Below, one piece after another: positions 1-64,000 of a stretch of 64,000 bases of DNA (position 1 is its first letter; every line of letters begins with the position of its first letter). Below the pieces are notes generated by a model that was not told the origin of the DNA, ran no database searches, and saw only the letters and a program-made list of their open reading frames with translations. Both the position numbers and the translations under genes were made by a program. This DNA is from an uncultured Caulobacterales bacterium (GTDB lineage: Bacteria; Pseudomonadota; Alphaproteobacteria; Caulobacterales; Maricaulaceae). The stretch spans positions 124,001 to 188,000 of the forward strand of contig CANNER010000001.1 in NCBI GenBank assembly GCA_947503715.1. Reading direction: 5' to 3'.

Positions 1-1
1 T

Positions 2-394
2 GATTTTGATGACGGCGCGATACAGGGGCTCTGCATTCGTTATTGTGCAAACCCGGGTGCGGATGTGGAGATTTCCGTCGAGTTGCGAAGCGCGGCCGTG
101 GGGCAGGGTTTTGGCAAAGCGCAGACGGTGATATCAGCCCATCTGCCGGCGGGCGCGAAATCGGGCAGTGTCTATCTCTGCGAAACGCTGGACATGGATC
201 ACCGTTTTGGGCGGGGAGATATTCTGACGATTAATATTCAGCGCCTGACTGGAGAGAATAGTCAGGCGCTGAATATCTTTGGGGTGGAGTGCCTCTTTAA
301 AGCCGATGGCCCGATAGAGAACCGCCCCGAAGTCCGTACCTATAACGCCCCGTCCATGGTGGCGGAGCGTTATAAAAAGCCGGGATTGGTGTAG
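2..394 (+). CDS. Unrecognised protein, C-terminal part (gene enters from left edge)
   Basis: The reading frame is open from the first complete codon of the window to a TAG at 392-394, giving about 130 residues; the true start lies outside. A GTG at 65 could be a start but nothing favours it. The residues look like a beta-rich globular domain with no signal peptide or membrane segment in the visible part. It ends 3 bases before the convergent stop of the RND permease gene, so the two genes meet tail to tail. I do not recognise the family and give no function. Being open to the edge, continuous and in typical codon usage, it is probably a real gene. Confidence 0.6.
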   Translation, partial: DFDDGAIQGLCIRYCANPGADVEISVELRSAAVGQGFGKAQTVISAHLPAGAKSGSVYLCETLDMDHRFGRGDILTINIQRLTGENSQALNIFGVECLFKADGPIENRPEVRTYNAPSMVAERYKKPGLV

Positions 395-397
395 TCG

Positions 398-3300
398 CTA
401 TTCCGCTTGCGGAATTGCGACCGGGCGTGGCGAGTAGTTTACATGTTTCGGCGTAAACGGCACGCGGCGCTTGCCCTTGATGACATAACCGAACCAGCGG
501 CGGATATCCGCGCCAATCCCGTAAAGCGCCGGGACGAAGAACAGCGTCACGAACAGGGCGAAGAGTACGCCAAAGGCCAAGCTGATACCAATCGGGATGA
601 GCCACTGCGCTTGCAGCGAGCGTTCCAGCAAGAGCGGCATCAGGCCGACAAAGGTCGTTAGTGAGGTCAGCAGGATTGGACGGAACCGCTTGGTCCCTGC
701 CGTGATCAAAGCTTCCGCCCCGTCCATGCCCTTATCGCGCAATCGGTGGACATAATCGAGTAAGACAAGGTTGTCATTCACCGCCACCCCGGCGGCGGCA
801 AACATCCCGAGGATGGAGAGCAGCGACATCGTGCGGTCCATCACGACATGACCCATAATCATCCCGCAATAGCAGAAGGGAATGGCCGCGAGGAGAATCA
901 GGATCGGCTCACCATAGGATTTGAATGACACCGCCACGATGAAATAGGCCACCCCAATCGCGATTAGCATAAGCGTTAGGAGCTCGGCTTGGAACTCGGC
1001 TTCCTCCTGCGCGCCGCCAATATTACCGCGCGTGACATTGGGATGAATTTGCTCGAAATCATTGAAGAAGTTCTCATCCAGGTCTGTCCTGATTTCACCA
1101 ATACGCTCGGACACGACTTCCGCCGAGACGATAATGGCGCGCTGGCGTTCACGTCGCAGGATACGGTTCGTGCCGGGCTCGAAGCGGAGCTCTGCCACCG
1201 TATCCAGCGGGACCTCGCGTCCATCCGCGGCGCGGATGCGTACGGATTTCAGGAAGTCGAGTGACTCGCGATCAACGGCCGGATAGCGGACATAGACCCG
1301 CACATCCTCGCCGTCGCGAGGTAGGCGCTGGACCTCTTCGCCAAAGAAACCCTGACGGATTTGCCGCGCGACATCTGCCGTTGTAATTCCGAGGGACTCT
1401 GCGCCGGGCTTAAGGTCGAACTGCACTTCCTCGGATGCGCTCTCCATATCATTGACGACATTGAACACACCGTCATAGCTCCGCAATTGCGCCATCAAAT
1501 CGTCGGCGGCGGCTTGGAGATCGTCAAAGGATTTGGCGTTCAGCACATATTGGATGGGCGGGCCGTTATTTCCGTCCTTGTAGTTCACGGTAATCGTTTC
1601 CGCGTCCGGCACATCGCCGATCAACTCGCGCAAACGTTCTGCTGTTTCCTGCGCCGTCAATGTCCGCGTTTCGGGCGGCACCAATTTGACGAGGGCGAGC
1701 ACATTATTATCGCGGGAGCGCGTATACCAGTTCTCGATCAGATCGCCGTCCTTAGCTTTGATCTCTTCAGAGAGGTCATGTTCCGCGTCCTGAATTTGCG
1801 CGAGGACCTGTAATGTCCGCGTATAGGGCGTGCCTTCCGGCAGGCTCACGCTGATCTCGACCTGATCACTTTCCGACTCCGGGAAGAAGGAGGATTTGAC
1901 GTACCCATTGGCAACAACGCCCACAGTCAGGATCATGATACCGAGGAAGAATGACGCCGTCAGGTAACGTCGACGTAAGGCCCAGGTAATTGCCGGACGG
2001 TAAAGCTGCGTCGCAACCCATGTCAGGCTGTTGGCGATTTTCGCCTGTACCCGCATAATTTTACTCTTCGGATTGACGGGTTTCAAGTGCGCCAAATGGG
2101 CGGGGAGAATCAGAAGGGATTCAACCAGACTGAAAAACAGCGCGAGGATCACGACGAGCGAAATTGCCCGCGTAAACTCACTCGTCCCTCCGGACAAATA
2201 CATCCACGGTGCGAAGAAAATCATCGTTGTCAGAACGGCGAAGATGACGGGCTTTACGACCATGCGCGTCCCATTAATGGCGGCCTCTTCACCCGTCTCT
2301 CCGTCCTCCGTTTTCGAATGAATGGCTTCGCCCACAATAATCGCGTCATCCACAATGACCCCGATGACGAGCAGAAAGGCGAAGGTCGAGATCATGTTAA
2401 ACGACACATCAAAGAGCGGCAGCAGCGCTAATCCACCCGCAAATGCGGTCGCAATTCCAACACTTACCCAGAGCGCGATGGCGGGCCGCAGGAACAACAT
2501 GAGCGTTGCACAGACGAGCAGAAGTCCCGTGAAGAAGTTCACGGCAATCGTGCGGATCCGTCCGCGATAGTCATCCGCGGCATCGTTCCACGTCGTGATC
2601 GACATACCGCTGGGCAGTGTGCCGTCGACCTTTTCCAGATAGGCTTTCACATTATCGGACATGGCAACAATATCCATTTGCGGGCCGTTCTGGACCTGAA
2701 TGAGTATTGTTCGTTCGCCATTAACTGTCGCCAGCAGATTGACCTGTTCGAACCCGTCAATAACGGTGGCAACATCCTTCACGCGGATCAGGGCCCCATT
2801 GGCACTCTGCCGGATGACGATATCTTCGAAATCCTCTTTTGAGTCTGCCTGATTCCGTGTGCGGAGTTGCATATTCCCGATTTCCGTTCGCACGGTTCCG
2901 GACGAACTGTTCACTGATGTCCCGCGCACGGCCTGCGCGACCTCGTTCAGGGTCAGACCATAGCGCCGCAACGCATCCTCGGAGACCTCAATCGAAACCT
3001 CCTCATTCCGCGTGCCGAAGAGTTCCACGGCGGGGACGTAGCCCAGTAGGGCGATCTCCCGCCGTGTTTTTTCCGCAAACCGTTTCAGTTCCCGCTCCGA
3101 GACGGTCTCGTCACCCGTGAGGGCGAGGCGGATCATCTCGTTGCGATTCCTGAAAACATTGGTTTGCGGCTTCTCGGCCGCCGGGGGGAATGAATTAATT
3201 GAATCGACCTGACGTTTCACGTCCGCCATCAGCTTGGCTTCATCGACGCCGTTTTTGCCGACGACGGTGACGGAACCACCTCCTTCGCCCGCAAAGGACC

Positions 3301-3583
3301 ACATGCGGTTGACGCCTTCGACTTCCGACAGCGCTTCTTCCATGCGGACAATGATTTGTTCTTCCACGTCCTGCGGCGACGCGCCGGGCCAAGAGACTTG
3401 CGTCCAAGCACCGGGGAATTCGACATAGGGCTCAAGCTCGCGCTCGATCTGGAAGTAGCTGACCAGACCGCCGATCAGGCAGATGAGCATGAGGAGGTTG
3501 GCGGCGACCGAATTACGGACCCACCATGCGATGATGCCTTTTCTCGCCTCTGTTGGCTCGGACGTGTTCTCAGGCGTGCTCAT
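398..3583 (-). CDS. RND efflux transporter, inner-membrane permease subunit
   Basis: A 1061-residue protein of the usual length for AcrB/MexB-type (RND) proton-driven exporters. It has a transmembrane helix near residues 25-45, a large periplasmic loop, a block of helices carrying the acidic pair in VIGVIVDDAIIVGEA (about residue 410, the TM4 proton-relay region), a second periplasmic loop, and a second helix block with VNDNLVLLDYVHRLR. The family moves drugs, lipids or metals out through a periplasmic adaptor and an outer-membrane channel. The start overlaps the adaptor stop by four bases (ATGA), so the two genes form an operon with coupled translation. No outer-membrane factor is next to them, so a shared TolC-like protein is presumed. 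Substrate cannot be read from sequence. Confidence 0.95.
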   Translation of the reverse strand: MSTPENTSEPTEARKGIIAWWVRNSVAANLLMLICLIGGLVSYFQIERELEPYVEFPGAWTQVSWPGASPQDVEEQIIVRMEEALSEVEGVNRMWSFAGEGGGSVTVVGKNGVDEAKLMADVKRQVDSINSFPPAAEKPQTNVFRNRNEMIRLALTGDETVSERELKRFAEKTRREIALLGYVPAVELFGTRNEEVSIEVSEDALRRYGLTLNEVAQAVRGTSVNSSSGTVRTEIGNMQLRTRNQADSKEDFEDIVIRQSANGALIRVKDVATVIDGFEQVNLLATVNGERTILIQVQNGPQMDIVAMSDNVKAYLEKVDGTLPSGMSITTWNDAADDYRGRIRTIAVNFFTGLLLVCATLMLFLRPAIALWVSVGIATAFAGGLALLPLFDVSFNMISTFAFLLVIGVIVDDAIIVGEAIHSKTEDGETGEEAAINGTRMVVKPVIFAVLTTMIFFAPWMYLSGGTSEFTRAISLVVILALFFSLVESLLILPAHLAHLKPVNPKSKIMRVQAKIANSLTWVATQLYRPAITWALRRRYLTASFFLGIMILTVGVVANGYVKSSFFPESESDQVEISVSLPEGTPYTRTLQVLAQIQDAEHDLSEEIKAKDGDLIENWYTRSRDNNVLALVKLVPPETRTLTAQETAERLRELIGDVPDAETITVNYKDGNNGPPIQYVLNAKSFDDLQAAADDLMAQLRSYDGVFNVVNDMESASEEVQFDLKPGAESLGITTADVARQIRQGFFGEEVQRLPRDGEDVRVYVRYPAVDRESLDFLKSVRIRAADGREVPLDTVAELRFEPGTNRILRRERQRAIIVSAEVVSERIGEIRTDLDENFFNDFEQIHPNVTRGNIGGAQEEAEFQAELLTLMLIAIGVAYFIVAVSFKSYGEPILILLAAIPFCYCGMIMGHVVMDRTMSLLSILGMFAAAGVAVNDNLVLLDYVHRLRDKGMDGAEALITAGTKRFRPILLTSLTTFVGLMPLLLERSLQAQWLIPIGISLAFGVLFALFVTLFFVPALYGIGADIRRWFGYVIKGKRRVPFTPKHVNYSPRPVAIPQAE

Positions 3584-4857
3584 GGCGTCACCTCCGCATC
3601 ATCCGCCTCGATGTCGAGGGTCTCCACAACGGCGACTTTCATCCCGTCCGCAACACCGCGAATGGGTGACGTGATGACGGAGGTTCCGCTGTTCAGACCT
3701 TCGGATAGGATGGCCGTGTTACGGTCAGAGGACACAACGGACACGGTCTTGACGGTCAGCGTTTCATCGGCATTGGCAACATAAACTGTATCCGCACCGC
3801 GAAGGGCCGCGCGGGGGATGGAGATAATATTCTCGAGTGTTTGTCCTTCAATATCCGCATTGACGAAAATACCGGGGGCGAGTGGGACGCCGTCATCGGA
3901 ACCTTTTCCGAAGGGATCAATGACTTCGGCATAGGCGAAGAGCACGCGGGTTTCCGCGTCAAAGCGGCTATCCGTTCGAACAATTCTGCCCTGCCATTCG
4001 CTCATTCGTCCGGCGACATCGGCGGAAAGTTTGACTGGAATACCCGCGGAACCACTCGGCGCTTCATATCCCAATGTCAGGCCCGCTTGGCGTAAATCCG
4101 CATTTGTCATGGGCAGGCGGACATCCATAATATCTGTCGCGTAAATCTCGCCGAGCCGCGTACCCGCCGTCACGAATTCTCCGGCATCAATGTGGCGCAT
4201 CGTGACGCGGCCATTAAACGGCGCGTAGAGGGAAGCGCGGCTTAGTTGTAATTCGGCTTCGGCCAGCTGCGCTTCCGCGCTGGCGAGTTGCGCCCGTGCT
4301 TCGGCGAGTTGGGGCTGGCGGAGTGTCAGCGGTGTCGGCTCTCCCGCACGGCCCAATTCTTCCCAATCCTGCCGCGCGATTTCGCCTTCGGATCGTTCGC
4401 GCATAACAACGGTTTCCGCCTGCGCGACATTGGCGCGGGCTTGCACAACGCGCAATTCATATTCCGCGGGTTCAACGCGGACGAGGAGGTCGCCCTTGCG
4501 GAACTTCCCGCCCTCGATAAATTTCGGTGACATGTAGGAGATTTTACCCCCGACCTGCGGCACCAGATTAATCTGCGTATGAGGTTGGACCTCGCCCTGA
4601 ACGCGGACCTTCAGGGTCACATTATCCTGCGTGGCCATAGCCGTTAGGACGGGAATGGCTTTCACCACTTCCTCTTTTTCCTCCGGTTGGGGTTTCATGG
4701 CCCCCATCACCATAAATCCGGCGATGGCTCCACCAATCATCAGCACGGGTAGCGCGATGGATACAATGCGCGTGAGCACGAGTTTCCCGCGTTCGCGTTT
4801 ATTGAGGGGGGCGATGTCCTGCTCCCATGCAGGTTCGGGCGCTGAAGTCGGGCGCAT
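3580..4857 (-). CDS. RND efflux periplasmic adaptor (membrane fusion protein)
   Basis: A 425-residue HlyD/AcrA-type adaptor. It has a short cytoplasmic N-terminus, one membrane anchor at about residues 30-52, a lipoyl half-motif, an alpha-helical hairpin rich in Ala/Glu repeats (about 140-205), the second lipoyl half with YAPFNGRVT, then beta-barrel and membrane-proximal domains. It would bridge the permease encoded just downstream to an outer-membrane channel. The ATG at 4857 has a strong ribosome site (AAAGGAGAG, 4861-4869). An AT-rich 19-bp palindrome lies 57 bases upstream and may be the operator. The anchor is a transmembrane helix, not a lipobox, unlike AcrA. Confidence 0.93.
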   Translation of the reverse strand: MRPTSAPEPAWEQDIAPLNKRERGKLVLTRIVSIALPVLMIGGAIAGFMVMGAMKPQPEEKEEVVKAIPVLTAMATQDNVTLKVRVQGEVQPHTQINLVPQVGGKISYMSPKFIEGGKFRKGDLLVRVEPAEYELRVVQARANVAQAETVVMRERSEGEIARQDWEELGRAGEPTPLTLRQPQLAEARAQLASAEAQLAEAELQLSRASLYAPFNGRVTMRHIDAGEFVTAGTRLGEIYATDIMDVRLPMTNADLRQAGLTLGYEAPSGSAGIPVKLSADVAGRMSEWQGRIVRTDSRFDAETRVLFAYAEVIDPFGKGSDDGVPLAPGIFVNADIEGQTLENIISIPRAALRGADTVYVANADETLTVKTVSVVSSDRNTAILSEGLNSGTSVITSPIRGVADGMKVAVVETLDIEADDAEVTP

Positions 4858-4913
4858 AAGTCTCTCCTTTTAGCGGTTGGCACACCGCATCATGGAATCG
4901 TCTTAGGCTTATA

Positions 4914-4932
4914 ATTATTGTTTTTCAATAAT
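4914..4932. promoter_or_regulatory. AT-rich palindrome upstream of RND operon, candidate operator
   Basis: ATTATTG (4914-4920) and CAATAAT (4926-4932) form a perfect 7-bp inverted repeat around five T. It lies between the glycosyltransferase stop and the adaptor start, 57 bases upstream of the adaptor ATG. TetR- and MarR-type regulators of efflux pumps bind palindromes of this size. No regulator gene is adjacent, so the link is inference. A T-rich loop argues against a strong terminator for the upstream gene. Confidence 0.35.
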
Positions 4933-4958
4933 AAATTATCGAAAATCAGGTGTTTTTA

Positions 4959-5699
4959 CTATTTTTCACTACGTCCTGCCGCAGGTTTTGCCGAAAGGGA
5001 TTTCACTTTCGGATTGGGCTTGATGGCCTCAAGCCCGATCGTGCCGAGAATATACCACCCTGCGAGAATGACTCCTTTGAACGTTCCGCTGATTTTAGAA
5101 ACGCCAATACGTTTGCGGTAGTGAACTGGAACTTCCGCACATCGCAGGTTCTGTTTGAGCGCGCGCACCTGCATCTCTACTGTCCAACCGAAGGTCGGCG
5201 CCTCCATATTCAGGCGGTCATAGCTCGACTTGCGGATGGCACGGAAGGGGCCGAGATCGCTGAACCGGAACCCCCAGATCAGATGCATCAGCCAGCAGGC
5301 AAGCGTATTGCCGAACCGCTGCTGCGGTGTCAGAGATCCGGGGTCGCAATCCCCCAAAATGCGGGAGCCGATCACAAGATCGGAGTTATTATTGATGATA
5401 GGATTGATAAGTTCGGATAAATCTTCCGGGTCATCCGACGCATCTCCATCCATGAAAACAAGAATATCGCAGGCACCGGCGGCCTCAACCGCCGCCAAAC
5501 ACGCTCTGCCATATCCGGGTGTGTCGACATATACGACATGTGCGCCCGCCGCTTTGGCTACGCTTGCAGTTTTGTCGGTTGAGCCATTATCTGCGACAAT
5601 AACCTGATCGACGGCGTCAATGACGCTGGTGACGACTTGGCCGATCGCACCCTCTTCATTCCGTGCGGGAATAATTAATTTAATGACGGGGTTATGCAT
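4959..5699 (-). CDS. Family 2 glycosyltransferase, polyprenyl-phosphate mannose/glucose synthase type
   Basis: About 246 residues from the ATG at 5699, which is preceded by an AAAGAGAG ribosome site; an ATG at 5723 has none. The fold is GT-A: IIPARNEEGAIGQVV at the N-terminus, ADNGSTDKT, and FMDGDASDDPEDL containing the metal-binding acidic residues. It resembles dolichyl/undecaprenyl-phosphate sugar synthases that move a sugar from a nucleotide donor onto a lipid phosphate at the cytoplasmic face. One hydrophobic stretch near the C-terminus could associate with membrane. It overlaps the end of the upstream GT-C gene by eight bases, so one enzyme probably makes the lipid-linked sugar that the other uses. 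Confidence 0.85.
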   Translation of the reverse strand: MHNPVIKLIIPARNEEGAIGQVVTSVIDAVDQVIVADNGSTDKTASVAKAAGAHVVYVDTPGYGRACLAAVEAAGACDILVFMDGDASDDPEDLSELINPIINNNSDLVIGSRILGDCDPGSLTPQQRFGNTLACWLMHLIWGFRFSDLGPFRAIRKSSYDRLNMEAPTFGWTVEMQVRALKQNLRCAEVPVHYRKRIGVSKISGTFKGVILAGWYILGTIGLEAIKPNPKVKSLSAKPAAGRSEK

Positions 5700-7095
5700 A
5701 ACGTCTCTCTTTCCATCCGTCATAGGCCAGAACCAAGAGTGCGGTTCCGAACTCCAGCGGGAGTAATATCGTTTCGTAAATTTCGTATCGGTCCGTCTCC
5801 CCGAGTAGGAAGCGAACGTAATAGGCGGTCGCGCCGATGGTCAAGAGGCCCAATCCGCGTGCCATCCAACTTTGAACCGCAAAGGGCAGGAACATGAAGA
5901 ACCAGATGAAATACCACGGATAACCTGTCGGCGAGAGTAGGACGAACGCGGCGGAGAGGGCCATGAGATCGAAGGGCAGTTTTTTCTCTGACCGCGATGT
6001 CGAAAATCCCAGATAGAGGCTCAATCCGACAAGGATGAGTGCAATGACGTAGCGGGCGATCCGGTTTGGATCGTCCACGAAAAAGCTGAGCGCCTCGCGC
6101 AAGCCGGGAAAGAGGAAGCTGCTATTCGTCCAGTTCGCTGAATAGGCGGCGAGACCTGCCTGGTCATTTAACGAGAGCAACATGGGAAGCAGGCTCAAAC
6201 TCGTGAGGACGGCGACCAAAGCTGCAATCCCGATATAGAGCGCGGGACGCTTGAACCAGCTGCGAAACAGGACGGGCGCCAATAGCAACGGCCAGAGTTT
6301 GATGGCGGCAGCCGCGCTCAAAGCGATTGCCGCGATCCACGGGCGGGCCTTCAGGGTCAGAACTGCGAGCAGGAGCGGCAGCGTCAGCAACACGTCCATA
6401 TGGATCGCATTATAGCTCGTCAGAATGATAATCGGGTTTAGCCAATAGAGGCTGGACCAGATCAGAGGCATTCCGAATTGTTTGAGCGCGAGGAGCAGAA
6501 CGGCAAATCCCAGCATTTCAAAGATCAAAAAGACTCCCCGCAACCCATCCGGATTATAAGGCGCAATCCAATAGGCGCTGGCGAAAACCGCTTGGGCAAA
6601 AGGCGGATAGATCGTCGTCAGATGCGGGCTGTTGATCTCGCCCGTCAGGCCGTCGGCCTCATTCGAGAGAACGGCTAGTGTCGCGAGGTCGGGCACGGAG
6701 GCCGTCCCGGGCGCGCTCGCATCGAATATCTCTTCCGGCGTGAAAATATAGGGGTTCTCCCCCTGCGCCGTCACAGCGCCGTCCCAGAGATAGCGCTTAT
6801 AATCATTCTCATAGATGGGCTGCGAGCCGAAAAAGCCGAGCCGTAAAATCAAGCCACCCAATATAAGAACGGGCAGCCCCCATTTCGGGAATGCCTGTGT
6901 CCGTCGCATTAAGAGGAGGAGGATAAACCACGCTGTTCCCGCTAAGATCAGCAAGCCCGTCAAGGCCATGACGGGATGATCTTCCGTCTCGATCATTGGG
7001 TCAAATCCGGCACTGATGAACCGGATGGAGAGGAGTGCCCCCGCCAAGATCATGGCGGAGACAAGGAGGATCAGGCGTGAGCGGGGGACTGTCAT
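5692..7095 (-). CDS. Polytopic GT-C glycosyltransferase (GT87/mannosyltransferase-like)
   Basis: About 467 residues from the ATG at 7095; a TTG at 7113 would add six residues. It has ten or more hydrophobic segments and a periplasmic loop after the first pair of helices with NDYKRYLWDG and a TIYPPFAQ motif, as in polyprenol-phosphate-mannose-dependent transferases and DUF2029 proteins. Such enzymes move sugar from a polyprenyl phosphate carrier onto a glycolipid or polymer outside the membrane. The overlapping downstream GT2 gene would supply the carrier-linked sugar. Acceptor unknown. Confidence 0.8.
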   Translation of the reverse strand: MTVPRSRLILLVSAMILAGALLSIRFISAGFDPMIETEDHPVMALTGLLILAGTAWFILLLLMRRTQAFPKWGLPVLILGGLILRLGFFGSQPIYENDYKRYLWDGAVTAQGENPYIFTPEEIFDASAPGTASVPDLATLAVLSNEADGLTGEINSPHLTTIYPPFAQAVFASAYWIAPYNPDGLRGVFLIFEMLGFAVLLLALKQFGMPLIWSSLYWLNPIIILTSYNAIHMDVLLTLPLLLAVLTLKARPWIAAIALSAAAAIKLWPLLLAPVLFRSWFKRPALYIGIAALVAVLTSLSLLPMLLSLNDQAGLAAYSANWTNSSFLFPGLREALSFFVDDPNRIARYVIALILVGLSLYLGFSTSRSEKKLPFDLMALSAAFVLLSPTGYPWYFIWFFMFLPFAVQSWMARGLGLLTIGATAYYVRFLLGETDRYEIYETILLPLEFGTALLVLAYDGWKERRYA

Positions 7096-7131
7096 AATAT
7101 CACGCCTGAACAAAGTCAGAGCATCAGGGCT

Positions 7132-7692
7132 CTAGTTCAACATACAAGTGCCATTATCCTGAGGCGTCGTACCGGACGGGCAATTTGTCGGCTTCATGGA
7201 TGTTTCGGTTTTCATCATGGTGTCGCCTTTTTTCATCATGGCATCGCCGTCTTTCATCATGGCATCGCCGTCTTTCATCATGGAGCCTGATGCGGAGGAA
7301 TGATCCTTCATCGCCTTTTCTTTCATCATTGAGGCGTCAGTTGCGGACGATTGCTCTTTCATGGCCTTCGCTTTCATTGCGTCCTCTTTCATCATTTTGG
7401 CATCCGTCGCAGAGGACGGTTCCATCATGGCTTTCTCTTTCATAGCCTTTTCTTTCATGGCGGCCTCTTCGGCCATCATTTTAGCTTTTTCTTTTTCAGC
7501 CATCTGCGCGGCTTTGATACGTTTCTTCTCGGCCTTTCTCGCTGCACGTTCTGCCTTGCGCGCGGCGGAGGACTGGCTCGTGCTTGTTGTCGTTCTAGAG
7601 CTATCTCCGTTATAAGAAGACTGCGCGTAAGCAGGCGCGGCAGCAAAGGCCAAGGTTGTGGATGCGATGGCGATAAGGGCGAAATGTTTCAT
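7132..7692 (-). CDS. Secreted Met/Lys-rich repeat protein (pentapeptide MxKDx-like)
   Basis: 186 residues. A Sec signal peptide (about 1-23, ending AYAQ) is followed by an Ala/Lys/Arg-rich charged stretch and then short Met-Lys repeats (MMKEKAMK, MMKDGDA twice, MMKKGD). The C-terminus, with two cysteines in NCPSGTTPQDNGTCMLN, looks like a small disulfide loop. Met-Lys-Asp pentapeptide repeats define the family named penta_MxKDx, whose function is unknown. At DNA level part of the array is a 21-bp tandem repeat (about 7221-7282), so copy number probably varies. Methionine density would suit metal (copper) binding, but that is a guess. It is followed at once by the GT-C gene on the same strand. 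Confidence 0.75.
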   Translation of the reverse strand: MKHFALIAIASTTLAFAAAPAYAQSSYNGDSSRTTTSTSQSSAARKAERAARKAEKKRIKAAQMAEKEKAKMMAEEAAMKEKAMKEKAMMEPSSATDAKMMKEDAMKAKAMKEQSSATDASMMKEKAMKDHSSASGSMMKDGDAMMKDGDAMMKKGDTMMKTETSMKPTNCPSGTTPQDNGTCMLN

Positions 7693-7797
7693 GTGTGTCT
7701 CTCCGACGTTTGGTTGGTATGACAGCTTAGTTTCACATCACCGCTTCAACTGGGACTCACGTCTGGGAGAGCATCTGACACGTTTTTGTGAGCGGTA

Positions 7798-8955
7798 TTA
7801 ATGCGAAGCGGTCTCGTAGAGTTCAAACATGTCGAGGACGGGACGTCCGAGAGCGGCCTCGAAGACGGCTTGGTTTCCGCTCGCCGCAACGGTTTCGGTC
7901 TCTGCGGTGTCCCGCAAATTCGATTTGAAAATACCGGCGGCGCTGACGGGCAGGAAATCTTCATAGGTCAGCGGTGATCCATTCTTGTCGAAAAAGGCGA
8001 GACCTTGGGCTTTCAATTCCGCTTCTGTATCAGGGAAATCTGAAAAGTCCTTCGCCGCCAGACAGCGGTCATATAAGTCTCGACCTTTTCGCGTCAGGGC
8101 CATGCCGCGTTGTTCGATCTCGCCAAAGCGGGCGGTGTGATGCGCTGTTTCCCAGCCATATTTTGTTTTAAATTCGACAGATTCGGTCAGGGCCTTGAAG
8201 GCTGTCTGGCGCAGGAGGATCGGACAATTGCGACGCGGCGGGCCTTCAATCGTTTCTTTCACCTCCAGACCCATCTCCCGCATTCGTTGATGGGCCGCAT
8301 CAATATCGGCCACACGCGGGGTCAGGTGATTCATATGCGGGCCCTGGAACGAGACGATATCTGCAATGAGTGGATGCTCGGACAGGAGCGCCTGATATGT
8401 TTCCAAATCAACATGGGCCCGTTTCCGCCACGCGAAAATCGAAACAGCTTCGCGCACAAATTCAGCGCCGTCAATTGCGTTTAATCCGCCTTCGGTCTCC
8501 GCTTTCTCCAGCAAGCTGTGACACTTAGCCGAGAAAATGCACCGCGCAGCCAATGCAGATTCGGCCTTTTTTCGCAGCGCGTCCGGCAGCATGTCCAAGC
8601 GAAGGAGGCTCGTGAACATGCGAAACGGACTGACATTGAAACCCGCCTCCGTGATGGGACGAAAAGCGGTTGAGTGAACGGGCAAGCCCGCAACGGACAG
8701 ATCATAATATCCGACGGGATGCAGCCCGAGCACCGCAAAGACGCGGCCGATGAGGTTTAACTCGTCCGCCGTGCCCAGGCGGATCGCACCATGTCGTTCC
8801 CCGTCAGACCGGATGCCTTCATGTTCCGCATTGATATCCGCAACGATGTCAATGAGTTGTCCATAAGCAGGTACTTCCTCCCGATACATATCGGACAGCG
8901 CTTGCGAAAAATCTGCGCGTAGCTGGTCGGGATGTCGAAAGGATGAGGCGCTCAT
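7798..8955 (-). CDS. DUF1338 / HglS-like 2-oxoadipate dioxygenase-decarboxylase
   Basis: About 385 residues from the ATG at 8955, which follows the nadC stop by four bases; upstream ATGs would overlap nadC. Family hallmarks are VPAYGQLIDIVADIN, RHGAIRLGT, VGYYDLSVAGLPVHSTAFRPI, NHLTPRV and EIEQRGMALT. In the characterised Pseudomonas HglS an Fe(II) is held by two His and one Glu and 2-oxoadipate becomes 2-hydroxyglutarate in D-lysine breakdown; the His in RHGAIR, the His in NHLTPR and the Glu in EIEQRG are the likely ligands here. Its place as the last gene after nadC is odd for a lysine-catabolic enzyme, so the true substrate may differ. Confidence 0.85.
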   Translation of the reverse strand: MSASSFRHPDQLRADFSQALSDMYREEVPAYGQLIDIVADINAEHEGIRSDGERHGAIRLGTADELNLIGRVFAVLGLHPVGYYDLSVAGLPVHSTAFRPITEAGFNVSPFRMFTSLLRLDMLPDALRKKAESALAARCIFSAKCHSLLEKAETEGGLNAIDGAEFVREAVSIFAWRKRAHVDLETYQALLSEHPLIADIVSFQGPHMNHLTPRVADIDAAHQRMREMGLEVKETIEGPPRRNCPILLRQTAFKALTESVEFKTKYGWETAHHTARFGEIEQRGMALTRKGRDLYDRCLAAKDFSDFPDTEAELKAQGLAFFDKNGSPLTYEDFLPVSAAGIFKSNLRDTAETETVAASGNQAVFEAALGRPVLDMFELYETASH

Positions 8956-8959
8956 CTGT

Positions 8960-9823
8960 CTATTCTGCATCCATTCCAATATCGAAATTCGGCGCACTAT
9001 GGGTCAGCGCCCCGATGCTAATAACATTGATACCGCTCTCCGCAATGTCGCGGACCGAGCTAAGGGTGACGCCGCCCGACGCTTCCAGAACAGGTTTCGC
9101 CCCTTCAAAGCCACTGACAATTTTGACGGCCTTTTTCAGCATTTCGGGATCCATATTATCGAGCAACACGACATCCGGCATCCATGTCAGGACTTTCTCC
9201 AACTGCTCCAGCGTATCGACTTCGACGCTGACCTTGATCATGTGATCGGCCTTTGTGCGAATGGCAGACAGGGCCGCATCGACCCCGCCTGCCAGCGCAA
9301 TATGATTATCTTTAATCATAATCGCGGCGGACAGGCTCTCGCGATGCGTGAAGGCGCCGCCCGCGAGGACAGCCTGTTTTTCCAGCGCCCGTAATCCGGG
9401 TGTCGTCTTGCGGGTCGCCGCAATTCGAACGCCCGTACCATCAACTTTCGCAACATATTTTGCAGACAACGTCGCGACTCCAGACATCCGACCCAAGAAG
9501 TTCAATGCGACCCTTTCTGCGGAGAGTAAGGACCGTGACGGGCCGGAGACGCGCGCGATAATTTCGCCTTTGGCAACGTCGGACCCGGTCGTTTTCAGGA
9601 CTTCAAATTTCACGGACGGGTCAACCATCGCATAGGTCATCTGCGCGGCCTGCATCCCTGCGATCACACCGTTTTCGCGTGACCGCATCACCAGTGTTCC
9701 GGTTGCCTCTTCGGGGACGAGTAATCGTGCCGTGACATCGCCTGAATTCCCAAAGTCTTCCGTCAGAGCGCGTTCGACCATCGGGCGAAGAATAATATCG
9801 GGGAGGGGGGTGAGCTTTGTCAT
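8960..9823 (-). CDS. nadC: Quinolinate phosphoribosyltransferase (carboxylating)
   Basis: 287 residues, normal for NadC. It converts quinolinate and PRPP to nicotinate mononucleotide, CO2 and PPi. Visible motifs are the N-terminal ALTEDFGNSGDVTA, NFLGRMSGVATLSA, ATRKTTPGLRALEKQAVLAGG (the Arg/Lys phosphate-binding region), MIKDNHI, VEVDTLEQL, LLDNMDPE and ASGGVTLSSVRDIAESG. Only three bases separate it from nadB. Together with nadB and nadA it completes de novo NAD synthesis from aspartate. Confidence 0.97.
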   Translation of the reverse strand: MTKLTPLPDIILRPMVERALTEDFGNSGDVTARLLVPEEATGTLVMRSRENGVIAGMQAAQMTYAMVDPSVKFEVLKTTGSDVAKGEIIARVSGPSRSLLSAERVALNFLGRMSGVATLSAKYVAKVDGTGVRIAATRKTTPGLRALEKQAVLAGGAFTHRESLSAAIMIKDNHIALAGGVDAALSAIRTKADHMIKVSVEVDTLEQLEKVLTWMPDVVLLDNMDPEMLKKAVKIVSGFEGAKPVLEASGGVTLSSVRDIAESGINVISIGALTHSAPNFDIGMDAE

Positions 9824-9826
9824 GGT

Positions 9827-11353
9827 CTAGTCCAGCCGGTCATAGGTGAGGTAGCTTGAAACCGCGCGATCAGATTCCGTCGGGAAATCCTCACGGAAAT
9901 GTCCGCCACGTGACTCTTCGCGGGCGAGGGCGGCGGCAGCGATGACGCGCGATGCGACGAGCGGGTTGGCGCGTCCCACGCGGGCGATTAACCCGTCAAT
10001 CAGATCAATTAATTCATTCAATTTCCGTGCATCGCGCCGGACGCCGCATTTCGCGGTCATGGCTTGACGGAGGGTCTGACTGACGTCTTTGCTCATGGAG
10101 AGCCAAGGCTGCAAGCGGATGGTCCCGGCGCGGCGTTCCGCCCAATCGCGACCATTGATATAATTCGCGGCACGTCCGCCAAAGACGACGGCTTCTAGCA
10201 ATGAGTTGGACGCGAGACGGTTCGCGCCGTGAACGCCCGTTGCGCTGCATTCACCAATGGCGAGGAGGCTGTCGAGCGAGGTCTGGCCGTGGCTGTCCGT
10301 GGACAGACCGCCCATATGATAATGTACGGCGGGGGCAACGGGGATGAGGGCGACACGCGGGTCGATGCCAGCGCTCATGCAACTCTCGAACACAGTTGGA
10401 AATTCTTCATCGAAATGTGAGCCTATGGCCGCACGGCAATCCAGATAGGGCTGACGGCCCGCTTCAATCTCGGCGAAGATCGCACGGGCGACATCATCGC
10501 GCGGGGCGAGTTCGCCTTGTGCGTGATAGCGCGGCATGAAGCGTACGCCGTCAGAATTTGTCAGGACTGAGCCTTCTCCGCGTAAGGCTTCAGTGGCGAG
10601 AGGTGCAGGGTCGCGGCCAATATCAATCGCCGTCGGGTGAAACTGCACAAATTCCATATCGCGCATTTTTGCCCCAACAACGGCGGCCATACCGAGCGCG
10701 TCGCCACGGGCCGTTTTCGGGTTGGTTGTGACGGCGAATAATCCGCCGACACCGCCCGTCGCCATGACAGTCACATCTGCTTCAATCCCGAGCAGAGCAC
10801 CGTCATCATTCCGCGCGAGGGCGCCTGCAATTGCGCCGTTTCCGTCCTGCAACAGGCTTTCTGCCCGCCATCCGATCAGGCCGGTAATGTGGTCGGCGGC
10901 CTGCGCTTGTTTGACCATGACATTGATGATTTCGCGTCCGGCTGTATCGCCTTTGACACGGGCGACGCGCGGCATGGAATGCGCAGCTTCGAGGGAGAGA
11001 TAGAGCTCGTCATTTTCATTGCGGTCAAAGGGGACGCCTAGTGCGGCGAGGTCGTGCACGCGGTCCGGGCCCTCTGTTGCGAGGATATGCGCGATCTCTG
11101 GGTCGACCAGACCATCACCCGCCGCAATTGTATCGCGGGCATGACTTTCCGCAGAATCCTCTGCGGAGAGAGCCGCGGCGATTCCACCTTGAGCCCAAGC
11201 ACTGGCCGCGCCTTTGGACGATCGCCGTGAGGTCAGAACAAAGACCTGTCGCGGCGCAAGTTTCAGCGCGAGATAAAGTCCGGCCAATCCTGCGCCAACA
11301 ACGAGGACGGCACCTGCGGGCAAACGTTTTGTATCAAGGGTTCCGACTGACAT
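9827..11353 (-). CDS. nadB: L-aspartate oxidase
   Basis: 508 residues. The FAD-binding Rossmann motif VVGAGLAGLYLALKLAP lies at about 19-35, and SKGAASAWAQGGIAAAL, QFHPTAI, EALRGEGSVL and HYHMGGLSTD are typical of the succinate dehydrogenase/fumarate reductase flavoprotein superfamily. NadB oxidises aspartate to iminoaspartate, which NadA condenses with dihydroxyacetone phosphate. Genes nadB and nadC are almost contiguous; nadA lies upstream beyond one small gene. The C-terminal helical region ends with REESRGGHFREDFP, as expected. Confidence 0.96.
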   Translation of the reverse strand: MSVGTLDTKRLPAGAVLVVGAGLAGLYLALKLAPRQVFVLTSRRSSKGAASAWAQGGIAAALSAEDSAESHARDTIAAGDGLVDPEIAHILATEGPDRVHDLAALGVPFDRNENDELYLSLEAAHSMPRVARVKGDTAGREIINVMVKQAQAADHITGLIGWRAESLLQDGNGAIAGALARNDDGALLGIEADVTVMATGGVGGLFAVTTNPKTARGDALGMAAVVGAKMRDMEFVQFHPTAIDIGRDPAPLATEALRGEGSVLTNSDGVRFMPRYHAQGELAPRDDVARAIFAEIEAGRQPYLDCRAAIGSHFDEEFPTVFESCMSAGIDPRVALIPVAPAVHYHMGGLSTDSHGQTSLDSLLAIGECSATGVHGANRLASNSLLEAVVFGGRAANYINGRDWAERRAGTIRLQPWLSMSKDVSQTLRQAMTAKCGVRRDARKLNELIDLIDGLIARVGRANPLVASRVIAAAALAREESRGGHFREDFPTESDRAVSSYLTYDRLD

Positions 11354-11417
11354 GGATGCCCCTTAACGGGTCAGACCGCTGCGGGAAAGCTAAACCACAC
11401 CAGCGTCTTTATTAAAT

Positions 11418-11440
11418 CCCGACGCGATGATCGCGTCGGG
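11418..11440 (-). terminator. Hairpin after YidB-like gene, likely terminator or attenuator
   Basis: CCCGACGCGA (11418-11427) and TCGCGTCGGG (11431-11440) form a perfect 10-bp stem with a three-base loop, 14 bases past the YidB-like stop. On the minus strand a weak U/A-rich tract (GGGATTTAATAAAG) follows. It would separate nadA and the YidB-like gene from nadB, or partly attenuate transcription into nadB. Confidence 0.6.
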
Positions 11441-11453
11441 AATATTGTGGGGG

Positions 11454-11855
11454 CTAGAGGAATTTCTTCGCCATGCCGCCAAGCGCGCCCAGACCGCCAA
11501 CGGAGTCGAGCAATTTGCCGCCGCTGCTGGCTTTGTCCACGAGTTGCGGAAGCGCCGCCTGAAGGCCGCCCAGAAGAGAGTTTTCATCTGTGCCGAGCTG
11601 GGCTGCGGCTTGTGTGATATCTTCGGCGCCAATGGCTTCTTTCAGTTGGTCCGCTGAGATGCTCTGATTGGCGTCGTCGCCCAACCAGGAAGAGGCAATA
11701 TCGCCGAGACCTTGGTCTTTCAGATTGCCGAGCAATCCAGCCACGTCCATTTTGTCGCCGCCACCAATGAGTTTGTCCATGATTCCGCCGACCTGCGCAT
11801 TATCAACACCCAATTTGTCTGCGAGCATGCCAGCAGCGATATTTTTAAAATCCAT
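11454..11855 (-). CDS. YidB/DUF937 family protein
   Basis: 133 residues, Gly/Ala/Leu/Asp-rich, with no signal peptide. The central GLGDIASSWLGDDANQSIS followed by ADQLKEAIG is the recognisable signature of YidB/DUF937 proteins. The family is widespread but has no agreed biochemical role. It sits between nadA and nadB on the same strand with a strong hairpin on its downstream side and a 108-base gap upstream, so it probably has its own promoter and is not part of NAD synthesis. Confidence 0.8.
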   Translation of the reverse strand: MDFKNIAAGMLADKLGVDNAQVGGIMDKLIGGGDKMDVAGLLGNLKDQGLGDIASSWLGDDANQSISADQLKEAIGAEDITQAAAQLGTDENSLLGGLQAALPQLVDKASSGGKLLDSVGGLGALGGMAKKFL

Positions 11856-11963
11856 GATATAGTCTTTCGTAAGAATGAGGGCGGAGCCCCCGGTAGGGCC
11901 ACAACCTGACCCATTCCGTACTTAGCAGATTTTACCCATACGTAACCTGAACAATCTTTTAGG

Positions 11964-13136
11964 CTAGATGACCGTGACGTCGACTTCCGGTAATGTGGGA
12001 TCAAAATGACCTTTCACCGCGTCGAACTTGACCTCGATCATATCTTGTACGGCTTTATACGCCCGCAGACGCATGTCCTCAGGAATGAGGATCTCATTTG
12101 TCTCATTCTGTAGGCACTCATAGACACCTTCTAGGGTGATGCGTTTCATATGGGGGCAGAGATTGCAGGGGCGCACGAAATCCACGCCCGGATTGGCCAT
12201 GGCGACATTATCGGACATGGAACATTCCGTCAGCAGGATGACATTGTCGGGCTTATGATCGCCGACATAATCACTCATGGCCTTGGTTGAACCAGTGAAG
12301 TCGGATTCGGCTACGACTTCCGGTGGACATTCGGGATGGGCGAGGACGATCACGCCGGGATGGGCCGCGCGCATATCACGCACATCTTGCGCCGAGAACC
12401 GCGCATGGACTTCGCAACGGCCATGCCACGCGATGACTTCCACATCGGTTTGTTTCGCGACATTTTTGGCGAGGAACTCATCCGGCAACATAATGACTTT
12501 ATTCACACCCCATTCCGACGTGATATGTTCGACAATTGCGACGGCGTTAGATGAGGTACAGCAAATGTCGCTCTCGGCTTTTACATCCGCAGAGGTGTTC
12601 ACATAGGTCACGACCGGAATGCCGGGATAGCGTTGCTTGATGAGTTTGATGTCTTCGCCCGTGATCGAGGAGGCGAGGGAGCAGCCCGCGCGCATGGACG
12701 GGATGAAAACGCGCTTGTCGGGGCAGAGGATTTTCGACGTTTCCGCCATGAAATGCACACCGCCCTGGATAATCATTTCCGCATCAGTCTTGGTCGCTTC
12801 GATCGCGAGACCCAAGCTGTCGCCTTTATAATCGCCGATCAGCGCGAAAATATCCGGCGTCATATAATTATGCGCGAGGATGACCGCATTCTTCTTTTTC
12901 TTCAGCGTGTTGATTGCATGGACGAGCGGCGCATAGGCGGGCCATTCAAATTCGGGGATGAAGTCTGAGACCTGTTCATAGAGGTGGTCTGTCGCGGCTT
13001 TCACCTCTTCATTATATTCGAGGCCTTCGGGCGGGCCGTCCAGATCATTGCCCGGCGTCGCGCAGACCCCGTTCGGCACTTCCAGCGTTTGACCGATCCA
13101 ACGACCATTTTCCCAATTGACGAGTTCTTTGCCCAA
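11964..13136 (-). CDS. nadA: Quinolinate synthase
   Basis: 390 residues. NadA makes quinolinate from iminoaspartate and DHAP using a [4Fe-4S] cluster. Motifs: VILAHNYMTPDIF, GDYKGDSLGLA, FMAETSKILCPDKRVFIPSMRAGCSLA (first cluster Cys in the CSLA segment), WHGRCEVH, HPECPPEVV and CNLCPHMKRITLEG. The start is a TTG at 13136 with an AGGAG ribosome site eight bases upstream; no ATG is placed to include the N-terminus. The promoter must lie within the 63 bases before a MITE-like element, or inside that element. Confidence 0.96.
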   Translation of the reverse strand: MGKELVNWENGRWIGQTLEVPNGVCATPGNDLDGPPEGLEYNEEVKAATDHLYEQVSDFIPEFEWPAYAPLVHAINTLKKKKNAVILAHNYMTPDIFALIGDYKGDSLGLAIEATKTDAEMIIQGGVHFMAETSKILCPDKRVFIPSMRAGCSLASSITGEDIKLIKQRYPGIPVVTYVNTSADVKAESDICCTSSNAVAIVEHITSEWGVNKVIMLPDEFLAKNVAKQTDVEVIAWHGRCEVHARFSAQDVRDMRAAHPGVIVLAHPECPPEVVAESDFTGSTKAMSDYVGDHKPDNVILLTECSMSDNVAMANPGVDFVRPCNLCPHMKRITLEGVYECLQNETNEILIPEDMRLRAYKAVQDMIEVKFDAVKGHFDPTLPEVDVTVI

Positions 13137-13199
13137 TGTGGAGGCTCCTGACGCGGTTGATTTGTTATGGATATAGGGGGCCGACTCGCGCGGGGCTAG

Positions 13200-13331
13200 G
13201 TCCTGTCCTCATAAATGGAACGGATTTGTATCGATATGAGCGTGTTTTGGGCGAGGCGCAGTTTTGAGGCAGTGGCTCGCCACGAAACGCCTGAAAGCCG
13301 TCCAAACCGCACCCATTTATGAGGACAGGGC
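13200..13331. mobile_element. MITE-like non-autonomous element with CTAG target duplication
   Basis: A 132-bp element bounded by 19-bp terminal inverted repeats: GTCCTGTCCTCATAAATGG at 13200-13218 and its reverse complement at 13313-13331, with a single mismatch. It is flanked on both sides by CTAG (13196-13199 and 13332-13335). A 4-bp CTAG-type duplication is known for IS5-group transposases, so this is probably a deletion derivative mobilised in trans. There is no coding capacity. It lies between nadA and the small membrane protein gene at 13342, on the promoter side of nadA. Confidence 0.75.
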
Positions 13332-13341
13332 CTAGGGGAAG

Positions 13342-13611
13342 CTAGAAGAGCAGGTAAGCAATCGCCAATGCGACGAGATTTCCCAGCCCTACGCCAAAGC
13401 CGAAATTCGAAAACCCTGACGGTGAGGGGCGGCCGAGCAGTAATCCCAGCCCGCCCAGTATTATGGCGGCGACCGAAGCTGAAATTACGAAGACTTGCAA
13501 TCCAAGCACAGCCATGCCGCCATTATTCACAGAGGCCCAGAACATATTGAGCAGGAGTAGAAAGCCGAGAATAGCGGCGAGGCTTGAGATGATGCCTAAG
13601 GTACGATGCAT
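13342..13611 (-). CDS. Small membrane protein, unknown
   Basis: 89 residues with three hydrophobic segments (about 7-24, 33-58, 70-88) separated by short Gly/Ser-rich turns; no charged catalytic motif. The ATG start follows a purine-rich stretch (TTAGGGAGACT, 13615-13625) that serves as ribosome site. The stop lies six bases from one copy of the CTAG duplication. The gene is downstream of another small membrane protein and of a ketoacyl synthase on the same strand. I recognise no family. Confidence 0.6.
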   Translation of the reverse strand: MHRTLGIISSLAAILGFLLLLNMFWASVNNGGMAVLGLQVFVISASVAAIILGGLGLLLGRPSPSGFSNFGFGVGLGNLVALAIAYLLF

Positions 13612-13693
13612 GATTAAGTCTCCCTAAGTTTAGTTTCTATGACCGTGTGGATTGAAGGCTTTCGGGTCACGTCTCAGGCCACACTCTCGCGAG

Positions 13694-13915
13694 TTATAGA
13701 CTCATGCCTCGTCCCAGTGCCCCTAAATAAGCATAGCCAATGACGCAGACGGCAATCAGAAGAAGGACGAAGATAATCAAACCGATTCTCAGGAAGAGAT
13801 TCTTGCGGCTAGCACGGATTAAGCGGTACACAATGTAACAAAAGCCTCCGAGAACAACCAATTGGATCAGGATGGAGATCAGGATTAGACCTATATCCGT
13901 TCCAACGGTTTCCAA
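13694..13915 (-). CDS. Small membrane protein, unknown
   Basis: 73 residues with two hydrophobic helices (about 7-30 and 43-65) joined by a basic loop (RLIRASRKN), so the loop is probably cytoplasmic. The likely start is TTG at 13915, two bases after the stop of the ketoacyl synthase gene, which suggests translational coupling. The family is not recognised; reality is supported only by frame, hydropathy and position. Confidence 0.5.
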   Translation of the reverse strand: METVGTDIGLILISILIQLVVLGGFCYIVYRLIRASRKNLFLRIGLIIFVLLLIAVCVIGYAYLGALGRGMSL

Positions 13916-13917
13916 GG

Positions 13918-15063
13918 TTAAGCGACTCGTTTCACAAATATCGCGCCTGCGGAATAGCCCGCGCCGAAGCTGCAGATCAGGCCCGTCTCGCCCTCTGCGA
14001 AATCATCGCTATATTTGTGGAAGGCGATGATGGAACCTGCGGAGCTTGTGTTCGCATATTCGTCCAACACGACAGGTGCCTGTTCGATCTCGACATCCTT
14101 GCCGAGGACTTTCTTGGCGATGAGGACGTTCATGTTCAGATTGGCCTGATGCAGCCACATGCGTTTTAGGTTGTTCGGATCAATGCCGTGGGTTTCACAT
14201 TCCTCATTGATGAGTTTCGCGACCATGGGCACGACTTCTTTGAACACACTGCGGCCGTTCTGCACGAAGAGTTTATCCGTTAGGCCTTTACGCCCGCGCT
14301 CACCCTGCATTCCGTCATCTTCGGGGGCGGTATGGTTCAGGAAACCGAAATTATTGCGGATATTGTTGGAGAATTGCGTGATCAGTTTCGACCCGATGAT
14401 CTCCCAATGCGCTTTTGGTGCGACGTTAATATGCTCGACCAGAATCGCGGTGGCGACATCGCCGAAGATGAAATGCGCGTCGCGGTCTTTGAAATTCAAG
14501 TGCGCCGTACAGATTTCCGGATTGACGACGAGGACGGATTTTGCCTGACCGCCTGCGATGAGGCCGCGGGCCGTTTCAATGCCGAAAGTCGCGCTGGAAC
14601 AGGCGACATTCATATCGAATGCGAATCCCGATGTGCCCAGAATGGATTGCACTTCGACCGCGACGGCGGGGTAGCCGCGCTGCAGATTGGAGCACGCCAC
14701 GATAACCGCGCCAACATCTTCAGACTTGCGACCCGCGCTCTCAAGGGCCTGCTTTGCCGCATGGGCGGCGATTTCCGCGAGGATGGACGGTTCATCATTG
14801 GACCGCGCGGGAATGCGAGGGGCCATGATGTTCGGGTCTAGGATGGGCTCTTTTGAAATCACAAAGCGTGATTTGATGCCTGAGGCTTTCTCGATAAATG
14901 CGGCGTTGGAGTAGGTCAACGCGTCCAACTCGCCCGCCTCAATCGCGGCGGCATTGTCCGTGTTCCATTTATCGACATAGGCGTTGAAGCCTTCGACGAG
15001 TTCTTCATTAGAAATGGACTGTTCAGGCGTCCAGAGTCCGGTGGAGGAGATAACAGCGGTCAC
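13918..15063 (-). CDS. Beta-ketoacyl-ACP synthase III family enzyme
   Basis: 381 residues of thiolase fold. The catalytic Cys is in NVACSSATFG, the His in WLHQANLNMN and the Asn in YANTSSAGSI, the Cys-His-Asn triad of FabH-type enzymes that condense acyl-CoA with malonyl-ACP. It is about 50 residues longer than E. coli FabH, with an extended N-terminal segment and an insertion before the active-site His, as in the FabH-like subfamily often present beside a standard fabH. The start is GTG at 15063 with AAAAGGG upstream. No plsX or acpP is adjacent, so it may serve a special fatty acid or secondary lipid rather than housekeeping initiation. Confidence 0.9.
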   Translation of the reverse strand: MTAVISSTGLWTPEQSISNEELVEGFNAYVDKWNTDNAAAIEAGELDALTYSNAAFIEKASGIKSRFVISKEPILDPNIMAPRIPARSNDEPSILAEIAAHAAKQALESAGRKSEDVGAVIVACSNLQRGYPAVAVEVQSILGTSGFAFDMNVACSSATFGIETARGLIAGGQAKSVLVVNPEICTAHLNFKDRDAHFIFGDVATAILVEHINVAPKAHWEIIGSKLITQFSNNIRNNFGFLNHTAPEDDGMQGERGRKGLTDKLFVQNGRSVFKEVVPMVAKLINEECETHGIDPNNLKRMWLHQANLNMNVLIAKKVLGKDVEIEQAPVVLDEYANTSSAGSIIAFHKYSDDFAEGETGLICSFGAGYSAGAIFVKRVA

Positions 15064-15893
15064 GCGCGACCCTTTTCAATTTATTTGGCGAACTTTTTCG
15101 TTCCGGCGGGTATGCCCTTACAGAGCGTAATCCTCAAGACTTGAATTCGGATGTGATGGAGACAAGCGAAACCTGCGACCGACGATCTGCGCGTGCGGCG
15201 GGCTAGGCGAGTGTCCGTGTTAGGCGGGACGTCCGCGTGGTGACCTCCATGATGGAGACCAGAAAGAAAAATATTTTACACGAAGGCCAAGCGCATGAGG
15301 CATGGATAGTGGTCGGCGATACCGTTACGTCTTCCAAATCTCCGAAACTATCGGGCGTAAACCGACAGACCCGTTACGCTTCACGCATTTGACTGAAGCC
15401 AAATATGCGACCACGCGGCGGTGCTTCTCCAACGGCGGCCTTACTGGACTGCGGGTGTTCCACCCCGTCAGGCGCTCGCGGCTGGGCCCCTTTCTATATG
15501 CGTTACCAACTAGAAATAGACACACCGTCCTCCAGACCAGAAAGCCAACGATCTCTTGCCTGTCCCATGTCTGAAAGAACATCTTGAATATGGCATGGGT
15601 TTTATAAATGGGGGTCATTCTCTTCATAAACGGGGATTGACCACCGACATTGATGCCACCCATCACACTGTCATCCCGGCGATGAGCCGGGGCCTTTGGT
15701 TTAACGTTGAACGGAAAGTCCAAGAGACGAGCAGTCTTCGCATTTATCTTATTCCACAAAGGCCCCGAGTCAGGCCCGGGGTAACATTTGGTGTGTAATG
15801 GGAAACCGCGGATACAGTTCTGCATAAACGCGGATTGCCATCTTCACCAACTTCCTGATTGACGCCCCCGACCATCGCCGTCATCCTGCCCGC
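15064..15893. other. Gene-poor 830-bp region
   Basis: The region lies between two divergent genes, the ketoacyl synthase (minus) and a lipoprotein (plus). I see no convincing coding frame: the open frames present on both strands are short, lack ribosome sites and run through the palindromic repeat at 15669-15786. CTCCATGATGGAG near 15245 is a small perfect inverted repeat. CATAAACGGGGATTG (15625-15639) recurs with one change at 15823-15837, on either side of the palindrome. A small RNA or a decayed gene cannot be excluded. Confidence 0.6.
15669..15786. repeat. Intergenic palindromic repeat, TGTCATCCCGG family, copy 1
   Basis: The left arm reads TGTCATCCCGGCGATGAGCC then GGGGCCTTTGG; the right arm reads CAAAGGCCCCG, a diverged middle, then CCCGGGGTAACA. 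The arms pair imperfectly around a loop of about 50 bases. The same design (TGTCAyCCCG... CGGGGTGACA) returns at 45448 and 52089. Repeats of this kind are common between genes in alphaproteobacteria. The diverged arms suggest an old copy. Confidence 0.65.
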
Positions 15894-16430
15894 ATGTCCT
15901 ATAAACTTTATCTCCTCCCCGCACTCCTGCTCACCGCCTGCACCGCCGCCGACCCGGCTGCCGAGTTCCAGTCGAAGCTCTCCACGCTCTGTGGGAACAC
16001 CTATACCGGCCAAGTCGTCAGTGAGGATCCGCAGGATGAAGACTGGCGCAAAGAGGACCTCACCCTCGGTCCTGTTCGGTGCGAAGGGGCGCGAATCGAG
16101 ATGCCGCTGGCCGTGGGGGCCGACACCTCCCGGACTTGGGTTTTGGAGCCGAAAGGCGAGGGGCTTCACTTCTACCACATTCACGCCCATTCGGACGGGA
16201 CGGAAGATGCCGTGAGTCGTTATGGCGGGATGGCCGTCATTAAATCGGGTGTGCGCGCCACATTCCCGGCGGATGAGTTCACGAAAGAGCTGTTCGTGCG
16301 CGAAAACATCCCTGTTTCCGTACCCAATGTCTGGAGCTTTGATGTAAATCCCGGTGTTCAACTGGCTTATGAATTGAACCGTCCCGGGCGTCATTTTCGG
16401 GCGGAATTCGATCTGACAAAAGCCGATTGA
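15894..16430 (+). CDS. Predicted lipoprotein, unknown
   Basis: 178 residues starting MSYKLYLLPALLLTACTA: a short signal peptide and a lipobox (LLTAC, Cys at about 16), so it is probably lipid-anchored in the envelope. The mature part has a CGNTYTGQVV segment, two further Cys and a HIHAHSDG stretch in a beta-rich domain; no family recognised. It precedes sdhC by 84 bases on the same strand but has an unrelated role. The convergent minus-strand frame over the same bases is a shadow. Confidence 0.7.
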   Translation: MSYKLYLLPALLLTACTAADPAAEFQSKLSTLCGNTYTGQVVSEDPQDEDWRKEDLTLGPVRCEGARIEMPLAVGADTSRTWVLEPKGEGLHFYHIHAHSDGTEDAVSRYGGMAVIKSGVRATFPADEFTKELFVRENIPVSVPNVWSFDVNPGVQLAYELNRPGRHFRAEFDLTKAD

Positions 16431-16514
16431 TTGCGAACCATTCGCGCCTTTATGCGTTGACTTGAGACACTGGCCGCCTAGTTTGCGGCGCAATCTGAAT
16501 TTGGGACGATTTCT

Positions 16515-16904
16515 ATGTCATCTGAGTGGAACGACACGCGGCCAATGTCGCCGCATTTACAAGTCTGGCGCTGGCACGGGGCCATGATGAGCTCTATCGC
16601 ACATCGCGCGAGTGCGATCATTTGCTATGTCGCGCTTTTCCTTGTCGCGGTCGGGCTTTTGGTTCTTTCACTGACGGGCAGCTTGCCGCTCGCGGGCCTC
16701 GTCTTCTCGCCTCTGGGTGCGATCGGCCTTTTTGTCTTTCTCTTCGCCTTTATTTTTCTGGCGCTGGCGCAATTCCGGCATGCCGTTTGGAATAGTGGTA
16801 GCTTTCTAAAGCCTGAACTCAATAACACGCTGTCCTACATCATGTTGGCGCTTGCGATTGTGCTGGCACTTGTCCTGACACTCCTCATCTCTGGGGCGGT
16901 ATAA
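16515..16904 (+). CDS. sdhC: Succinate dehydrogenase cytochrome b556 subunit
   Basis: 129 residues with three transmembrane helices. RPMSPHLQVWRW at the N-terminus and SIAHRASAI are the standard SdhC signatures; the Ser/His/Arg region contributes to the quinone site, and the His in QFRHAVWNSG is the likely haem b ligand. It anchors the SdhA-SdhB catalytic dimer of complex II and passes electrons to ubiquinone. Its TAA overlaps the sdhD ATG (TAATG). Confidence 0.95.
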   Translation: MSSEWNDTRPMSPHLQVWRWHGAMMSSIAHRASAIICYVALFLVAVGLLVLSLTGSLPLAGLVFSPLGAIGLFVFLFAFIFLALAQFRHAVWNSGSFLKPELNNTLSYIMLALAIVLALVLTLLISGAV

Positions 16905-17251
16905 TGAGCGCCTCCACACAAAATCACAGCGTTGCCCATCAGAAAATCCACACATGGACAGGATGGGGCGTCATCATTGGCCTGATCCCCGTCATCTGGT
17001 CCGTCGCCCATGCGGTTCCGAACGGCGTGGAAGGGCTGGAACTCTGGCTCTCCACACCTGTTGGCGCGATTGGTTTCCTCGCCTTTTTCACGGCAGCGGT
17101 TTGGTACTGCAAACTGGAGATGGACGAAGTCATCATGGATTATTTCGGTGGTGGACTGCGGCGTTTCGGCTTGTTGAAAAACAAGCTGGTCGCCTTCATC
17201 TTATGGGCTGCGGTGGCCTTTGCCGTCATTAAACTCGCGTTTTTGGGATAA
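16904..17251 (+). CDS. sdhD: Succinate dehydrogenase membrane anchor subunit
   Basis: 115 residues with three hydrophobic segments and the AHAVPNG and [15 protein letters not shown] regions typical of alphaproteobacterial SdhD. With SdhC it forms the cytochrome b anchor and quinone pocket. It overlaps sdhC by one base and ends four bases before the sdhA ATG, so sdhC-sdhD-sdhA are one transcription unit. Confidence 0.93.
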
Positions 17252-17255
17252 TCAC

Positions 17256-19040
17256 ATGACTGAATGGATTGATCATACTTACGATGTTGTTGTTGTTGGC
17301 GCGGGTGGTTCCGGCCTTCGCGCGACACTCGGCGCGGCGCAGGCGGGTCTGAAGACGGCTTGTGTCACAAAGGTTTTCCCAACGCGCTCCCACACGGTCG
17401 CGGCGCAGGGCGGGATTGCCGCCTCGCTCGGCAATATGGGCAATGATGACTGGCGCTGGCACATGTATGACACGGTTAAGGGCTCTGACTGGCTCGGTGA
17501 CCAGGACTCCATCGAATATCTCTGCCGCGAAGCGCCCAAGGCGGTTTACGAGTTGGAGCATTGGGGGATGCCCTTCTCCCGCACGGATGAGGGCAAAATT
17601 TATCAGCGTCCCTTTGGCGGCATGATGCAGAATATGGGACAGGGTCCCGAAGCGCAGCGCACCTGCGCCGCCGCCGACCGGACCGGTCACGCCATGTTGC
17701 ACACACTCTATGGCCAAGCGCTCCGCAATGATGCCGAGTTCTTTATCGAATATTTCGCGCTCGATCTCATCATGGAAGACGGCGTGTGTCGCGGCATGAC
17801 GGCGTGGAAGCTGGACGATGGGACATTGCACCGTTTCCGCGCACAGACAGTGATTCTCGCGACGGGCGGTTATGGCCGCGTCTTCTTCTCCGCGACCTCC
17901 GCTCATACCTGTACGGGTGACGGGAATGCGATGGTGCTCCGCGCAGGTCTGCCTGTCCAGGATATGGAGTTTATTCAGTTCCACCCGACCGGTATTTACG
18001 GTGCGGGTTGCCTGATCACTGAGGGCTCACGCGGGGAGGGCGGTTACCTGACCAACTCCGAGGGTGAGCGGTTCATGGAACGCTATGCCCCATCCGCGAA
18101 AGACCTCGCCTCGCGCGATGTCGTCTCCCGCGCGATGACGATTGAAATTCGCGAAGGCCGCGGTGTTGGGCCGGAGAAGGATCATATCTATCTCCATCTC
18201 GACCATCTCGACCCGGCCGTCCTCGCCGAACGTCTGCCCGGTATTTCCGAGACCGCCAAGATTTTCGCGGGCGTTGACGTCACAAAAGAACCCATTCCCG
18301 TACTGCCGACCTGTCACTATAATATGGGCGGGATTCAGACGAATTATCACGGCGAAGTCGTGACCTTGAAAGACGGCGACCCGGATAGTGTTGTCCCCGG
18401 CCTGATGGCTGTCGGCGAAGCGGCCTGTGTCTCCGTTCACGGCGCGAACCGTTTGGGCTCAAACAGTCTCATCGACCTCGTTGTCTTTGGCCGCGCCGCC
18501 GGATTGCGCGTCGCGGAAACCTGCACGCCGAATCTGGAGCAAAAGCCACTCGCCGCCAATGCGGGCGAAGCCTCCATCACCCGTCTGGAGAAATTCCGGA
18601 ATGCCGAAGGTACAAAGAATACGGCGGCTATCCGTCTCGACCTCCAAAAAGCCATGCAAGCCCATTGTGCGGTCTTCCGGACAGAGGAAAGCCTCGCCGA
18701 AGGTGTCACGAAAGTCTCCGCCATTGCTGAAGACATGGCCAATATCTCCGTCTCGGACAAAACTATGGTCTGGAATACGGACTTGATGGAAGCGCTGGAA
18801 CTCGACAATCTCGTTGCCCAAGCCAGTGTCACCATCGCCTCCGCCGATAACCGCAAGGAAAGCCGCGGCGCCCATGCGCATGAGGACTATCCAGATCGGA
18901 TTGACGCGAAATGGATGAAACACACACTCGCTTGGTATGACGGCGAAAACAACGCCGTGAAAATCGACTACCGCCCGGTCCATGATTACACAATGACCGA
19001 CGGGATTGACTATATTGAGCCTAAGAAACGCGTTTATTAG
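17256..19040 (+). CDS. sdhA: Succinate dehydrogenase flavoprotein subunit
   Basis: 594 residues from the ATG at 17256 ([20 protein letters not shown]). FAD site: [20 protein letters not shown] and [16 protein letters not shown], the latter with the His that carries the covalent FAD. Substrate-site motifs: [38 protein letters not shown] and [14 protein letters not shown]. It oxidises succinate to fumarate in the TCA cycle and respiratory chain. In most relatives sdhB follows directly; here a terminator follows and sdhB is about 7.9 kb downstream. Confidence 0.97.
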
Positions 19041-19061
19041 GCTCCCACGTAATTGCTAAAT

Positions 19062-19090
19062 AAAAGGCCCCTTCATGGGGCTTTCTTTTT
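19062..19090 (+). terminator. Rho-independent terminator after sdhCDA
   Basis: AAGGCCCC pairs with GGGGCTTT (with a G-U wobble) around the loop TTCAT, followed by CTTTTT. It lies 22 bases after the sdhA stop and should end the sdhCDA transcript before the BlaI-type repressor gene. Confidence 0.85.
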
Positions 19091-19160
19091 GACTTATTAT
19101 CCAAGCCAAAGACTTTACGGGCACGTGAATGTGTTTCAGCTTAGGTCTAAAATAAATGGA

Positions 19161-19198
19161 TTGACTTATGGCGACACATGTCACCATATAGTGACATG
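19161..19198 (+). promoter_or_regulatory. Promoter and BlaI-type operator overlapping the repressor start codon
   Basis: A perfect inverted repeat, CATGTCAC-N6-GTGACATG (19177-19198), ends in the ATG (19196) that is the best start of the repressor gene. TTGACT at 19161 fits a -35 box, and CATATA (19185-19190), the centre of the palindrome, fits a -10 at 18-base spacing. That places the transcript start at about the ATG itself, so the message would be leaderless and the repressor would cover its own -10 box. The ACATGT core resembles known BlaI/MecI operators. Confidence 0.6.
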
Positions 19199-19573
19199 AA
19201 ACCGTCGCCGTCTGAACTCGTCATTCTAAAACATCTCTGGTCCCATGGGGCGCAGAGTGTTGGGGAGATCCATCGGGCGGTGAGTGAGGCGTTGGGCTGG
19301 TCGCGCTCGTCTTCTCGCAAGACGGTGGAGCGCATGGTGGAGAAGGGGTTGTTGAGCCAGCGGGAGCTGCACGGTCTGAACATATACAGCGCCAAGGCCA
19401 AGAAAATCCCGACCCTCGCGGCAATGATCCAAAATTTTGCATCGGACGTGTTAGGGCTGGACGGCCCGCTCCCTGTTTCAAACCTCGTGAAGAGCCAGCT
19501 GCTCTCAGCGGACGAACTCGCGGAATTGGACGCGGTTCTTAAAGCCGCCGCTAAAAAACAGGCGGGTAGTTAG
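19196..19573 (+). CDS. BlaI/MecI/CopY-family transcriptional repressor
   Basis: 125 residues from the ATG at 19196; an ATG at 19178 would add six residues but lies inside the operator. The winged-helix domain spans about 5-75 (PSPSELVILKHLWSHGAQSV, then SRSSSRKTVERMVEKGLLSQ), with a C-terminal dimer region of the BlaI type. In bla/mec systems the repressor is cut by an M56 membrane protease to switch genes on; here the adjoining gene encodes exactly such a protease. The stop codon abuts the next ATG with no gap. Probably autoregulated through the palindrome at its start. Confidence 0.88.
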   Translation: MKPSPSELVILKHLWSHGAQSVGEIHRAVSEALGWSRSSSRKTVERMVEKGLLSQRELHGLNIYSAKAKKIPTLAAMIQNFASDVLGLDGPLPVSNLVKSQLLSADELAELDAVLKAAAKKQAGS

Positions 19574-20992
19574 ATGGCATTGATCTGGAGTTTTCTGCTG
19601 GCGATGCTGTCTGTCAGCGGCGTGATTTGGGGGCTGAGTACTCTGTTCCGATTTGCAGATAAACGGGTCGAACAATGGCCGGCTCTCTGGTCTGTAGGTT
19701 TGAGCCTTTGTGTTGCGATTCCATTTTTGGGGCTGTTGCTCTTATTACTTCCTAATCCGGGCTCTTATGACGCTCTCGCAGTGTTCTCATTACATGAACC
19801 GCTTCAATCCATGGGACTTCTGTCCGACGAATCTCAAACCGGGGCGGGCGAGTTATATGTTTGGAATATGACCACCGTGATGAAGGGGGTCTGCGCTATT
19901 TATAGTCTGGGCGTTTTCTTATGCCTCATGAAACTTGCCATTGGACGATACCGCCTTCATGAAATTATTCATAAAGCCGACTGCGCTGATATTGCGGGTC
20001 AGGATGATGTACTGGTCTCGCCGCATGTTCAGTCACCCTTTGCGTGGACGCCCTTCGGCCAACCCAAACATTCCCGCATCATCGTGCCCGAAAGCTATCG
20101 CGGCGTGGTCAGCGAGGCGGACCTGCTGAATATTCTCATTCATGAACGCGCCCATATTACGCGACGGGATGATGAATCCGGCCTTGTCCTACGTGTCCTG
20201 CTTTGCCTCTGCTGGATGTCGCCCTTCGCGCATCGCCTCTTTGCACAGTGGAGTCAGGCGACCGAAATTCGTTGCGATATGGCGGTGACCGCCCATCGTG
20301 ACCCCGACATGCGGCGCGCTTATGCGGAAACTCTTTTGCAAGCGCTCCACATAGCGGCGGGCCGGGTACGGCAATACCCGGCCGCCTCCTTCTCAACCCA
20401 CCGTATAAGGAACGAAAAGATGAGAATTAGACATATTATGAATGGCACGCGACCGAGTTACAAGCGGGGGCGGGACCGCCTTCTGCTGGGATTGGCGGCG
20501 TCAATTGTTACCGGAGTTGGAATGCTGACGGTGTCAGAAACGGCAAGTGCCGACCCTTCGGCTAAAAAGGGCGACTGGAATTGGGTCTCGACCGATATGG
20601 TCTCAGGCCGCTTGACCGCCAGTTTCGGACAGAGCTTTGATCCTTTCAAAGACGGCGAAACACGCGATCATTATGGAATCGATATTGCCGCGCCCACCGG
20701 AACACCCATTTATGCACCGGCTGGTGGCACAATATTACACGCGACGACGCTCTATGACGGTAAGCCCAAATATGGCACGGTCGTCGTATTCGAAGCCGAA
20801 AACGGTATCGTGACCCTGTTCTCTCACTTAGAAGGCTTTAACGTAGAAGCCGGGCAACGCGTCTGGAAAGGGGATCAACTCGCCACAATTGGCAATACGG
20901 GAAAAAGCACAGGACCGCATGTTCATATTGAGACTTTTAAAAACGGCACACGCGTTGATCCTGCGATTGTCTGGGATATTCGCACCCCGTAA
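19574..20992 (+). CDS. Fusion of M56 (BlaR1-type) membrane protease and periplasmic M23 endopeptidase
   Basis: 472 residues. Hydrophobic helices lie near 1-25, 38-62 and 105-125, then a region with the zinc motif HERAH (190-194) and EIRCDMAV, as in the cytoplasmic BlaR1/MecR1 protease domain. A further helix at about 298-318 precedes a complete M23/LytM domain: His366 and Asp370 in HYGIDIAAPTGTPIYAP, His418 in FSHLEG, and His449/His451 in GPHVHIE, so the zinc and catalytic residues are all present. BlaR1 has a penicillin-binding sensor in this outer position. The layout suggests that wall peptide binding or cleavage outside signals inside to cut the adjacent repressor. M23/M56 fusions exist in databases; a defined function is not known to me. 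Confidence 0.85.
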   Translation: MALIWSFLLAMLSVSGVIWGLSTLFRFADKRVEQWPALWSVGLSLCVAIPFLGLLLLLLPNPGSYDALAVFSLHEPLQSMGLLSDESQTGAGELYVWNMTTVMKGVCAIYSLGVFLCLMKLAIGRYRLHEIIHKADCADIAGQDDVLVSPHVQSPFAWTPFGQPKHSRIIVPESYRGVVSEADLLNILIHERAHITRRDDESGLVLRVLLCLCWMSPFAHRLFAQWSQATEIRCDMAVTAHRDPDMRRAYAETLLQALHIAAGRVRQYPAASFSTHRIRNEKMRIRHIMNGTRPSYKRGRDRLLLGLAASIVTGVGMLTVSETASADPSAKKGDWNWVSTDMVSGRLTASFGQSFDPFKDGETRDHYGIDIAAPTGTPIYAPAGGTILHATTLYDGKPKYGTVVVFEAENGIVTLFSHLEGFNVEAGQRVWKGDQLATIGNTGKSTGPHVHIETFKNGTRVDPAIVWDIRTP

Positions 20993-21049
20993 TTTGTTTT
21001 CTGACTTACCCTATTGGACTCGGCCTTGGTCGGGTCCATTGTCGTTTAT

Positions 21050-22348
21050 ATGACCAACCTCTTCCAATCCGCAGGGCTTGAAGCCTCTGCTCCGACGCCT
21101 TTGGCAGAAGCCCTTCGTCCCCGAACATTAGAAGACGTCGTCGGACAATCGCATCTGATTGGGCCGGAGGGTCCGATTGGGCGGATGTTGGCGCAGTCGC
21201 GTTTGTCCTCCATGATCCTCTGGGGCCCGCCCGGCGTTGGGAAGACGACGATTGCGCGGCTGCTGGCCGACCGGGCGGAGTTGGAATTCGTACAACTCTC
21301 CGCCGTCTTTTCCGGCGTCGCGGATTTGCGCAAAGCGTTCGAGGCGGCGCGGGCGCGGCGGGAGAGCGGGCGCGGGACGCTCCTCTTTGTCGACGAAATT
21401 CACCGCTTCAACCGCGCGCAGCAGGACGGCTTTCTGCCTTATGTGGAAGAAGGCGTCGTGACGCTCGTCGGGGCGACGACGGAAAACCCGAGTTTTGAAC
21501 TGAATGGCGCTTTGCTCTCGCGGGCGCAGGTTTTTGTATTGAACCGATTGGATGCGGACGCGCTGGAGGGGTTGCTGGCAAGGGCGGAAGAGTACGTTGG
21601 CCGAGCTTTGCCCTTGGACGCGAGCGGGCGAGACACCCTGATCGGATTTGCGGATGGGGACGGGCGCTATCTCCTAACGCTCGCGGATGAAGTTTTTCTG
21701 GCCGAAGATGAGGTGTTGGATTCCGCAGGCGTTGCGGCGCTCTTGCAGAAACGTGCTCCGGCCTATGACAAATCGCGGGATGAGCATTACAATATCATCT
21801 CCGCCCTGCATAAATCCATGCGCGGCTCGGACCCCGACGCCGCGCTTTACTGGTATGCGCGGATGATAACAGGCGGGGAAGACCCACGCTATATCGCGCG
21901 GCGTCTGGTGCGGTTTGCGAGTGAGGATATTGGCCTCGCCGATCCGACAGCGTTGATGATCGCTTCAGAAGCGGCCCGCGCCTATGAACGGCTCGGCAGT
22001 CCGGAAGGCGATCTCGCGCTCGCCCATGCCGTCGTCCATATGGCAACCGCGCCAAAATCTGTGGCCGTCTATGCCGGATACAAAGCCGCGATGCGGGCCG
22101 CGAGATCCACAGGCAGTCTGCCGCCGCCCAAACACATCCTTAATGCGCCGACCAAGCTGATGAAAGATATCGGCTATGGCGACGGCTATGCCTATGACCC
22201 CAGCACTGAAACCGGGTTTTCAGGGCAAGATTATTTCCCAGACGGGATGGAGCGCGAGCAGTTCTATGCCCCTAAGGGCGATGGCCGTGAGCGCTCGATC
22301 AAGGACCGGTTGGAAATGTGGGCGAAGATGCGGGATGAAAATAAGTAA
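21050..22348 (+). CDS. rarA: Replication-associated recombination protein A (AAA+ ATPase)
   Basis: 432 residues from the ATG at 21050; a TTG at 21014 is less likely. It belongs to the RarA/MgsA/WRNIP1 family: LAEALRPRTLEDVVGQSHL, Walker A GPPGVGKTTIARLLA, Walker B LLFVDEIHRFNRAQQD, sensor-1 GATTENPSF, then the tetramerisation C-terminal domain with YWYARMITGGEDPRYIARRLVRFASEDIGLADP. It acts at stalled replication forks. It is 57 bases past the M56-M23 gene and does not look functionally linked. Confidence 0.95.
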   Translation: MTNLFQSAGLEASAPTPLAEALRPRTLEDVVGQSHLIGPEGPIGRMLAQSRLSSMILWGPPGVGKTTIARLLADRAELEFVQLSAVFSGVADLRKAFEAARARRESGRGTLLFVDEIHRFNRAQQDGFLPYVEEGVVTLVGATTENPSFELNGALLSRAQVFVLNRLDADALEGLLARAEEYVGRALPLDASGRDTLIGFADGDGRYLLTLADEVFLAEDEVLDSAGVAALLQKRAPAYDKSRDEHYNIISALHKSMRGSDPDAALYWYARMITGGEDPRYIARRLVRFASEDIGLADPTALMIASEAARAYERLGSPEGDLALAHAVVHMATAPKSVAVYAGYKAAMRAARSTGSLPPPKHILNAPTKLMKDIGYGDGYAYDPSTETGFSGQDYFPDGMEREQFYAPKGDGRERSIKDRLEMWAKMRDENK

Positions 22349-22386
22349 GGCAATTGCTTCCATATTGGACTTTGCTATCAAAATTC

Positions 22387-22875
22387 ATGTGTCGGTTTTT
22401 CTACGTTTTACCTTTTTTATTTTCCGGTCTTTTGCTTTCCGGCTGTGACATTAATTTCGGCTATTCCCCCGGAAGCTTGGAGGACATGGATAGGCCCAAA
22501 GTTATTGAGGGCCTGGCCCCGCTTCCTGAAGGTTATTATGATTATGCCTTGGAGACGACCAAACTCTTTTTTGTTGGTGGGCGGGAGGCCATTTCTGATC
22601 GGCTTCATCCGGTGCTGGACGCGGAACCGGATAGGATTTGGAAACTTTTAGACACATATGCATCAGATAAAGCCGAGTTTGATAAGGCTGAATATTTTGG
22701 TCACGGTTTTGGCGAGGATAAAGGTATTCAGTTTACAGTTGTTCAAATCAAAGTGCCCTTTGAAGGCGGGTATAATCTGGTCCAAATGACAATGCCGTCT
22801 AACGAAGAGTGCTGTCGTTTGGCTGGTATAAATGTTGAAGCCAAAATGATAAAAAGTTTTAGTCTAAGTAAGTGA
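22387..22875 (+). CDS. Predicted lipoprotein, unknown
   Basis: About 162 residues from the ATG at 22387 (MCRFFYVLPFLFSGLLLSGC), a signal peptide with lipobox LLSGC; the mature protein begins CDINFGYS. The body has no motif I recognise; a tandem Cys pair (NEECCRL) lies near the end. Its base composition is visibly richer in A/T than the flanking rarA and enoyl-CoA hydratase genes, which may mean recent acquisition or weak selection. Confidence 0.65.
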   Translation: MCRFFYVLPFLFSGLLLSGCDINFGYSPGSLEDMDRPKVIEGLAPLPEGYYDYALETTKLFFVGGREAISDRLHPVLDAEPDRIWKLLDTYASDKAEFDKAEYFGHGFGEDKGIQFTVVQIKVPFEGGYNLVQMTMPSNEECCRLAGINVEAKMIKSFSLSK

Positions 22876-22949
22876 AATTCGGTGAAAGTTTCTCCCATCA
22901 GTTTTGAACATGGCTTTGCATCCTTGCGGTAAACAGATTAGCCTTTGGC

Positions 22950-23786
22950 ATGACCGAATATTCCACAATTATCGTTACCCGCGATTCTGTAAATCCTGCC
23001 GTCGCGCTTCTGACGCTCAATCGTCCCGACTCGATGAACAGTTTCAACATGGAGATGTTCCGCGATTTGCAGGCCGCCTATAAAGATCTCGATGCGGATA
23101 ATTCTGTGCGCGTCATCGTCGTGACGGGAGCAGGACGCGCTTTTTGCGCAGGCGCGGATATTACCGAAGGCTTTGCGGGGCTGAGCGACGAGACCGTTCT
23201 CTCCATGCATGGCGACGTCGCGCGCGATGCGGGCGGTGAACTCGTGCTGGATATGTTCAAGGTCGACACGCCGATTATCGGCGCGATTAATGGCCACGCG
23301 GTCGGGATCGGCGCGACCATGACGATGGCGATGGATATTCGGATTTGCTCGGAAAAGACGAAATGGGCCTTTCCTTTTGCGCGGCGCGGGATCGTTTTTG
23401 ACGGCGCGTCCAGCTGGTTCCTGCCGCGTCTCGTCGGTTGGGCAAAAGCGAATGAGTGGATTTTGAAAGCCGACATCATCCCGCCCGAAGAAATGCACCG
23501 CGCAGGCTATGTCAGCGAAGTCCACGCGTCCGATGCCGTTCTGCCCCGCGCATTGGAACTGGCCCGTGAGATCGCGGCGAAATGTTCCCCGACCTCGACG
23601 GCGAATAATAAGCGATTGCTGCGCGATTCCATGGCGGGCTTTGGTCGGTTGGACGGTGCAGCCTTTGATGCGCATATTGCGGAAAGCCGTTTGCTGAATA
23701 AAGCCTTTGTCGGGCCGGATTGTGCGGAAGGCGTGCGGGCCTTTTTCGAAAAACGCGAACCCAACTTTCCGGACCGGTCCTCATGA
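22950..23786 (+). CDS. Enoyl-CoA hydratase/isomerase family protein
   Basis: 278 residues of crotonase fold. VALLTLNRPDSMNSFNMEM and GAGRAFCAGADITEG form the first half of the CoA/oxyanion site; NGHAVGIGATMTMAMDIRI contributes the second backbone NH. The usual catalytic Glu pair of hydratases is not obvious (the second region reads FPFARRGIVFDGASSWFLPRLVG), so isomerase or another crotonase activity is possible. It probably works in fatty-acid or amino-acid breakdown, feeding electrons to ETF and the ETF-QO encoded at 38.7 kb. Its stop overlaps the next start (ATGA). Confidence 0.88.
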   Translation: MTEYSTIIVTRDSVNPAVALLTLNRPDSMNSFNMEMFRDLQAAYKDLDADNSVRVIVVTGAGRAFCAGADITEGFAGLSDETVLSMHGDVARDAGGELVLDMFKVDTPIIGAINGHAVGIGATMTMAMDIRICSEKTKWAFPFARRGIVFDGASSWFLPRLVGWAKANEWILKADIIPPEEMHRAGYVSEVHASDAVLPRALELAREIAAKCSPTSTANNKRLLRDSMAGFGRLDGAAFDAHIAESRLLNKAFVGPDCAEGVRAFFEKREPNFPDRSS

Positions 23787-24052
23787 TAAAGAGTAACTTT
23801 GTTGAAAAATGGGAACGTCAGCGGGAGCGCGGTCGACTTGTCTATGCGCTTATCCACGGGTTGGTGATCGGGGGTTTTATCGCACTAATTTATACAGCTT
23901 TTAATGTCTTGGGCACTGAGATGCCCGATAATCTCACACCTCGAACGATTATCTTTTTCGCGATTGGTGGTTTCGCCTATGGCCTGATCCGCTTCAATAT
24001 TCGCGAGCGTTTTTACCGTTCCATGAAAGGACAGACTAATGACGGATCGTAG
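23783..24052 (+). CDS. Small membrane protein, unknown
   Basis: 89 residues from the ATG at 23783, which overlaps the hydratase TGA by four bases. Two hydrophobic segments (about 22-44 and 56-72) lie between a basic N-terminus (KWERQRERGR) and a basic C-terminal tail (RFNIRERFYRSMKG), predicting both ends in the cytoplasm. It overlaps the following DUF4197 gene by 14 bases, so it is part of a three-gene operon. No family recognised. Confidence 0.65.
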   Translation: MIKSNFVEKWERQRERGRLVYALIHGLVIGGFIALIYTAFNVLGTEMPDNLTPRTIIFFAIGGFAYGLIRFNIRERFYRSMKGQTNDGS

Positions 24053-24779
24053 AGCCTTTATTCTCGGGGCGGCGGCTTTCCCGCTCGTGGCCTGTGAAAC
24101 CTTTGACCCATCCGTTTTAGATGGTGTGTTGGGCGGACAAGACGGCGCTAATGGCTTATCCGCATTTGAGGCCGCGAACGGTATTCGTGCTGCATTGGAT
24201 AATGGCGTTGGGAATGCTCTGGCCAATTTGGGCATTCTGAACGGTTTTCTGGGCAATGACACAGTGCGTATTCCACTGCCGAAGATCTTGCGCGATGTGC
24301 AATCCTACCTTGCCCCTGTGGGTGCGGACGGCTTGCTCGTTGAATTGCAGACACAGCTCAATCGCGGCGCAGAGAAGGCTGCGCCTGCCGCGAAGAATAT
24401 CTTCCTCGACGCCGTACGCGGACTGACGATTACGGATGCATTCGATATTCTCCGTGGACCCGATAATGCCGCGACGGAATATTTGCGGGGTCGGACATCG
24501 ACGGGATTGGCGGAGCTGTTCTCGCCGATCATGGAAAACGCGCTGAACGGGACGGGCGCGTTAAAGCTCGTGGATGATGTGTCGTCGCAGTTAAACAGTG
24601 TGCCATTTGCGCCAAATCTCGGGGCGGATGCACGTCGGGACTTGGTGGATCACGGGGTTGATTATGGCCTGCGCGGCGTCTTCCACTTTATCGGTGAGGA
24701 AGAAAAAGCGATCCGTGCCAATCCCGCCAAACGTACATCCGAGATATTGCGTCGCGTTTTTGGGGCGTATGACGCCTGA
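24039..24779 (+). CDS. DUF4197 family lipoprotein
   Basis: 246 residues. The N-terminus MTDRRAFILGAAAFPLVAC combines a basic start, a hydrophobic stretch and a lipobox (LVAC, Cys19), so it is likely a lipoprotein. The pattern AANGIRAALDNGVGNALANLG, then FLGNDTVRIPLPKILRDVQSYL and a terminal helical domain with RANPAKRTSEILRRVFG match DUF4197, a periplasmic family of unknown role found widely in proteobacteria. AAAGGACAG at 24026-24034 is the ribosome site. Confidence 0.82.
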   Translation: MTDRRAFILGAAAFPLVACETFDPSVLDGVLGGQDGANGLSAFEAANGIRAALDNGVGNALANLGILNGFLGNDTVRIPLPKILRDVQSYLAPVGADGLLVELQTQLNRGAEKAAPAAKNIFLDAVRGLTITDAFDILRGPDNAATEYLRGRTSTGLAELFSPIMENALNGTGALKLVDDVSSQLNSVPFAPNLGADARRDLVDHGVDYGLRGVFHFIGEEEKAIRANPAKRTSEILRRVFGAYDA

Positions 24780-24906
24780 ATGTAGGGCAAACTGAAGTTT
24801 TTTCGTGTTTAAGACATTTTTAACTTTCACATTCATCCTGTGTATGGTTCCAATAATGTAAGCAATCCAAGCGCCCCGCTAAAAAAGAGATTGCAAGAGG
24901 ATCTAT

Positions 24907-25218
24907 ATGCGCCCCAACACGCCGCGGCCCATTGAAGGCTGCCTGGAAGATATGATTTCCCGTCACATGGCCACGCCCGGCCACATCGCGGAAAGGCAAC
25001 CCCGCGCTGATTTCGTTATGTCGGGAATTCGCGCTGCGAGTGCCGCCAGTCCCATGACCCGGCAGAAAATTCTATCCGATTTGGCTGATGTGATTGACTG
25101 TGACGCTAAAGATTTAGATTTCTTATTCGCAGAATTTGAAATGCCCATTTCGAAAGCTGCCAATTACGAAGTCATGGTGCCGGATTTCCAGCGCGAGCTT
25201 TTGGCCGTTGCCGAATAG
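24907..25218 (+). CDS. Conserved-looking small cytoplasmic protein, unknown
   Basis: 103 residues with AGAGGATC just upstream of the ATG. The protein is soluble and mainly helical, with an acidic second half (DLADVIDCDAKDLDFLFAEF) and no membrane or signal segment. It is monocistronic, with 127 bases before and about 100 after. Good frame and ribosome site support it; I recognise no family. Confidence 0.6.
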   Translation: MRPNTPRPIEGCLEDMISRHMATPGHIAERQPRADFVMSGIRAASAASPMTRQKILSDLADVIDCDAKDLDFLFAEFEMPISKAANYEVMVPDFQRELLAVAE

Positions 25219-25327
25219 ATATTTGCATAGGTCTTAGAATCGTCTCGGCAGGGACACGCTCTCTGCGTAATCCAGCCGCAATCTAAAGACATCTCCCGTC
25301 CTGAATTTAGGACGATTGGAGATGGGT

Positions 25328-26767
25328 ATGACCCAAGAGATAGAACAGAACCAAAGACAGGATAATGTGCTGGCCCGATTTCGGGGGTCAGCGGGGTTGA
25401 AGCTCATTCTTATCTGCTTCCTTGTTTTACTGATGGGCATACCCGCCATGTTTATCGGCGCGATCAGTTATGAGCGCTCTTCTTACGCCGATCAGGTGTT
25501 TCGTGAAGTCAGTGAGCGTTATGGCGGTGAACAAACATTGGTCGGTCCCATTCTCTCGGTGCCCTATCAAATCCCCAGTCGAAATAATCAGCCCGCGGAG
25601 ACGGGCCATTACATCCTCTTTCCGGATCAAGGCCGTGTCGATTTCACGTCGATTGATGTCGAGACGAAGCAGCAATCCCTTTACAAAGTTCCGGTCTATA
25701 ACGCGAGCGGGACCATGGAGGCTGAGTTCTCCAACGTTTTATCACGTTTGACGGCCAGCGGTTTGGACTTGGATTTGACGCGGGCAAAATTGCTCGTCTC
25801 CGTCTCTGATGTACGCGGATTGAAGTCGGATGTTTCGATGATGGGTCCGGATGGTCAGCGCCTGAATTTTGAACCGGCGCAATTTAACGGGGTCACAACA
25901 CCCGCTATCCCGCCTGTTACAGAAACCGCCCTGAACGGATCAATCCGTGTCATCAGTCCCGCCGTCCCGGGGTCTAATTATCGGGGCATGCCGCGTTTTG
26001 GGAACTGGCTCTCTGCGGATATCGGCGAGTGGGTCGAAACGGACGTTCCGTTTGAGGTTTCAACAGATCTAAGCCTATCGGGCGCGCAATCGCTCTCGGT
26101 TCTGCCTTTCGCGAAATCCACCCGTGTAGATATGGCATCAAACTGGGCGGATCCCGGATTTCAGGGGGAGTTCACACCCCTCTCGCGTGATATAGGCGAG
26201 TCCGGATTTTCCGCCAATTGGACATTGCCTTATCTTTCGCGCGGCGTTGCGGGTGAGGGACGGGCGCATATCATTTTAAACAGGCTGGCCCAGAATCAGG
26301 TCCGCGTGAAATTCGTCAATACGGATAATCCCTATCAGACCGTCAATCGTGCCTTGAAATATTCCATCCTATTTATCGGGATGGTCTTTCTCGCCTATTT
26401 CTTGTTTGAGGTCATTGTGGGCGTGCGTGTCCATCCCGCGCAATATATTTTGATTGGATTGGCGCAGGCGATTTTCTACCTTCTTCTTCTGGCGTTCTCT
26501 GAACGACTCGGATTTTCGCCAGCTTTCGCTATCGCCTCCACCCTGACTGTGATGATCACATCCGGCTATGCGGGCGCCGTTTTTGGTGGACGGGATTATA
26601 TTTGGAAAGCGGGCGCCGTTTTTGCGACCGTATATGGCCTCCTCTTCGTCCTTATGAAGATCGAGGATTTCGCCCTAATGATCGGCGCGTTAGCCAGTTT
26701 CATCGCGATTGCAGCGACCATGTATCTGACCCGCAATACGGATTGGTATGGCGCGCAACGTCAGTAA
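25328..26767 (+). CDS. creD: CreD family inner-membrane protein
   Basis: About 479 residues from the ATG at 25328 (GGAG six bases upstream); an ATG at 25322 and a TTG at 25316 are alternatives. An N-terminal helix (GLKLILICFLVLLMGIPAMF) is followed by RSSYADQVFREVSERYGGEQTLVGPILSVPY, the CreD signature, then a large periplasmic domain (about 65-330) and a cluster of helices from about 345 on. In E. coli CreD is in the CreBC regulon and affects envelope integrity and beta-lactam tolerance. No creBC two-component genes are next to it, so regulation is unknown. Confidence 0.9.
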   Translation: MTQEIEQNQRQDNVLARFRGSAGLKLILICFLVLLMGIPAMFIGAISYERSSYADQVFREVSERYGGEQTLVGPILSVPYQIPSRNNQPAETGHYILFPDQGRVDFTSIDVETKQQSLYKVPVYNASGTMEAEFSNVLSRLTASGLDLDLTRAKLLVSVSDVRGLKSDVSMMGPDGQRLNFEPAQFNGVTTPAIPPVTETALNGSIRVISPAVPGSNYRGMPRFGNWLSADIGEWVETDVPFEVSTDLSLSGAQSLSVLPFAKSTRVDMASNWADPGFQGEFTPLSRDIGESGFSANWTLPYLSRGVAGEGRAHIILNRLAQNQVRVKFVNTDNPYQTVNRALKYSILFIGMVFLAYFLFEVIVGVRVHPAQYILIGLAQAIFYLLLLAFSERLGFSPAFAIASTLTVMITSGYAGAVFGGRDYIWKAGAVFATVYGLLFVLMKIEDFALMIGALASFIAIAATMYLTRNTDWYGAQRQ

Positions 26768-26818
26768 TCGACCCCGTGAGTCGATTGCAGTGAAGTGCCG
26801 AACCGTTCTCCGGTTCGG
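26766..26818 (+). repeat. Paired hairpins downstream of creD / upstream of sdhB
   Basis: Hairpin A is AATCGAC-N7-GTCGATT (26766-26786), beginning within the creD TAA. Hairpin B is CCGAACCG-N5-CGGTTCGG (26798-26818). Related stems (TCGAC/GTCGA and CCGAAC/GTTCGG) recur in the opposite order just after sdhB at 27704-27743, so sdhB is bracketed by inverted copies of the pair. No T-run follows, so these are not classical terminators. Confidence 0.6.
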
Positions 26819-26917
26819 TTGCCAGTATCGCCACAACATGTCGCGTGCGAAACCTCTTTAGTCGTCGTGCATTTATGTCTATAAGCCCGTCAAACTTTAA
26901 TCAGGATGAACCTCCCC

Positions 26918-27697
26918 ATGGTCCAGCTTACGCTTCCAAAGAATTCAAAAGTCCGCAAGGGCAAAGCCTGGAAGGCGAAACCAGGCGCGACGCGCCTGAA
27001 AACGTTCAAGATTTACCGCTATGATCCAACGGATGGCGGGAACCCGTACTGGGATACTTACCAGATTGATTTGGACGAATGCGGCCCGATGGTCTTGGAC
27101 GCCCTGTTCAAGATTAAGAACGAGATCGATCCGACTCTCGCCTTCCGTCGCTCCTGCCGTGAGGGTGTCTGTGGTTCCTGCGCGATGAATATTGGCGGAC
27201 GGAATACGCTCGCCTGTACCAAGGGCATTGATGAGGTAAAGGGTGGTACAATTACGATTTCGCCCCTGCCGCATATGCCGGTCGTCCGCGACCTCGTGCC
27301 GGACCTGTCCAATTTCTACAAGCAATATGCGTCCATTGAGCCATGGCTCCACACGTCCACACCTCTGCCAACGGAAGAGATCAAGCAGACACCGGATGAC
27401 CGCGAAAAGCTCGACGGCTATTACGAATGTATTCTCTGCGCGTCCTGCTCCACGTCCTGTCCGTCATATTGGTGGAATGGCGACCGTTATCTCGGGCCAG
27501 CAGCCTTGCTTCAAGCTTACCGTTGGTTGGTCGATAGCCGTGATGATGCAACGAGTGAGCGTCTCGAGAAACTCGACGATCCGTTCAAACTCTATCGCTG
27601 TCACACAATTATGAACTGCGCCAATGTTTGTCCAAAAGGCCTAAATCCAGCCAAGGCGATTGCCGAAGTTAAGAAGATGATGGTCGAGAGAGCCTAG
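26918..27697 (+). CDS. sdhB: Succinate dehydrogenase iron-sulfur subunit
   Basis: 259 residues from the ATG at 26918, which has AGGATGA at a suitable distance; the ATG at 26906 has no ribosome site. The N-terminal ferredoxin domain holds the [2Fe-2S] Cys set in [16 protein letters not shown] and LACTKG. The C-terminal domain has [16 protein letters not shown] and [21 protein letters not shown] for the [4Fe-4S] and [3Fe-4S] clusters. It carries electrons from SdhA to the SdhCD anchor. Unusually it stands alone, 7.9 kb from sdhCDA, and needs its own promoter in the 150 bases after creD. Confidence 0.97.
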
Positions 27698-27812
27698 GAC
27701 TTGGTTCGGCTTTGCCGAACTCATCGACCCAGTGGGTCGATGAGAAAGTCCTCGGCTCTCTCGCCGCCAAAGCCGGACGGCAGTCCGGCGACGCGGTTAC
27801 GGACCGTCCGGG
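27696..27812 (+). repeat. Hairpin cluster at the sdhB 3' end with three-way-junction fold
   Basis: AGGACTT (27696-27702) pairs with AAGTCCT (27746-27752) and encloses two perfect hairpins: GTTCGGC-TTT-GCCGAAC (27704-27720) and TCATCGACCC-N3-GGGTCGATGA (27721-27743). Together they can form a closed three-arm structure starting inside the sdhB stop codon. Two more hairpins follow: GCCGGAC-N4-GTCCGGC (27772-27789) and CGGAC-C-GTCCG (27800-27810). There is no poly-T tract. The remainder of the gap up to the amidase gene holds nothing else I can name. Confidence 0.6.
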
Positions 27813-27995
27813 GGATGGAAAATAGGGCCTTTCGCCCGCTCGCCGCGAAGCGGTTAAAACTTGGATTAATTTATAAATCTAGTCTCGCCTCCAAATTTGG
27901 ACGAGAGTTAGGCGCCGCGGCCCTAATTTCCCGCATGACTCGCTCATCGCTGTGTGATTAGAAAGTTCAACACTTTCACTCTCGCGGAGCTTAAC

Positions 27996-29600
27996 ATGCG
28001 CCTAGCCCTCACTCTCGCCGCTTGCTGTCTGGCCACGGCCTGTGCCCCGACAGCGGAAGTGCCCAAAACGGAAACTGTGGCGGCGGCTTCGGACTTTACC
28101 GCTAAAGGCATAACTGCCCGCACATTGCCCGAATTGGCGGACGCGCTGTCCTCCGGAAAGCTGTCTTCGGAAGTCCTGACACAAGCCTATCTCGACCGCA
28201 TCGAAGCCGTCGATAGGAACGGCCCGACCCTCCAATCTGTCCTTTCGCTTAATCCCGATGCGCTGGCACAGGCCAAAGCGTCGGATGCCCGCCGCGCGGC
28301 GGGAGAGAGCCTCGGCCCGTTGGACGGCGTGCCGATCCTCTTCAAAGACAATATCGAAACACTTGACCCGGTCGCGACGACGGCGGGGGCCTATGCGCTT
28401 AAGGACAATATCACAGAACGGGACAGCCCGCTCGTGGCCGGATTACGGGCGGAAGGCGCCGTCATTCTTGGTAAGACAAATCTTTCACAATGGGCAAATT
28501 TTCGATCAGAAAGTTCTGTGTCAGGTTGGTCCGCGCTGGGGGGACAAGTCCGTAACCCACATATGCTCGACCGGTCTCCTTGCGGCTCGTCTTCGGGGTC
28601 CGGTGCAGCGATTGCGGCGTCCCTCGCGGCGGGGGCTGTGGGCACAGAAACAAACGGCTCCATTATCTGCCCGTCCAACGTGAACGGCGTCGTCGGTTTC
28701 AAACCCACAGTCGGCCTCGTCAGTCAGCAATATATCGTCCCCATCAGCGTCAGTCAGGACACGGCCGGACCGATGACGAAAACGGTCACGGGCGCTGCGA
28801 TGATGCTGTCAGCGATGGATAATGTAGAGGTCGATTATACGGCGCAGTTGGACGCCGCTTCATTACGCGGAAAACGCGTTGGCGTGTTGCGTTTCGCGCA
28901 GGGGGAGACGGCGGATATTCAGGCGCGATTCAACGCCGCGCTGGAAGGCTTGGAAGCCGCCGGAGCGGAACTGGTAGAGATCGACGCGTTTGAATTGGGC
29001 GTCGAAAATTATGGCCGGAAATCCTACGATGTGCTGCTTTATGAATTTAAAGACGGGTTGAATGACTATCTGGCAGAGGCCGCACCGGCCGTGAAACCTC
29101 GCACGTTGGAAGCGTTGATCGCGTTTAATAAAACGAATGATAATGAGATGGCCGTGTTTGATCAGACCATATTTGACGCGGCGCAGGCCAAAGGCGAGAT
29201 CACGGATGAAGCCTATCTCACCGCGTGGGACGATGTGCAGCGCGGCACGGGCGTTGAGGGCATTGACCGCCTTATGCGTGAGAACGATGTCGATATGCTC
29301 GTCAGTCCATCAGGACCTGTCGCGTCGCGGATTGACCCCATCAATGGCGATGTTTGGCCATCATGGGCAGGAGCAGGCTATCTGGCCGCGGTTGCGGGCT
29401 ATCCGCATATCACTGTGCCCATGGGCGATGTTCACGGCATTCCCATCGGCCTCTCTATTATGGGCAGCGCGGGTCAGGATGCGGAGATTTTATCCTATGG
29501 TTACGCGTTTGAGCAGGCGACAAATCTGCGCGTCGACCCGCAATATTTACGCAATGCCGAAGATCGTCCGGAGCTCGCCAAGGCTCTGTCCGCAAAATAG
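27996..29600 (+). CDS. Amidase-signature family hydrolase, lipoprotein
   Basis: About 534 residues from the ATG at 27996, with GGAG upstream; the frame extends to 27954 without a good start. The N-terminus MRLALTLAACCLATACAPT is a signal peptide with a lipobox-like end. Amidase-signature core: VPILFKDNIET (catalytic Lys), CGSSSGSGAAIAASLAAGAVGTETNGSIICPSNVNGVVGFKPT with the cis-Ser and nucleophile Ser, and GPMTKTV. It hydrolyses an amide in the periplasm or outer membrane; substrate unknown. Related secreted amidases are often annotated from the GatA-like family, but this one is not part of tRNA amidation. Confidence 0.88.
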   Translation: MRLALTLAACCLATACAPTAEVPKTETVAAASDFTAKGITARTLPELADALSSGKLSSEVLTQAYLDRIEAVDRNGPTLQSVLSLNPDALAQAKASDARRAAGESLGPLDGVPILFKDNIETLDPVATTAGAYALKDNITERDSPLVAGLRAEGAVILGKTNLSQWANFRSESSVSGWSALGGQVRNPHMLDRSPCGSSSGSGAAIAASLAAGAVGTETNGSIICPSNVNGVVGFKPTVGLVSQQYIVPISVSQDTAGPMTKTVTGAAMMLSAMDNVEVDYTAQLDAASLRGKRVGVLRFAQGETADIQARFNAALEGLEAAGAELVEIDAFELGVENYGRKSYDVLLYEFKDGLNDYLAEAAPAVKPRTLEALIAFNKTNDNEMAVFDQTIFDAAQAKGEITDEAYLTAWDDVQRGTGVEGIDRLMRENDVDMLVSPSGPVASRIDPINGDVWPSWAGAGYLAAVAGYPHITVPMGDVHGIPIGLSIMGSAGQDAEILSYGYAFEQATNLRVDPQYLRNAEDRPELAKALSAK

Positions 29601-29601
29601 G

Positions 29602-30432
29602 TTATAATTGCCCGACAGTCTTTCGGATGAGTGCCGTCGCGTCTTCCGCCTTTTTTGGAAGACCCTCTGCAGGAATTTTCTCACCAAAGGTCAGGCGGAA
29701 AGTCTGGCCTTTTTTATTGAGCAATTCGTGGAAGAGCGTGATGTCGCGCAGTTCAGAGTTCACGCGGGCGAAGAAGTAATAGAGAAATGAATTCCGCGCC
29801 TTGATCCGCAGGGGAATGACGGGCGTTCCATATTTTTTGGCCAGCATAGCGGCGCTACTCTGCCACGGTTTATCGACCAGCCCGCGCCATGTCAGCTTGG
29901 CGAGTGAGCCTGACGGGAAAATCACGATACATTTTTTAGCTTCTATCGCCTCTTTGACAGCCAGCAATGTATCCCGTGTTTTGGCATGGCTGCGTTTGCT
30001 CTTCACCCATTCGACGGGGATAATAATGTCTTCGCCGTTTGGAATAACGCGCAAGGCATCGGCATTGGCCATGAAAATATGGTCCGGTCGTCTCTCGCGA
30101 ATGGCCTGAAAGACGGCCAATCCGTCTGCCAGACCCGTGGGGTGATTGGCGATGACAATACAGGCCCCTTTGCGGGGAAGGTGCGATAATCCTGTGACGG
30201 CGGTGCGGGGATTAATGTGTCGGGCCACACGCTGAAACGCGGCGTGGCCAGAGAGCGGGCGGATGGTGTCGGACAGAAAAACTGCCGCGTCATAGGCCAG
30301 CATCCGATACAATGCGGGCTTGATGAAGCGGAACAGCTTTGGCTTCGCCATGAGTTTTGGCGCGCGTTCGGATATCAATTCTTCGACAATATGCACGGGT
30401 TCAATAGTGACGACATCCGCGCGTGAATCCAA
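29602..30432 (-). CDS. Lysophospholipid acyltransferase-like protein
   Basis: Up to 276 residues. VIANHPTGLADGLAV is the acyltransferase motif I; the classical spacing is HX4D but here it is HX5D, as in an alphaproteobacterial subgroup with NHPTGIAD. FPSGSLAKLTW resembles the FPEGT motif and VIPLRI follows. It probably acylates a lysophospholipid or related lipid. The start is uncertain: TTG at 30432 has a poorly spaced ribosome site, and the next Met is at 30351. It converges with the amidase gene, one base between stops. Confidence 0.78.
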   Translation of the reverse strand: MDSRADVVTIEPVHIVEELISERAPKLMAKPKLFRFIKPALYRMLAYDAAVFLSDTIRPLSGHAAFQRVARHINPRTAVTGLSHLPRKGACIVIANHPTGLADGLAVFQAIRERRPDHIFMANADALRVIPNGEDIIIPVEWVKSKRSHAKTRDTLLAVKEAIEAKKCIVIFPSGSLAKLTWRGLVDKPWQSSAAMLAKKYGTPVIPLRIKARNSFLYYFFARVNSELRDITLFHELLNKKGQTFRLTFGEKIPAEGLPKKAEDATALIRKTVGQL

Positions 30433-30460
30433 GCCTTCGAAAGATCATCGCGCAATAAAA

Positions 30461-30483
30461 AAGCCGCCCTGAAGGACGGCTTT
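30461..30483 (-). terminator. Rho-independent terminator after channel-like gene
   Basis: Read on the minus strand, AAGCCGUCC-UUCA-GGGCGGCUU forms a nine-pair stem (one U-G wobble) followed by a run of six U. On the plus strand the wobble becomes an A-C mismatch, so it belongs to the minus-strand gene ending at 30505. Confidence 0.88.
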
Positions 30484-30504
30484 CTCAATTTTATTTAAAG
30501 TGAT

Positions 30505-31755
30505 TTACTTCTTAGGCGGTGCAGCGCGGCGTGTTGCCGGCTTTTTCACGGGCGCCTTTTTGACGGGCTTGCTATCGCCGAGCTTCTTCACAGAGCTGGA
30601 AGGGATCGCTTTTTCAAGGACTTTCGCCGCCCAATCACGTCCACCGACACCAAAGGCAATCGCGGCAGCAACCGCTGCGGATATTACGAAGGCCGAGAAG
30701 GCGACCGGAATAATCGTGCCTGCCGGATCCAGTTGAGCCAAGCCGAGGAAGATGAACAGGACCATGAAAGCATATTTCACGAATGTTGCGATCTTCGGGT
30801 TGATGACCGATGACATGAAGCGTCCGACCAGACTGGCCAAAAAGACACCAATGACGATCAGCACAGCCGCTTCCAGCAATTGTCCGCCGAATGTCTGAAC
30901 CGAATCAAACGCGCGGGACAGGCTGTCATTGCCGAGAATACTCACAGCAGCGGACACACCAATCACGAGGATGATGAGGAAGGCGAGATAGCCTGCCGCT
31001 TTGGACGGGGATGTTTTCAATCCTTCGCCGTCATCCAACATCATGACTTCATTGATGGAACTATCAAAACCGAGGCTCGGCAGGAAATTCTGTAGGAAGT
31101 TCGAGACGAAACGACCAATGAAAACCGACAAAGCCAAAACAATCGCAGCTGCGACAAGCTCAGGAATGTAGTTCACAAATCCGCTCAACATGTCGGACAG
31201 TGGGACGCTTATTTCCGGAATATCCAGGATGGACAATGCGGCAATTGCGACGGGTACAATAATCAGCACAAAGATGAGTGTGCCGAGTGCTTTAGCCAGC
31301 GAACCTTCTGATCCTGTGGCCGATGTCACACCCGTACGGGCTGCAAGATTGTCGACCTGTGCGGCCTCCAGTGTAGCTGTTGTGGCGTTTTTTGCGACTT
31401 TGGCGACAATGTAACCGATGAAGAAGGTGAAACCTGCCCCGATAAGTTTCGGAATAAAGACACCAATTGTGCTGAATAGATCATCGACCGGGCCGAGATA
31501 GCTACCCATGTTCAGGCGTGAAAGCGCGAGATAGAGCACATAGAGAATGACGAGCCAGAAGACGGCTTTGCCAATAGCGTTACCAATATTTCCGCCAGTC
31601 GTCTGGGCGCGTTTACCCAAGCCTGTGCGATTAATGACACCGGCGACCAGTCCGCGTAGGACATAGGCCACGATAATGCCGATGATGAGAATAGCGAGAG
31701 CAAACGCGACTTGCGCCCAGTCCATATTCTCGAAAAATGCGTATATTTGATCCAT
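30505..31755 (-). CDS. Mechanosensitive-channel-like membrane protein with conserved TM-helix repeats
   Basis: About 416 residues from the ATG at 31755 (AGGGAC upstream). It has repeated blocks of a hydrophobic helix followed by an amphipathic GRFVSNFLQNFLP / GYIVAKVAKNATTATLEAA type segment, the conserved TM helix arrangement of CmpX-like proteins annotated as mechanosensitive ion channels, but no MscS beta-domain is evident. The C-terminal tail is Lys/Pro/Ala-rich (PVKKAPVKKPATRRAAPPKK). Probably an inner-membrane protein involved in osmotic or envelope stress; channel activity not proved. Confidence 0.75.
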   Translation of the reverse strand: MDQIYAFFENMDWAQVAFALAILIIGIIVAYVLRGLVAGVINRTGLGKRAQTTGGNIGNAIGKAVFWLVILYVLYLALSRLNMGSYLGPVDDLFSTIGVFIPKLIGAGFTFFIGYIVAKVAKNATTATLEAAQVDNLAARTGVTSATGSEGSLAKALGTLIFVLIIVPVAIAALSILDIPEISVPLSDMLSGFVNYIPELVAAAIVLALSVFIGRFVSNFLQNFLPSLGFDSSINEVMMLDDGEGLKTSPSKAAGYLAFLIILVIGVSAAVSILGNDSLSRAFDSVQTFGGQLLEAAVLIVIGVFLASLVGRFMSSVINPKIATFVKYAFMVLFIFLGLAQLDPAGTIIPVAFSAFVISAAVAAAIAFGVGGRDWAAKVLEKAIPSSSVKKLGDSKPVKKAPVKKPATRRAAPPKK

Positions 31756-31816
31756 GATAGGTATGTCCCTCCAGACGAAAAGGGGCATGGCGCGGAATCA
31801 TCCCGGCCTGTCCCCA

Positions 31817-31831
31817 TTAACTATTATTTAG
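31817..31831. promoter_or_regulatory. CtrA-like half-site pair, near match
   Basis: TTAA-CTATTAT-TTAG matches seven of eight positions of the TTAA-N7-TTAA box bound by the cell-cycle regulator CtrA in Caulobacter-type bacteria. It lies in the divergent space between the channel-like gene and zapE, about 62 bases from the former. One match in an AT-rich gap is weak evidence. Confidence 0.25.
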
Positions 31832-31933
31832 TCTATACCACACTTAACGTAACATGAACGGAATTTGTTCCACGCTTTTGTGGATTATCTTCACGGATTG
31901 ACCTATAGGACGTCCTCATCCAAATGCGGACCT

Positions 31934-32032
31934 ATGCAGCCTGCGCCCATCCGAAATAAACCGCTCTTTTATGGGCTAGTTCTGCTCTCATTCGGCATTC
32001 TCGGCCTGTCCGTTATTCTACTTTCGGGCTGA
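31934..32032 (+). CDS. Possible 32-residue membrane microprotein upstream of zapE
   Basis: The frame encodes a basic start (MQPAPIRNKPLFYG) followed by one hydrophobic helix (LVLLSFGILGLSVILLSG) and a TGA two bases before the zapE ATG. Position and hydropathy fit a small single-pass protein coupled to zapE, a cell-division ATPase. There is no clear ribosome site, so it may instead be untranslated leader. Conservation across relatives would decide. Confidence 0.35.
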   Translation: MQPAPIRNKPLFYGLVLLSFGILGLSVILLSG

Positions 32033-32034
32033 AT

Positions 32035-33180
32035 ATGGGATCGATTCGCTCAAGATTAGAGACACGTATCGCGGACGGCGTCCTTGTGCTGGATCCAGAG
32101 CAGGTCGAGGCGGCAGACGCGCTTGATTCGCGGCTTCTGGCTTTGGCGGAATATGAGCCTGCTAAGAGTGGATTGTTGTCCCGCTTTCTCGGTAACCGCA
32201 CGACTGTGCCGCGTGGCCTCTATATGTATGGCGGGGTCGGGCGTGGGAAATCAATGTTAATGGACTGGTTCTATGAGGCCGCAGAGTTCGCACCAAAGCG
32301 CCGCACGCATTTTCATGCCTTCATGTTGGATGTGCACGCGCGGATTAATACATGGCGCAAATTGGACAAAGACGGGCGGCGCGCTTCGCCTTTTCATGTG
32401 CGCGGGGCAGGGGATGACCCGATTGCACCAACTGCGCGCGCGATTGCGTCCGAGGCGAAGCTCCTCTGTTTCGACGAATTTCACGTCACCGATATTACGG
32501 ATGCGATGATTCTCTCCCGCCTATTCGAAGCGCTGTGGAGAGAGGAAGGCGTGGTGGTCATCGCGACATCGAACCGTGCGCCTTCTGATCTCTACAAGAA
32601 CGGTCTCAACCGGCCTTTGTTTGAGCCTTTTATAGAGATGATGCCGGACCACCTCATCATACACGATTTTGACGGCGATGTGGATCACCGGCTCCGCGCG
32701 CTGACGGCGGCCCCCATTTATCACATGCCTTTGGGCACGGATGCAGATGAGGCGATGGATCAGGCATGGGTGCGCCTGACACGCGGGGCGACACCGGAGG
32801 TGAGTGAGTTAATCGTGCAGGGCCGAACACTCACATTTCCAAATACAGCGCGAGGCGTGTTGCGATCTGATTTTAAGCAGATGTGCGAAACCCATCGCGG
32901 GCCGGCGGATTATCTCGAAATTGCGCAGGCCTTTCATACTGTCCTACTCGAAGGCGTACCCGAAATGGGACCGGATTCGCGAAATGCGGCGAAGCGGTTC
33001 GTGACGCTGGTGGACGCGCTTTATGAGACTCGCACCAAACTCGTGATGAGTGCGCAGGTCGAACCCGCCGCGCTTTATGACGCGGGAGACGGCGCGTTCG
33101 AGTTTGAACGGACCGTGAGTCGGTTGATGGAAATGCGAACGGAAGAGTATTTAGCGGAGGAGAGAGCGGGAGCGTTCTAA
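32035..33180 (+). CDS. zapE: Cell division protein ZapE (AFG1-like ATPase)
   Basis: 381 residues of the AFG1/ZapE P-loop family. Walker A is in GLYMYGGVGRGKSMLMDWF; FHAFMLDVHARI, LLCFDEFHVTDITDAMIL (Walker B) and VVIATSNRAPSDLYKNGLNR (sensor region) are family hallmarks. ZapE associates with FtsZ and the Z-ring in late division. The start at 32035 is two bases after a possible microprotein frame. It converges with rnhB, seven bases between stops. Confidence 0.94.
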   Translation: MGSIRSRLETRIADGVLVLDPEQVEAADALDSRLLALAEYEPAKSGLLSRFLGNRTTVPRGLYMYGGVGRGKSMLMDWFYEAAEFAPKRRTHFHAFMLDVHARINTWRKLDKDGRRASPFHVRGAGDDPIAPTARAIASEAKLLCFDEFHVTDITDAMILSRLFEALWREEGVVVIATSNRAPSDLYKNGLNRPLFEPFIEMMPDHLIIHDFDGDVDHRLRALTAAPIYHMPLGTDADEAMDQAWVRLTRGATPEVSELIVQGRTLTFPNTARGVLRSDFKQMCETHRGPADYLEIAQAFHTVLLEGVPEMGPDSRNAAKRFVTLVDALYETRTKLVMSAQVEPAALYDAGDGAFEFERTVSRLMEMRTEEYLAEERAGAF

Positions 33181-33187
33181 GGCTTCA

Positions 33188-33775
33188 TTACCGTCCAAAA
33201 GTCCAACGGTGGACCGGACTTCGCCCCAATCGCTCGACCGCTTCGCGGTGTGCTTTCGTCGGATAGCCCTTATGCCCCGCCCAACCATATCCGGGGAATC
33301 GCTGATCCGCTTCCGCCATCAGTCTGTCGCGAGTCACTTTCGCAACAATCGACGCCGCCGCAATGGACAGGCTTTTCGCATCGCCTTTCACAATTGCGTG
33401 AGCGTCGCATTTCAGCTCGGGCGGGACACGATTGCCGTCAATCAGGGCGCAGTCCACTGTTATCCTTAAGTTTTCAATGGCTCGCCGCATGGCGATCATC
33501 GACGCCCAGAGGATGTTCAAGCGATCAATTTCTCCTGGTTCCGCAATCCCGATGCCGATTTGCGCGCAACCCTCCAAAATATTCAGGAGTCGTTCACGCG
33601 ACGAGTGGGAGAGAGCCTTACTGTCATTCAGGCCGTCCGGAATATTTTCGGGGTTGAGGATTACGGCGGCGGCGACCACGGGACCAGATAGCGGTCCACG
33701 CCCTGCTTCATCGACCCCGCAGACCGTTTGGTTCTCGAAGACACCGGCTTTGGTTTCAAATTCGAAGTCGGGCAT
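33188..33775 (-). CDS. rnhB: Ribonuclease HII
   Basis: 195 residues from the ATG at 33775; the open frame extends to 34018 but that part is not RNase HII-like and overlaps a divergent gene. Catalytic acidic residues are in CGVDEAGRGPLSGPVVAAAV (Asp and Glu), LIDGN and the late Asp region; KGDAKSLSIAAASIVAKVTRD and YGWAGHKGYPTKAH are diagnostic. It removes ribonucleotides from DNA-RNA hybrids. Length is typical. Confidence 0.95.
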   Translation of the reverse strand: MPDFEFETKAGVFENQTVCGVDEAGRGPLSGPVVAAAVILNPENIPDGLNDSKALSHSSRERLLNILEGCAQIGIGIAEPGEIDRLNILWASMIAMRRAIENLRITVDCALIDGNRVPPELKCDAHAIVKGDAKSLSIAAASIVAKVTRDRLMAEADQRFPGYGWAGHKGYPTKAHREAVERLGRSPVHRWTFGR

Positions 33776-33900
33776 AAAAGGGTCGCATTTCGCGGTCAGG
33801 AGTAAGATGGCACGGCGCATGCAAAAAACGCATGTGCAGGGTTTATCAGGAGGAAGAAGGTCTGCTAAGGACCTCTTAACGATTTCTAAAGGAGCATTCC

Positions 33901-34314
33901 ATGTCCAAATCAAAACTTGCAGGTCTGACCTGCGCCCTAATTTTCGCAGCAAGTGCTCCGGCATTCGCACAATCCGCAGCTGATGAAGAAGCAGCGCGCA
34001 AGGCGGAAACACCCTCAACAGAAGGTGTCGTCACAAATGCGGCGTCCTGCCAGTATGAAGGCGGCTTCCTCGGTAAGGTCGATGGCGCCAATGTTTGTAT
34101 GGCCCCGATCCGCGGTGTCGAGTTCAACACACAAGCCTATGATGGTCAGAACCTCGGTGTCATGAATTGCGAAGGCAACGGATCATTTGGTAATGAGCTG
34201 TCCGGCAGCTATTGCCGTATCTTCCTCGAGCCAAAGCCGCGCAAGAAGACACGCGCAGAGCTGGAAGCCGAATTGGAAGCCATGACGGAAGCCGAGCTGG
34301 AAGCCACAAACTAG
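33901..34314 (+). CDS. Secreted small protein, unknown
   Basis: 137 residues. Signal peptide about 1-23 (ending PAFAQ), then an acidic segment, a core with four Cys (SCQYEGG, NVCMAPI, VMNCEGN, SYCRIF) that could form two disulfides, and a repetitive charged C-terminus (ELEAELEAMTEAELEAT). The ribosome site TAAAGGAGC is strong and a terminator follows, so it is a single, probably well-expressed gene. I recognise no named family. Confidence 0.7.
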   Translation: MSKSKLAGLTCALIFAASAPAFAQSAADEEAARKAETPSTEGVVTNAASCQYEGGFLGKVDGANVCMAPIRGVEFNTQAYDGQNLGVMNCEGNGSFGNELSGSYCRIFLEPKPRKKTRAELEAELEAMTEAELEATN

Positions 34315-34340
34315 GCTTTTCCCGCACACGGAAATTTGAA

Positions 34341-34370
34341 GCCCGGTCGTTTGCGCGACCGGGCTTTTTT
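34341..34370 (+). terminator. Rho-independent terminator
   Basis: GCCCGGTCG and CGACCGGGC form a nine-pair stem with loop TTTGCG, extended by flanking A-T pairs and followed by TTTTTT. It ends the secreted-protein transcript at 34314 and isolates the glycosyltransferase pair that follows. Confidence 0.92.
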
Positions 34371-34408
34371 GTGGCCATGTGCCGCAGGAGAGGGCAGAGC
34401 GTCGACAA

Positions 34409-35083
34409 ATGCTGGCTGTCATTATACCCACCCTCAATGCGCAGGATTGCCTTCCGCCTTTACTGGCGGAGTTGGACGATATGCGCGTGGTCATCAGTGA
34501 TGGCGGCTCGAAAGATGACACGCTGGATATGGCGATCGGGGCCGGAGCCGTGATTGCGCGCGGTGTGTGCGGGCGCGGGGCGCAAATGGCGCGCGGCGCA
34601 GAACTCTCGGGCGCGGTGGACGAGGTTACGGCCTATCTCTTCATCCACGCGGATTGCCGTCTTTTATCAGGGTGGAAGTCTGTGGCCGAGACGGCTTTAA
34701 AGTCGCCGGAAACAGCATGGTTTTTTGAGTATGATCCCGAAGCAAAAGGGCGCGGCGTCACGTGGTTGCGTTTCATCGTTTGGCTGCGGGGTTGGGCATG
34801 GCGTCTACCCTATGGCGATCAGGCACTGCTGATCCCGCGCGACATGTATGAGGCGTTGGGTGGATATGATCGTGAAAAACCGCTTTTTGAAGATGTCGAT
34901 ATTGTGGACCGAATTAAGTCAGCCTATGGCCGGAAGGCGCTCCGCAAATTACCCATCGCGCTGAAAACCGATATTTCCGATCACTTGCGCGAAGGCGTCT
35001 GGACGCGGGGTTGGCGGAATTACCGCCTGTTGAAAGCCTATCGTCGGGGCGAGTCGGCCAAGGAATTGGTCAAGAGATATTAA
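34409..35083 (+). CDS. TIGR04283-type family 2 glycosyltransferase
   Basis: 224 residues from the ATG at 34409. GT-A features: LAVIIPTLNAQDCLPPLLAEL, VISDGGSKDDT, GRGAQMARGA, FIHADCRL (DxD-like), YGDQALLIPRDMYEALGGY and PLFEDVDIVDR. The family name in databases mentions arsenosugar biosynthesis, but no arsenic methyltransferase or radical SAM partner is nearby, so the donor and acceptor are unknown. It overlaps the next gene by one base (TAATG), a pair commonly kept together. Confidence 0.85.
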   Translation: MLAVIIPTLNAQDCLPPLLAELDDMRVVISDGGSKDDTLDMAIGAGAVIARGVCGRGAQMARGAELSGAVDEVTAYLFIHADCRLLSGWKSVAETALKSPETAWFFEYDPEAKGRGVTWLRFIVWLRGWAWRLPYGDQALLIPRDMYEALGGYDREKPLFEDVDIVDRIKSAYGRKALRKLPIALKTDISDHLREGVWTRGWRNYRLLKAYRRGESAKELVKRY

Positions 35084-35661
35084 TGCGTCCGACACTCTAT
35101 ATCGTCGCGAAAGCTCCCATAATGGGCCGCGCGAAAACGCGCTTGGCGCGGGATATTGGGCCCGTTCACGCCAAACGCCTCTACCGCGCAATGATGGCGC
35201 AGGTCATTCGGCAGGTGCGCGATCCGCGCTGGGACACTGTGCTGGCGGTGACGCCGCCGCATCTTCTGGGCCATGTGCCGGATTGGGACGGCCTGCAGCA
35301 AATTCCGCAAGTCTCCGGCTCGCTAACCCCGCGACTGGCGGCACTATTTGCGCGAAAGGGACCGACGCTGACGATCGGGACGGATTGTCCACAGGTTGAT
35401 GCAACAGACATTGCCGCCGCATTTGAAGCGCTCCGCCATAAGCGATTTGTCTTCGGCCCTGCCGATGATGGCGGGTTCTGGTTGATGGGCGCGAATGGCC
35501 CGCTGCCCGGGGGGTTTTTCGACGGTGTCCGCTGGTCTCATAAGGAAACGCTGAGCGATGTGTCCGAACGGGCAGGCGGGTCCATCACGACCCTTCGCAC
35601 CTTGACCGATGTCGATGACCTTAAGGCGCTGCGTCAGTATCGTCAGTCTCTTCGGCATTAG
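35083..35661 (+). CDS. TIGR04282/DUF2064-type glycosyltransferase
   Basis: 192 residues from the ATG at 35083. It is a nucleotidyl/GT-A-like fold with LYIVAKAPIMGRAKTRLARDIG, LTIGTDCPQVDATDIAAAFEAL and VFGPADDGGFWLMG. It is paired with the TIGR04283-type gene by a one-base overlap. Its 3' end overlaps the convergent metallo-beta-lactamase gene by 41 bases. Function inferred only from family pairing. Confidence 0.83.
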   Translation: MRPTLYIVAKAPIMGRAKTRLARDIGPVHAKRLYRAMMAQVIRQVRDPRWDTVLAVTPPHLLGHVPDWDGLQQIPQVSGSLTPRLAALFARKGPTLTIGTDCPQVDATDIAAAFEALRHKRFVFGPADDGGFWLMGANGPLPGGFFDGVRWSHKETLSDVSERAGGSITTLRTLTDVDDLKALRQYRQSLRH

Positions 35662-36439
35662 CCTCCGCGAGCAGAGCCAGCGTTGCATCGATCAGGGACA
35701 GGTTCGCCCCTTTGCCATGACCCGGCACGACGAGTTCCGCCTCTGGATAAGTCGCCTTCACCCATTTCAGCGCGGTCGGCCAGGCCGTCAGGTTCGCATC
35801 TTCGACATTGCCGAGTGTCTTAACTTCCGCGCCGCGCACCGCGCAGCCGCCGTAAAGAATTTTAGCTGATGGCACATACACAACGAGATTGTCTTGCGCA
35901 TGGCCGGGGCCGGGATAAGCGACTTCCAGTGAGCCAACTTTCGTGCGCGATTGCGGGGCTTTGAGTGAGGCAACAGATGTGTTCGGCGCAGGCCACCCCG
36001 CACGGGCCGCGAGGACGGGTGTATCAGGATGCGTGAAAATCTGAACGCCCCGATATTCCGCCGCATCCACGCCCGCCGTACGGTCGGCATGATGATGGGT
36101 CACAATCATTTTCGTCACGGGCTTGCCAGTCTCAGACTTGACCGTTTCAATCAGGGACAGCGTTGCCAACTCTCCCCAAGCCCCATCGACCAATGTCACC
36201 TCATCCCCGTCGACAACTACAAGACCGTTACTCGGAATTGGCGCTTGTCCGGGTAGCGAATAATTCGTTGTGTGGACCCAGACATTGTCGGCTATTTTTG
36301 AGAGTGTGACGGGATAATCGGTTTGGATCTGGGTCAGGAAAGTGTCCTTATGGGCGTGATCTGCGGTCGTGGCGGCGCCGCATCCGCTTAAAAGCGCGAC
36401 AGATAGAATTAGACTATATTTCAACATGAGAGACCTCAT
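35621..36439 (-). CDS. Subclass B1 metallo-beta-lactamase, lipoprotein
   Basis: 272 residues. The N-terminus ends LLSGC (Cys20), a lipobox, so the protein is probably membrane-tethered, as in NDM-1. All six B1 zinc ligands are present: His115, His117 and Asp119 in THHHADRTAG, His180 in GPGHAQDN, Cys199 in YGGCAV and His241 in VPGHG. The stretches DNLVVYVPSA, ILYGGCAV, GNVEDANL and YPEAEL closely resemble VIM-type enzymes. The family hydrolyses beta-lactams including carbapenems. The residue three after the Cys is within CAVRG, where NDM has Lys and VIM has His/Tyr, so substrate range may differ. There is no integron or mobile element nearby, so it is probably an intrinsic chromosomal gene. 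Confidence 0.87.
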   Translation of the reverse strand: MRSLMLKYSLILSVALLSGCGAATTADHAHKDTFLTQIQTDYPVTLSKIADNVWVHTTNYSLPGQAPIPSNGLVVVDGDEVTLVDGAWGELATLSLIETVKSETGKPVTKMIVTHHHADRTAGVDAAEYRGVQIFTHPDTPVLAARAGWPAPNTSVASLKAPQSRTKVGSLEVAYPGPGHAQDNLVVYVPSAKILYGGCAVRGAEVKTLGNVEDANLTAWPTALKWVKATYPEAELVVPGHGKGANLSLIDATLALLAEANAEETDDTDAAP

Positions 36440-36470
36440 TCAATTTTCGCGCCGATATAGACAGCACTGG

Positions 36471-37211
36471 TCAAAGGCTCAACAGTTTCTCGCGTAACAC
36501 CAATAAATCCCGCCAAGCATCCTTCTTTAACTCCGGACGGCGGAGGAGGAAGGCCGGATGATAGAGCGGGAGGGCGGGGTAGGTCGTGCCGTCCATCGTC
36601 ACGTCATGCCACTGGCCGTGATTTTTCATGATACCCGTGACGCCCGTCAGGGCCGACATGGAAATGCCACCGACGAGGAGGAGGACTTTCGGCTTTGCCA
36701 GCGCAATGTGCCGTTCGAGAAAGGGCAGGCACATGTCGATCTCGGGCTTGGTCGGGTTCCTGTTTTTGGGTGGACGCCAATTCACGACATTGGTGACGTA
36801 GAAATCCTCCTCGCCCAGCGCGATGGCTGCGAGCATGCGGTCGAGCAATTGCCCCGACCGGCCGACAAAAGGTTTGCCCTGAATATCCTCATCCCGTCCG
36901 GGCGCTTCGCCGATCACCATCAGGTCTGCGTCTGGATTGCCGCGCGAGAACACGACCTGCCGTGCACCGTCGCCCAATACGCCCGCATCGAAATCGTTCA
37001 TGACCGCGTGGAGATCAGCGAGGGTTTTGATTTTTGAGAGGTCCGTCGCGGGTTTTGCAGGCGGCTCAATGGGTGATGCCGACGGCGATGCGGCATTGTC
37101 CGGCTTGCTTTTCACAAGTGGGCGACGGACGGGTTTGGCCGGCGCGACTTTGGGCACATCCACGCCCATTTCGGCGTACCAGTCGAGAAGTGAGCGAAGC
37201 GCCGCGTCCAT
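36471..37211 (-). CDS. Uracil-DNA glycosylase, family 4-like, without cluster cysteines
   Basis: 246 residues with a Pro/Ala/Lys-rich N-terminal extension (about 1-60). Motif A is VIGEAPGRDEDIQGKPFVGRSGQLLDRMLAAI; VTNVVNWRPPKNRNPT and LYHPAFLLRRP complete the family 4/type 5-like active site. Standard family 4 enzymes hold a [4Fe-4S] cluster with four Cys; this protein has a single Cys (MCLPFL), and the usual N-terminal CxxC segment reads FDAGVLGDG. It excises uracil from DNA, probably without a cluster. Its ATG overlaps the rimB-rimK stop by one base. Confidence 0.85.
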   Translation of the reverse strand: MDAALRSLLDWYAEMGVDVPKVAPAKPVRRPLVKSKPDNAASPSASPIEPPAKPATDLSKIKTLADLHAVMNDFDAGVLGDGARQVVFSRGNPDADLMVIGEAPGRDEDIQGKPFVGRSGQLLDRMLAAIALGEEDFYVTNVVNWRPPKNRNPTKPEIDMCLPFLERHIALAKPKVLLLVGGISMSALTGVTGIMKNHGQWHDVTMDGTTYPALPLYHPAFLLRRPELKKDAWRDLLVLREKLLSL

Positions 37212-38614
37212 TACTTCGCCGCTGTCTTAAACACGGTTCGGACATTGGCCTCGATACAGCCGATAATTTCTGCGGCGATATCCTTGCCCGTCGCTTTTGT
37301 AATCCCTTCGAGACCGGGTGACGAGTTCACTTCGAGGATTTTCGGGCCGTCTTTGGACCGCAATATATCAACACCCGCCACTTTCAGTTTCAGGATTTTC
37401 GCGGCTTTGATTGCACTGCGGCGCTCTTCTTTCGTCAGACGTACTTTTTTAACGCTGCCGCCCTGATGGACGTTGGAGCGGAACTCACCGGGTTGGGCTG
37501 TGCGCATCATCGCGCCGACGACTTTGCCGTCGACGACGAAACAGCGCAGATCGGACCCGCCCGCTTCCTTCACAAATTCCTGCACGAGGAAATGCGCGTT
37601 CAACCCTCGGAACGCATCGATAATGGCCATGGCCGCCTTGCGCGTATCGGCGAGGACGACGCCTTTACCTTGTGTGCTTTCAAGCAATTTCACAACGACG
37701 GGAGCACCGCCGACGAGGTCGAGAATGCCTTTTGTATCGGCGGAGGATTTCGCGAAGGCCGTGACGGGCATGCCTAATCCGTGCTGGCTCAATACCTGAT
37801 GGGCCAGCAATTTATCGCGGCTATTCCCGATCGGTGCAGCATTGTTCAGGCAGAACACGCCCATCGCCTCGAACTGGCGCACGACGGACATACCGTAAAA
37901 GGTCAGGCGAGACCCAATACGCGGAATAATCGCGTCATAGCGGGGCAGGGGCGCGCCGTCATAATAAACTTCCGGCTTATGCGCGTTGATCGACATGTAA
38001 CAGCGCGAGGTATAGATCATATCCACAACATGGCCGCGTTCCTCGGCGGCGCGCACCATTTCCCGATTGGAAAAATTCTTCGGCTCCTGCGTGAGAATGC
38101 CAATGCGCAAGGGACGAACGGGAATCGCCTTCTTGCCCTGTTTCTTTTTGTAAACGTCGTAACTCAGGACGGGCTGTTGAAACGATAATGTTGGAACAAC
38201 GGAAATATCGTCCCGCAGGGCCGAACGACCCAGTAACATCCGATATCCCATGGTCTCGCGATTCGTCAGGGATAGTTCAATCGGCCAGGTTTTCTTGCCG
38301 ACTTTGATATTCGCACTGATGATATAGCGCAGCTCCGTCGAGCCATTGGAGGAGGTCACACTCCGGCGGTCTTTGACTTTGGCGGAGCAAACCACCTCGA
38401 TCGTCGGGTCGGCGGGGTCCGGATGCATGATAAAGCGGACTTGCGGATTTTTATCCGTGCCAAAAGGCTCGATCGCAACGGCATGGAGCGCGGACGTCCG
38501 AGCGCCCGTATCCACCTTGGCCTTGATCGCAGGGAGGGACAGCGCGGGCAGGGACACCCATTCTTCCCAGCCCAGAATTTCCATCTGGCTCGTTTCGTTA
38601 TTTGTCTCACTCAT
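37211..38614 (-). CDS. rimK: RimB-RimK fusion: retropepsin-like protease plus ATP-grasp glutamate ligase
   Basis: 467 residues. Residues about 10-150 are a RimB/Zn_protease (PF05618) domain with a retropepsin-like AKVDTGARTSALHA and LLGRSALRDDI. From about 165 to the end is RimK: RIGILTQEPKNFSNREMVRAA, IPRIGSRLTFYGMSVVRQFE, NSRDKLLAHQVLSQHGLGMPVT, VVKLLESTQGKGV, QEFVKEAGGSDLRCFVV, FRSNVHQGG and ILEVNSSPGLEG. RimK adds glutamates to ribosomal protein S6 and RimB removes them in Pseudomonas, where the genes are separate. Here writer and eraser are one chain. Start ATG at 38614; translation is coupled to the glycosylase gene. Confidence 0.9.
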   Translation of the reverse strand: MSETNNETSQMEILGWEEWVSLPALSLPAIKAKVDTGARTSALHAVAIEPFGTDKNPQVRFIMHPDPADPTIEVVCSAKVKDRRSVTSSNGSTELRYIISANIKVGKKTWPIELSLTNRETMGYRMLLGRSALRDDISVVPTLSFQQPVLSYDVYKKKQGKKAIPVRPLRIGILTQEPKNFSNREMVRAAEERGHVVDMIYTSRCYMSINAHKPEVYYDGAPLPRYDAIIPRIGSRLTFYGMSVVRQFEAMGVFCLNNAAPIGNSRDKLLAHQVLSQHGLGMPVTAFAKSSADTKGILDLVGGAPVVVKLLESTQGKGVVLADTRKAAMAIIDAFRGLNAHFLVQEFVKEAGGSDLRCFVVDGKVVGAMMRTAQPGEFRSNVHQGGSVKKVRLTKEERRSAIKAAKILKLKVAGVDILRSKDGPKILEVNSSPGLEGITKATGKDIAAEIIGCIEANVRTVFKTAAK

Positions 38615-38735
38615 ATGCGTTTTGCATTATCCTGTATTTGAATGTTTCTGCGGCACAACGGGCGCTTGTCGGGCGCGACGTGAGGCTTTAGGGATAGGCC
38701 AGATAAAACGAAAACAACAGAGACAACAATAGCCC

Positions 38736-40439
38736 ATGTATAATCTCGACCAAACCTCCGCAGCTTTCACAGAGGCTGACCCAACCGTTGAACGCGAAAG
38801 CATGGAATATGACGTGGTCATCGTTGGCGCGGGGCCTGCGGGCCTATCTGCCGCTATTCGGTTAAAGCAGAATAATCCTGAAACCTCGGTCGTTGTGCTG
38901 GAGAAAGGCTCCGAAGTTGGCGCACATATTCTCTCAGGTGCCGTTCTTGATCCGTCCGGCCTGCGCGAATTGTTCCCGGATTTTGAGACGATGAATAGCT
39001 GCCCCGTTCGGACGAAAGTGACATCTGATAAATTCCACATTTACGGGCCTGCAGGTGCGCTGCCCATTCCGCAATTCGTTCTGCCGCCGCTCATGCATAA
39101 TCACGGCAATTATATCGTCTCTATGGCGAACACATGCCGTTGGTTGGCCGAACAGGCCGAAATGCTCGGCGTCGAAGTCTTCCCAGGCATGTCTTGCTCT
39201 GCACTGGTCTACCGCGAAGACGGCAGCGTCAAAGGCGTCGTCGCGGGCGAGTTCGGCTATCAAAAAGATGGCTCCAAAGGACCGGGTTACGAGCCGGGTA
39301 TGGAATTGCACGGGAAATATGTCCTGCTGGGTGAGGGCGCGCGCGGGTCGCTCTCCAAAATTGCCATTGCGAAATATGAGCTCGATAAGGATTCGGAGCC
39401 GCAGAAATTCGGCCTCGGCATGAAGGAAATCTGGGACATTGATCCGGCAAAACATAATGAAGGCGAAGTTCTCCATTCCGCCGGTTGGCCACTGGGTTGG
39501 AAACAAGGCGGCGGATCTTTCGTTTACCACGCGGAGAATAATCAGGTCTTTCTCGGCATGATTGTCGATCTGAATTATGAAAACCCGCATCTATATCCCT
39601 ATCAGGAATTCCAGAAATGGAAGACCCATCCGGATATTTCCGACCTCCTCGCGGGCGGGAAGCGCGTCGCCTATGGCGCGCGGGTCGTGACCAAAGGCGG
39701 TATTCAATCCATCCCGCAGACGGCTTTCCCGGGCGGTGCTCTGCTCGGATGTTCCGCGGGTCTCGTGAACCTACCGCGCATTAAGGGGAACCATAACGCG
39801 ATGCTTTCCGGTATTCATGCGGCGGATTCGGCGACGAAAGCGCTGGCGGCTGGGCGCGCGGGTGACGTGCTGACCGATTATGACGATATGATCCATGACG
39901 GTCCAATTGGGGATGATCTTCGCCCCGTGCGCAATGTCGCGCCGCTCAATGGTCGCTTTGGCCCCTTCCTCGGGGGTATGTTGCTCGGCGGAATGGATAT
40001 GTGGTCTGCCACGGTCTTAAAGCTGAACTTCCTCGGCACGCTGGGGCACAAGAAAGACGATGCTGCCTCAACTAAAAAAGCCGATAAATTCAAGCCGATT
40101 GACTATCCGAAGCCTGATGGCATCCTGACTTTTGACCGCCTGACCAATGTGTCTTTTACGGCGACCAATCACGGCGAAGACCAGCCGAGCCATTTGAAGC
40201 TGATCGACGCGTCAATTCCCGTAAATGTGAACTTACCTGAATTTGCAGGCCCGTCTGCCCGTTATTGTCCGGCAGGGGTCTATGAGTTCATCACGGAAGA
40301 TGACGGCTCGAACCCACGGTTCCAGATCAATGCGCAGAACTGCATTCACTGTAAGACTTGCGATATTAAGGACCCCTCCCGCAATATCGTCTGGACCGTG
40401 CCCGAAGGTGGCGGCGGCCCGAATTACCCGAATATGTGA
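38736..40439 (+). CDS. etfD: Electron transfer flavoprotein-ubiquinone oxidoreductase
   Basis: 567 residues. FAD motif VVIVGAGPAGLSAAIRL at about 28-44, VLEKGSEVGAHILSGAVLDP, KGGIQSIPQTAFPGGALLGCSAG and NVSFTATNHGEDQPSHLKL are typical of ETF-QO. The C-terminal [4Fe-4S] ligands are Cys511 (RYCPAGVYEF) and Cys536, Cys539, Cys542 (NCIHCKTCD). It passes electrons from ETF, reduced by acyl-CoA dehydrogenases, to ubiquinone at the membrane. It is transcribed divergently from rimB-rimK, with 121 bases between, and is followed at once by the TPR gene. Confidence 0.97.
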   Translation: MYNLDQTSAAFTEADPTVERESMEYDVVIVGAGPAGLSAAIRLKQNNPETSVVVLEKGSEVGAHILSGAVLDPSGLRELFPDFETMNSCPVRTKVTSDKFHIYGPAGALPIPQFVLPPLMHNHGNYIVSMANTCRWLAEQAEMLGVEVFPGMSCSALVYREDGSVKGVVAGEFGYQKDGSKGPGYEPGMELHGKYVLLGEGARGSLSKIAIAKYELDKDSEPQKFGLGMKEIWDIDPAKHNEGEVLHSAGWPLGWKQGGGSFVYHAENNQVFLGMIVDLNYENPHLYPYQEFQKWKTHPDISDLLAGGKRVAYGARVVTKGGIQSIPQTAFPGGALLGCSAGLVNLPRIKGNHNAMLSGIHAADSATKALAAGRAGDVLTDYDDMIHDGPIGDDLRPVRNVAPLNGRFGPFLGGMLLGGMDMWSATVLKLNFLGTLGHKKDDAASTKKADKFKPIDYPKPDGILTFDRLTNVSFTATNHGEDQPSHLKLIDASIPVNVNLPEFAGPSARYCPAGVYEFITEDDGSNPRFQINAQNCIHCKTCDIKDPSRNIVWTVPEGGGGPNYPNM

Positions 40440-40496
40440 TTGCGCGTACCGTACACCGTCCTTGCACTTCTCGCCGTCGCGGCACAGAAAGCCGAT

Positions 40497-42194
40497 ATGA
40501 AACTTCACCTGCTGCCTTTCGCTGCCACGGCCTTTTTTGCCCTTTCCTCTGTCTCTGCACAGGCGGAGGCTGATCTCTCCAGTCTTTATGGCGACTACCT
40601 CTCGGCCAGCTACGCCAATGAGATTGAGGATATGCGGTCGCGGCAGAAATATTATGCGAAAGCCTTCGAGGCTGTGCCGGATGATATCCGTCTGGGCCGT
40701 CGGGCGATCGTCTCAGCTATTGAAACCGGGGATATGGATGCTGCCGTCGATCTGGCGGAACTGGTCTATAAAAAAGACAAAACTGAAGCGATGGCCCGCA
40801 CAGTCCTCGGCGTGGATGCGTTTCGTAAGAACCGGAATAAGCGGGCGCTCAAATATTTCTCCGGGCCCAGTGATGATCTGACCATGACGATCATGATGCA
40901 GCTTATACGGGGCTGGATTGAGGTGGAACGCGGCGACCTGGATGAAGCCCGTACACGGTTTGAGAGTATTGGCGGGGCCGAATATTTCAACGCGTTCGGA
41001 AAATTGCAAAACGCGAAAATCGATATTCTCGAAGAAAAATACGACGCGGCAGCTATCAAACTGGATGAGGTCGAGGCGACCGGCATTTCAGGCGTTGAAA
41101 TTGCCTTGACACGCGCCCGGATGTTGGCGCTACAGGGTCAAACCGCAGACGCGTTGGAAAATCTCACCGAACTGTTGGACGATAATGAAGGTCTAACGAT
41201 TGGCCCTGTTGGTGAATATCGTGATGCGCTGGAAGCCGGACGTGACCTGCCCAAGATTTCGATTAAAGGGCAGGCGGCTCGTGCTGTCACTGATCCCAGT
41301 TGGGCCTTTTTCGCCCGAAATCGGTCCATGGACGGCGCAGAACTTTATTTGCGCTTTGCGCGGTGGATTGATCCATCCTACCAAAAATCCGCAATCTGGT
41401 TGGGCTCTATGTTGGAAGAAAAAGGCGAAGTCGGGCAGATGGATGCCTATGACCTCTACCGTGCGATTCCGGACAGTAATCCTTACTATATCTCGTCCCA
41501 ACTCAATATCGCGAATATCTATTTCGTTCAGGAGAAGGACGATGACGCCCTTCGCGTTTTGGAAGATTTGAACGACCGCGAAGGCAGTCTGCTGACCCGC
41601 GAGAGTTTAGGCCGCGCCCGGTTCTTCCGCGAAAATTACGAAGAAGCGCTGCCATTTTACACCCGTATCGTTGATTCCATGACGGACGAAGAAATCACGG
41701 CCAATGTCGAACCCTTGCGCTTTCGCGGGATTATCTATGAACGCCTGAACCGCTGGCCGGAAGCGGAAGCGGATTTCAAACGCGTGCTGGAATATCAACC
41801 CGATGACGTCGATACGCTTAACTATCTCGGCTATACATGGGTCGACCGGGGTGAGAACCTTGTTGAAGCGTTTGAGATGATCGAAAAAGCGCTGGCGCAG
41901 GAACCCAATTCCGGTGCGATCACGGACAGTCTCGGCTGGGCGCATTACAAACTCGGCGACTATGAGGAGGCGAAAATCCACCTGGAAGACGCCGTCGCGC
42001 TCGATCCGTCTTCCGCAACGATTATCGATCATCTGGGGGATGTCTATTGGAAATTAGGCCGTAAGCGTGAAGCGGGCTATCAGTGGAAACGCGCGCTCTT
42101 ATTCGAACCAACGGAGAAGGAAAAAGCGAATATTGCCTTGAAGCTCGAAGGTGGTCTGGAAGCGGTTCCGGTCACAGTGCAAGCTCTGCCATAA
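40497..42194 (+). CDS. Periplasmic TPR-repeat protein
   Basis: 565 residues from the ATG at 40497. A Sec signal peptide (about 1-23, ending SAQA) is followed by tetratricopeptide repeats throughout; clear units near the end include RWPEAEADFKRVLEYQPDDVDTLN, GAITDSLGWAHYKLGDYEEAKIHLEDAV and ATIIDHLGDVYWKLGRKREA. Such proteins scaffold envelope complexes in alphaproteobacteria; partner unknown. It lies between etfD and ispE with almost no spacing, so it is probably co-transcribed. Confidence 0.85.
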   Translation: MKLHLLPFAATAFFALSSVSAQAEADLSSLYGDYLSASYANEIEDMRSRQKYYAKAFEAVPDDIRLGRRAIVSAIETGDMDAAVDLAELVYKKDKTEAMARTVLGVDAFRKNRNKRALKYFSGPSDDLTMTIMMQLIRGWIEVERGDLDEARTRFESIGGAEYFNAFGKLQNAKIDILEEKYDAAAIKLDEVEATGISGVEIALTRARMLALQGQTADALENLTELLDDNEGLTIGPVGEYRDALEAGRDLPKISIKGQAARAVTDPSWAFFARNRSMDGAELYLRFARWIDPSYQKSAIWLGSMLEEKGEVGQMDAYDLYRAIPDSNPYYISSQLNIANIYFVQEKDDDALRVLEDLNDREGSLLTRESLGRARFFRENYEEALPFYTRIVDSMTDEEITANVEPLRFRGIIYERLNRWPEAEADFKRVLEYQPDDVDTLNYLGYTWVDRGENLVEAFEMIEKALAQEPNSGAITDSLGWAHYKLGDYEEAKIHLEDAVALDPSSATIIDHLGDVYWKLGRKREAGYQWKRALLFEPTEKEKANIALKLEGGLEAVPVTVQALP

Positions 42195-42198
42195 GGCT

Positions 42199-43035
42199 GT
42201 GTCCTCTGGGGTTGGGAATAAGACGCGAACGGAAACAGCGCGCGCGAAAGTCAATCTGACACTTCATGTTGGGGCCGTTCGGGCGGATGAATATCATCCG
42301 TTGGATAGTCTTGTTGTGTTTGCAGATATTGGCGATGATCTCACCTTCACACCTGTCGAGGAAACGCGCCTCACGATTACTGGCGCGGATGATCTTCCCA
42401 CCGGACCGGACAATCTCATTCTCCGCGCGATGACACTTGCACAAGCTGCCCCGCATCATATCCATCTCCAAAAAAATCTGCCCGTTTCCGCAGGACTGGG
42501 TGGGGGAAGCGCCAATGCGGGCGCGGTACTGCGGATGTTTGAGAATTCAATGTCCGACCATGATCTCGCCTACCAACTTGGCGCGGATATTCCCGTCTGT
42601 CGCTGGTCCCGCACGGCCATGATGCGAGGGATTGGGGAAGAGGTGGAACTCTTGCCGGGCCTCGGTCAACTCTCCGCCGTGCTCGTCAATCCGGGTGTCG
42701 CGGTGTCTACGGGGGTAATCTTTAAATCCATGGATGCGAAACCCCGCGCAGCGGAACCCAAGCCGAATGCAACATCCGGTGATCTGCTTTCCCTTGCCTT
42801 GGCAGGAGTGAATGACATGCAGGATTTCGCCATTGCGCAGGCGCCAGTCATCTCCGATGTGCTCCGCGCCCTCGCGCAACAGCCCGATTGTCAACTCGCG
42901 CGGATGTCCGGGTCGGGGGCGACCTGTTTCGGTATATTCCGGTCTGATGCGCAGGCGGTAGCATTTGCTACGAGCTTGAGCGCGGCCCAACCCGATTGGT
43001 GGGTGCGGGCCTGTAAATTGGGAGACGCCGCATGA
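42199..43035 (+). CDS. ispE: 4-diphosphocytidyl-2-C-methyl-D-erythritol kinase
   Basis: 278 residues from GTG at 42199, four bases after the TPR stop; other starts would overlap. GHMP kinase motifs: ARAKVNLTLHV (Lys of the substrate site), ADEYHPLDSLVVFADIGD, LPVSAGLGGGSANAGAVLRM (ATP loop), LGADIPVC (catalytic Asp) and ARMSGSGATCFGIF. It phosphorylates CDP-ME in the MEP isoprenoid pathway. The segment between the ATP loop and the catalytic Asp is several residues shorter than in relatives I can recall. It overlaps the next gene by four bases. Confidence 0.93.
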   Translation: MSSGVGNKTRTETARAKVNLTLHVGAVRADEYHPLDSLVVFADIGDDLTFTPVEETRLTITGADDLPTGPDNLILRAMTLAQAAPHHIHLQKNLPVSAGLGGGSANAGAVLRMFENSMSDHDLAYQLGADIPVCRWSRTAMMRGIGEEVELLPGLGQLSAVLVNPGVAVSTGVIFKSMDAKPRAAEPKPNATSGDLLSLALAGVNDMQDFAIAQAPVISDVLRALAQQPDCQLARMSGSGATCFGIFRSDAQAVAFATSLSAAQPDWWVRACKLGDAA

Positions 43036-44090
43036 TGCTCGCCCATAATGGATGGCTCTGGTTACAGGTGGCGGCGATTGCCTTTTTCGGGTCTCTCGCC
43101 GTGACGGGATTTATGCGCTTTGCCGGACTCGGCGATTCTGCGGATGGACGGTCTGCCCATTCCGGTATTATCCCGACATCGGGCGGTGTCGGTATTATCG
43201 CGGGGCTGGGGTTAGGCCTCTGCGCGACCGCGTTTATTTTTCAGGGTTTAGAGTTGGATCGGGGTTTTGCCCCCGTCATCACGCTCCTCTTTGCGATGGG
43301 ACTTTTGGGTTTGACGGATGATCTCCTAACGCTTGGTCCGAAGTTCAAATTTGGCATTATGATCGTGATCTGCGCCGCTGCCGTCCGCGTGATCGGCGCC
43401 CCCGAAGTTCTGCCGGGACTCTATGGTCCTATCGTAATTCCCTATTGGCTTGGCTTTAGTGGCGCTGTGTTGTGGTTGTTCGTTGTGACAAATATCGTGA
43501 ATTTCATGGACGGTGCGAATGGGATGATTGGGCTGTCCCTATCTGTCGCGTTTTTCGCCTTATTCGGTATTGGACTTATAGGTGGATCAGCGGCGACGAT
43601 GTTGCTCTCAGTCCTCTTCCTCATGACGCTCTTGGGATTTTTACCCTATAATTTACGACATAAGGCTCAAGTCTTTGGCGGGGATGTCGGGGCGCTGACA
43701 CTTGGGTTTGGCTTTGCGGTCTGCGTATTATTCCTGATCGACGGCACGCCGGAACGGAACCTGCATCTCGCGGGACCCATCCTAATTTTGCCATTGCTGG
43801 TGGATACAATCCTGACGATTTGCCGCCGTATTAGAAAACGCGAAAATATTTTGAGGGCCCATAATCAACACCTCTATCAACGTCTGATCCAGAGCGGGCG
43901 CGGGCATTTGGCGGTCAGTTCGACCTATGCGGTCATCACGCTGATCTGCGCAAATGTTGTTGTGTTTGGGTCGGGCAAGGCTTGGCTGGAGACACCGTGC
44001 GTGTTTCTCTTAATGATAGGGGCTTTGGTGACAGGCTGGTTCCTCGTCGGCGCAGCTCTAGGAAATGCGCGACACCACAAAACCCGCTAA
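43032..44090 (+). CDS. MraY/WecA-type undecaprenyl-phosphate sugar-phosphate transferase
   Basis: 352 residues with about ten transmembrane helices. Motifs of the polyprenyl-phosphate N-acetylhexosamine-1-phosphate transferases: SAHSGIIPTSGGVGI, LGLTDDLLTLGPKFKF (Asp pair), NIVNFMDGANGMIG, FGGDVGALTLGF and HNQHLYQRLIQSG (the last like the HIHHxL loop of WecA). It probably starts assembly of an O-antigen, capsule or other surface polymer on undecaprenyl phosphate. It overlaps ispE by four bases, and its 3' end overlaps the convergent ispB by 33 bases: isoprenoid supply and use lie together. Confidence 0.87.
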   Translation: MMLAHNGWLWLQVAAIAFFGSLAVTGFMRFAGLGDSADGRSAHSGIIPTSGGVGIIAGLGLGLCATAFIFQGLELDRGFAPVITLLFAMGLLGLTDDLLTLGPKFKFGIMIVICAAAVRVIGAPEVLPGLYGPIVIPYWLGFSGAVLWLFVVTNIVNFMDGANGMIGLSLSVAFFALFGIGLIGGSAATMLLSVLFLMTLLGFLPYNLRHKAQVFGGDVGALTLGFGFAVCVLFLIDGTPERNLHLAGPILILPLLVDTILTICRRIRKRENILRAHNQHLYQRLIQSGRGHLAVSSTYAVITLICANVVVFGSGKAWLETPCVFLLMIGALVTGWFLVGAALGNARHHKTR

Positions 44091-45071
44091 TTCCTGCAAC
44101 GTATCGCGCAGGGGGGACGCCTCGAAAATATCCAGGGCTTCCGCCGCGTCGCGGGAATATTGTTTGGCCATATCCATCGTCGATTCCAGCGCGCCGGAAC
44201 TGCGCAAGAGGGAGACGGCTTTTTCCAAATCCACATCTTGCTGATCATGGTCTACAATCACACGTCGCCAAAACGCTTTGCCCTCATCCGACGCCGTTTC
44301 AAGTGAGCGGATAACGGGAAGCGTCATCTTGCCCTCACGGAAATCATCGCCGACGGATTTACCGAGCGCACTCGCCATGCCGCCATAATCCAGCGCGTCA
44401 TCGACGAGTTGGAAGGCGAGGCCGAGTTTAAGGCCATATTCGCGTAGCGCGTCACGTTCCGCCGCCGGACGTTCGGCAATCACGGGCGCAACTTCGGTCG
44501 CTGCGGCGAAGAGCGCTGCCGTCTTGGCCTCGATCACACGCATGTAATCGGCTTCCGTCATGGCGAGATTGCGCAAGGCAGCGAGTTGTTGCACTTCGCC
44601 TTCGGCAATCACGGAGGACGCATTGGAGAGAATACCGAGCGCTTCCATCGAATCTGTTTCCACCATCAGGTTGAAGGCGCGGGCAAAGAGGAAATCACCG
44701 ACAAGTATCGAGGCGCTATTGCCCCAGATCAGATTGGCGGGCTTCTTGCCGCGCCGCAATGCACTCTCATCCACGACATCATCATGGAGGAGCGTGGCGG
44801 AATGGATGAACTCAACAGCAGCGGCGAGTTTGTGATGGGACGTGCCTTCATAGCCGCAGAGTTGGGCCGCACTTATCGTCAGGAGGGGGCGCAAACGCTT
44901 TCCGCCTGCGCCGACCAAATGCTGTGCGAGGTTCGGAATCAGGCCGACAGAAGACTGCATCCGGTCCAAAATCAACGCATCGACAGCCGCCATATTATCA
45001 CCGGTCAGGTCCCAAAGGGCCTGTGCAGGCGAGAGAGCGGCGTCTTGCCGGATTTGTGCGGGAGCGTTCAC
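44058..45071 (-). CDS. ispB: All-trans polyprenyl diphosphate synthase
   Basis: 337 residues from a GTG at 45071 with AGGTGG ten bases upstream; an ATG at 45137 is possible but lacks support. First Asp-rich motif LLHDDVVDES, second FQLVDDALDYGG, GGKRLRPLLTISAAQLCGY at the N-terminus, and the conserved GNSASILVGDFLFARAF. Makes the long-chain side chain of ubiquinone by adding IPP units to FPP; chain length cannot be read by eye. It converges with the MraY-like gene with overlapping 3' ends and is divergent from the DUF2007 gene. Confidence 0.93.
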   Translation of the reverse strand: MNAPAQIRQDAALSPAQALWDLTGDNMAAVDALILDRMQSSVGLIPNLAQHLVGAGGKRLRPLLTISAAQLCGYEGTSHHKLAAAVEFIHSATLLHDDVVDESALRRGKKPANLIWGNSASILVGDFLFARAFNLMVETDSMEALGILSNASSVIAEGEVQQLAALRNLAMTEADYMRVIEAKTAALFAAATEVAPVIAERPAAERDALREYGLKLGLAFQLVDDALDYGGMASALGKSVGDDFREGKMTLPVIRSLETASDEGKAFWRRVIVDHDQQDVDLEKAVSLLRSSGALESTMDMAKQYSRDAAEALDIFEASPLRDTLQELAGFVVSRIS

Positions 45072-45199
45072 GCGGGTCGAACCACCTTTTCTATTCTTGT
45101 AGAACGTAGTGTGCCACGGCGAAGGCGGCAAGGCCATTTGATGTCACACATGCGAAAGATGGCGTTGCACATTTGCGGGGACGCCCCCACGTAAGGTCT

Positions 45200-45421
45200 A
45201 TGAAATGTATTCTGACGACCAATAATCCCGCGACGCTCAATTTTGCGGAAGCCATCCTGACCGAGGCCGGAATAGATCATTTCGTCATGGATCAGAATAT
45301 GAGTGTGTTGGAGCCGGGCATCATGATTCCCAAACGCCTGATGGTCGTGGACGAGGATGAGAGCGCGGCACGGCGGCAATTGGGGTTGGCCGGGATGGAA
45401 CGGGATTTAATGGCGACTTAA
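45200..45421 (+). CDS. DUF2007 family small protein
   Basis: 73 residues from the ATG at 45200 with GTAAGG upstream. MKCILTTNNPATLNFAEAILTEAGIDHFVMDQNMSVLEPG and RLMVVDEDESAARR match DUF2007, a PII-like putative signal-transducing family of unknown function. It is divergent from ispB, an arrangement I recall in other alphaproteobacteria, and is followed by a palindromic repeat. Confidence 0.8.
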   Translation: MKCILTTNNPATLNFAEAILTEAGIDHFVMDQNMSVLEPGIMIPKRLMVVDEDESAARRQLGLAGMERDLMAT

Positions 45422-45447
45422 AAAATGAAAAACCGATAAATCTCACA

Positions 45448-45560
45448 TGTCATCCCGCACAAGCCTGAAAGGCGTAGATGCGGGACCTGTCGTAACAGAC
45501 TGAGGTTTCATTTGCAGTCGATAGGCCCCGCATCTCCGCTGCGCTATGTGCGGGGTGACA
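45448..45560. repeat. Intergenic palindromic repeat, copy 2
   Basis: The left arm starts TGTCATCCCGCAC and continues to GATGCGGGACCTGTCG; the right arm reads CGATAGGCCCCGCATC and ends GTGCGGGGTGACA. It lies between the DUF2007 gene and glyQ, close to the glyQ start. Same family as the copies at 15669 and 52089. Confidence 0.75.
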
Positions 45561-45639
45561 AATGTATTTTAATCGGCTTCATCTGCCACACCCCACTTCC
45601 CCGCTTGAAAAATTGCCCATCTGGCATAAAGACGCGCTC

Positions 45640-46521
45640 ATGACTGACGCTGCTACAAAACCGACCTCATTTCAGGGCCTCATCCTGACGCTCCAGACCT
45701 ATTGGGCGGCGCAGGGCTGTGTGATTTTGCAGCCCTTTGATACCGAGGTCGGGGCGGGGACATTGCATCCCGCGACGGTGCTCCGCTCGCTGGGGCCGAA
45801 GCCGTGGAACTGCGCCTATGTGCAGCCGTCCCGCCGTCCGGCGGATGGGCGCTACGGCGAAAACCCGAACCGCTTGCAGCATTATTACCAATTTCAGGTC
45901 ATCATGAAGCCGAACCCGGAGAACCTGCAAGAACTCTATCTTGGCAGCCTCGACGCCATCGGGATTGACCGCGACCTGCATGATATACGCTTCGTCGAAG
46001 ATGACTGGGAAAACCCGACCGTGGGCGCGTGGGGGCTGGGTTGGGAAGTCTGGTGCGACGGGATGGAAGTCAGCCAATATACCTATTTCCAACAGGTCGG
46101 CGGCCTCGACCTCGACCTCGTAAGTGGCGAATTAACTTACGGGTTGGAACGGCTCGCCATGTATGTGTTCGATGTCGATAATGTCTATGACCTGCCCTAT
46201 AACGATCACGGCGTGACCTATGGCGAGGTCTTCCACCGGAACGAGGTCGAGCAATCGACTTATAATTTCGAGCACTCAGACGTCGAAAAAATCCGCGCAA
46301 AATTCGAATTTGCAGAAGCGGAATGTAAAGCGCTCCTCGCGCTGGAAAATCCCCTGCCATTGCCCGCCTATGAGCATGCGTTAAAAGCGTCGCATTTGTT
46401 TAATTTGCTCGATGCAAGAGGTGTTGTTAGTCCAACTCAACGCCAAGAATATATCAAACGCGTGCGGGATTTGGCGAAGGGGTCTGCTGAGGCCTATGCG
46501 GCGAGTGAGACAGTCACGTGA
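45640..46521 (+). CDS. glyQ: Glycine--tRNA ligase alpha subunit
   Basis: 293 residues from the ATG at 45640 ([27 protein letters not shown]). Class II synthetase core: [75 protein letters not shown] and [11 protein letters not shown]. It forms the alpha2beta2 GlyRS with GlyS. In most bacteria glyS follows directly; here 575 bases with a palindrome and a DUF559 gene intervene. The frame extends upstream to 45562 without a plausible start. Confidence 0.97.
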
Positions 46522-46542
46522 CAGACTTAGCGAAAGAACTCT

Positions 46543-46710
46543 CCTCCACCGCGATAGCGGGGGAGGTGGGCCGCGAAGCGGGTCGGAGGGGGTGCAGCAC
46601 GTCTGTGCTGCCAAAAGACTTCTACGATCTTTCGGCAAAGTCTCCTGCAGGCGCAGACGCGCCTGACCCCCTCCGTCCTGTCGGACACCTCCCCCGCGCT
46701 GCGGTGGAGG
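46543..46710. repeat. Large compound palindrome between glyQ and the DUF559 gene
   Basis: Outer arms CCTCCACCGC (46543-46552) and GCGGTGGAGG (46701-46710) are perfect complements. GCGGGGGAGGTG pairs with CACCTCCCCCGC inside them and CGGAGGGGGT with its partner next. At the tip is a local hairpin GCAGCAC-GTCT-GTGCTGC. Small stems CCGC-GATA-GCGG and CCGCGAAGCGG are also visible. The whole spans 168 bp with no likely coding function. Similar palindromes beside DUF559 genes are familiar from other alphaproteobacteria. Confidence 0.75.
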
Positions 46711-46732
46711 GCGATAGACGCGGGATTTGGTC

Positions 46733-47104
46733 ATGAAAAACGCGACCGCAAAGACACACAAACGCGCCAAAACTCATCGCCGCGCACTCACCGCTGCCGA
46801 AAATATCCTTTGGCAGGAAATCCGCCGCAAACAGATCCACGGCTACCACTTTCGCCGCCAAGTGCCCATTGGTCCGTACATCACCGACTTCGCCTGTGTG
46901 AAGGAAAAACTCATCATCGAAGTTGACGGTATCGGCCATGCAGAGCCCGATGAAATTTCGCGGGATGAAAAACGCACAGCCTATCTCGAACAACTCGGTT
47001 GGCACGTTGTCCGCTTTCAAAATATTGACGTGTTCGATCACATAGATGCCGTTGTCGAACAAATCTGGCACCACCTCAAACAATCAGAGCCTCTCCATGC
47101 CTGA
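46733..47104 (+). CDS. DUF559 family (Vsr-like) nuclease
   Basis: 123 residues from the ATG at 46733. The N-terminus is basic (KTHKRAKTHRRAL), followed by TAAENILWQEIRRKQIHGYHFRRQVPIGPYITDFACVKEKLIIEVDG and WHVVRFQNIDVF. This is the DUF559 fold, related to very-short-patch-repair and other PD-(D/E)XK nucleases; the catalytic pattern is probably the Asp in YITDFAC and Glu-Val-Asp in IIEVDG. It is wedged between glyQ and glyS, with the large palindrome upstream and an eight-base overlap with glyS downstream. Function is unknown in this family. Confidence 0.88.
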   Translation: MKNATAKTHKRAKTHRRALTAAENILWQEIRRKQIHGYHFRRQVPIGPYITDFACVKEKLIIEVDGIGHAEPDEISRDEKRTAYLEQLGWHVVRFQNIDVFDHIDAVVEQIWHHLKQSEPLHA

Positions 47105-49301
47105 ACTCCTATTCGAAATCCTCTCCGAGGAAATTCCTGCGCGGATGCAGGTGCGGGCGGGGGCTGACCTGTCCAAGGCGCTGACCGCTGGGTTGGAGAA
47201 GGCCGGGCTGACCGTTGAGCAGGTTCAGGTTCTGACAGGGCCTCGTCGTCTGACATTTGTCGCCGATGTACCGCTCCGCTCGCCTGATGTCTCCGAAGAA
47301 CGCAAGGGACCACGCGTTGGCTCGCCGGAACGCGCATTAGAAGGCTTTATGAAAGCCGCCGGCCTGACGGATATCTCTGAGGCGGAAATCCGCACCGACC
47401 CTAAAAAGGGCGAGTTCTATGTCGCTGTGATGGAGAGTGCGGGGCGCGATACGTCTGATATTCTTGCGGAACTCATCCCCGAGGTCATGAATAATTTCCC
47501 CTGGCCGAAAGCCATGAAATCCGCCGCGTCGAATTTCCGCTGGGTGCGACCTCTGCGCGGACTCCTGGTCCTGCTGGACGGGGCTTTGGTCGACATTGAA
47601 GTCGGCGGCATAAAGTCCGGCAATACGACTGTCGGCCACCGCCGTCACGGGCCGGGGCCGTTTGTTGTCTCTGACTTCACCACCTATCAATCGCAGCTCG
47701 AAAATGCGGGCCATGTCGTGCTATCGCATGATGCCCGCAAAGAGATCATCCAGTCGAAAGCGTCAGACCTCTGCAAAGCGCAGGGTTTGGAACTCGTCGA
47801 GGATGAGGGGCTGCTCAATGAAGTCGCGGGCCTGACCGAATGGCCAGTTGTTCTGCTCGGCGATATGGATGCGGATTTCCTCAATCTGCCGGATGAAGTC
47901 ATCCGCCTGACCCTGAAATCGCATCAAAAAACATTCACCGTGCGCGACCCAAAAACGGGCAAACTCGCGCCGCATTACATCATCGTCGCCAATCAGGTTG
48001 CACCCGATGGCGGCGAGGCGATTAAATCCGGGAATGGTAAAGTTATCTCCGCGCGTCTGTCAGATGCCGTCTTCTTCCAGACCGAAGACCGGAAGAAAAA
48101 CTTGATCGACTATTACGATCAACTCGACACGGTCGTGTTTCACAAGAAGCTCGGCACGATCCGGGACAAGGCTGAACGCGTCGCGGCATTGGCCCGCGAA
48201 CTCGCGCCGAAGGTCGGGGCGGACCCTGACGCGGCGGAATATGCGGCCAAGCTCGCAAAATGTGATTTGGTCACGCAGACCGTGATCGAGGCGACGAGCC
48301 TGCAGGGGCAAATCGGGCGGCTGATGTATGAGGCGGAAGGCGGCAATGCCGCCATCGCCACAGCCATCGAGGAACATTACAAACCCCAAGGCCCGTCTGA
48401 GCCCGTCCCGTCTGAGCCCGTCGCGATTGCCGTGGCGCTGGCGGATAAGCTCGACACGCTGGTCGGGTTCTGGGCGATTGATGAAAAACCAACGGGCAGC
48501 AAGGACCCGTTCGCGCTCCGCCGCGCGGCGCTGGGCGTGGTTCGGATTATTTTGGAGAATGGGGTTCGGTTGGACCTTGGAAAAATTCTTCCAGATAGAG
48601 TGTTTTATTTACTGAACAGCTTGGCTGATAAACATTCAAGCGAACTAACACGTGCGCAAAGCGTTTTGTCGTCGAGAGGATTTGACGACGCAGCTAGAGA
48701 TTTAGATGAGCAGGTCTTTAATGAAACTTATGCTGAAGCTTGGAAAACTGATGAGTCGACAGGACAAGGGCAGGTCTTAACTACTGGGCGAGACCTCCTC
48801 GCCTTCATCCTCGACCGCCTAAAAGTCTATCTTCGCGACCAAGGCATCCGCCATGACATTATCGACGCGGCACTGACCGACGGGCAAGACGACCTCGTCG
48901 CCATCGTCAATCGCGTCACGGCGTTGCAGGACTTCCTCTCCACACCCGAGGGCGAAAACCTCCTCGCGGGGTATAAACGCGCGGCGAATATCCTGAAAGC
49001 GGAGGCCAAGAAGGGCGATCTGCCAGAAGGTGATGCGAATCGTCCGACGGATGAACACGGCGCGGCTCTGTTTGACGCCCTGAATTCCGCTAAACCGACC
49101 ATTTCAAAGGCGCTCGCCGCAGAGGACTATGCAAGTGCTATGACCAGTCTCGCCGATTTGCGCGAACCAATTGATGCATTTTTTACCCATACGCAGATTA
49201 TTTCAGATGACACCGCTGTCAAAGAGAACAACCTTCGACTCCTCGGCCTGATGCGTGATACGGCGCGGCAAATTGCGGATTTCGAGGCTATTCAAGGCTA
49301 A
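47097..49301 (+). CDS. glyS: Glycine--tRNA ligase beta subunit
   Basis: 734 residues from the ATG at 47097 (MPELLFEILSEEIPARMQ), within the end of the DUF559 gene. Typical GlyS features: GPRRLTFVADVP, FPWPKAMKSAASNFRWVRPLRGLLVLLDG, RRHGPGPF, HQKTFTVRDPKTGKLAPHYIIVAN, DKLDTLVGFWAIDEKPTGSKDPFALRRAALG and the C-terminal DLLAFILDRLKVYLRDQGIRHDIIDA. Between those last two blocks (about residues 485-565) the coding DNA (48545-48790) is visibly more A/T-rich than the rest, in a variable insertion. It supplies tRNA binding to GlyRS. Confidence 0.96.
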   Translation: MPELLFEILSEEIPARMQVRAGADLSKALTAGLEKAGLTVEQVQVLTGPRRLTFVADVPLRSPDVSEERKGPRVGSPERALEGFMKAAGLTDISEAEIRTDPKKGEFYVAVMESAGRDTSDILAELIPEVMNNFPWPKAMKSAASNFRWVRPLRGLLVLLDGALVDIEVGGIKSGNTTVGHRRHGPGPFVVSDFTTYQSQLENAGHVVLSHDARKEIIQSKASDLCKAQGLELVEDEGLLNEVAGLTEWPVVLLGDMDADFLNLPDEVIRLTLKSHQKTFTVRDPKTGKLAPHYIIVANQVAPDGGEAIKSGNGKVISARLSDAVFFQTEDRKKNLIDYYDQLDTVVFHKKLGTIRDKAERVAALARELAPKVGADPDAAEYAAKLAKCDLVTQTVIEATSLQGQIGRLMYEAEGGNAAIATAIEEHYKPQGPSEPVPSEPVAIAVALADKLDTLVGFWAIDEKPTGSKDPFALRRAALGVVRIILENGVRLDLGKILPDRVFYLLNSLADKHSSELTRAQSVLSSRGFDDAARDLDEQVFNETYAEAWKTDESTGQGQVLTTGRDLLAFILDRLKVYLRDQGIRHDIIDAALTDGQDDLVAIVNRVTALQDFLSTPEGENLLAGYKRAANILKAEAKKGDLPEGDANRPTDEHGAALFDALNSAKPTISKALAAEDYASAMTSLADLREPIDAFFTHTQIISDDTAVKENNLRLLGLMRDTARQIADFEAIQG

Positions 49302-49374
49302 AGCCCCACCCCTCACATCCGTCGGTTTACACCATGGTCCCGATTGTTATGGGGCGTGGAAGTGAAAGTCTAAT

Positions 49375-49395
49375 CCTTCTCCCCATAGGAGAAGG
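49375..49395. repeat. Hairpin upstream of ppdK
   Basis: CCTTCTCC (49375-49382) and GGAGAAGG (49388-49395) form a perfect eight-pair stem with a five-base loop, 27 bases before the ppdK ATG. The sequence resembles short CTTCTCC/GGAGAAG palindromes scattered in alphaproteobacterial genomes. No U-run follows, so a terminator for glyS is unlikely. Confidence 0.5.
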
Positions 49396-49421
49396 GGGTA
49401 GTTTTAATAGGGTCGGTAACG

Positions 49422-52073
49422 ATGACAAAATGGGTTTATAACTTCGGCGGCGGAACGGCCGAGGGCGACACATCCATGAAGAACCTGTTGGGCGGGAAGG
49501 GTGCGAACCTGGCCGAAATGGCCTCGATTGGTTTGCCCGTACCCCCCGGTTTCACACTGACAGCCGACGTTTGCACGACTTATTATGAGAATGGCGAGGT
49601 CTATCCTGACGGGATGGATGCGCAGATCATTGACGGTCTCGCACATATCGAAAAACTCACCGGTAAGACGTTCGGTGATGCTCATAATCCGCTCCTCGTG
49701 TCTGTTCGCTCCGGCGCGCGGGCCTCCATGCCGGGCATGATGGACACGGTCCTGAACCTTGGCCTGAATGACGAGACTGTCGAAGGTCTCGCGAAGCTTT
49801 CCGGCGACCGCCGCTTTGCGCTGGACAGCTATCGCCGCTTCATCACCATGTATTCCGATGTTGTGCTCGGCGTGCATCACCACGCCTATGAAGACGTGCT
49901 GGAAATGCACAAGGACACGCAGGGCTATATGCTCGACACGGAAATGACAGCTGAGGATTGGGCGACGGTTATCGAAGAGTTCAAAGCCATCACGAAACGC
50001 GCATTGGGTCGCGATTTCCCACAGGACGCGCGCGAGCAATTGCAGGGCGCAGTGGACGCTGTATTCGGGTCATGGATGAATGATCGCGCCGTCGTCTATC
50101 GCCGCCTGAACGATATCCCCGCTGCCTGGGGCACGGCCGTGAATGTACAGGCCATGGTCTTTGGCAATATGGGCGAAACCTCTGCCACAGGCGTGGCCTT
50201 CACCCGCGATCCGTCCACGGGCGCGAATGAATATTACGGCGAATTCCTGATAAATGCGCAGGGCGAAGATGTTGTCGCAGGTATCCGCACACCGCAAACC
50301 CTGACCAAACATGCGCGCATCGAGATGGGCGAAACGGCGCCATCCATGGAAGAAGCCATGCCGGAAGTTTACGGCCAACTCGCCGAGACTTTCGTCAAAC
50401 TCGAAGGTCATTACCGCGACATGCAGGATATTGAGTTTACCGTGGAGCAGGGCAAACTCTGGATGTTGCAGACACGCACGGGCAAGCGCACGGCGCGGGC
50501 GGCGTTAAAAATCGCGGTGGATATGGCCGAGGCCGGACAAATCACGAGGGACGAAGCCCTGATGCGCGTCGACCCGCTCTCGCTCGATCAACTCCTTCAC
50601 CCGACGCTTAATCCCGATGCACCGCGCGATATCATTGCGATGGGACTGCCCGCCTCTCCGGGTGCCGCGATTGGCGAAGTCGTGTTCAGCTCGGACGAAG
50701 CGGAAACGCTGTCCAAGGCTGGACATAAAGTCATTCTCGTGCGGATTGAGACTTCTCCCGAAGACATTCACGGCATGCACGCGGCGGAAGCGATTGTGAC
50801 GGCGCGGGGCGGTATGACCTCTCACGCGGCTGTGGTTGCGCGCGGCATGGGCACGCCTTGCGTCTCCGGCGCAGGACAAATCCGCATTGATTACGCGGCG
50901 GGCGAGTTTTCCGTCGCGGGCCGCACTGTGAAAAAAGGCGATATCGTCACGGTGGACGGCGCGACGGGTCAGGTCTTTGCCGGGGCCGTGGATATGGTCC
51001 AGCCAGAACTCTCCGGCGACTTCGCGAAAGTGATGGACTGGGCAGATGAAGCGCGCACACTCGGTATCCGCACCAATGCGGAAACGCCGCTGGACGTGCA
51101 AACCGCGATTGATTTCGGCGCGGAAGGTATTGGCCTTTGCCGGACCGAACATATGTTTTTTGAGGCCGACCGCCTCGCCAATTTCCGCGAGATGATTTTG
51201 GCCGAAGATAAGGCCGGGCGTGAATCCGCCCTCGCGAAAATCCTGCCCGTACAACGCGAAGACTTCGCCGCAATCTTCCGGATCATGGGCGGCTTGCCCT
51301 GTACGGTCCGTCTGCTTGACCCGCCGCTCCATGAATTCCTCCCGCATACGGAAAAGGATATCGAGTCGGTCGCGAAAGAGATTGGTGTCCCCGCCGGAGA
51401 ACTCATGCGCCGCGCCCGCGAATTGGAAGAGAGCAATCCTATGCTCGGTCACCGCGGCTGTCGTCTCGGCATTTCCTATCCCGAAATTTACGAAATGCAG
51501 GCCCGCGCGATTTTCGAAGCGCAGAAATCCGTGAATACGGAGAAGGGATCCGCGCCCGTCGTCGAAATCATGATCCCGCTCGTGTCCTCCGCGAAAGAAC
51601 TCGAAATTCTGAAAGCCCGTATTGACGCAATTGCGGAAGAGGTTGGCGCGCTGGATTATATTATCGGTACCATGATTGAACTCCCACGTGCGGCGCTCCG
51701 TGCGGGCGACATTGCGGAACATGCGGAGTTCTTCAGCTTCGGCACAAATGACCTGACCCAGACGACATTCGGCCTGTCCCGCGATGATGCAGGGCGCTTC
51801 CTGCCGGATTACGTCGCGGCGGGGATTGTCGAAAAAGACCCCTTTGTCAGCCTCGACATTGACGGTGTCGGCGACCTCATCCAAATCGCGGCGGAGCGCG
51901 GCAAAGCCGTTAAGTCTGGTATTAAAATGGGCATTTGCGGCGAACATGGCGGCGATCCGGCTTCTATCAAATTCTGCCATGATACCGGCTTAAACTATGT
52001 CTCCTGCTCACCGTACCGCGTCCCGATTGCACGATTGGCTGCGGCTCAGGCGGCGATTGGGGCGAAGGTTTAG
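49422..52073 (+). CDS. ppdK: Pyruvate, phosphate dikinase
   Basis: 883 residues, full length. N-terminal ATP-grasp domain: KNLLGGKGANLAEMASIGLPVPPGFTLT and SVRSGARASMPGMMDTVLNLG. Central phosphohistidine domain: EAIVTARGGMTSHAAVVARGMGTPCVSG with the swivelling His in MTSHAA. C-terminal PEP-binding barrel: GIGLCRTEHMFF, MLGHRGCRLGI, EIMIPLVSSAKEL, SFGTNDLTQTTFG and MGICGEHGGDPASI. It interconverts pyruvate, ATP and Pi with PEP, AMP and PPi, linking the TCA cycle to gluconeogenesis. Monocistronic by spacing. Confidence 0.97.
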   Translation: MTKWVYNFGGGTAEGDTSMKNLLGGKGANLAEMASIGLPVPPGFTLTADVCTTYYENGEVYPDGMDAQIIDGLAHIEKLTGKTFGDAHNPLLVSVRSGARASMPGMMDTVLNLGLNDETVEGLAKLSGDRRFALDSYRRFITMYSDVVLGVHHHAYEDVLEMHKDTQGYMLDTEMTAEDWATVIEEFKAITKRALGRDFPQDAREQLQGAVDAVFGSWMNDRAVVYRRLNDIPAAWGTAVNVQAMVFGNMGETSATGVAFTRDPSTGANEYYGEFLINAQGEDVVAGIRTPQTLTKHARIEMGETAPSMEEAMPEVYGQLAETFVKLEGHYRDMQDIEFTVEQGKLWMLQTRTGKRTARAALKIAVDMAEAGQITRDEALMRVDPLSLDQLLHPTLNPDAPRDIIAMGLPASPGAAIGEVVFSSDEAETLSKAGHKVILVRIETSPEDIHGMHAAEAIVTARGGMTSHAAVVARGMGTPCVSGAGQIRIDYAAGEFSVAGRTVKKGDIVTVDGATGQVFAGAVDMVQPELSGDFAKVMDWADEARTLGIRTNAETPLDVQTAIDFGAEGIGLCRTEHMFFEADRLANFREMILAEDKAGRESALAKILPVQREDFAAIFRIMGGLPCTVRLLDPPLHEFLPHTEKDIESVAKEIGVPAGELMRRARELEESNPMLGHRGCRLGISYPEIYEMQARAIFEAQKSVNTEKGSAPVVEIMIPLVSSAKELEILKARIDAIAEEVGALDYIIGTMIELPRAALRAGDIAEHAEFFSFGTNDLTQTTFGLSRDDAGRFLPDYVAAGIVEKDPFVSLDIDGVGDLIQIAAERGKAVKSGIKMGICGEHGGDPASIKFCHDTGLNYVSCSPYRVPIARLAAAQAAIGAKV

Positions 52074-52088
52074 CGATTACATATGAAG

Positions 52089-52179
52089 TGTCACCCCGCA
52101 CTTGATGCGGGACCTATCGTCGGGTCTCTTAAATTTGCAGTTTGAAAACGACAGGCCCCGCATCAAGTGCGGGGTGACA
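52089..52179. repeat. Intergenic palindromic repeat, copy 3
   Basis: The best preserved copy: the left arm TGTCACCCCGCACTTGATGC and the right arm GCATCAAGTGCGGGGTGACA are perfect complements, enclosing GGGACCTATCGTCG and CGACAGGCCCC segments that can pair further. It lies 16 bases after the ppdK stop and may act as transcript end or mRNA-stabilising stem. Confidence 0.8.
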
Positions 52180-52258
52180 AGTTGTTTGTGTGCCATTCCG
52201 TTTGATATAATTTTCACTCCGGCATGACACAGGCATCAAATTCCCTTATTGTGTATTT

Positions 52259-53398
52259 ATGAAACATCTCCTCCTCCTCGCCTCCGCCGCTTTTGTCCTC
52301 TCCGCTTGTGAGTCCTATCCGACGCCTTCAGCGACAAATTCTGCAAAGGCGATGTCGACAGGGGTGACGCCGATGACGTCTGCGCCGCTGGATATGTCCG
52401 CGCCGCTTACCCGGATTGCCTTCGGGTCTTGCCTTAGCGAGACGGAAGACCAGTCGATCTGGAATACACTCGGTGCGGAAAATCCCGATATTTTCCTGTT
52501 CACGGGCGATAATGTTTACGGCGATACCTATACATCCGACCCGCGCTGGACAGACCCGTCCATGCCAAAAATGCGTGAAAGCTATAACACGCTCGCCTCT
52601 GTGCCGGAATTTACGAATTTCCGCAAAGATGTCCCGTTGCTGACAACATGGGACGACCATGATTACGGCGCGAATGATGGCGGGGCTTATTACCCGTTCA
52701 AAAATCTGGCAGAGCAAATCTATCTCGACGCGTGGGATGTTCCCGCATCAGATGAACGACGCGCGCGTGAGGGCGTCCACACATCCAAAATTATAGGGCC
52801 GGTGGGGCAGCGTGTACAGATTATCATGCTCGATACGCGGTTCTTCCGGACAAATCTGCAAGCGGCAACCCGTGATCAATATGGCGAGCCGGGAACCGAA
52901 CGCTACGTCCCGATCGAGGGCGGACACGGTACAATGCTGGGCGAGGCGCAATGGGAGTGGTTGGCGGATGAGTTACAGAAACCCGCCGAACTCCGCCTGA
53001 TTGTGTCGTCCATCCAGGTCATCGCGGATGGTCATGGCTGGGAAGCCTGGCGCACGATGCCAGCCGAGCGTGAGAAGTTTTACAATTTGCTTGATGAGAG
53101 CGACGCGGAAGGCATTATCCTGATTTCCGGGGATCGGCATTCCGGCTCGATCTATCGCCGTGACGATGTGCTGGATTACCCGCTCTATGAGGTCACAGCC
53201 TCGTCGCTCAATCGTCCGGCCAGCGCTTTTCGGGCCAGAAGCGGTGAAACCCGCGTCGAGGACGGGCCTTACCGTCTACATACCATGCAGTTCGAGGTGA
53301 ATTACGGCTTGATCGATGTGGATTGGGCCGCGCGAACGGCAGAGTTACAGGTGGTTAGCCCGGGTGCCGGGACCTTCACGAACCGATTTGACTTCTAA
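52259..53398 (+). CDS. PhoD-like alkaline phosphatase/phosphodiesterase, lipoprotein
   Basis: 379 residues. Signal peptide with lipobox LSAC (Cys17), then a Ser/Thr/Pro-rich linker. Metallophosphoesterase features of the PhoD family: IAFGSCLSETEDQSIW (Cys and Ser region), FTGDNVYGDTY, TTWDDHDYGANDGG, IIMLDTRFFRT and LISGDRHSGSIY. It would release phosphate from phosphomonoesters or diesters at the cell surface. It stands alone between the palindromic repeat and the SleB-type gene. A Pho box was not seen. Confidence 0.9.
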   Translation: MKHLLLLASAAFVLSACESYPTPSATNSAKAMSTGVTPMTSAPLDMSAPLTRIAFGSCLSETEDQSIWNTLGAENPDIFLFTGDNVYGDTYTSDPRWTDPSMPKMRESYNTLASVPEFTNFRKDVPLLTTWDDHDYGANDGGAYYPFKNLAEQIYLDAWDVPASDERRAREGVHTSKIIGPVGQRVQIIMLDTRFFRTNLQAATRDQYGEPGTERYVPIEGGHGTMLGEAQWEWLADELQKPAELRLIVSSIQVIADGHGWEAWRTMPAEREKFYNLLDESDAEGIILISGDRHSGSIYRRDDVLDYPLYEVTASSLNRPASAFRARSGETRVEDGPYRLHTMQFEVNYGLIDVDWAARTAELQVVSPGAGTFTNRFDF

Positions 53399-53651
53399 AT
53401 AACTGTAAAACAACACTTATTGTTAGAGTTGTTATTCTAATTTCAATCCCTATATCCTCTCTCGAGAGCGCAAAAGCGCATGGAATTACGAACCGAACGT
53501 CACCCCCGCATTAAGGGCGGGTTAACCAACTCACCTCACCCCCACCACATATAGTGATGAAAATGCAACGCACCGCCGCAAAAGGCGCGACGTTTGCACG
53601 GGTCAAAGTGAAACGAGTTGCCATTGTGACTAAAAAGTTTACGGAGCGCGA
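53399..53651. other. Intergenic region with half-copy of the palindromic repeat
   Basis: No gene. CGTCACCCCCGCATTAAGGG (about 53498-53517), running into CGGGTTA, resembles one arm of the TGTCACCCCGC repeat; a paired second arm is missing. CTCTCGAGAG and GCGCAAAAGCGC are small palindromes just before. The promoter of the next gene is presumably in the last 100 bases. Confidence 0.45.
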
Positions 53652-54365
53652 ATGATGCGCAAGCAGAGTAAAAAACAGATGGCCGCATGGGCCGCATCAC
53701 TAACGGCGATACTTGCTGTTTGCGTTGCGATTCCCGCGATTGGCGAAAAGGCGGCTGACCAGCGCGCACATGTAACATGGGCGGAAGCGGCCAGCGAATT
53801 TCGCGCTTTTGATGCCTCGCAAGTTGATTTCACGACATATGAGACGCCGCGATTGCGCGATGCCGCCGATATTGTGAAACTGTCAGACCTGCGTGTTGAG
53901 CACCGTCGTTGGGCGGAAATGCGCGCGGATGAGCATCAGTGTCTATCCGAGGCGATTTACTACGAAGCGCGCTCGGAATCGCGTTCGGGTCAATTGGCTG
54001 TAGCGGATGTCGTCAAGAACCGTGTGAAATCGAAACATTATCCGAACACGATTTGCGGGGTTGTCTATCAGAACGCCGAACGCGCCTTCGCGTGTCAGTT
54101 CTCCTTTGCCTGTGACGGGTCTATGGACCGTGCGCCAACGGGCTATGCTTGGGAGCATTCGCAGAATATGGCGCAGCTCTCCCTAACAGGTCACGTCAAC
54201 GATTTGACGAATAATTCGACACATTACCACACAGTCGAGATCAATCCGCATTGGGCGGACAGTCTGGAATTCCAGAAAAAGGTCGGTTTCCACGTTTTCT
54301 ATCGCCCCAGCTGGCGCGAACGCGAACCACAAACGGTCAGTATTGCAGTTGCTCCGCCGACTTAG
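53652..54365 (+). CDS. SleB-type cell wall hydrolase
   Basis: 237 residues (start 53652 or the adjacent ATG 53655, which is better spaced from ACGGAG). One N-terminal membrane or signal helix (about 12-32). The hydrolase_2 domain is at about 97-225: CLSEAIYYEARSESRSGQLAVADVVKNRV, TICGVVYQ, ACQFSFACDG, and the terminal NSTHYHT and NPHWADSL. The Glu in CLSEAIYYEAR is the likely catalytic acid. Related to spore-cortex lytic enzyme SleB; in non-sporeformers it is a wall amidase/transglycosylase. Its stop abuts the convergent folD stop. Confidence 0.9.
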   Translation: MMRKQSKKQMAAWAASLTAILAVCVAIPAIGEKAADQRAHVTWAEAASEFRAFDASQVDFTTYETPRLRDAADIVKLSDLRVEHRRWAEMRADEHQCLSEAIYYEARSESRSGQLAVADVVKNRVKSKHYPNTICGVVYQNAERAFACQFSFACDGSMDRAPTGYAWEHSQNMAQLSLTGHVNDLTNNSTHYHTVEINPHWADSLEFQKKVGFHVFYRPSWREREPQTVSIAVAPPT

Positions 54366-55250
54366 TTAAAGCGCGAGAACGTCTGGTCTAGGTAAACCTC
54401 TGCGGTCACAGGCCGCGAGAACCGTATTCCTCAATAAACAGGCAATCGTCATCGGGCCTACGCCGCCGGGCACGGGTGTAATCGCGCCTGCGACGGCTTT
54501 GGCGGGTTTGTAATCGACATCACCGACCAAGCGGAATTTACCCTCGCGCTTGACGCTCGGGACGCGGTTAATCCCGACATCTATGACGCAAGCTCCGGCC
54601 TTTATCCAATCATCCTTCACCATTTGCGGGCGCCCGACGGCGGCGACGAGAATATCCGCACCTCGACAAACGCCGCGCAGATTTTCTGTGCGCGAATGGG
54701 CGATCGTGACAGTACAATTTTGTTCCAAGAACATCAGCGCGGCTGGTTTCCCGACAAGGATGGAACGCCCCAAGACAACGCAATGTTTCCCCGTCAGGTC
54801 ACCGAGGGCCGCTTTTGCCAAAATGACAGATCCCGTCGGTGTACAGGGACGCAAGCCGGGCTTGCCAAGGACGAGCCGTCCTGCGGACACTTCCGTTAAT
54901 CCGTCAACATCTTTGGCCGGGTTAATTTCCGCAATAACCGCATTGCTGTCGATATGATCGGGCAGGGGGAGTTGGACGAGGATGCCGTCCACGTCCGCAT
55001 CATTGTTAAGTTTGCGAACGGCTTCAACAACGTCTGGCTCGCTGAGATTTGCGCTTAGACGGAATTCGAGTGACCGCATGCCGGCTTCTTCGGTAAATTT
55101 GATCTTATTGCGAACATAAACCTGACTCGCGGGGTCATCGCCGACGAGGACGACGGCTAATGTCGGTTGAAACTTGAGTCCTGCGACAGCTTTCGCCACA
55201 TCGGCGCGGGTCGCTTCGGCAACGGCTTTGCCATCAATCTTGTTTTCCAT
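54366..55250 (-). CDS. folD: Methylenetetrahydrofolate dehydrogenase/cyclohydrolase
   Basis: 294 residues from the ATG at 55250; upstream in-frame codons are not family-like. Motifs: [27 protein letters not shown] (with the catalytic Lys and Tyr), [61 protein letters not shown] and [22 protein letters not shown]. It makes 5,10-methenyl- and 10-formyl-THF for one-carbon metabolism. Divergent from gspC. Confidence 0.97.
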
Positions 55251-55336
55251 GTCGGTTTTTCCGGATTCGCAATGATTCAGTGAGGTTCCCGTAACATCAT
55301 CGGTGGTAAAACTGTAGATAGAAATCATCCTGTTTC

Positions 55337-56218
55337 ATGGGCTTGGCAGATGAGATAGGCTATGGTCTAAGCGAATGGACCCATATGGTTTCAAGGGACG
55401 TTATGACGGCATTACGCACAGTCTTGAATATCGCCAGCCTAGTGTTGGTTGGTGTGATTGGCTGGTTATTCGTGCGGGTTATAGTTGGATTGATGAATCC
55501 TGAGAGTCTTTACCTGGCGGAGCCCGTTATCGCTCCGGTTGCAACCGTGGCCTCTGTCGAGGTGACCCGGAATTATGATTTTTCATCCGATCCGTTTTCC
55601 CTGACGCAGAGTGTCGTTGCGGATGAACCGCAATTGGGTGAGGACGCGCCCGAAACTTCACTAAATTTGACGCTCAAGGGCAGCACAACGGCCAGTTCCG
55701 CAATTATTGGCATGCCGGACGGGCAGGAAAAAAATATCCGTATTGACGAGGAAATCATGAACGGCGTCACACTCAAAGGCATGGGTAAGGACTTCGTTTC
55801 TCTGGACGTCAATGGCGAGGTTCAGCGCTTGACGCTGGAACGCGTGAAAATGGAGCAACAGGGTAAGACACCCATCATTGGACGTGCGCCGCCAAAGGTT
55901 AGCGATCGCGCAACGTTGCAAGCCCCCAGCCGTGCAGAGGCGGAGACCCTCTTTACGAAGGTGAGTATTGAACCCTATTTCGACGTTGTTGGTGACGGTT
56001 TGAAACGTCGCGGCTTCACCGTAAAATCCAGAGCCGGGGCAGACCTCTCCGTCTTCGGTCTTCGGGAAGGGGATATCCTGACCCGTATCGGGCCGGTCCT
56101 ATTAGACCGTAACCGCACGAATATAAACGAATTGCGCGAGCTGATCTCTACAGGGGCCGCGCAAGATATTGAAGTTCTCCGTGACGGCTCGCCCGTCACC
56201 ATCCGCATAGGCCAATAA
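55337..56218 (+). CDS. gspC: Type II secretion system protein C (GspC)
   Basis: 293 residues. One membrane helix (about 28-50: LNIASLVLVGVIGWLFVRVI) is followed by a periplasmic HR domain (LNLTLKGSTTASSAIIGMPDG, about 112-132) and a C-terminal PDZ domain (from about 205: YFDVVGDGLKRRGFTVKSR, FGLREGDILTRIGPVLL). GspC links the inner-membrane platform to the secretin. It precedes gspD by two bases. The frame starts at ATG 55337; ATGs at 55385 and 55403 are alternatives. Confidence 0.88.
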   Translation: MGLADEIGYGLSEWTHMVSRDVMTALRTVLNIASLVLVGVIGWLFVRVIVGLMNPESLYLAEPVIAPVATVASVEVTRNYDFSSDPFSLTQSVVADEPQLGEDAPETSLNLTLKGSTTASSAIIGMPDGQEKNIRIDEEIMNGVTLKGMGKDFVSLDVNGEVQRLTLERVKMEQQGKTPIIGRAPPKVSDRATLQAPSRAEAETLFTKVSIEPYFDVVGDGLKRRGFTVKSRAGADLSVFGLREGDILTRIGPVLLDRNRTNINELRELISTGAAQDIEVLRDGSPVTIRIGQ

Positions 56219-56220
56219 CC

Positions 56221-58110
56221 ATGTCGATCCGTAAAATTATCACCAGCGCCGCGCTCGGCCTCGCCCTTACCGGGGGGATGGCTTCCGTTCCGGCCTTTGC
56301 CGCCGATGATCACATCATCAATATGCAGGATGTCGATATCAAAGCCTTCATTGAAAATGTCGGCATTGTCACGGGCCGCACAGTCGTCATTGACCCGCGC
56401 GTGAATGGCAAGGTCAATATCGTCTCTGAAAAAGCACTGAATGACGGCGAAGTCTGGGCTGTATTCAAAGAAGTTCTGCGCGTTCACGGCTATACCGTCA
56501 TCCGCTCGGCGAATGGTGATTACCGCGTGACCCTCTTGCAGGGCGCAGCGCAGGATGCGCCACTCACAACAACTGACGGGATTAGTGGGCAATTTAATAC
56601 AACGATCCTCTCTGTGCCGGACGGGATGGGGGCGGAAGCGGCCCGCCTGATTAAACCCGTCATGCATTCCCAAGGGCAGGTCTCTGCCAATCCCGATGGC
56701 AACATTATCGTTGTCACAGATTTTCCTGAAAACCTGCGAAAAGCCCGCGCGATTGTTGCGGCCATGGGCAATGGCGGTCGTGTGCGCGAGACCTTCCAAC
56801 TCAGCCAGCTTTCGGCACAGGACGCGCAGGAAGTTCTGCGTGAATTAGGCGGAACGAAAGCCGCGTTTAAAGTCGTCGCGCTCAACGCGACAAACAGCAT
56901 CATTATCGAAGGTCCGCAATCCGAAATTGATGATCTGCGTCCCCTTATCGCCAGTATGGATGTCGGCAGTACGGCCCCGCGTGGCTCTGTCTCAATCGTG
57001 CCCTTACGCTTTGCAGATGGGGAAGGCTTGATCACGTTAATTAATGGCTTGCTGCCCAGCTATGTTGTCGAAGGTAAGCCTGTTCCGACGGTCGCCTATG
57101 AACCCGGATCGAACACGCTCGTGATCAGTGCGTCCGCAGAGGTCCAGGCCGATCTGGAACAGATTATCCGCCGTCTTGATCAACGCCGCCCACAAGTTCT
57201 CGTCGAAGCGATTATTGTTGAGATTTCTGATAATGCGGCGAAAGAGCTTGGCGTTCAGTTTGCCTTGGGCGGTGTGAACGGCTCGACGGTGCCATTGCTG
57301 TCGTCAAACTTCTCTCGGCAAGCGCCCAACCTTCTCTCCATTGCGGGGGCTTTGGGCGGAACAGGGTTGGGCCTCGACTCCGGCACACGTGATAGTCTCG
57401 CCGATGCCGCCGTGACCTCAATTGCCGGCTTGGACGGCGGTGCATTTGGTGTGGGCGGCGTCGAAAATGACACGCTGTTTGCGGTTATTGTAAATGCATT
57501 GGAAACCGATGAGGATACAAATGTCCTCTCTACACCCTTTGTCACGACGCTGGACAATGTCCCCGCGACGTTCCTGGTCGGGCAGGAAATTCCTGTGACC
57601 ACAGGCGAAAGCTTAGGCGGTAATAACCTCAACCCGTTCCGAACATTTGAACGTCAGGAAGTAGGTATTCAACTCGATGTCCTACCACAGATTTCCGAGG
57701 GTGATGTCATCCGGTTGGAGATTGAGCAAATTGTCTCCTCCATCTCCGGCGTGCTGACATCGGCGTCAGGCGATTTCGTTTTGAATAAACGCGAAATCAC
57801 GACAACTGTTCTGGCCAATGATGGCGAGATTATTGTGCTCGGCGGATTGGTACAGGATGATGAGCAGATCACGGTCTCCAAAGTGCCGTTGCTCGGTGAT
57901 ATTCCTGTGGCCGGGAAATTATTCCAGTCCAAAGGCCGCAGTCGGGATAAGACAAACCTCATGGTCTTTTTGCGCCCAACGATCATCCGAAATGCCGATG
58001 ATGCCCGTCCCTTGACCCAGGACCGCCTGAACCAAATTCGTGCCGTCGATATTGCACAGAGCGGTCGGGACTTTTCCAAAATTGATGAAATCCTGACGCC
58101 GATCCAATAA
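56221..58110 (+). CDS. gspD: Type II secretion system secretin (GspD)
   Basis: 629 residues. A signal peptide (about 1-27, ending AFAAD) precedes the N0 domain (INMQDVDIKAFIENVGIVTGRTVVIDPRVNG), N1-N3 repeats and the secretin core (VQFALGG... VLSTPFVTTLDNVPATFLVGQEIPV, LDVLPQISEGDVIRLEIEQIVSSI, GEIIVLGGLVQDD, VPLLGDIPVAGKLFQSK). It forms the outer-membrane pore for folded exoproteins. Contiguous with gspC and gspN. Confidence 0.96.
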   Translation: MSIRKIITSAALGLALTGGMASVPAFAADDHIINMQDVDIKAFIENVGIVTGRTVVIDPRVNGKVNIVSEKALNDGEVWAVFKEVLRVHGYTVIRSANGDYRVTLLQGAAQDAPLTTTDGISGQFNTTILSVPDGMGAEAARLIKPVMHSQGQVSANPDGNIIVVTDFPENLRKARAIVAAMGNGGRVRETFQLSQLSAQDAQEVLRELGGTKAAFKVVALNATNSIIIEGPQSEIDDLRPLIASMDVGSTAPRGSVSIVPLRFADGEGLITLINGLLPSYVVEGKPVPTVAYEPGSNTLVISASAEVQADLEQIIRRLDQRRPQVLVEAIIVEISDNAAKELGVQFALGGVNGSTVPLLSSNFSRQAPNLLSIAGALGGTGLGLDSGTRDSLADAAVTSIAGLDGGAFGVGGVENDTLFAVIVNALETDEDTNVLSTPFVTTLDNVPATFLVGQEIPVTTGESLGGNNLNPFRTFERQEVGIQLDVLPQISEGDVIRLEIEQIVSSISGVLTSASGDFVLNKREITTTVLANDGEIIVLGGLVQDDEQITVSKVPLLGDIPVAGKLFQSKGRSRDKTNLMVFLRPTIIRNADDARPLTQDRLNQIRAVDIAQSGRDFSKIDEILTPIQ

Positions 58111-58803
58111 ATGGCCCGTAAACGCTGGATTTTTGCAGGTCACGCGGCTGGCTTTGCAGCTTGTGTCGCAGCCCTGCCATTGGGGTGGGTCGCTCCGCTT
58201 TTCGTGCCGGATGAAGTGCCTGAACTGACCTATCACGGGACGGTTTGGAACGGGACGCTCACAGATATTCCCGTCTTTGATACGGCAAATTTCGACCTCC
58301 ACCCACTCTCCCTATCTGCGGATATAGAAGCGGGTGATGGAACAAATTATGTCTCTGCGACCGTCAACCGACATCAGGCCCGTGATGCTCGTGTGGTTGT
58401 TGACCTCTCAACTCTTCCACTGACGGATCAACGGTTGCAGGGTCTGGTTGGCTCTGTTGCGGCAAATCTCATCCTTCTTGGCTATGGGCCTGAGGGCTGT
58501 ACTGAAGCGGAAGGCACTGTTCGGACGGATGTCCTCCAACGTAATGGCGGCAATATGAATTGGACGGGACCGGAACTGAGCGGACCCATAACCTGCGAAA
58601 CGGGAGATCTGGTTGCGATCCTGAAAGGTGAAGACTCTGAACAGTCCATTGACGCGCTTTTACGATTTTCCGCTGACAGCACATACCGCGTCGATATTAC
58701 CGCCCGCACATCGCGTGCGGAAGCTGGCACCATCCTCCCGCTCTTCGGCTTCTCGTCCACTGGCCGTGATTTCAAGCTGACAGAGCAGGGGAAATGGCGC
58801 TAG
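58111..58803 (+). CDS. gspN: Type II secretion system protein N (GspN)
   Basis: 230 residues beginning directly after the gspD stop. A membrane helix (about 5-25) is followed by the GspN pattern LTYHGTVWNGTLTDIPVFDTANFDLHPLSL and LLGYGPEGCTEAEGTVRTDVL. A periplasmic accessory of the type II secretion inner-membrane platform, present in some systems only. The remaining gsp genes (E, F, G-M) are not in this window. Confidence 0.83.
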   Translation: MARKRWIFAGHAAGFAACVAALPLGWVAPLFVPDEVPELTYHGTVWNGTLTDIPVFDTANFDLHPLSLSADIEAGDGTNYVSATVNRHQARDARVVVDLSTLPLTDQRLQGLVGSVAANLILLGYGPEGCTEAEGTVRTDVLQRNGGNMNWTGPELSGPITCETGDLVAILKGEDSEQSIDALLRFSADSTYRVDITARTSRAEAGTILPLFGFSSTGRDFKLTEQGKWR

Positions 58804-58811
58804 GGTCGGGC

Positions 58812-59231
58812 ATGCGCAGTCTATGTTTCATACCCGCACTCTTTCTCGCCGCCTGCGCGACATCTGCGCCGAACACGTCTCCATCCAAAGCCGCTTCACT
58901 TGAACTCCCGCAAATGAAAAGCGGTGAATGTGGTTTGTTCGGTTGGACGACGGATGAAAAACGCAGCTTTGTCTTTTATGCTGACGAGGATGAGGCGAAA
59001 TATGCGCCGCAGGGTCAGATCATCAAACTCGCCGCCAATGAAGCTTTTCCAACATTGGATTATACCGATCCTGAGGGCCGCCCCGTCATTATAAAATTGG
59101 GGAAGGGTGAACCGCTCGTGGGTGGCACGCGTTATCCTTTTGCGCGAATTACGAGTAAGACGGCAGATGGATGGGACCGCGTCATGCCCATCGCTCTGGT
59201 TAGAAGTTGCCAGTCATCCGCATCGCAATAA
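58812..59231 (+). CDS. Predicted lipoprotein, unknown
   Basis: 139 residues from the ATG at 58812, nine bases after gspN. Signal peptide with lipobox LAAC (Cys15), then a small beta-rich domain (GECGLFGWTTDEKRSFVFYADED ... DGWDRVMPIALVRSC) with Cys in the GECGLFG and VRSCQS segments that may pair. Location suggests co-transcription with gspC-gspD-gspN. It overlaps the convergent prepilin peptidase by 32 bases. No family recognised. Confidence 0.7.
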   Translation: MRSLCFIPALFLAACATSAPNTSPSKAASLELPQMKSGECGLFGWTTDEKRSFVFYADEDEAKYAPQGQIIKLAANEAFPTLDYTDPEGRPVIIKLGKGEPLVGGTRYPFARITSKTADGWDRVMPIALVRSCQSSASQ

Positions 59232-59667
59232 ATATAATGGCAATCGCCCCTGCGAGATAGGGACCAAAGGCCAGTTTGAGTGTGGCCCGTTCTGATTTCG
59301 GCTTCATCAACACGACGATTAATGCGGCTGAACTCGCCATCAGAATGATAAAGGGCAGGGCCATCGCTCCACACCACGCCCCGCCGGCTGCGAGAAGTTT
59401 AGCATCTCCGCGACCCAGCCCGTCGCGTTTTCTAATCAGGCGATAGCCGGTCTCAACAGTCCAGAATATCGCATAGCCCAACACTGCGCCGAGAAGATAA
59501 GGATAGGAATCCAGCGACATGATGAAGTGATAGAGCAATCCCCCCGCGATCAAAGGCATGGTGATTTTATTCGGCAGGCGGTAAGTCTCCAGGTCAATGC
59601 TTGCCAGCCAAGCGAGGGTCAGCAGCAAGCCTGCCCCGCTGATCCATATCAGGAAATCGTGGTTCAT
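59200..59667 (-). CDS. Prepilin peptidase (A24), peptidase domain only
   Basis: 155 residues with five or six helices. The first catalytic Asp is in SIDLETYRLPN and the second in GRGDAKLLAAGGAW (GxGD motif), so it is an aspartyl prepilin peptidase. The N-terminal cytoplasmic methyltransferase domain with its Cys pairs, present in PilD/GspO, is absent, as in CpaA/TadV-like enzymes. It lies beside gspC-gspD-gspN in the opposite direction and probably processes their pseudopilins. Confidence 0.88.
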   Translation of the reverse strand: MNHDFLIWISGAGLLLTLAWLASIDLETYRLPNKITMPLIAGGLLYHFIMSLDSYPYLLGAVLGYAIFWTVETGYRLIRKRDGLGRGDAKLLAAGGAWCGAMALPFIILMASSAALIVVLMKPKSERATLKLAFGPYLAGAIAIIFIAMRMTGNF

Positions 59668-59743
59668 CCCTGACGCCTAATCCGTCCGTTTAAATACTGC
59701 AAAAGACATTTACGTTTTCCGTCTCGCGCCGTAAGCGCAATCT

Positions 59744-61111
59744 ATGAGCCAGTCGGATGTCACACTTGAAATTTTACAGGCCGAAGGTGAGGAAACGCCC
59801 GTCTCGGACGCATTGGATATTGCCAGTGATTCCATGCTCGCGGACACACTTTCACGGCTCCACCCTGCTGATGTCTCAGACGGGGTGGAACAACTCTCAC
59901 CCGAACAACGTGAAGAACTTATTGCACGGGCGCCAGAAGTTTTTTCTGCTGAAGTCCTGGCTGAGATGGAAGATGATGTCGTCGAAGACATTCTTCCCTT
60001 CCTCGATTCCACGCAATTGGCGGATGCGTTGTCCGACATGGACAATGATGATGCGACCCAAATCCTCGAGGAAATGGAGGAGGCGCAGCGGGACGAAGTT
60101 CTGGAAGCCGCCACGCCCGAAGACCGCATTGCCTATGAGGAAAGCCTTGCCTTTGATGATGAGACCATTGGCCGTCTCATGCAGCGCGAGTTCGTCGCCG
60201 CGCCGGAGTTTTGGACGGTCGGGGATGCGATTGATCATATGCGGACGACCGGTGAGGGCCTGCCGGAATTGTTCTTCAACGTTTATGTCATCGACACAGC
60301 GTTCAAACCGATTGGATATGTCCCCGTCAGTCGCCTGATGCGGGCGCAACGTGATGCGCGACTGTCGGATATGATGGAGGATCTGATTGTCGCCATCGGG
60401 CAAGATCTCGATCAGGAAGAAGCCGCTTATTATTTTGAGAAATATAACCTCATCTCCGCGCCCGTGACGAATGCGGAAGGCCGTCTCGTCGGGATGATGA
60501 CCGTCGATGACATCATCGAAATTATTCAGGATGAGAACAAAGAAGACTTCCTCGCACTGGCAGGTGTCTCGGACGCGGGTCTTGCCGATACGCCGATGGA
60601 AACAGTTAAGGCGCGGGCGCCGTGGCTTTTCGTGAACCTGTTGACGGCTGTCCTCGCTAGTTTGGTCATTGCGCAATTTGATTATGCGATTTCGCAGATC
60701 GTGGCACTCGCCGTCCTCATGCCGATTGTCGCGAGCATGGGCGGTAATGCGGGGACGCAGGCCCTGACCGTGGCCGTGCGGGCCTTGGCCGAACGCGAAT
60801 TAACGGCGCAATCCGCCTGGCGGGCGATACGCCGTGAAGCGGTGGCGGCCCTTATTATCGGCGTGATTTTCGCCATCGTCCTCGCCATTATTGCCTATCT
60901 CTGGTTCGGCAATCCGATGCTTGCCCTCGTCGCCTTTATTGCGATGATCGTGAACCATATTTTCGCCGGTTTGGCAGGGATAGCCGTGCCGCTCGGGTTG
61001 AAACGCGCGGGGGCCGACCCGGCCGTCAGTTCCTCCGTGTTCGTGACAACGGTCACCGACATCATCGGCTTCTTCGCGTTTTTGGGAACCGCGGTTCTGC
61101 TTCTGCTTTAG
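59744..61111 (+). CDS. mgtE: Magnesium transporter MgtE
   Basis: 455 residues. N-terminal acidic helical domain (about 20-135: RLHPADVSDGVEQLSPEQREEL, VVEDILPFLDSTQLADALSDMDNDDA), two CBS domains (about 140-265: LMQREFVAAPEFWTV, LISAPVTNAEGRLVGMMTVDDIIEII) and five transmembrane helices (from about 290: RAPWLFVNLLTAVLASLVIAQFD, MPIVASMGGNAGTQALTVAVRAL). The N and CBS domains sense Mg and gate the pore. Monocistronic. Confidence 0.95.
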   Translation: MSQSDVTLEILQAEGEETPVSDALDIASDSMLADTLSRLHPADVSDGVEQLSPEQREELIARAPEVFSAEVLAEMEDDVVEDILPFLDSTQLADALSDMDNDDATQILEEMEEAQRDEVLEAATPEDRIAYEESLAFDDETIGRLMQREFVAAPEFWTVGDAIDHMRTTGEGLPELFFNVYVIDTAFKPIGYVPVSRLMRAQRDARLSDMMEDLIVAIGQDLDQEEAAYYFEKYNLISAPVTNAEGRLVGMMTVDDIIEIIQDENKEDFLALAGVSDAGLADTPMETVKARAPWLFVNLLTAVLASLVIAQFDYAISQIVALAVLMPIVASMGGNAGTQALTVAVRALAERELTAQSAWRAIRREAVAALIIGVIFAIVLAIIAYLWFGNPMLALVAFIAMIVNHIFAGLAGIAVPLGLKRAGADPAVSSSVFVTTVTDIIGFFAFLGTAVLLLL

Positions 61112-61204
61112 AAAATCACCTGAGAGACGAGTTCGGCCCGTCTTTTGCAACACATCTTCCAAATCTGTCGGGCGGAGTCCGACTTGTAACGATTTGGAAC
61201 GATT

Positions 61205-62569
61205 ATGCGCCAGACATCTGAACTCGCAATATCCGAGACCGGGCTGAAACTTATCAAAGCCTATGAGGGGTATCGCCCCGTGGACCGTGAGCTTGTCACG
61301 GGACAACGGATCGTGGGTTACGGTCATCGGCTATATTCTGAGAATGCAAAACGTATGACCAAGGCGGAAGCGGAGGAGACGCTCCGCCTCGACCTCGAAC
61401 CCTTTGAGGAGATGATTAATACCGAAGTCCACGCGCCCCTCACGCAGAGCCAGTTTGATGCGCTCTGTTCTTTCGCGTTTAATATCGGCCCAAAAGCGTT
61501 CCTGACATCGGATACATTGCGTGCCTTGAATAATGGTCGGCCCCTGGATGCCGCCAATGGATTTGATATCTGGCGCAAATCAGAGATCGCGGGAAAGACC
61601 TATGTCGTCGACGCGCTGATGCGCCGTCGCACGGCGGAGAAGGCTTTATTTCTTCGGACGGAACGGGAGCTGCCCGCCGGACGTGAAGACCTTCCCCCTG
61701 TAGCGGATACGACGATTTCTGCGCTGTCGACGGAAGATGCACTTCCTGTTTTTTCAGCGGATGATGCAAATGGGATAGTTGCGACCGCGCCCCATGAAGC
61801 CGTCGATCCACAATTTCGACGTCGTGAAGACGGCCCCGCCGGCCCGCTCTCTTACACGGAAATTGATACGGATGCAGAAGATGATATCGTCTCAGAGGAG
61901 ATAGAGACGATTGATCCCGAAGCCGCGATTATCAATCTCTCGCTTGATGATGCTCTGGCCGATGATAAAGACGAAACCGTTGACGTCGAGACGACCGAAG
62001 AACCCCGGCGCTCGCCCATCGCGGAGGCGGCGACTGATATTGTCGCCCGTCTTGATGCCCTGATCGAAGATGCGGGCGAAGATGATGAAAAAGATACAGC
62101 GGATTGGCCGGAAAGCCTGATTAAGGCCGAGGTTTCTGAATCTGACGAGTTGACGGATATTGAGACGTCCGCGTTCGATGCGTCGAAACCGCGGGCAAAA
62201 ATTGCTGAGCAAACCGATAAAAAGCCCGTTCTTGTGATTGATGAACTCGCACAGGATGATGCATTTCGCATGCGGAGTGAAGGTCAGCGCGTGCGCACAG
62301 ACTCCGCCGCGCGCTACATCCAAAACACGACGCCCGTTCGTCAAGCTGAGGCGATTGAGGAAAAAAATGGCGCAGCGGGTCTTTGGATTCCCGTTATTCT
62401 TGGCTTCCTGCTCATTGGCGCGGGTGGGGCCGCATGGTTGCGCGGGGCGGAAAAGCTGTTGGGGGAATGGGGACCTGTCTTGGCTTTCTCTGGATTGGTT
62501 ATTGGTATCTGCCTCGTCCTGATGGGCGTTTACGCGGCATTAAGGATGAATCTAGGCAATCGCGACTGA
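61205..62569 (+). CDS. GH24 lysozyme-like domain with acidic linker and C-terminal membrane helices
   Basis: 454 residues. Residues 1-150 are a T4/endolysin-like lysozyme domain: ISETGLKLIKAYEGYRPVDREL with catalytic Glu21, VGYGHRLYS, LTQSQFDALCSFAFNIG and FLTSDTLRALN. The Thr usual in TIGYGH is Val. An acidic, probably disordered region (about 165-370) follows, with Asp/Glu-rich runs, then two helices (about 395-415 and 425-448). There is no N-terminal signal, so the enzyme domain would be cytoplasmic unless inserted C-terminus-in by other means. Not phage-linked: neighbours are host genes. Role unclear. Confidence 0.78.
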   Translation: MRQTSELAISETGLKLIKAYEGYRPVDRELVTGQRIVGYGHRLYSENAKRMTKAEAEETLRLDLEPFEEMINTEVHAPLTQSQFDALCSFAFNIGPKAFLTSDTLRALNNGRPLDAANGFDIWRKSEIAGKTYVVDALMRRRTAEKALFLRTERELPAGREDLPPVADTTISALSTEDALPVFSADDANGIVATAPHEAVDPQFRRREDGPAGPLSYTEIDTDAEDDIVSEEIETIDPEAAIINLSLDDALADDKDETVDVETTEEPRRSPIAEAATDIVARLDALIEDAGEDDEKDTADWPESLIKAEVSESDELTDIETSAFDASKPRAKIAEQTDKKPVLVIDELAQDDAFRMRSEGQRVRTDSAARYIQNTTPVRQAEAIEEKNGAAGLWIPVILGFLLIGAGGAAWLRGAEKLLGEWGPVLAFSGLVIGICLVLMGVYAALRMNLGNRD

Positions 62570-62618
62570 AGGCCGTTTGGAAAGATATTCGCAACAGTTT
62601 GAGCGTAGGAGCCGGAAT

Positions 62619-63623
62619 ATGTTGACGGAAAACGAAAATTATAACGACGTTCAAAACACGGAAGAGGCTCATTTTGATGTGCCCCCATCTCCGATGCTGA
62701 CGGATTGGACGGAAGAGAACTCGCAGAAATTTCAAAAAGATATCATGAGCTTCGGGCACAATCTGGCAGGGACAGGCCTGTTTACGGATGAGGCGCTGAT
62801 TGATTTGTTAGAACGTCACCCTTCTGAATTACTTGATGTTTGCACGATGGGCGCAGCGGATCATCCCATTTACCCCAATCGTTTCAGAACGGGTGATTTC
62901 CGGGGTGTCTCCGGCGAAACACTTTTGGCAGCGGCGAAAGCCGGGCGTGTTTGGATCAATGTCCGCGAAGCCATGAACGTACACACCGATTATAAAGCGG
63001 CCCTTGATGCGATGTATGGTGAATTGGCTGAGAAAACTGGCAACCAAGCTTTTAACCCGCGGGGCGGGATTTTGATTTCCAGTCCTGTCGCCAAAGTACC
63101 TTATCATGTCGACAAAACAGAAACGATCCTCTGGCATGTACGCGGACGCAAACGCATGTATCTTTACCCGCGCACGCAAAAATTCATTCCCGACCGTGCC
63201 TATGAGGCAACTTTGACCAATTTCATCGATGATGATCTGCCCTATGACGCCTCTTTTGATGAGGCGGCAACAATTATTGATATTGATGAAAACACAGCCC
63301 TGTCATGGACATTAAATGCGCCGCACCGGGTTGATAATCAGAGCTTCTGTGTCTCTGTGACAACGGAGTACTCAACGGCGGAGTCGGGGATGAAAAACGC
63401 AGCTATGCTGACCAATGCGACGCTCCGTCATCGCCTCGGCATGAACCCCTCCTATGCAGAAGACGGCCCGGCGGCTCGGAAGGTGAAATCTTTCGTGGGG
63501 CGGGCTATTCGAAAAGTCGGTATGGTTCCGAATACAACGACGGCGGATATGGTGACTTTTAAGATCGATGCGCAAGCCGATGATTTTATCGTCGATACAG
63601 ATCCATATCAGCGCACCTTCTAG
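62619..63623 (+). CDS. Cupin/JmjC-like protein, putative Fe(II)/2-oxoglutarate oxygenase
   Basis: 334 residues from the ATG at 62619 (GGAG upstream). A double-stranded beta-helix is suggested by YHVDKTETILWHVRGRKRMYLYP, where His and Asp form the first two ligands, and by WTLNAPHRVDNQSF with a third His. The GRKRMYLYP stretch is typical of JmjC/transglutaminase-like 2OG oxygenases. The C-terminus (about 285-320) is basic. Substrate unknown. It follows the lysozyme-like gene by 49 bases and may share its transcript. Confidence 0.7.
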   Translation: MLTENENYNDVQNTEEAHFDVPPSPMLTDWTEENSQKFQKDIMSFGHNLAGTGLFTDEALIDLLERHPSELLDVCTMGAADHPIYPNRFRTGDFRGVSGETLLAAAKAGRVWINVREAMNVHTDYKAALDAMYGELAEKTGNQAFNPRGGILISSPVAKVPYHVDKTETILWHVRGRKRMYLYPRTQKFIPDRAYEATLTNFIDDDLPYDASFDEAATIIDIDENTALSWTLNAPHRVDNQSFCVSVTTEYSTAESGMKNAAMLTNATLRHRLGMNPSYAEDGPAARKVKSFVGRAIRKVGMVPNTTTADMVTFKIDAQADDFIVDTDPYQRTF

Positions 63624-63656
63624 ATTTGATGTCATCTCCGTCCTAAGTGGGCGGCG

Positions 63657-64000
63657 TGACTGTTCATCTTCAAAAACTTTCCGTTGGGTCCGAGTCGATC
63701 CAGACACTGGCCGACTGGCAGGACCATGTTGTTGCAAGACGGCAGCAGCAGGGCCTGTCCGCGCATCATGTCCATGTCACGCGCATGTTCCCGAAACGAA
63801 AAGAAGACCTGCTGGAGGGCGGGTCAATTTATTGGGTCATCAAGGGCAATATCCTGTGCCGGAACCGGATTGTGGCGCTGGACGAAACGACAAAGAACGG
63901 GCACCGGGCCTGCGCCATTCTGATGGACCCTGAACTCATTCCCGTCCTTCCCGTGCCGCGCCGCGCTTTTCAGGGATGGCGCTATTTGCAGGTTGGTGAC
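63657..64000 (+). CDS. DUF1489 family protein, N-terminal part (runs off right edge)
   Basis: The frame opens after an in-frame TAA at 63645; the GTG at 63657 (VTVHLQKLSVGSES) fits the family N-terminus better than the GTG at 63648. Residues HVTRMFPKRKEDLLEGGSIYWVIKGNILCRNRIVALDE and AILMDPELIPVLPVPRRAFQGWRYL are strongly characteristic of DUF1489, an alphaproteobacterial family of unknown function. About 114 residues are visible before the window ends. Confidence 0.85.

Follow-up and report, generated by a model that had tools for sequence, protein, structure and literature searches.

A BlaI-type repressor paired with an M56 protease-M23 endopeptidase fusion: a predicted autoregulated switch with a cell wall hydrolase as its probable output

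Within a stretch of 64,000 nucleotides from an uncultured marine Caulobacterales bacterium (the window, by which we mean the whole stretch analysed), a gene for a BlaI/MecI-family repressor is directly followed by a gene whose product joins an M56 membrane protease to an M23 cell wall endopeptidase. Our preferred reading, to which we assign a probability of about 0.55 on the strength of sequence comparisons, is that the two genes form an autoregulated, self-contained BlaI/M56 switch with the M23 wall hydrolase as its output. Conserved DNA strongly suggests that BlaI dimers bind GGYGACR-NN-TGTCACC, just downstream of the -35 element and into the start codon, and thereby hold the two-gene unit at a low level. 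Upon stimulation, the membrane-embedded M56 domain would cut within the C-terminal part of BlaI in the manner of BlaR1, as the conserved active site and fold lead us to infer, and the ensuing derepression would yield more M56 and more of the fused M23 endopeptidase. The periplasm-facing M23 domain may then be shed as a soluble enzyme, with signal peptidase I probably cutting after Ala326. Such a circuit would set the dose of one wall-cutting enzyme, and wall stress is the natural guess for the stimulus of M56.

The window belongs to a genome of 3.15 Mb in the same genus-level group as Algimonas arctica (Maricaulales, Robiginitomaculaceae). The longest reading frame of the repressor gene spans 19178-19573, and the ATG of the fusion gene lies directly behind its stop codon (TAG-ATG). 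The true repressor start is probably the internal ATG at 19196, because in the orthologs L006 and L007 an in-frame stop separates this ATG from the start-like codon further upstream. Pfam recovers the Penicillinase_R domain with an E-value of 4e-18 (66.3 bits against a gathering score of 22.6), and the protein matches the PDB entries 1p6r, a penicillinase repressor (E 0.00065), and 2k4b (E 0.00012). The pair is preceded by a gene that we take to be sdhA from a reading of its translation, and followed by rarA, an MgsA-type AAA+ gene. Terminator-like hairpins border it on both sides (Table 1); the consensus scan that recognized them found 5 such sites in the window, as against 2.2 (sd 1.5) in shuffled sequences. 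Given the hairpin behind sdhA, the pair probably constitutes a transcription unit of its own, separate from that gene.

Table 1. Positions in the window of the gene pair, its sequence motifs and the flanking hairpins
Feature	Position	Strand	Remarks
Terminator-like hairpin 3' of sdhA	19064..19084	+	stem of 8 pairs (5 of them G-C), tail rich in T; supported by consensus match only
-35-like TTGACT of the pair's promoter	19161..19166	+	TTGAC invariant in 6/6 aligned orthologous promoters
Predicted BlaI-type operator, dyad 1, GGCGACA-CA-TGTCACC	19170..19185	+	sole zero-mismatch GGYGACRNNTGTCACC site in the genome
Dyad 2 (palindrome of the first-pass annotation)	19177..19198	+	11-nt arms, 91%; overlaps dyad 1, one half-site common; ends in the BlaI start codon
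BlaI/MecI-family repressor	19196..19573	+	125 aa from ATG 19196; Pfam Penicillinase_R
M56-M23 fusion protein	19574..20992	+	472 aa, four membrane helices
HERAH zinc motif, cytoplasmic M56 domain, residues 190-194	20141..20155	+	aligned to S. aureus BlaR1 8exp
Ser272-Phe273, spacing of the BlaR1 self-cleavage bond Ser283-Phe284	20387..20392	+	83 residues past the first His of HExxH
Last membrane helix TM4, residues 299-325	20468..20548	+	model helix; KRGRDR just before
ASA, AxA signal-peptidase-I-like motif, residues 324-326, end of TM4	20543..20551	+	A324 and A326 invariant in 5/5 orthologs
M23 wall endopeptidase domain, residues 343-470	20600..20983	+	full zinc/catalytic set
Terminator-like hairpin between the pair and rarA	21015..21038	+	consensus match only

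Two further BlaI genes are present in this genome, each next to an M56 gene lacking an M23 domain. One of them (locus L198, 3270-5656; contig C1 near 905 kb) has two operator-like copies of ACGACAATTGTCGT and an M56 partner with a long charged C-terminal part, and is adjoined by a gene resembling outer-membrane receptors by weak Pfam matches. The other (locus L197, 3912-5281; contig C1 near 225 kb) has two copies of the operator-like ACAnnTGT and a 316-aa M56 partner that ends soon past the protease domain.

In the 472-aa fusion protein, Pfam assigns residues 85-272 to M56 (E 1.3e-21; 77.5 bits against a cut-off of 31), and a structure model of the whole protein matches the BlaR1 fold over residues 4-278. 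H190, E191, H194, D199, E231 and D235 are present in 49 of 49 aligned M56 domains, the HExxH motif and the third ligand Glu thus being kept, while Tyr is found at position 250 in just 39. According to the available part of PMC3356374, self-cleavage activates the M56 loop of B. licheniformis BlaR1, which is a zinc protease. The bond cut in BlaR1 is Ser283-Phe284 in the numbering of the accessible portion of PMC9834060, and Ser272-Phe273 stands at the same spacing in the fusion; among the 49 domains the position of Phe273 holds Phe in 32, another residue in 12 and a gap in 5, and the loop around it (residues 267-277) has a pLDDT below 50 in the model. The presumed cleavage site in BlaI, placed from the same portion of PMC9834060, reads SN-LV in the window protein as against SA-FA in many relatives, with Leu where many relatives and the S. 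aureus protein have Phe. The charges of the loops are consistent with an N-out, M56-in, M23-out topology, the loop ahead of the last helix carrying 4-7 Lys or Arg residues in 5/5 orthologs. The model also shows a loop at about residues 59-90 of a length similar to the extracellular loop EL1 of BlaR1.

Beyond the last helix, Pfam places an M23 domain at residues 365-463 (E 9.7e-29), which adopts the M23 fold in the model and has the HxxxD and HxH set of M23 peptidases. H366, D370, H449 and H451 are invariant in two alignments of fusions (17/17 and 15/15), and H418 is replaced by Gln in one row of each. Pfam detects no penicillin-binding domain in the 472-aa protein, and the M23 domain stands in the place of the sensor; because it has no penicillin sensor, the fusion does not qualify as a BlaR1 receptor proper. 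The linker before M23 is disordered in the model, and the stretch from M56 to M23, counted with the helix, is 38 to 293 residues long among fusions, with ankyrin-like or TPR-like inserts discernible by eye in some. In a Hirschia MAG (L110, 5476-8049) the fusion protein has about 390 extra residues past M23, in which no Pfam domain is found. These results bear out the architecture proposed in the first-pass annotation, namely a BlaI-family repressor gene abutting a gene with HERAH (M56) and a complete M23 set (H366/D370/H418/H449/H451) after a final membrane helix: both genes lie where it had put them, with the Pfam domains found. The topology and structure predictions that it had called for gave four helices, a BlaR1-like fold and an M23 domain predicted to be periplasmic; an M23 domain on the cytoplasmic side would have told against it, and the loop charges put this domain outside.

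At the end of the last helix lies an AxA motif whose two alanines, A324 and A326, are invariant in five orthologs within an otherwise variable stretch. Such a motif follows TM4 in 35 of 40 fusions, as compared to 21.2 +/- 2.6 of 40 (maximum 30, 2000 rounds) when the residues after TM4 are shuffled, many of the 40 being close kin so that the counts are not independent. The set is without the broken L103, without L112 and L113, which duplicate the proteins L019 and L028, and without the four fusions from Lachnospiraceae, which all lack the motif. Among the 29 fusions with a complete N-terminus, AxA occurs after TM4 in 24 and after TM2, which crosses the membrane in the same direction, in 4. In S. 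aureus, the signal peptidase SpsB cuts BlaR1 at the equivalent position, and does so less after drug binding, as the authors argue (PMC9834060, available part). We considered whether AxA marks M23 fusions specifically and ruled this out, since 12 of 18 M56 proteins without M23 carry it (two of the 18 have a lipobox; L197, which has no TM4, and the cut G119 fusion L218 are omitted from the count). The carriers include an M56-TonB protein and its relatives, which are expected to stay anchored, so the motif is no proof of hydrolase release. The site seems to belong to the M56 scaffold as such, and in this case it would free a hydrolase.

The promoter region supplies the evidence for autoregulation. 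In six aligned orthologous promoters, TTGAC is followed by three half-sites of alternating orientation that run into the start codon; the first two form GGYGACR-NN-TGTCACC, and their core is the ACAnnTGT of more distant BlaI upstream regions, a palindrome that we take to be of the classical BlaI/MecI operator type. Of 39 upstream regions of related BlaI genes, 29 have the core strictly and 32 under a relaxed definition, against 1.04 expected from single-base shuffling; the 39 include five BlaI genes with an M56 partner lacking M23, and one genome twice. The seven regions devoid of it comprise four of a group with an ankyrin-like linker and three of Lachnospiraceae, and TTGAC is found somewhere in 34 of the 39. 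At TTGACT itself a consensus promoter scan called no promoter, and no good -10 element is visible. The palindrome at 19177-19198 singled out in the first-pass annotation does exist, but it is the dyad overlapping it, at 19170-19185, that recurs as the predicted operator in relatives; in G119 dyad 2 is perfect but altered.

For other targets we searched the window genome with the dyad 2 pattern and 18 genomes of the genus with the dyad 1 pattern, allowing up to one mismatch. With zero mismatches GGYGACRNNTGTCACC occurs at five places in the 18 genomes, each upstream of the BlaI gene of the pair, in the five genomes that bear it; no zero-mismatch operator lies away from the promoter of the pair in any of the 18. 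As the pattern was drawn from four of these promoters, the match in G046 and the absence elsewhere are the only informative parts of this result. One-mismatch matches in the 18 genomes number 91, against 28 for the reversed pattern (strand-matches on both strands, the pair's own sites included), with more than the control in 14 genomes, an equal number in 3 and fewer in 1; as the excess is also seen in genomes without the pair, weaker targets and compositional bias are not distinguishable here. In the window genome the one-mismatch dyad 1 sites are four, all inside reading frames, and the dyad 2 pattern has four as well, three in reading frames and one upstream of a SpoU methylase gene. As one-mismatch sites outnumber the reversed control, we do not claim that nothing else is regulated. 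These observations strongly suggest that the pair is autoregulated through the predicted operator, with no other strong target visible.

To place the pair in an evolutionary context we searched 137 genomes of the family with a profile of the fusion, which at an E-value of 1e-50 or better matched 44 genomes and nine of 19 genera. By our reading of the matched rows, M56 and M23 lie in one open frame in 40 of the 44; G119 has them split over two contigs and three match by M56 alone. A class-wide sample contains the fusion in at least 2 of 385 genomes among the matches listed, with up to four candidates scored per genome. The scan of named genomes gave no match in a first pass, and a second pass with alignment kept 80 of 87 loci; most M23 matches from the class-wide and named sets are without an M56 match and were left out of further comparison. 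Named relatives with the fusion are Algimonas, Erythrobacter, Kordiimonas, Aquisalinus, Hirschia, Robiginitomaculum and an Arenicella MAG and, far off, Lachnospiraceae. BlaI lies upstream at every readable flank except in L151, where no BlaI passed the search (the flanks of L020, L021, L027 and L034 are too short to be counted). Since the pair and the operator recur across genera, their association is more than chance by these sequence comparisons. Distances between BlaI proteins correlate with those between M56 domains (r 0.78, n=32; largest of 2000 permutations 0.22), a codivergence that is expected of adjoining genes even without a functional tie. On a tree of 54 M56 domains, built by a quick method and having several long branches, the M23 label takes at least six changes most simply, two of them forced by the starred branches, from which it appears that the M56-M23 combination was gained or lost repeatedly.

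The sdhA-rarA interval is itself variable within the genus: the pair is present there in G000 and G058, and both flanks are found without it in G045, G055, G056 and G057. In G053 a BlaI fragment 65% identical to the window BlaI lies at a contig end (L254, about 2901-3200), and the place where the M56-M23 partner would sit is taken by an oppositely oriented histidine kinase gene. No neighbour is common to the flanked loci compared, the flanks being Elm1 and GreA, sdhA and rarA, or unidentified genes depending on the lineage; we dropped the idea of a functional link to the neighbouring genes because these differ between lineages. Several loci depart from the usual arrangement. In Aquisalinus flavus (L111, 3504-7068) a single BlaI gene is followed by two tandem M56 genes; the first of these lacks M23 and has a lipobox behind TM4, and the next encodes an M56-M23 fusion. 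The fusion gene of Erythrobacter ani (L103, 5980-7421) is in two overlapping frames, reflecting a frameshift or a sequencing error. The Lachnospiraceae fusions (L116, L151, L165 and L168; Firmicutes) have a stronger TM4 and no AxA, with BlaI upstream in 3 of 4; the ACAnnTGT operator is absent from the three upstream regions examined. A third gene is found 51-122 bp past the fusion in five genomes of one genus (L179-L183); it encodes an M23 protein of 189-198 aa with a lipobox. Between the two genes of L181 there is a terminator-like hairpin, seen by eye, that may separate them. These five were picked because a neighbouring M23 match had shown up, and a sixth genome of the genus, L196, is without such a gene.

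What the M23 domain does in this arrangement can be read in several ways. We favour M23 as the regulated product because its catalytic residues are kept, the linker is disordered and the M56-M23 stretch variable, an AxA-type site follows the helix, no other zero-mismatch operator is present in the genus and five genomes have added an M23 lipoprotein gene. The first-pass annotation had M23 replacing the drug sensor, which holds for its periplasmic position after the last helix and for the missing penicillin-binding domain; as to its being a sensor, the evidence leans to a regulated product. Were M23 a sensor, the membrane-attached domain would engage wall peptides or crosslinks and alter M56 across the membrane, hydrolysis being secondary. 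This is a tentative alternative that we hold to be unlikely. It gains from the position of M23 where BlaR1 has its sensor, and from the changes of the M23 label on the M56 tree (at least two forced, six most simply), by which the coupling may be useful in itself. In BlaR1, moreover, EL1 docks in the sensor site and drug binding is argued to protect against signal peptidase (available text of PMC9834060), and the loop at about 59-90 is similar in length. However, a disordered linker within a stretch of 38-293 residues with unrelated inserts speaks against rigid coupling and would transmit force poorly, a cleavage-like site lies behind TM4, the catalytic residues are kept although binding alone would do, and BlaI also pairs with M56 proteins of short or other C-terminal parts. 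A composite of both roles, in which the receptor is its own effector, seems rather improbable to us: the membrane-attached M23 domain would engage its substrate to read the crosslink state, M56 would destroy BlaI, and signal peptidase would free the hydrolases. If true, shedding would deliver the output and at the same time switch signalling off, a closed loop in which the dose of one wall hydrolase is matched to the substrate of that enzyme. Release of a wall hydrolase was the other option of the first-pass annotation, and it fits best, but the likely cutter would be signal peptidase and not M56.

The signal might also reach the repressor without M56 as the main route. Wall fragments made by M23 and recycled to the cytoplasm would then bind BlaI directly, with M56 as a modulator, and the activity of the hydrolase would thereby report on itself; a wall hydrolase is what the pair would regulate, and a wall-derived dipeptide binds B. 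licheniformis BlaI/MecI and weakens its DNA complex (accessible part of PMC3305447), but full retention of the zinc and catalytic residues of M56 argues for proteolysis as the main route and makes us regard such feedback as quite unlikely. Family resemblance to BlaI/BlaR1, and possibly weaker operators elsewhere, could be taken to mean that the pair answers beta-lactams and governs resistance encoded in other parts of the genome. The missing penicillin-binding domain, a score of 44.2 bits against a cut-off of 400 for the NCBIfam model blaR1_generic and the lack of a second zero-mismatch operator in the genome render this very improbable. We find it equally hard to believe that the fusion is an accident, M23 being just an autolysin whose shared promoter and membrane anchor are a coincidence: the C-terminal parts of M56 proteins are modular (TonB, a coiled coil or nearly none) and presence is patchy (40/137 genomes), but the fusion recurs in distinct M56 clades with its catalytic residues and operator kept, and five genomes have the extra M23 lipoprotein gene. 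The M23 lipoproteins of the third genes, together with the operator, point to M23 dose as the output, in line with the preferred reading of a regulated hydrolase.

That the M56-M23 fusion is already on record, as the first-pass annotation had it, agrees with a review in which M23 proteins with an M56 domain make up, together with other combinations, less than 1 percent; the role of M56 in wall cleavage is given there as not shown (PMC9662197, in its available part). Our literature search, thin on subscription papers, likewise gave no described pathway: it returned no account of the BlaI and M56-M23 pair as a system or of what M56-M23 senses. Hence the domain combination is known, and we did not find the pair described as a BlaI-BlaR1-like system with M23 output. 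Pairs of BlaI with a sensor-less M56 protein recur in the family; in the present case the part facing the periplasm belongs to a known enzyme type, and the operon itself is the sole strong target visible, so that input and output are both assayable. If the preferred reading is true, the BlaR1 machinery would be a general device of wall homeostasis, with drug resistance as one of its uses, and shedding of the C-terminal domain by signal peptidase would suggest itself as an output, beyond mere turnover.

Several known systems offer points of comparison. M23/LytM peptidases are usually secreted or lipoprotein autolysins. The fusion resembles those of the StM23, DipM, ShyA and MepM type in fold and in the H-D/H/H-H set, and differs from them in that its M23 domain ends a signalling protease. 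With the BlaI-BlaR1 and MecI-MecR1 systems of staphylococci and B. licheniformis it shares the pairing of a repressor with an M56 membrane protease, the fold over residues 4-278 and catalytic residues at identical spacing; like BlaR1, it has a Ser-Phe at the self-cleavage spacing and a signal-peptidase-like site after the last helix (for the BlaR1 side, PMC9834060 as far as available). Unlike BlaI-BlaR1, it has an M23 endopeptidase in place of the penicillin sensor, and its genome holds no second zero-mismatch operator. The BlaI and M56-TonB pair and other M56 pairs of the same bacterial family are alike in pairing, in operator type and often in an AxA after TM4, but their C-terminal part is TonB-like, a coiled coil or nearly absent.
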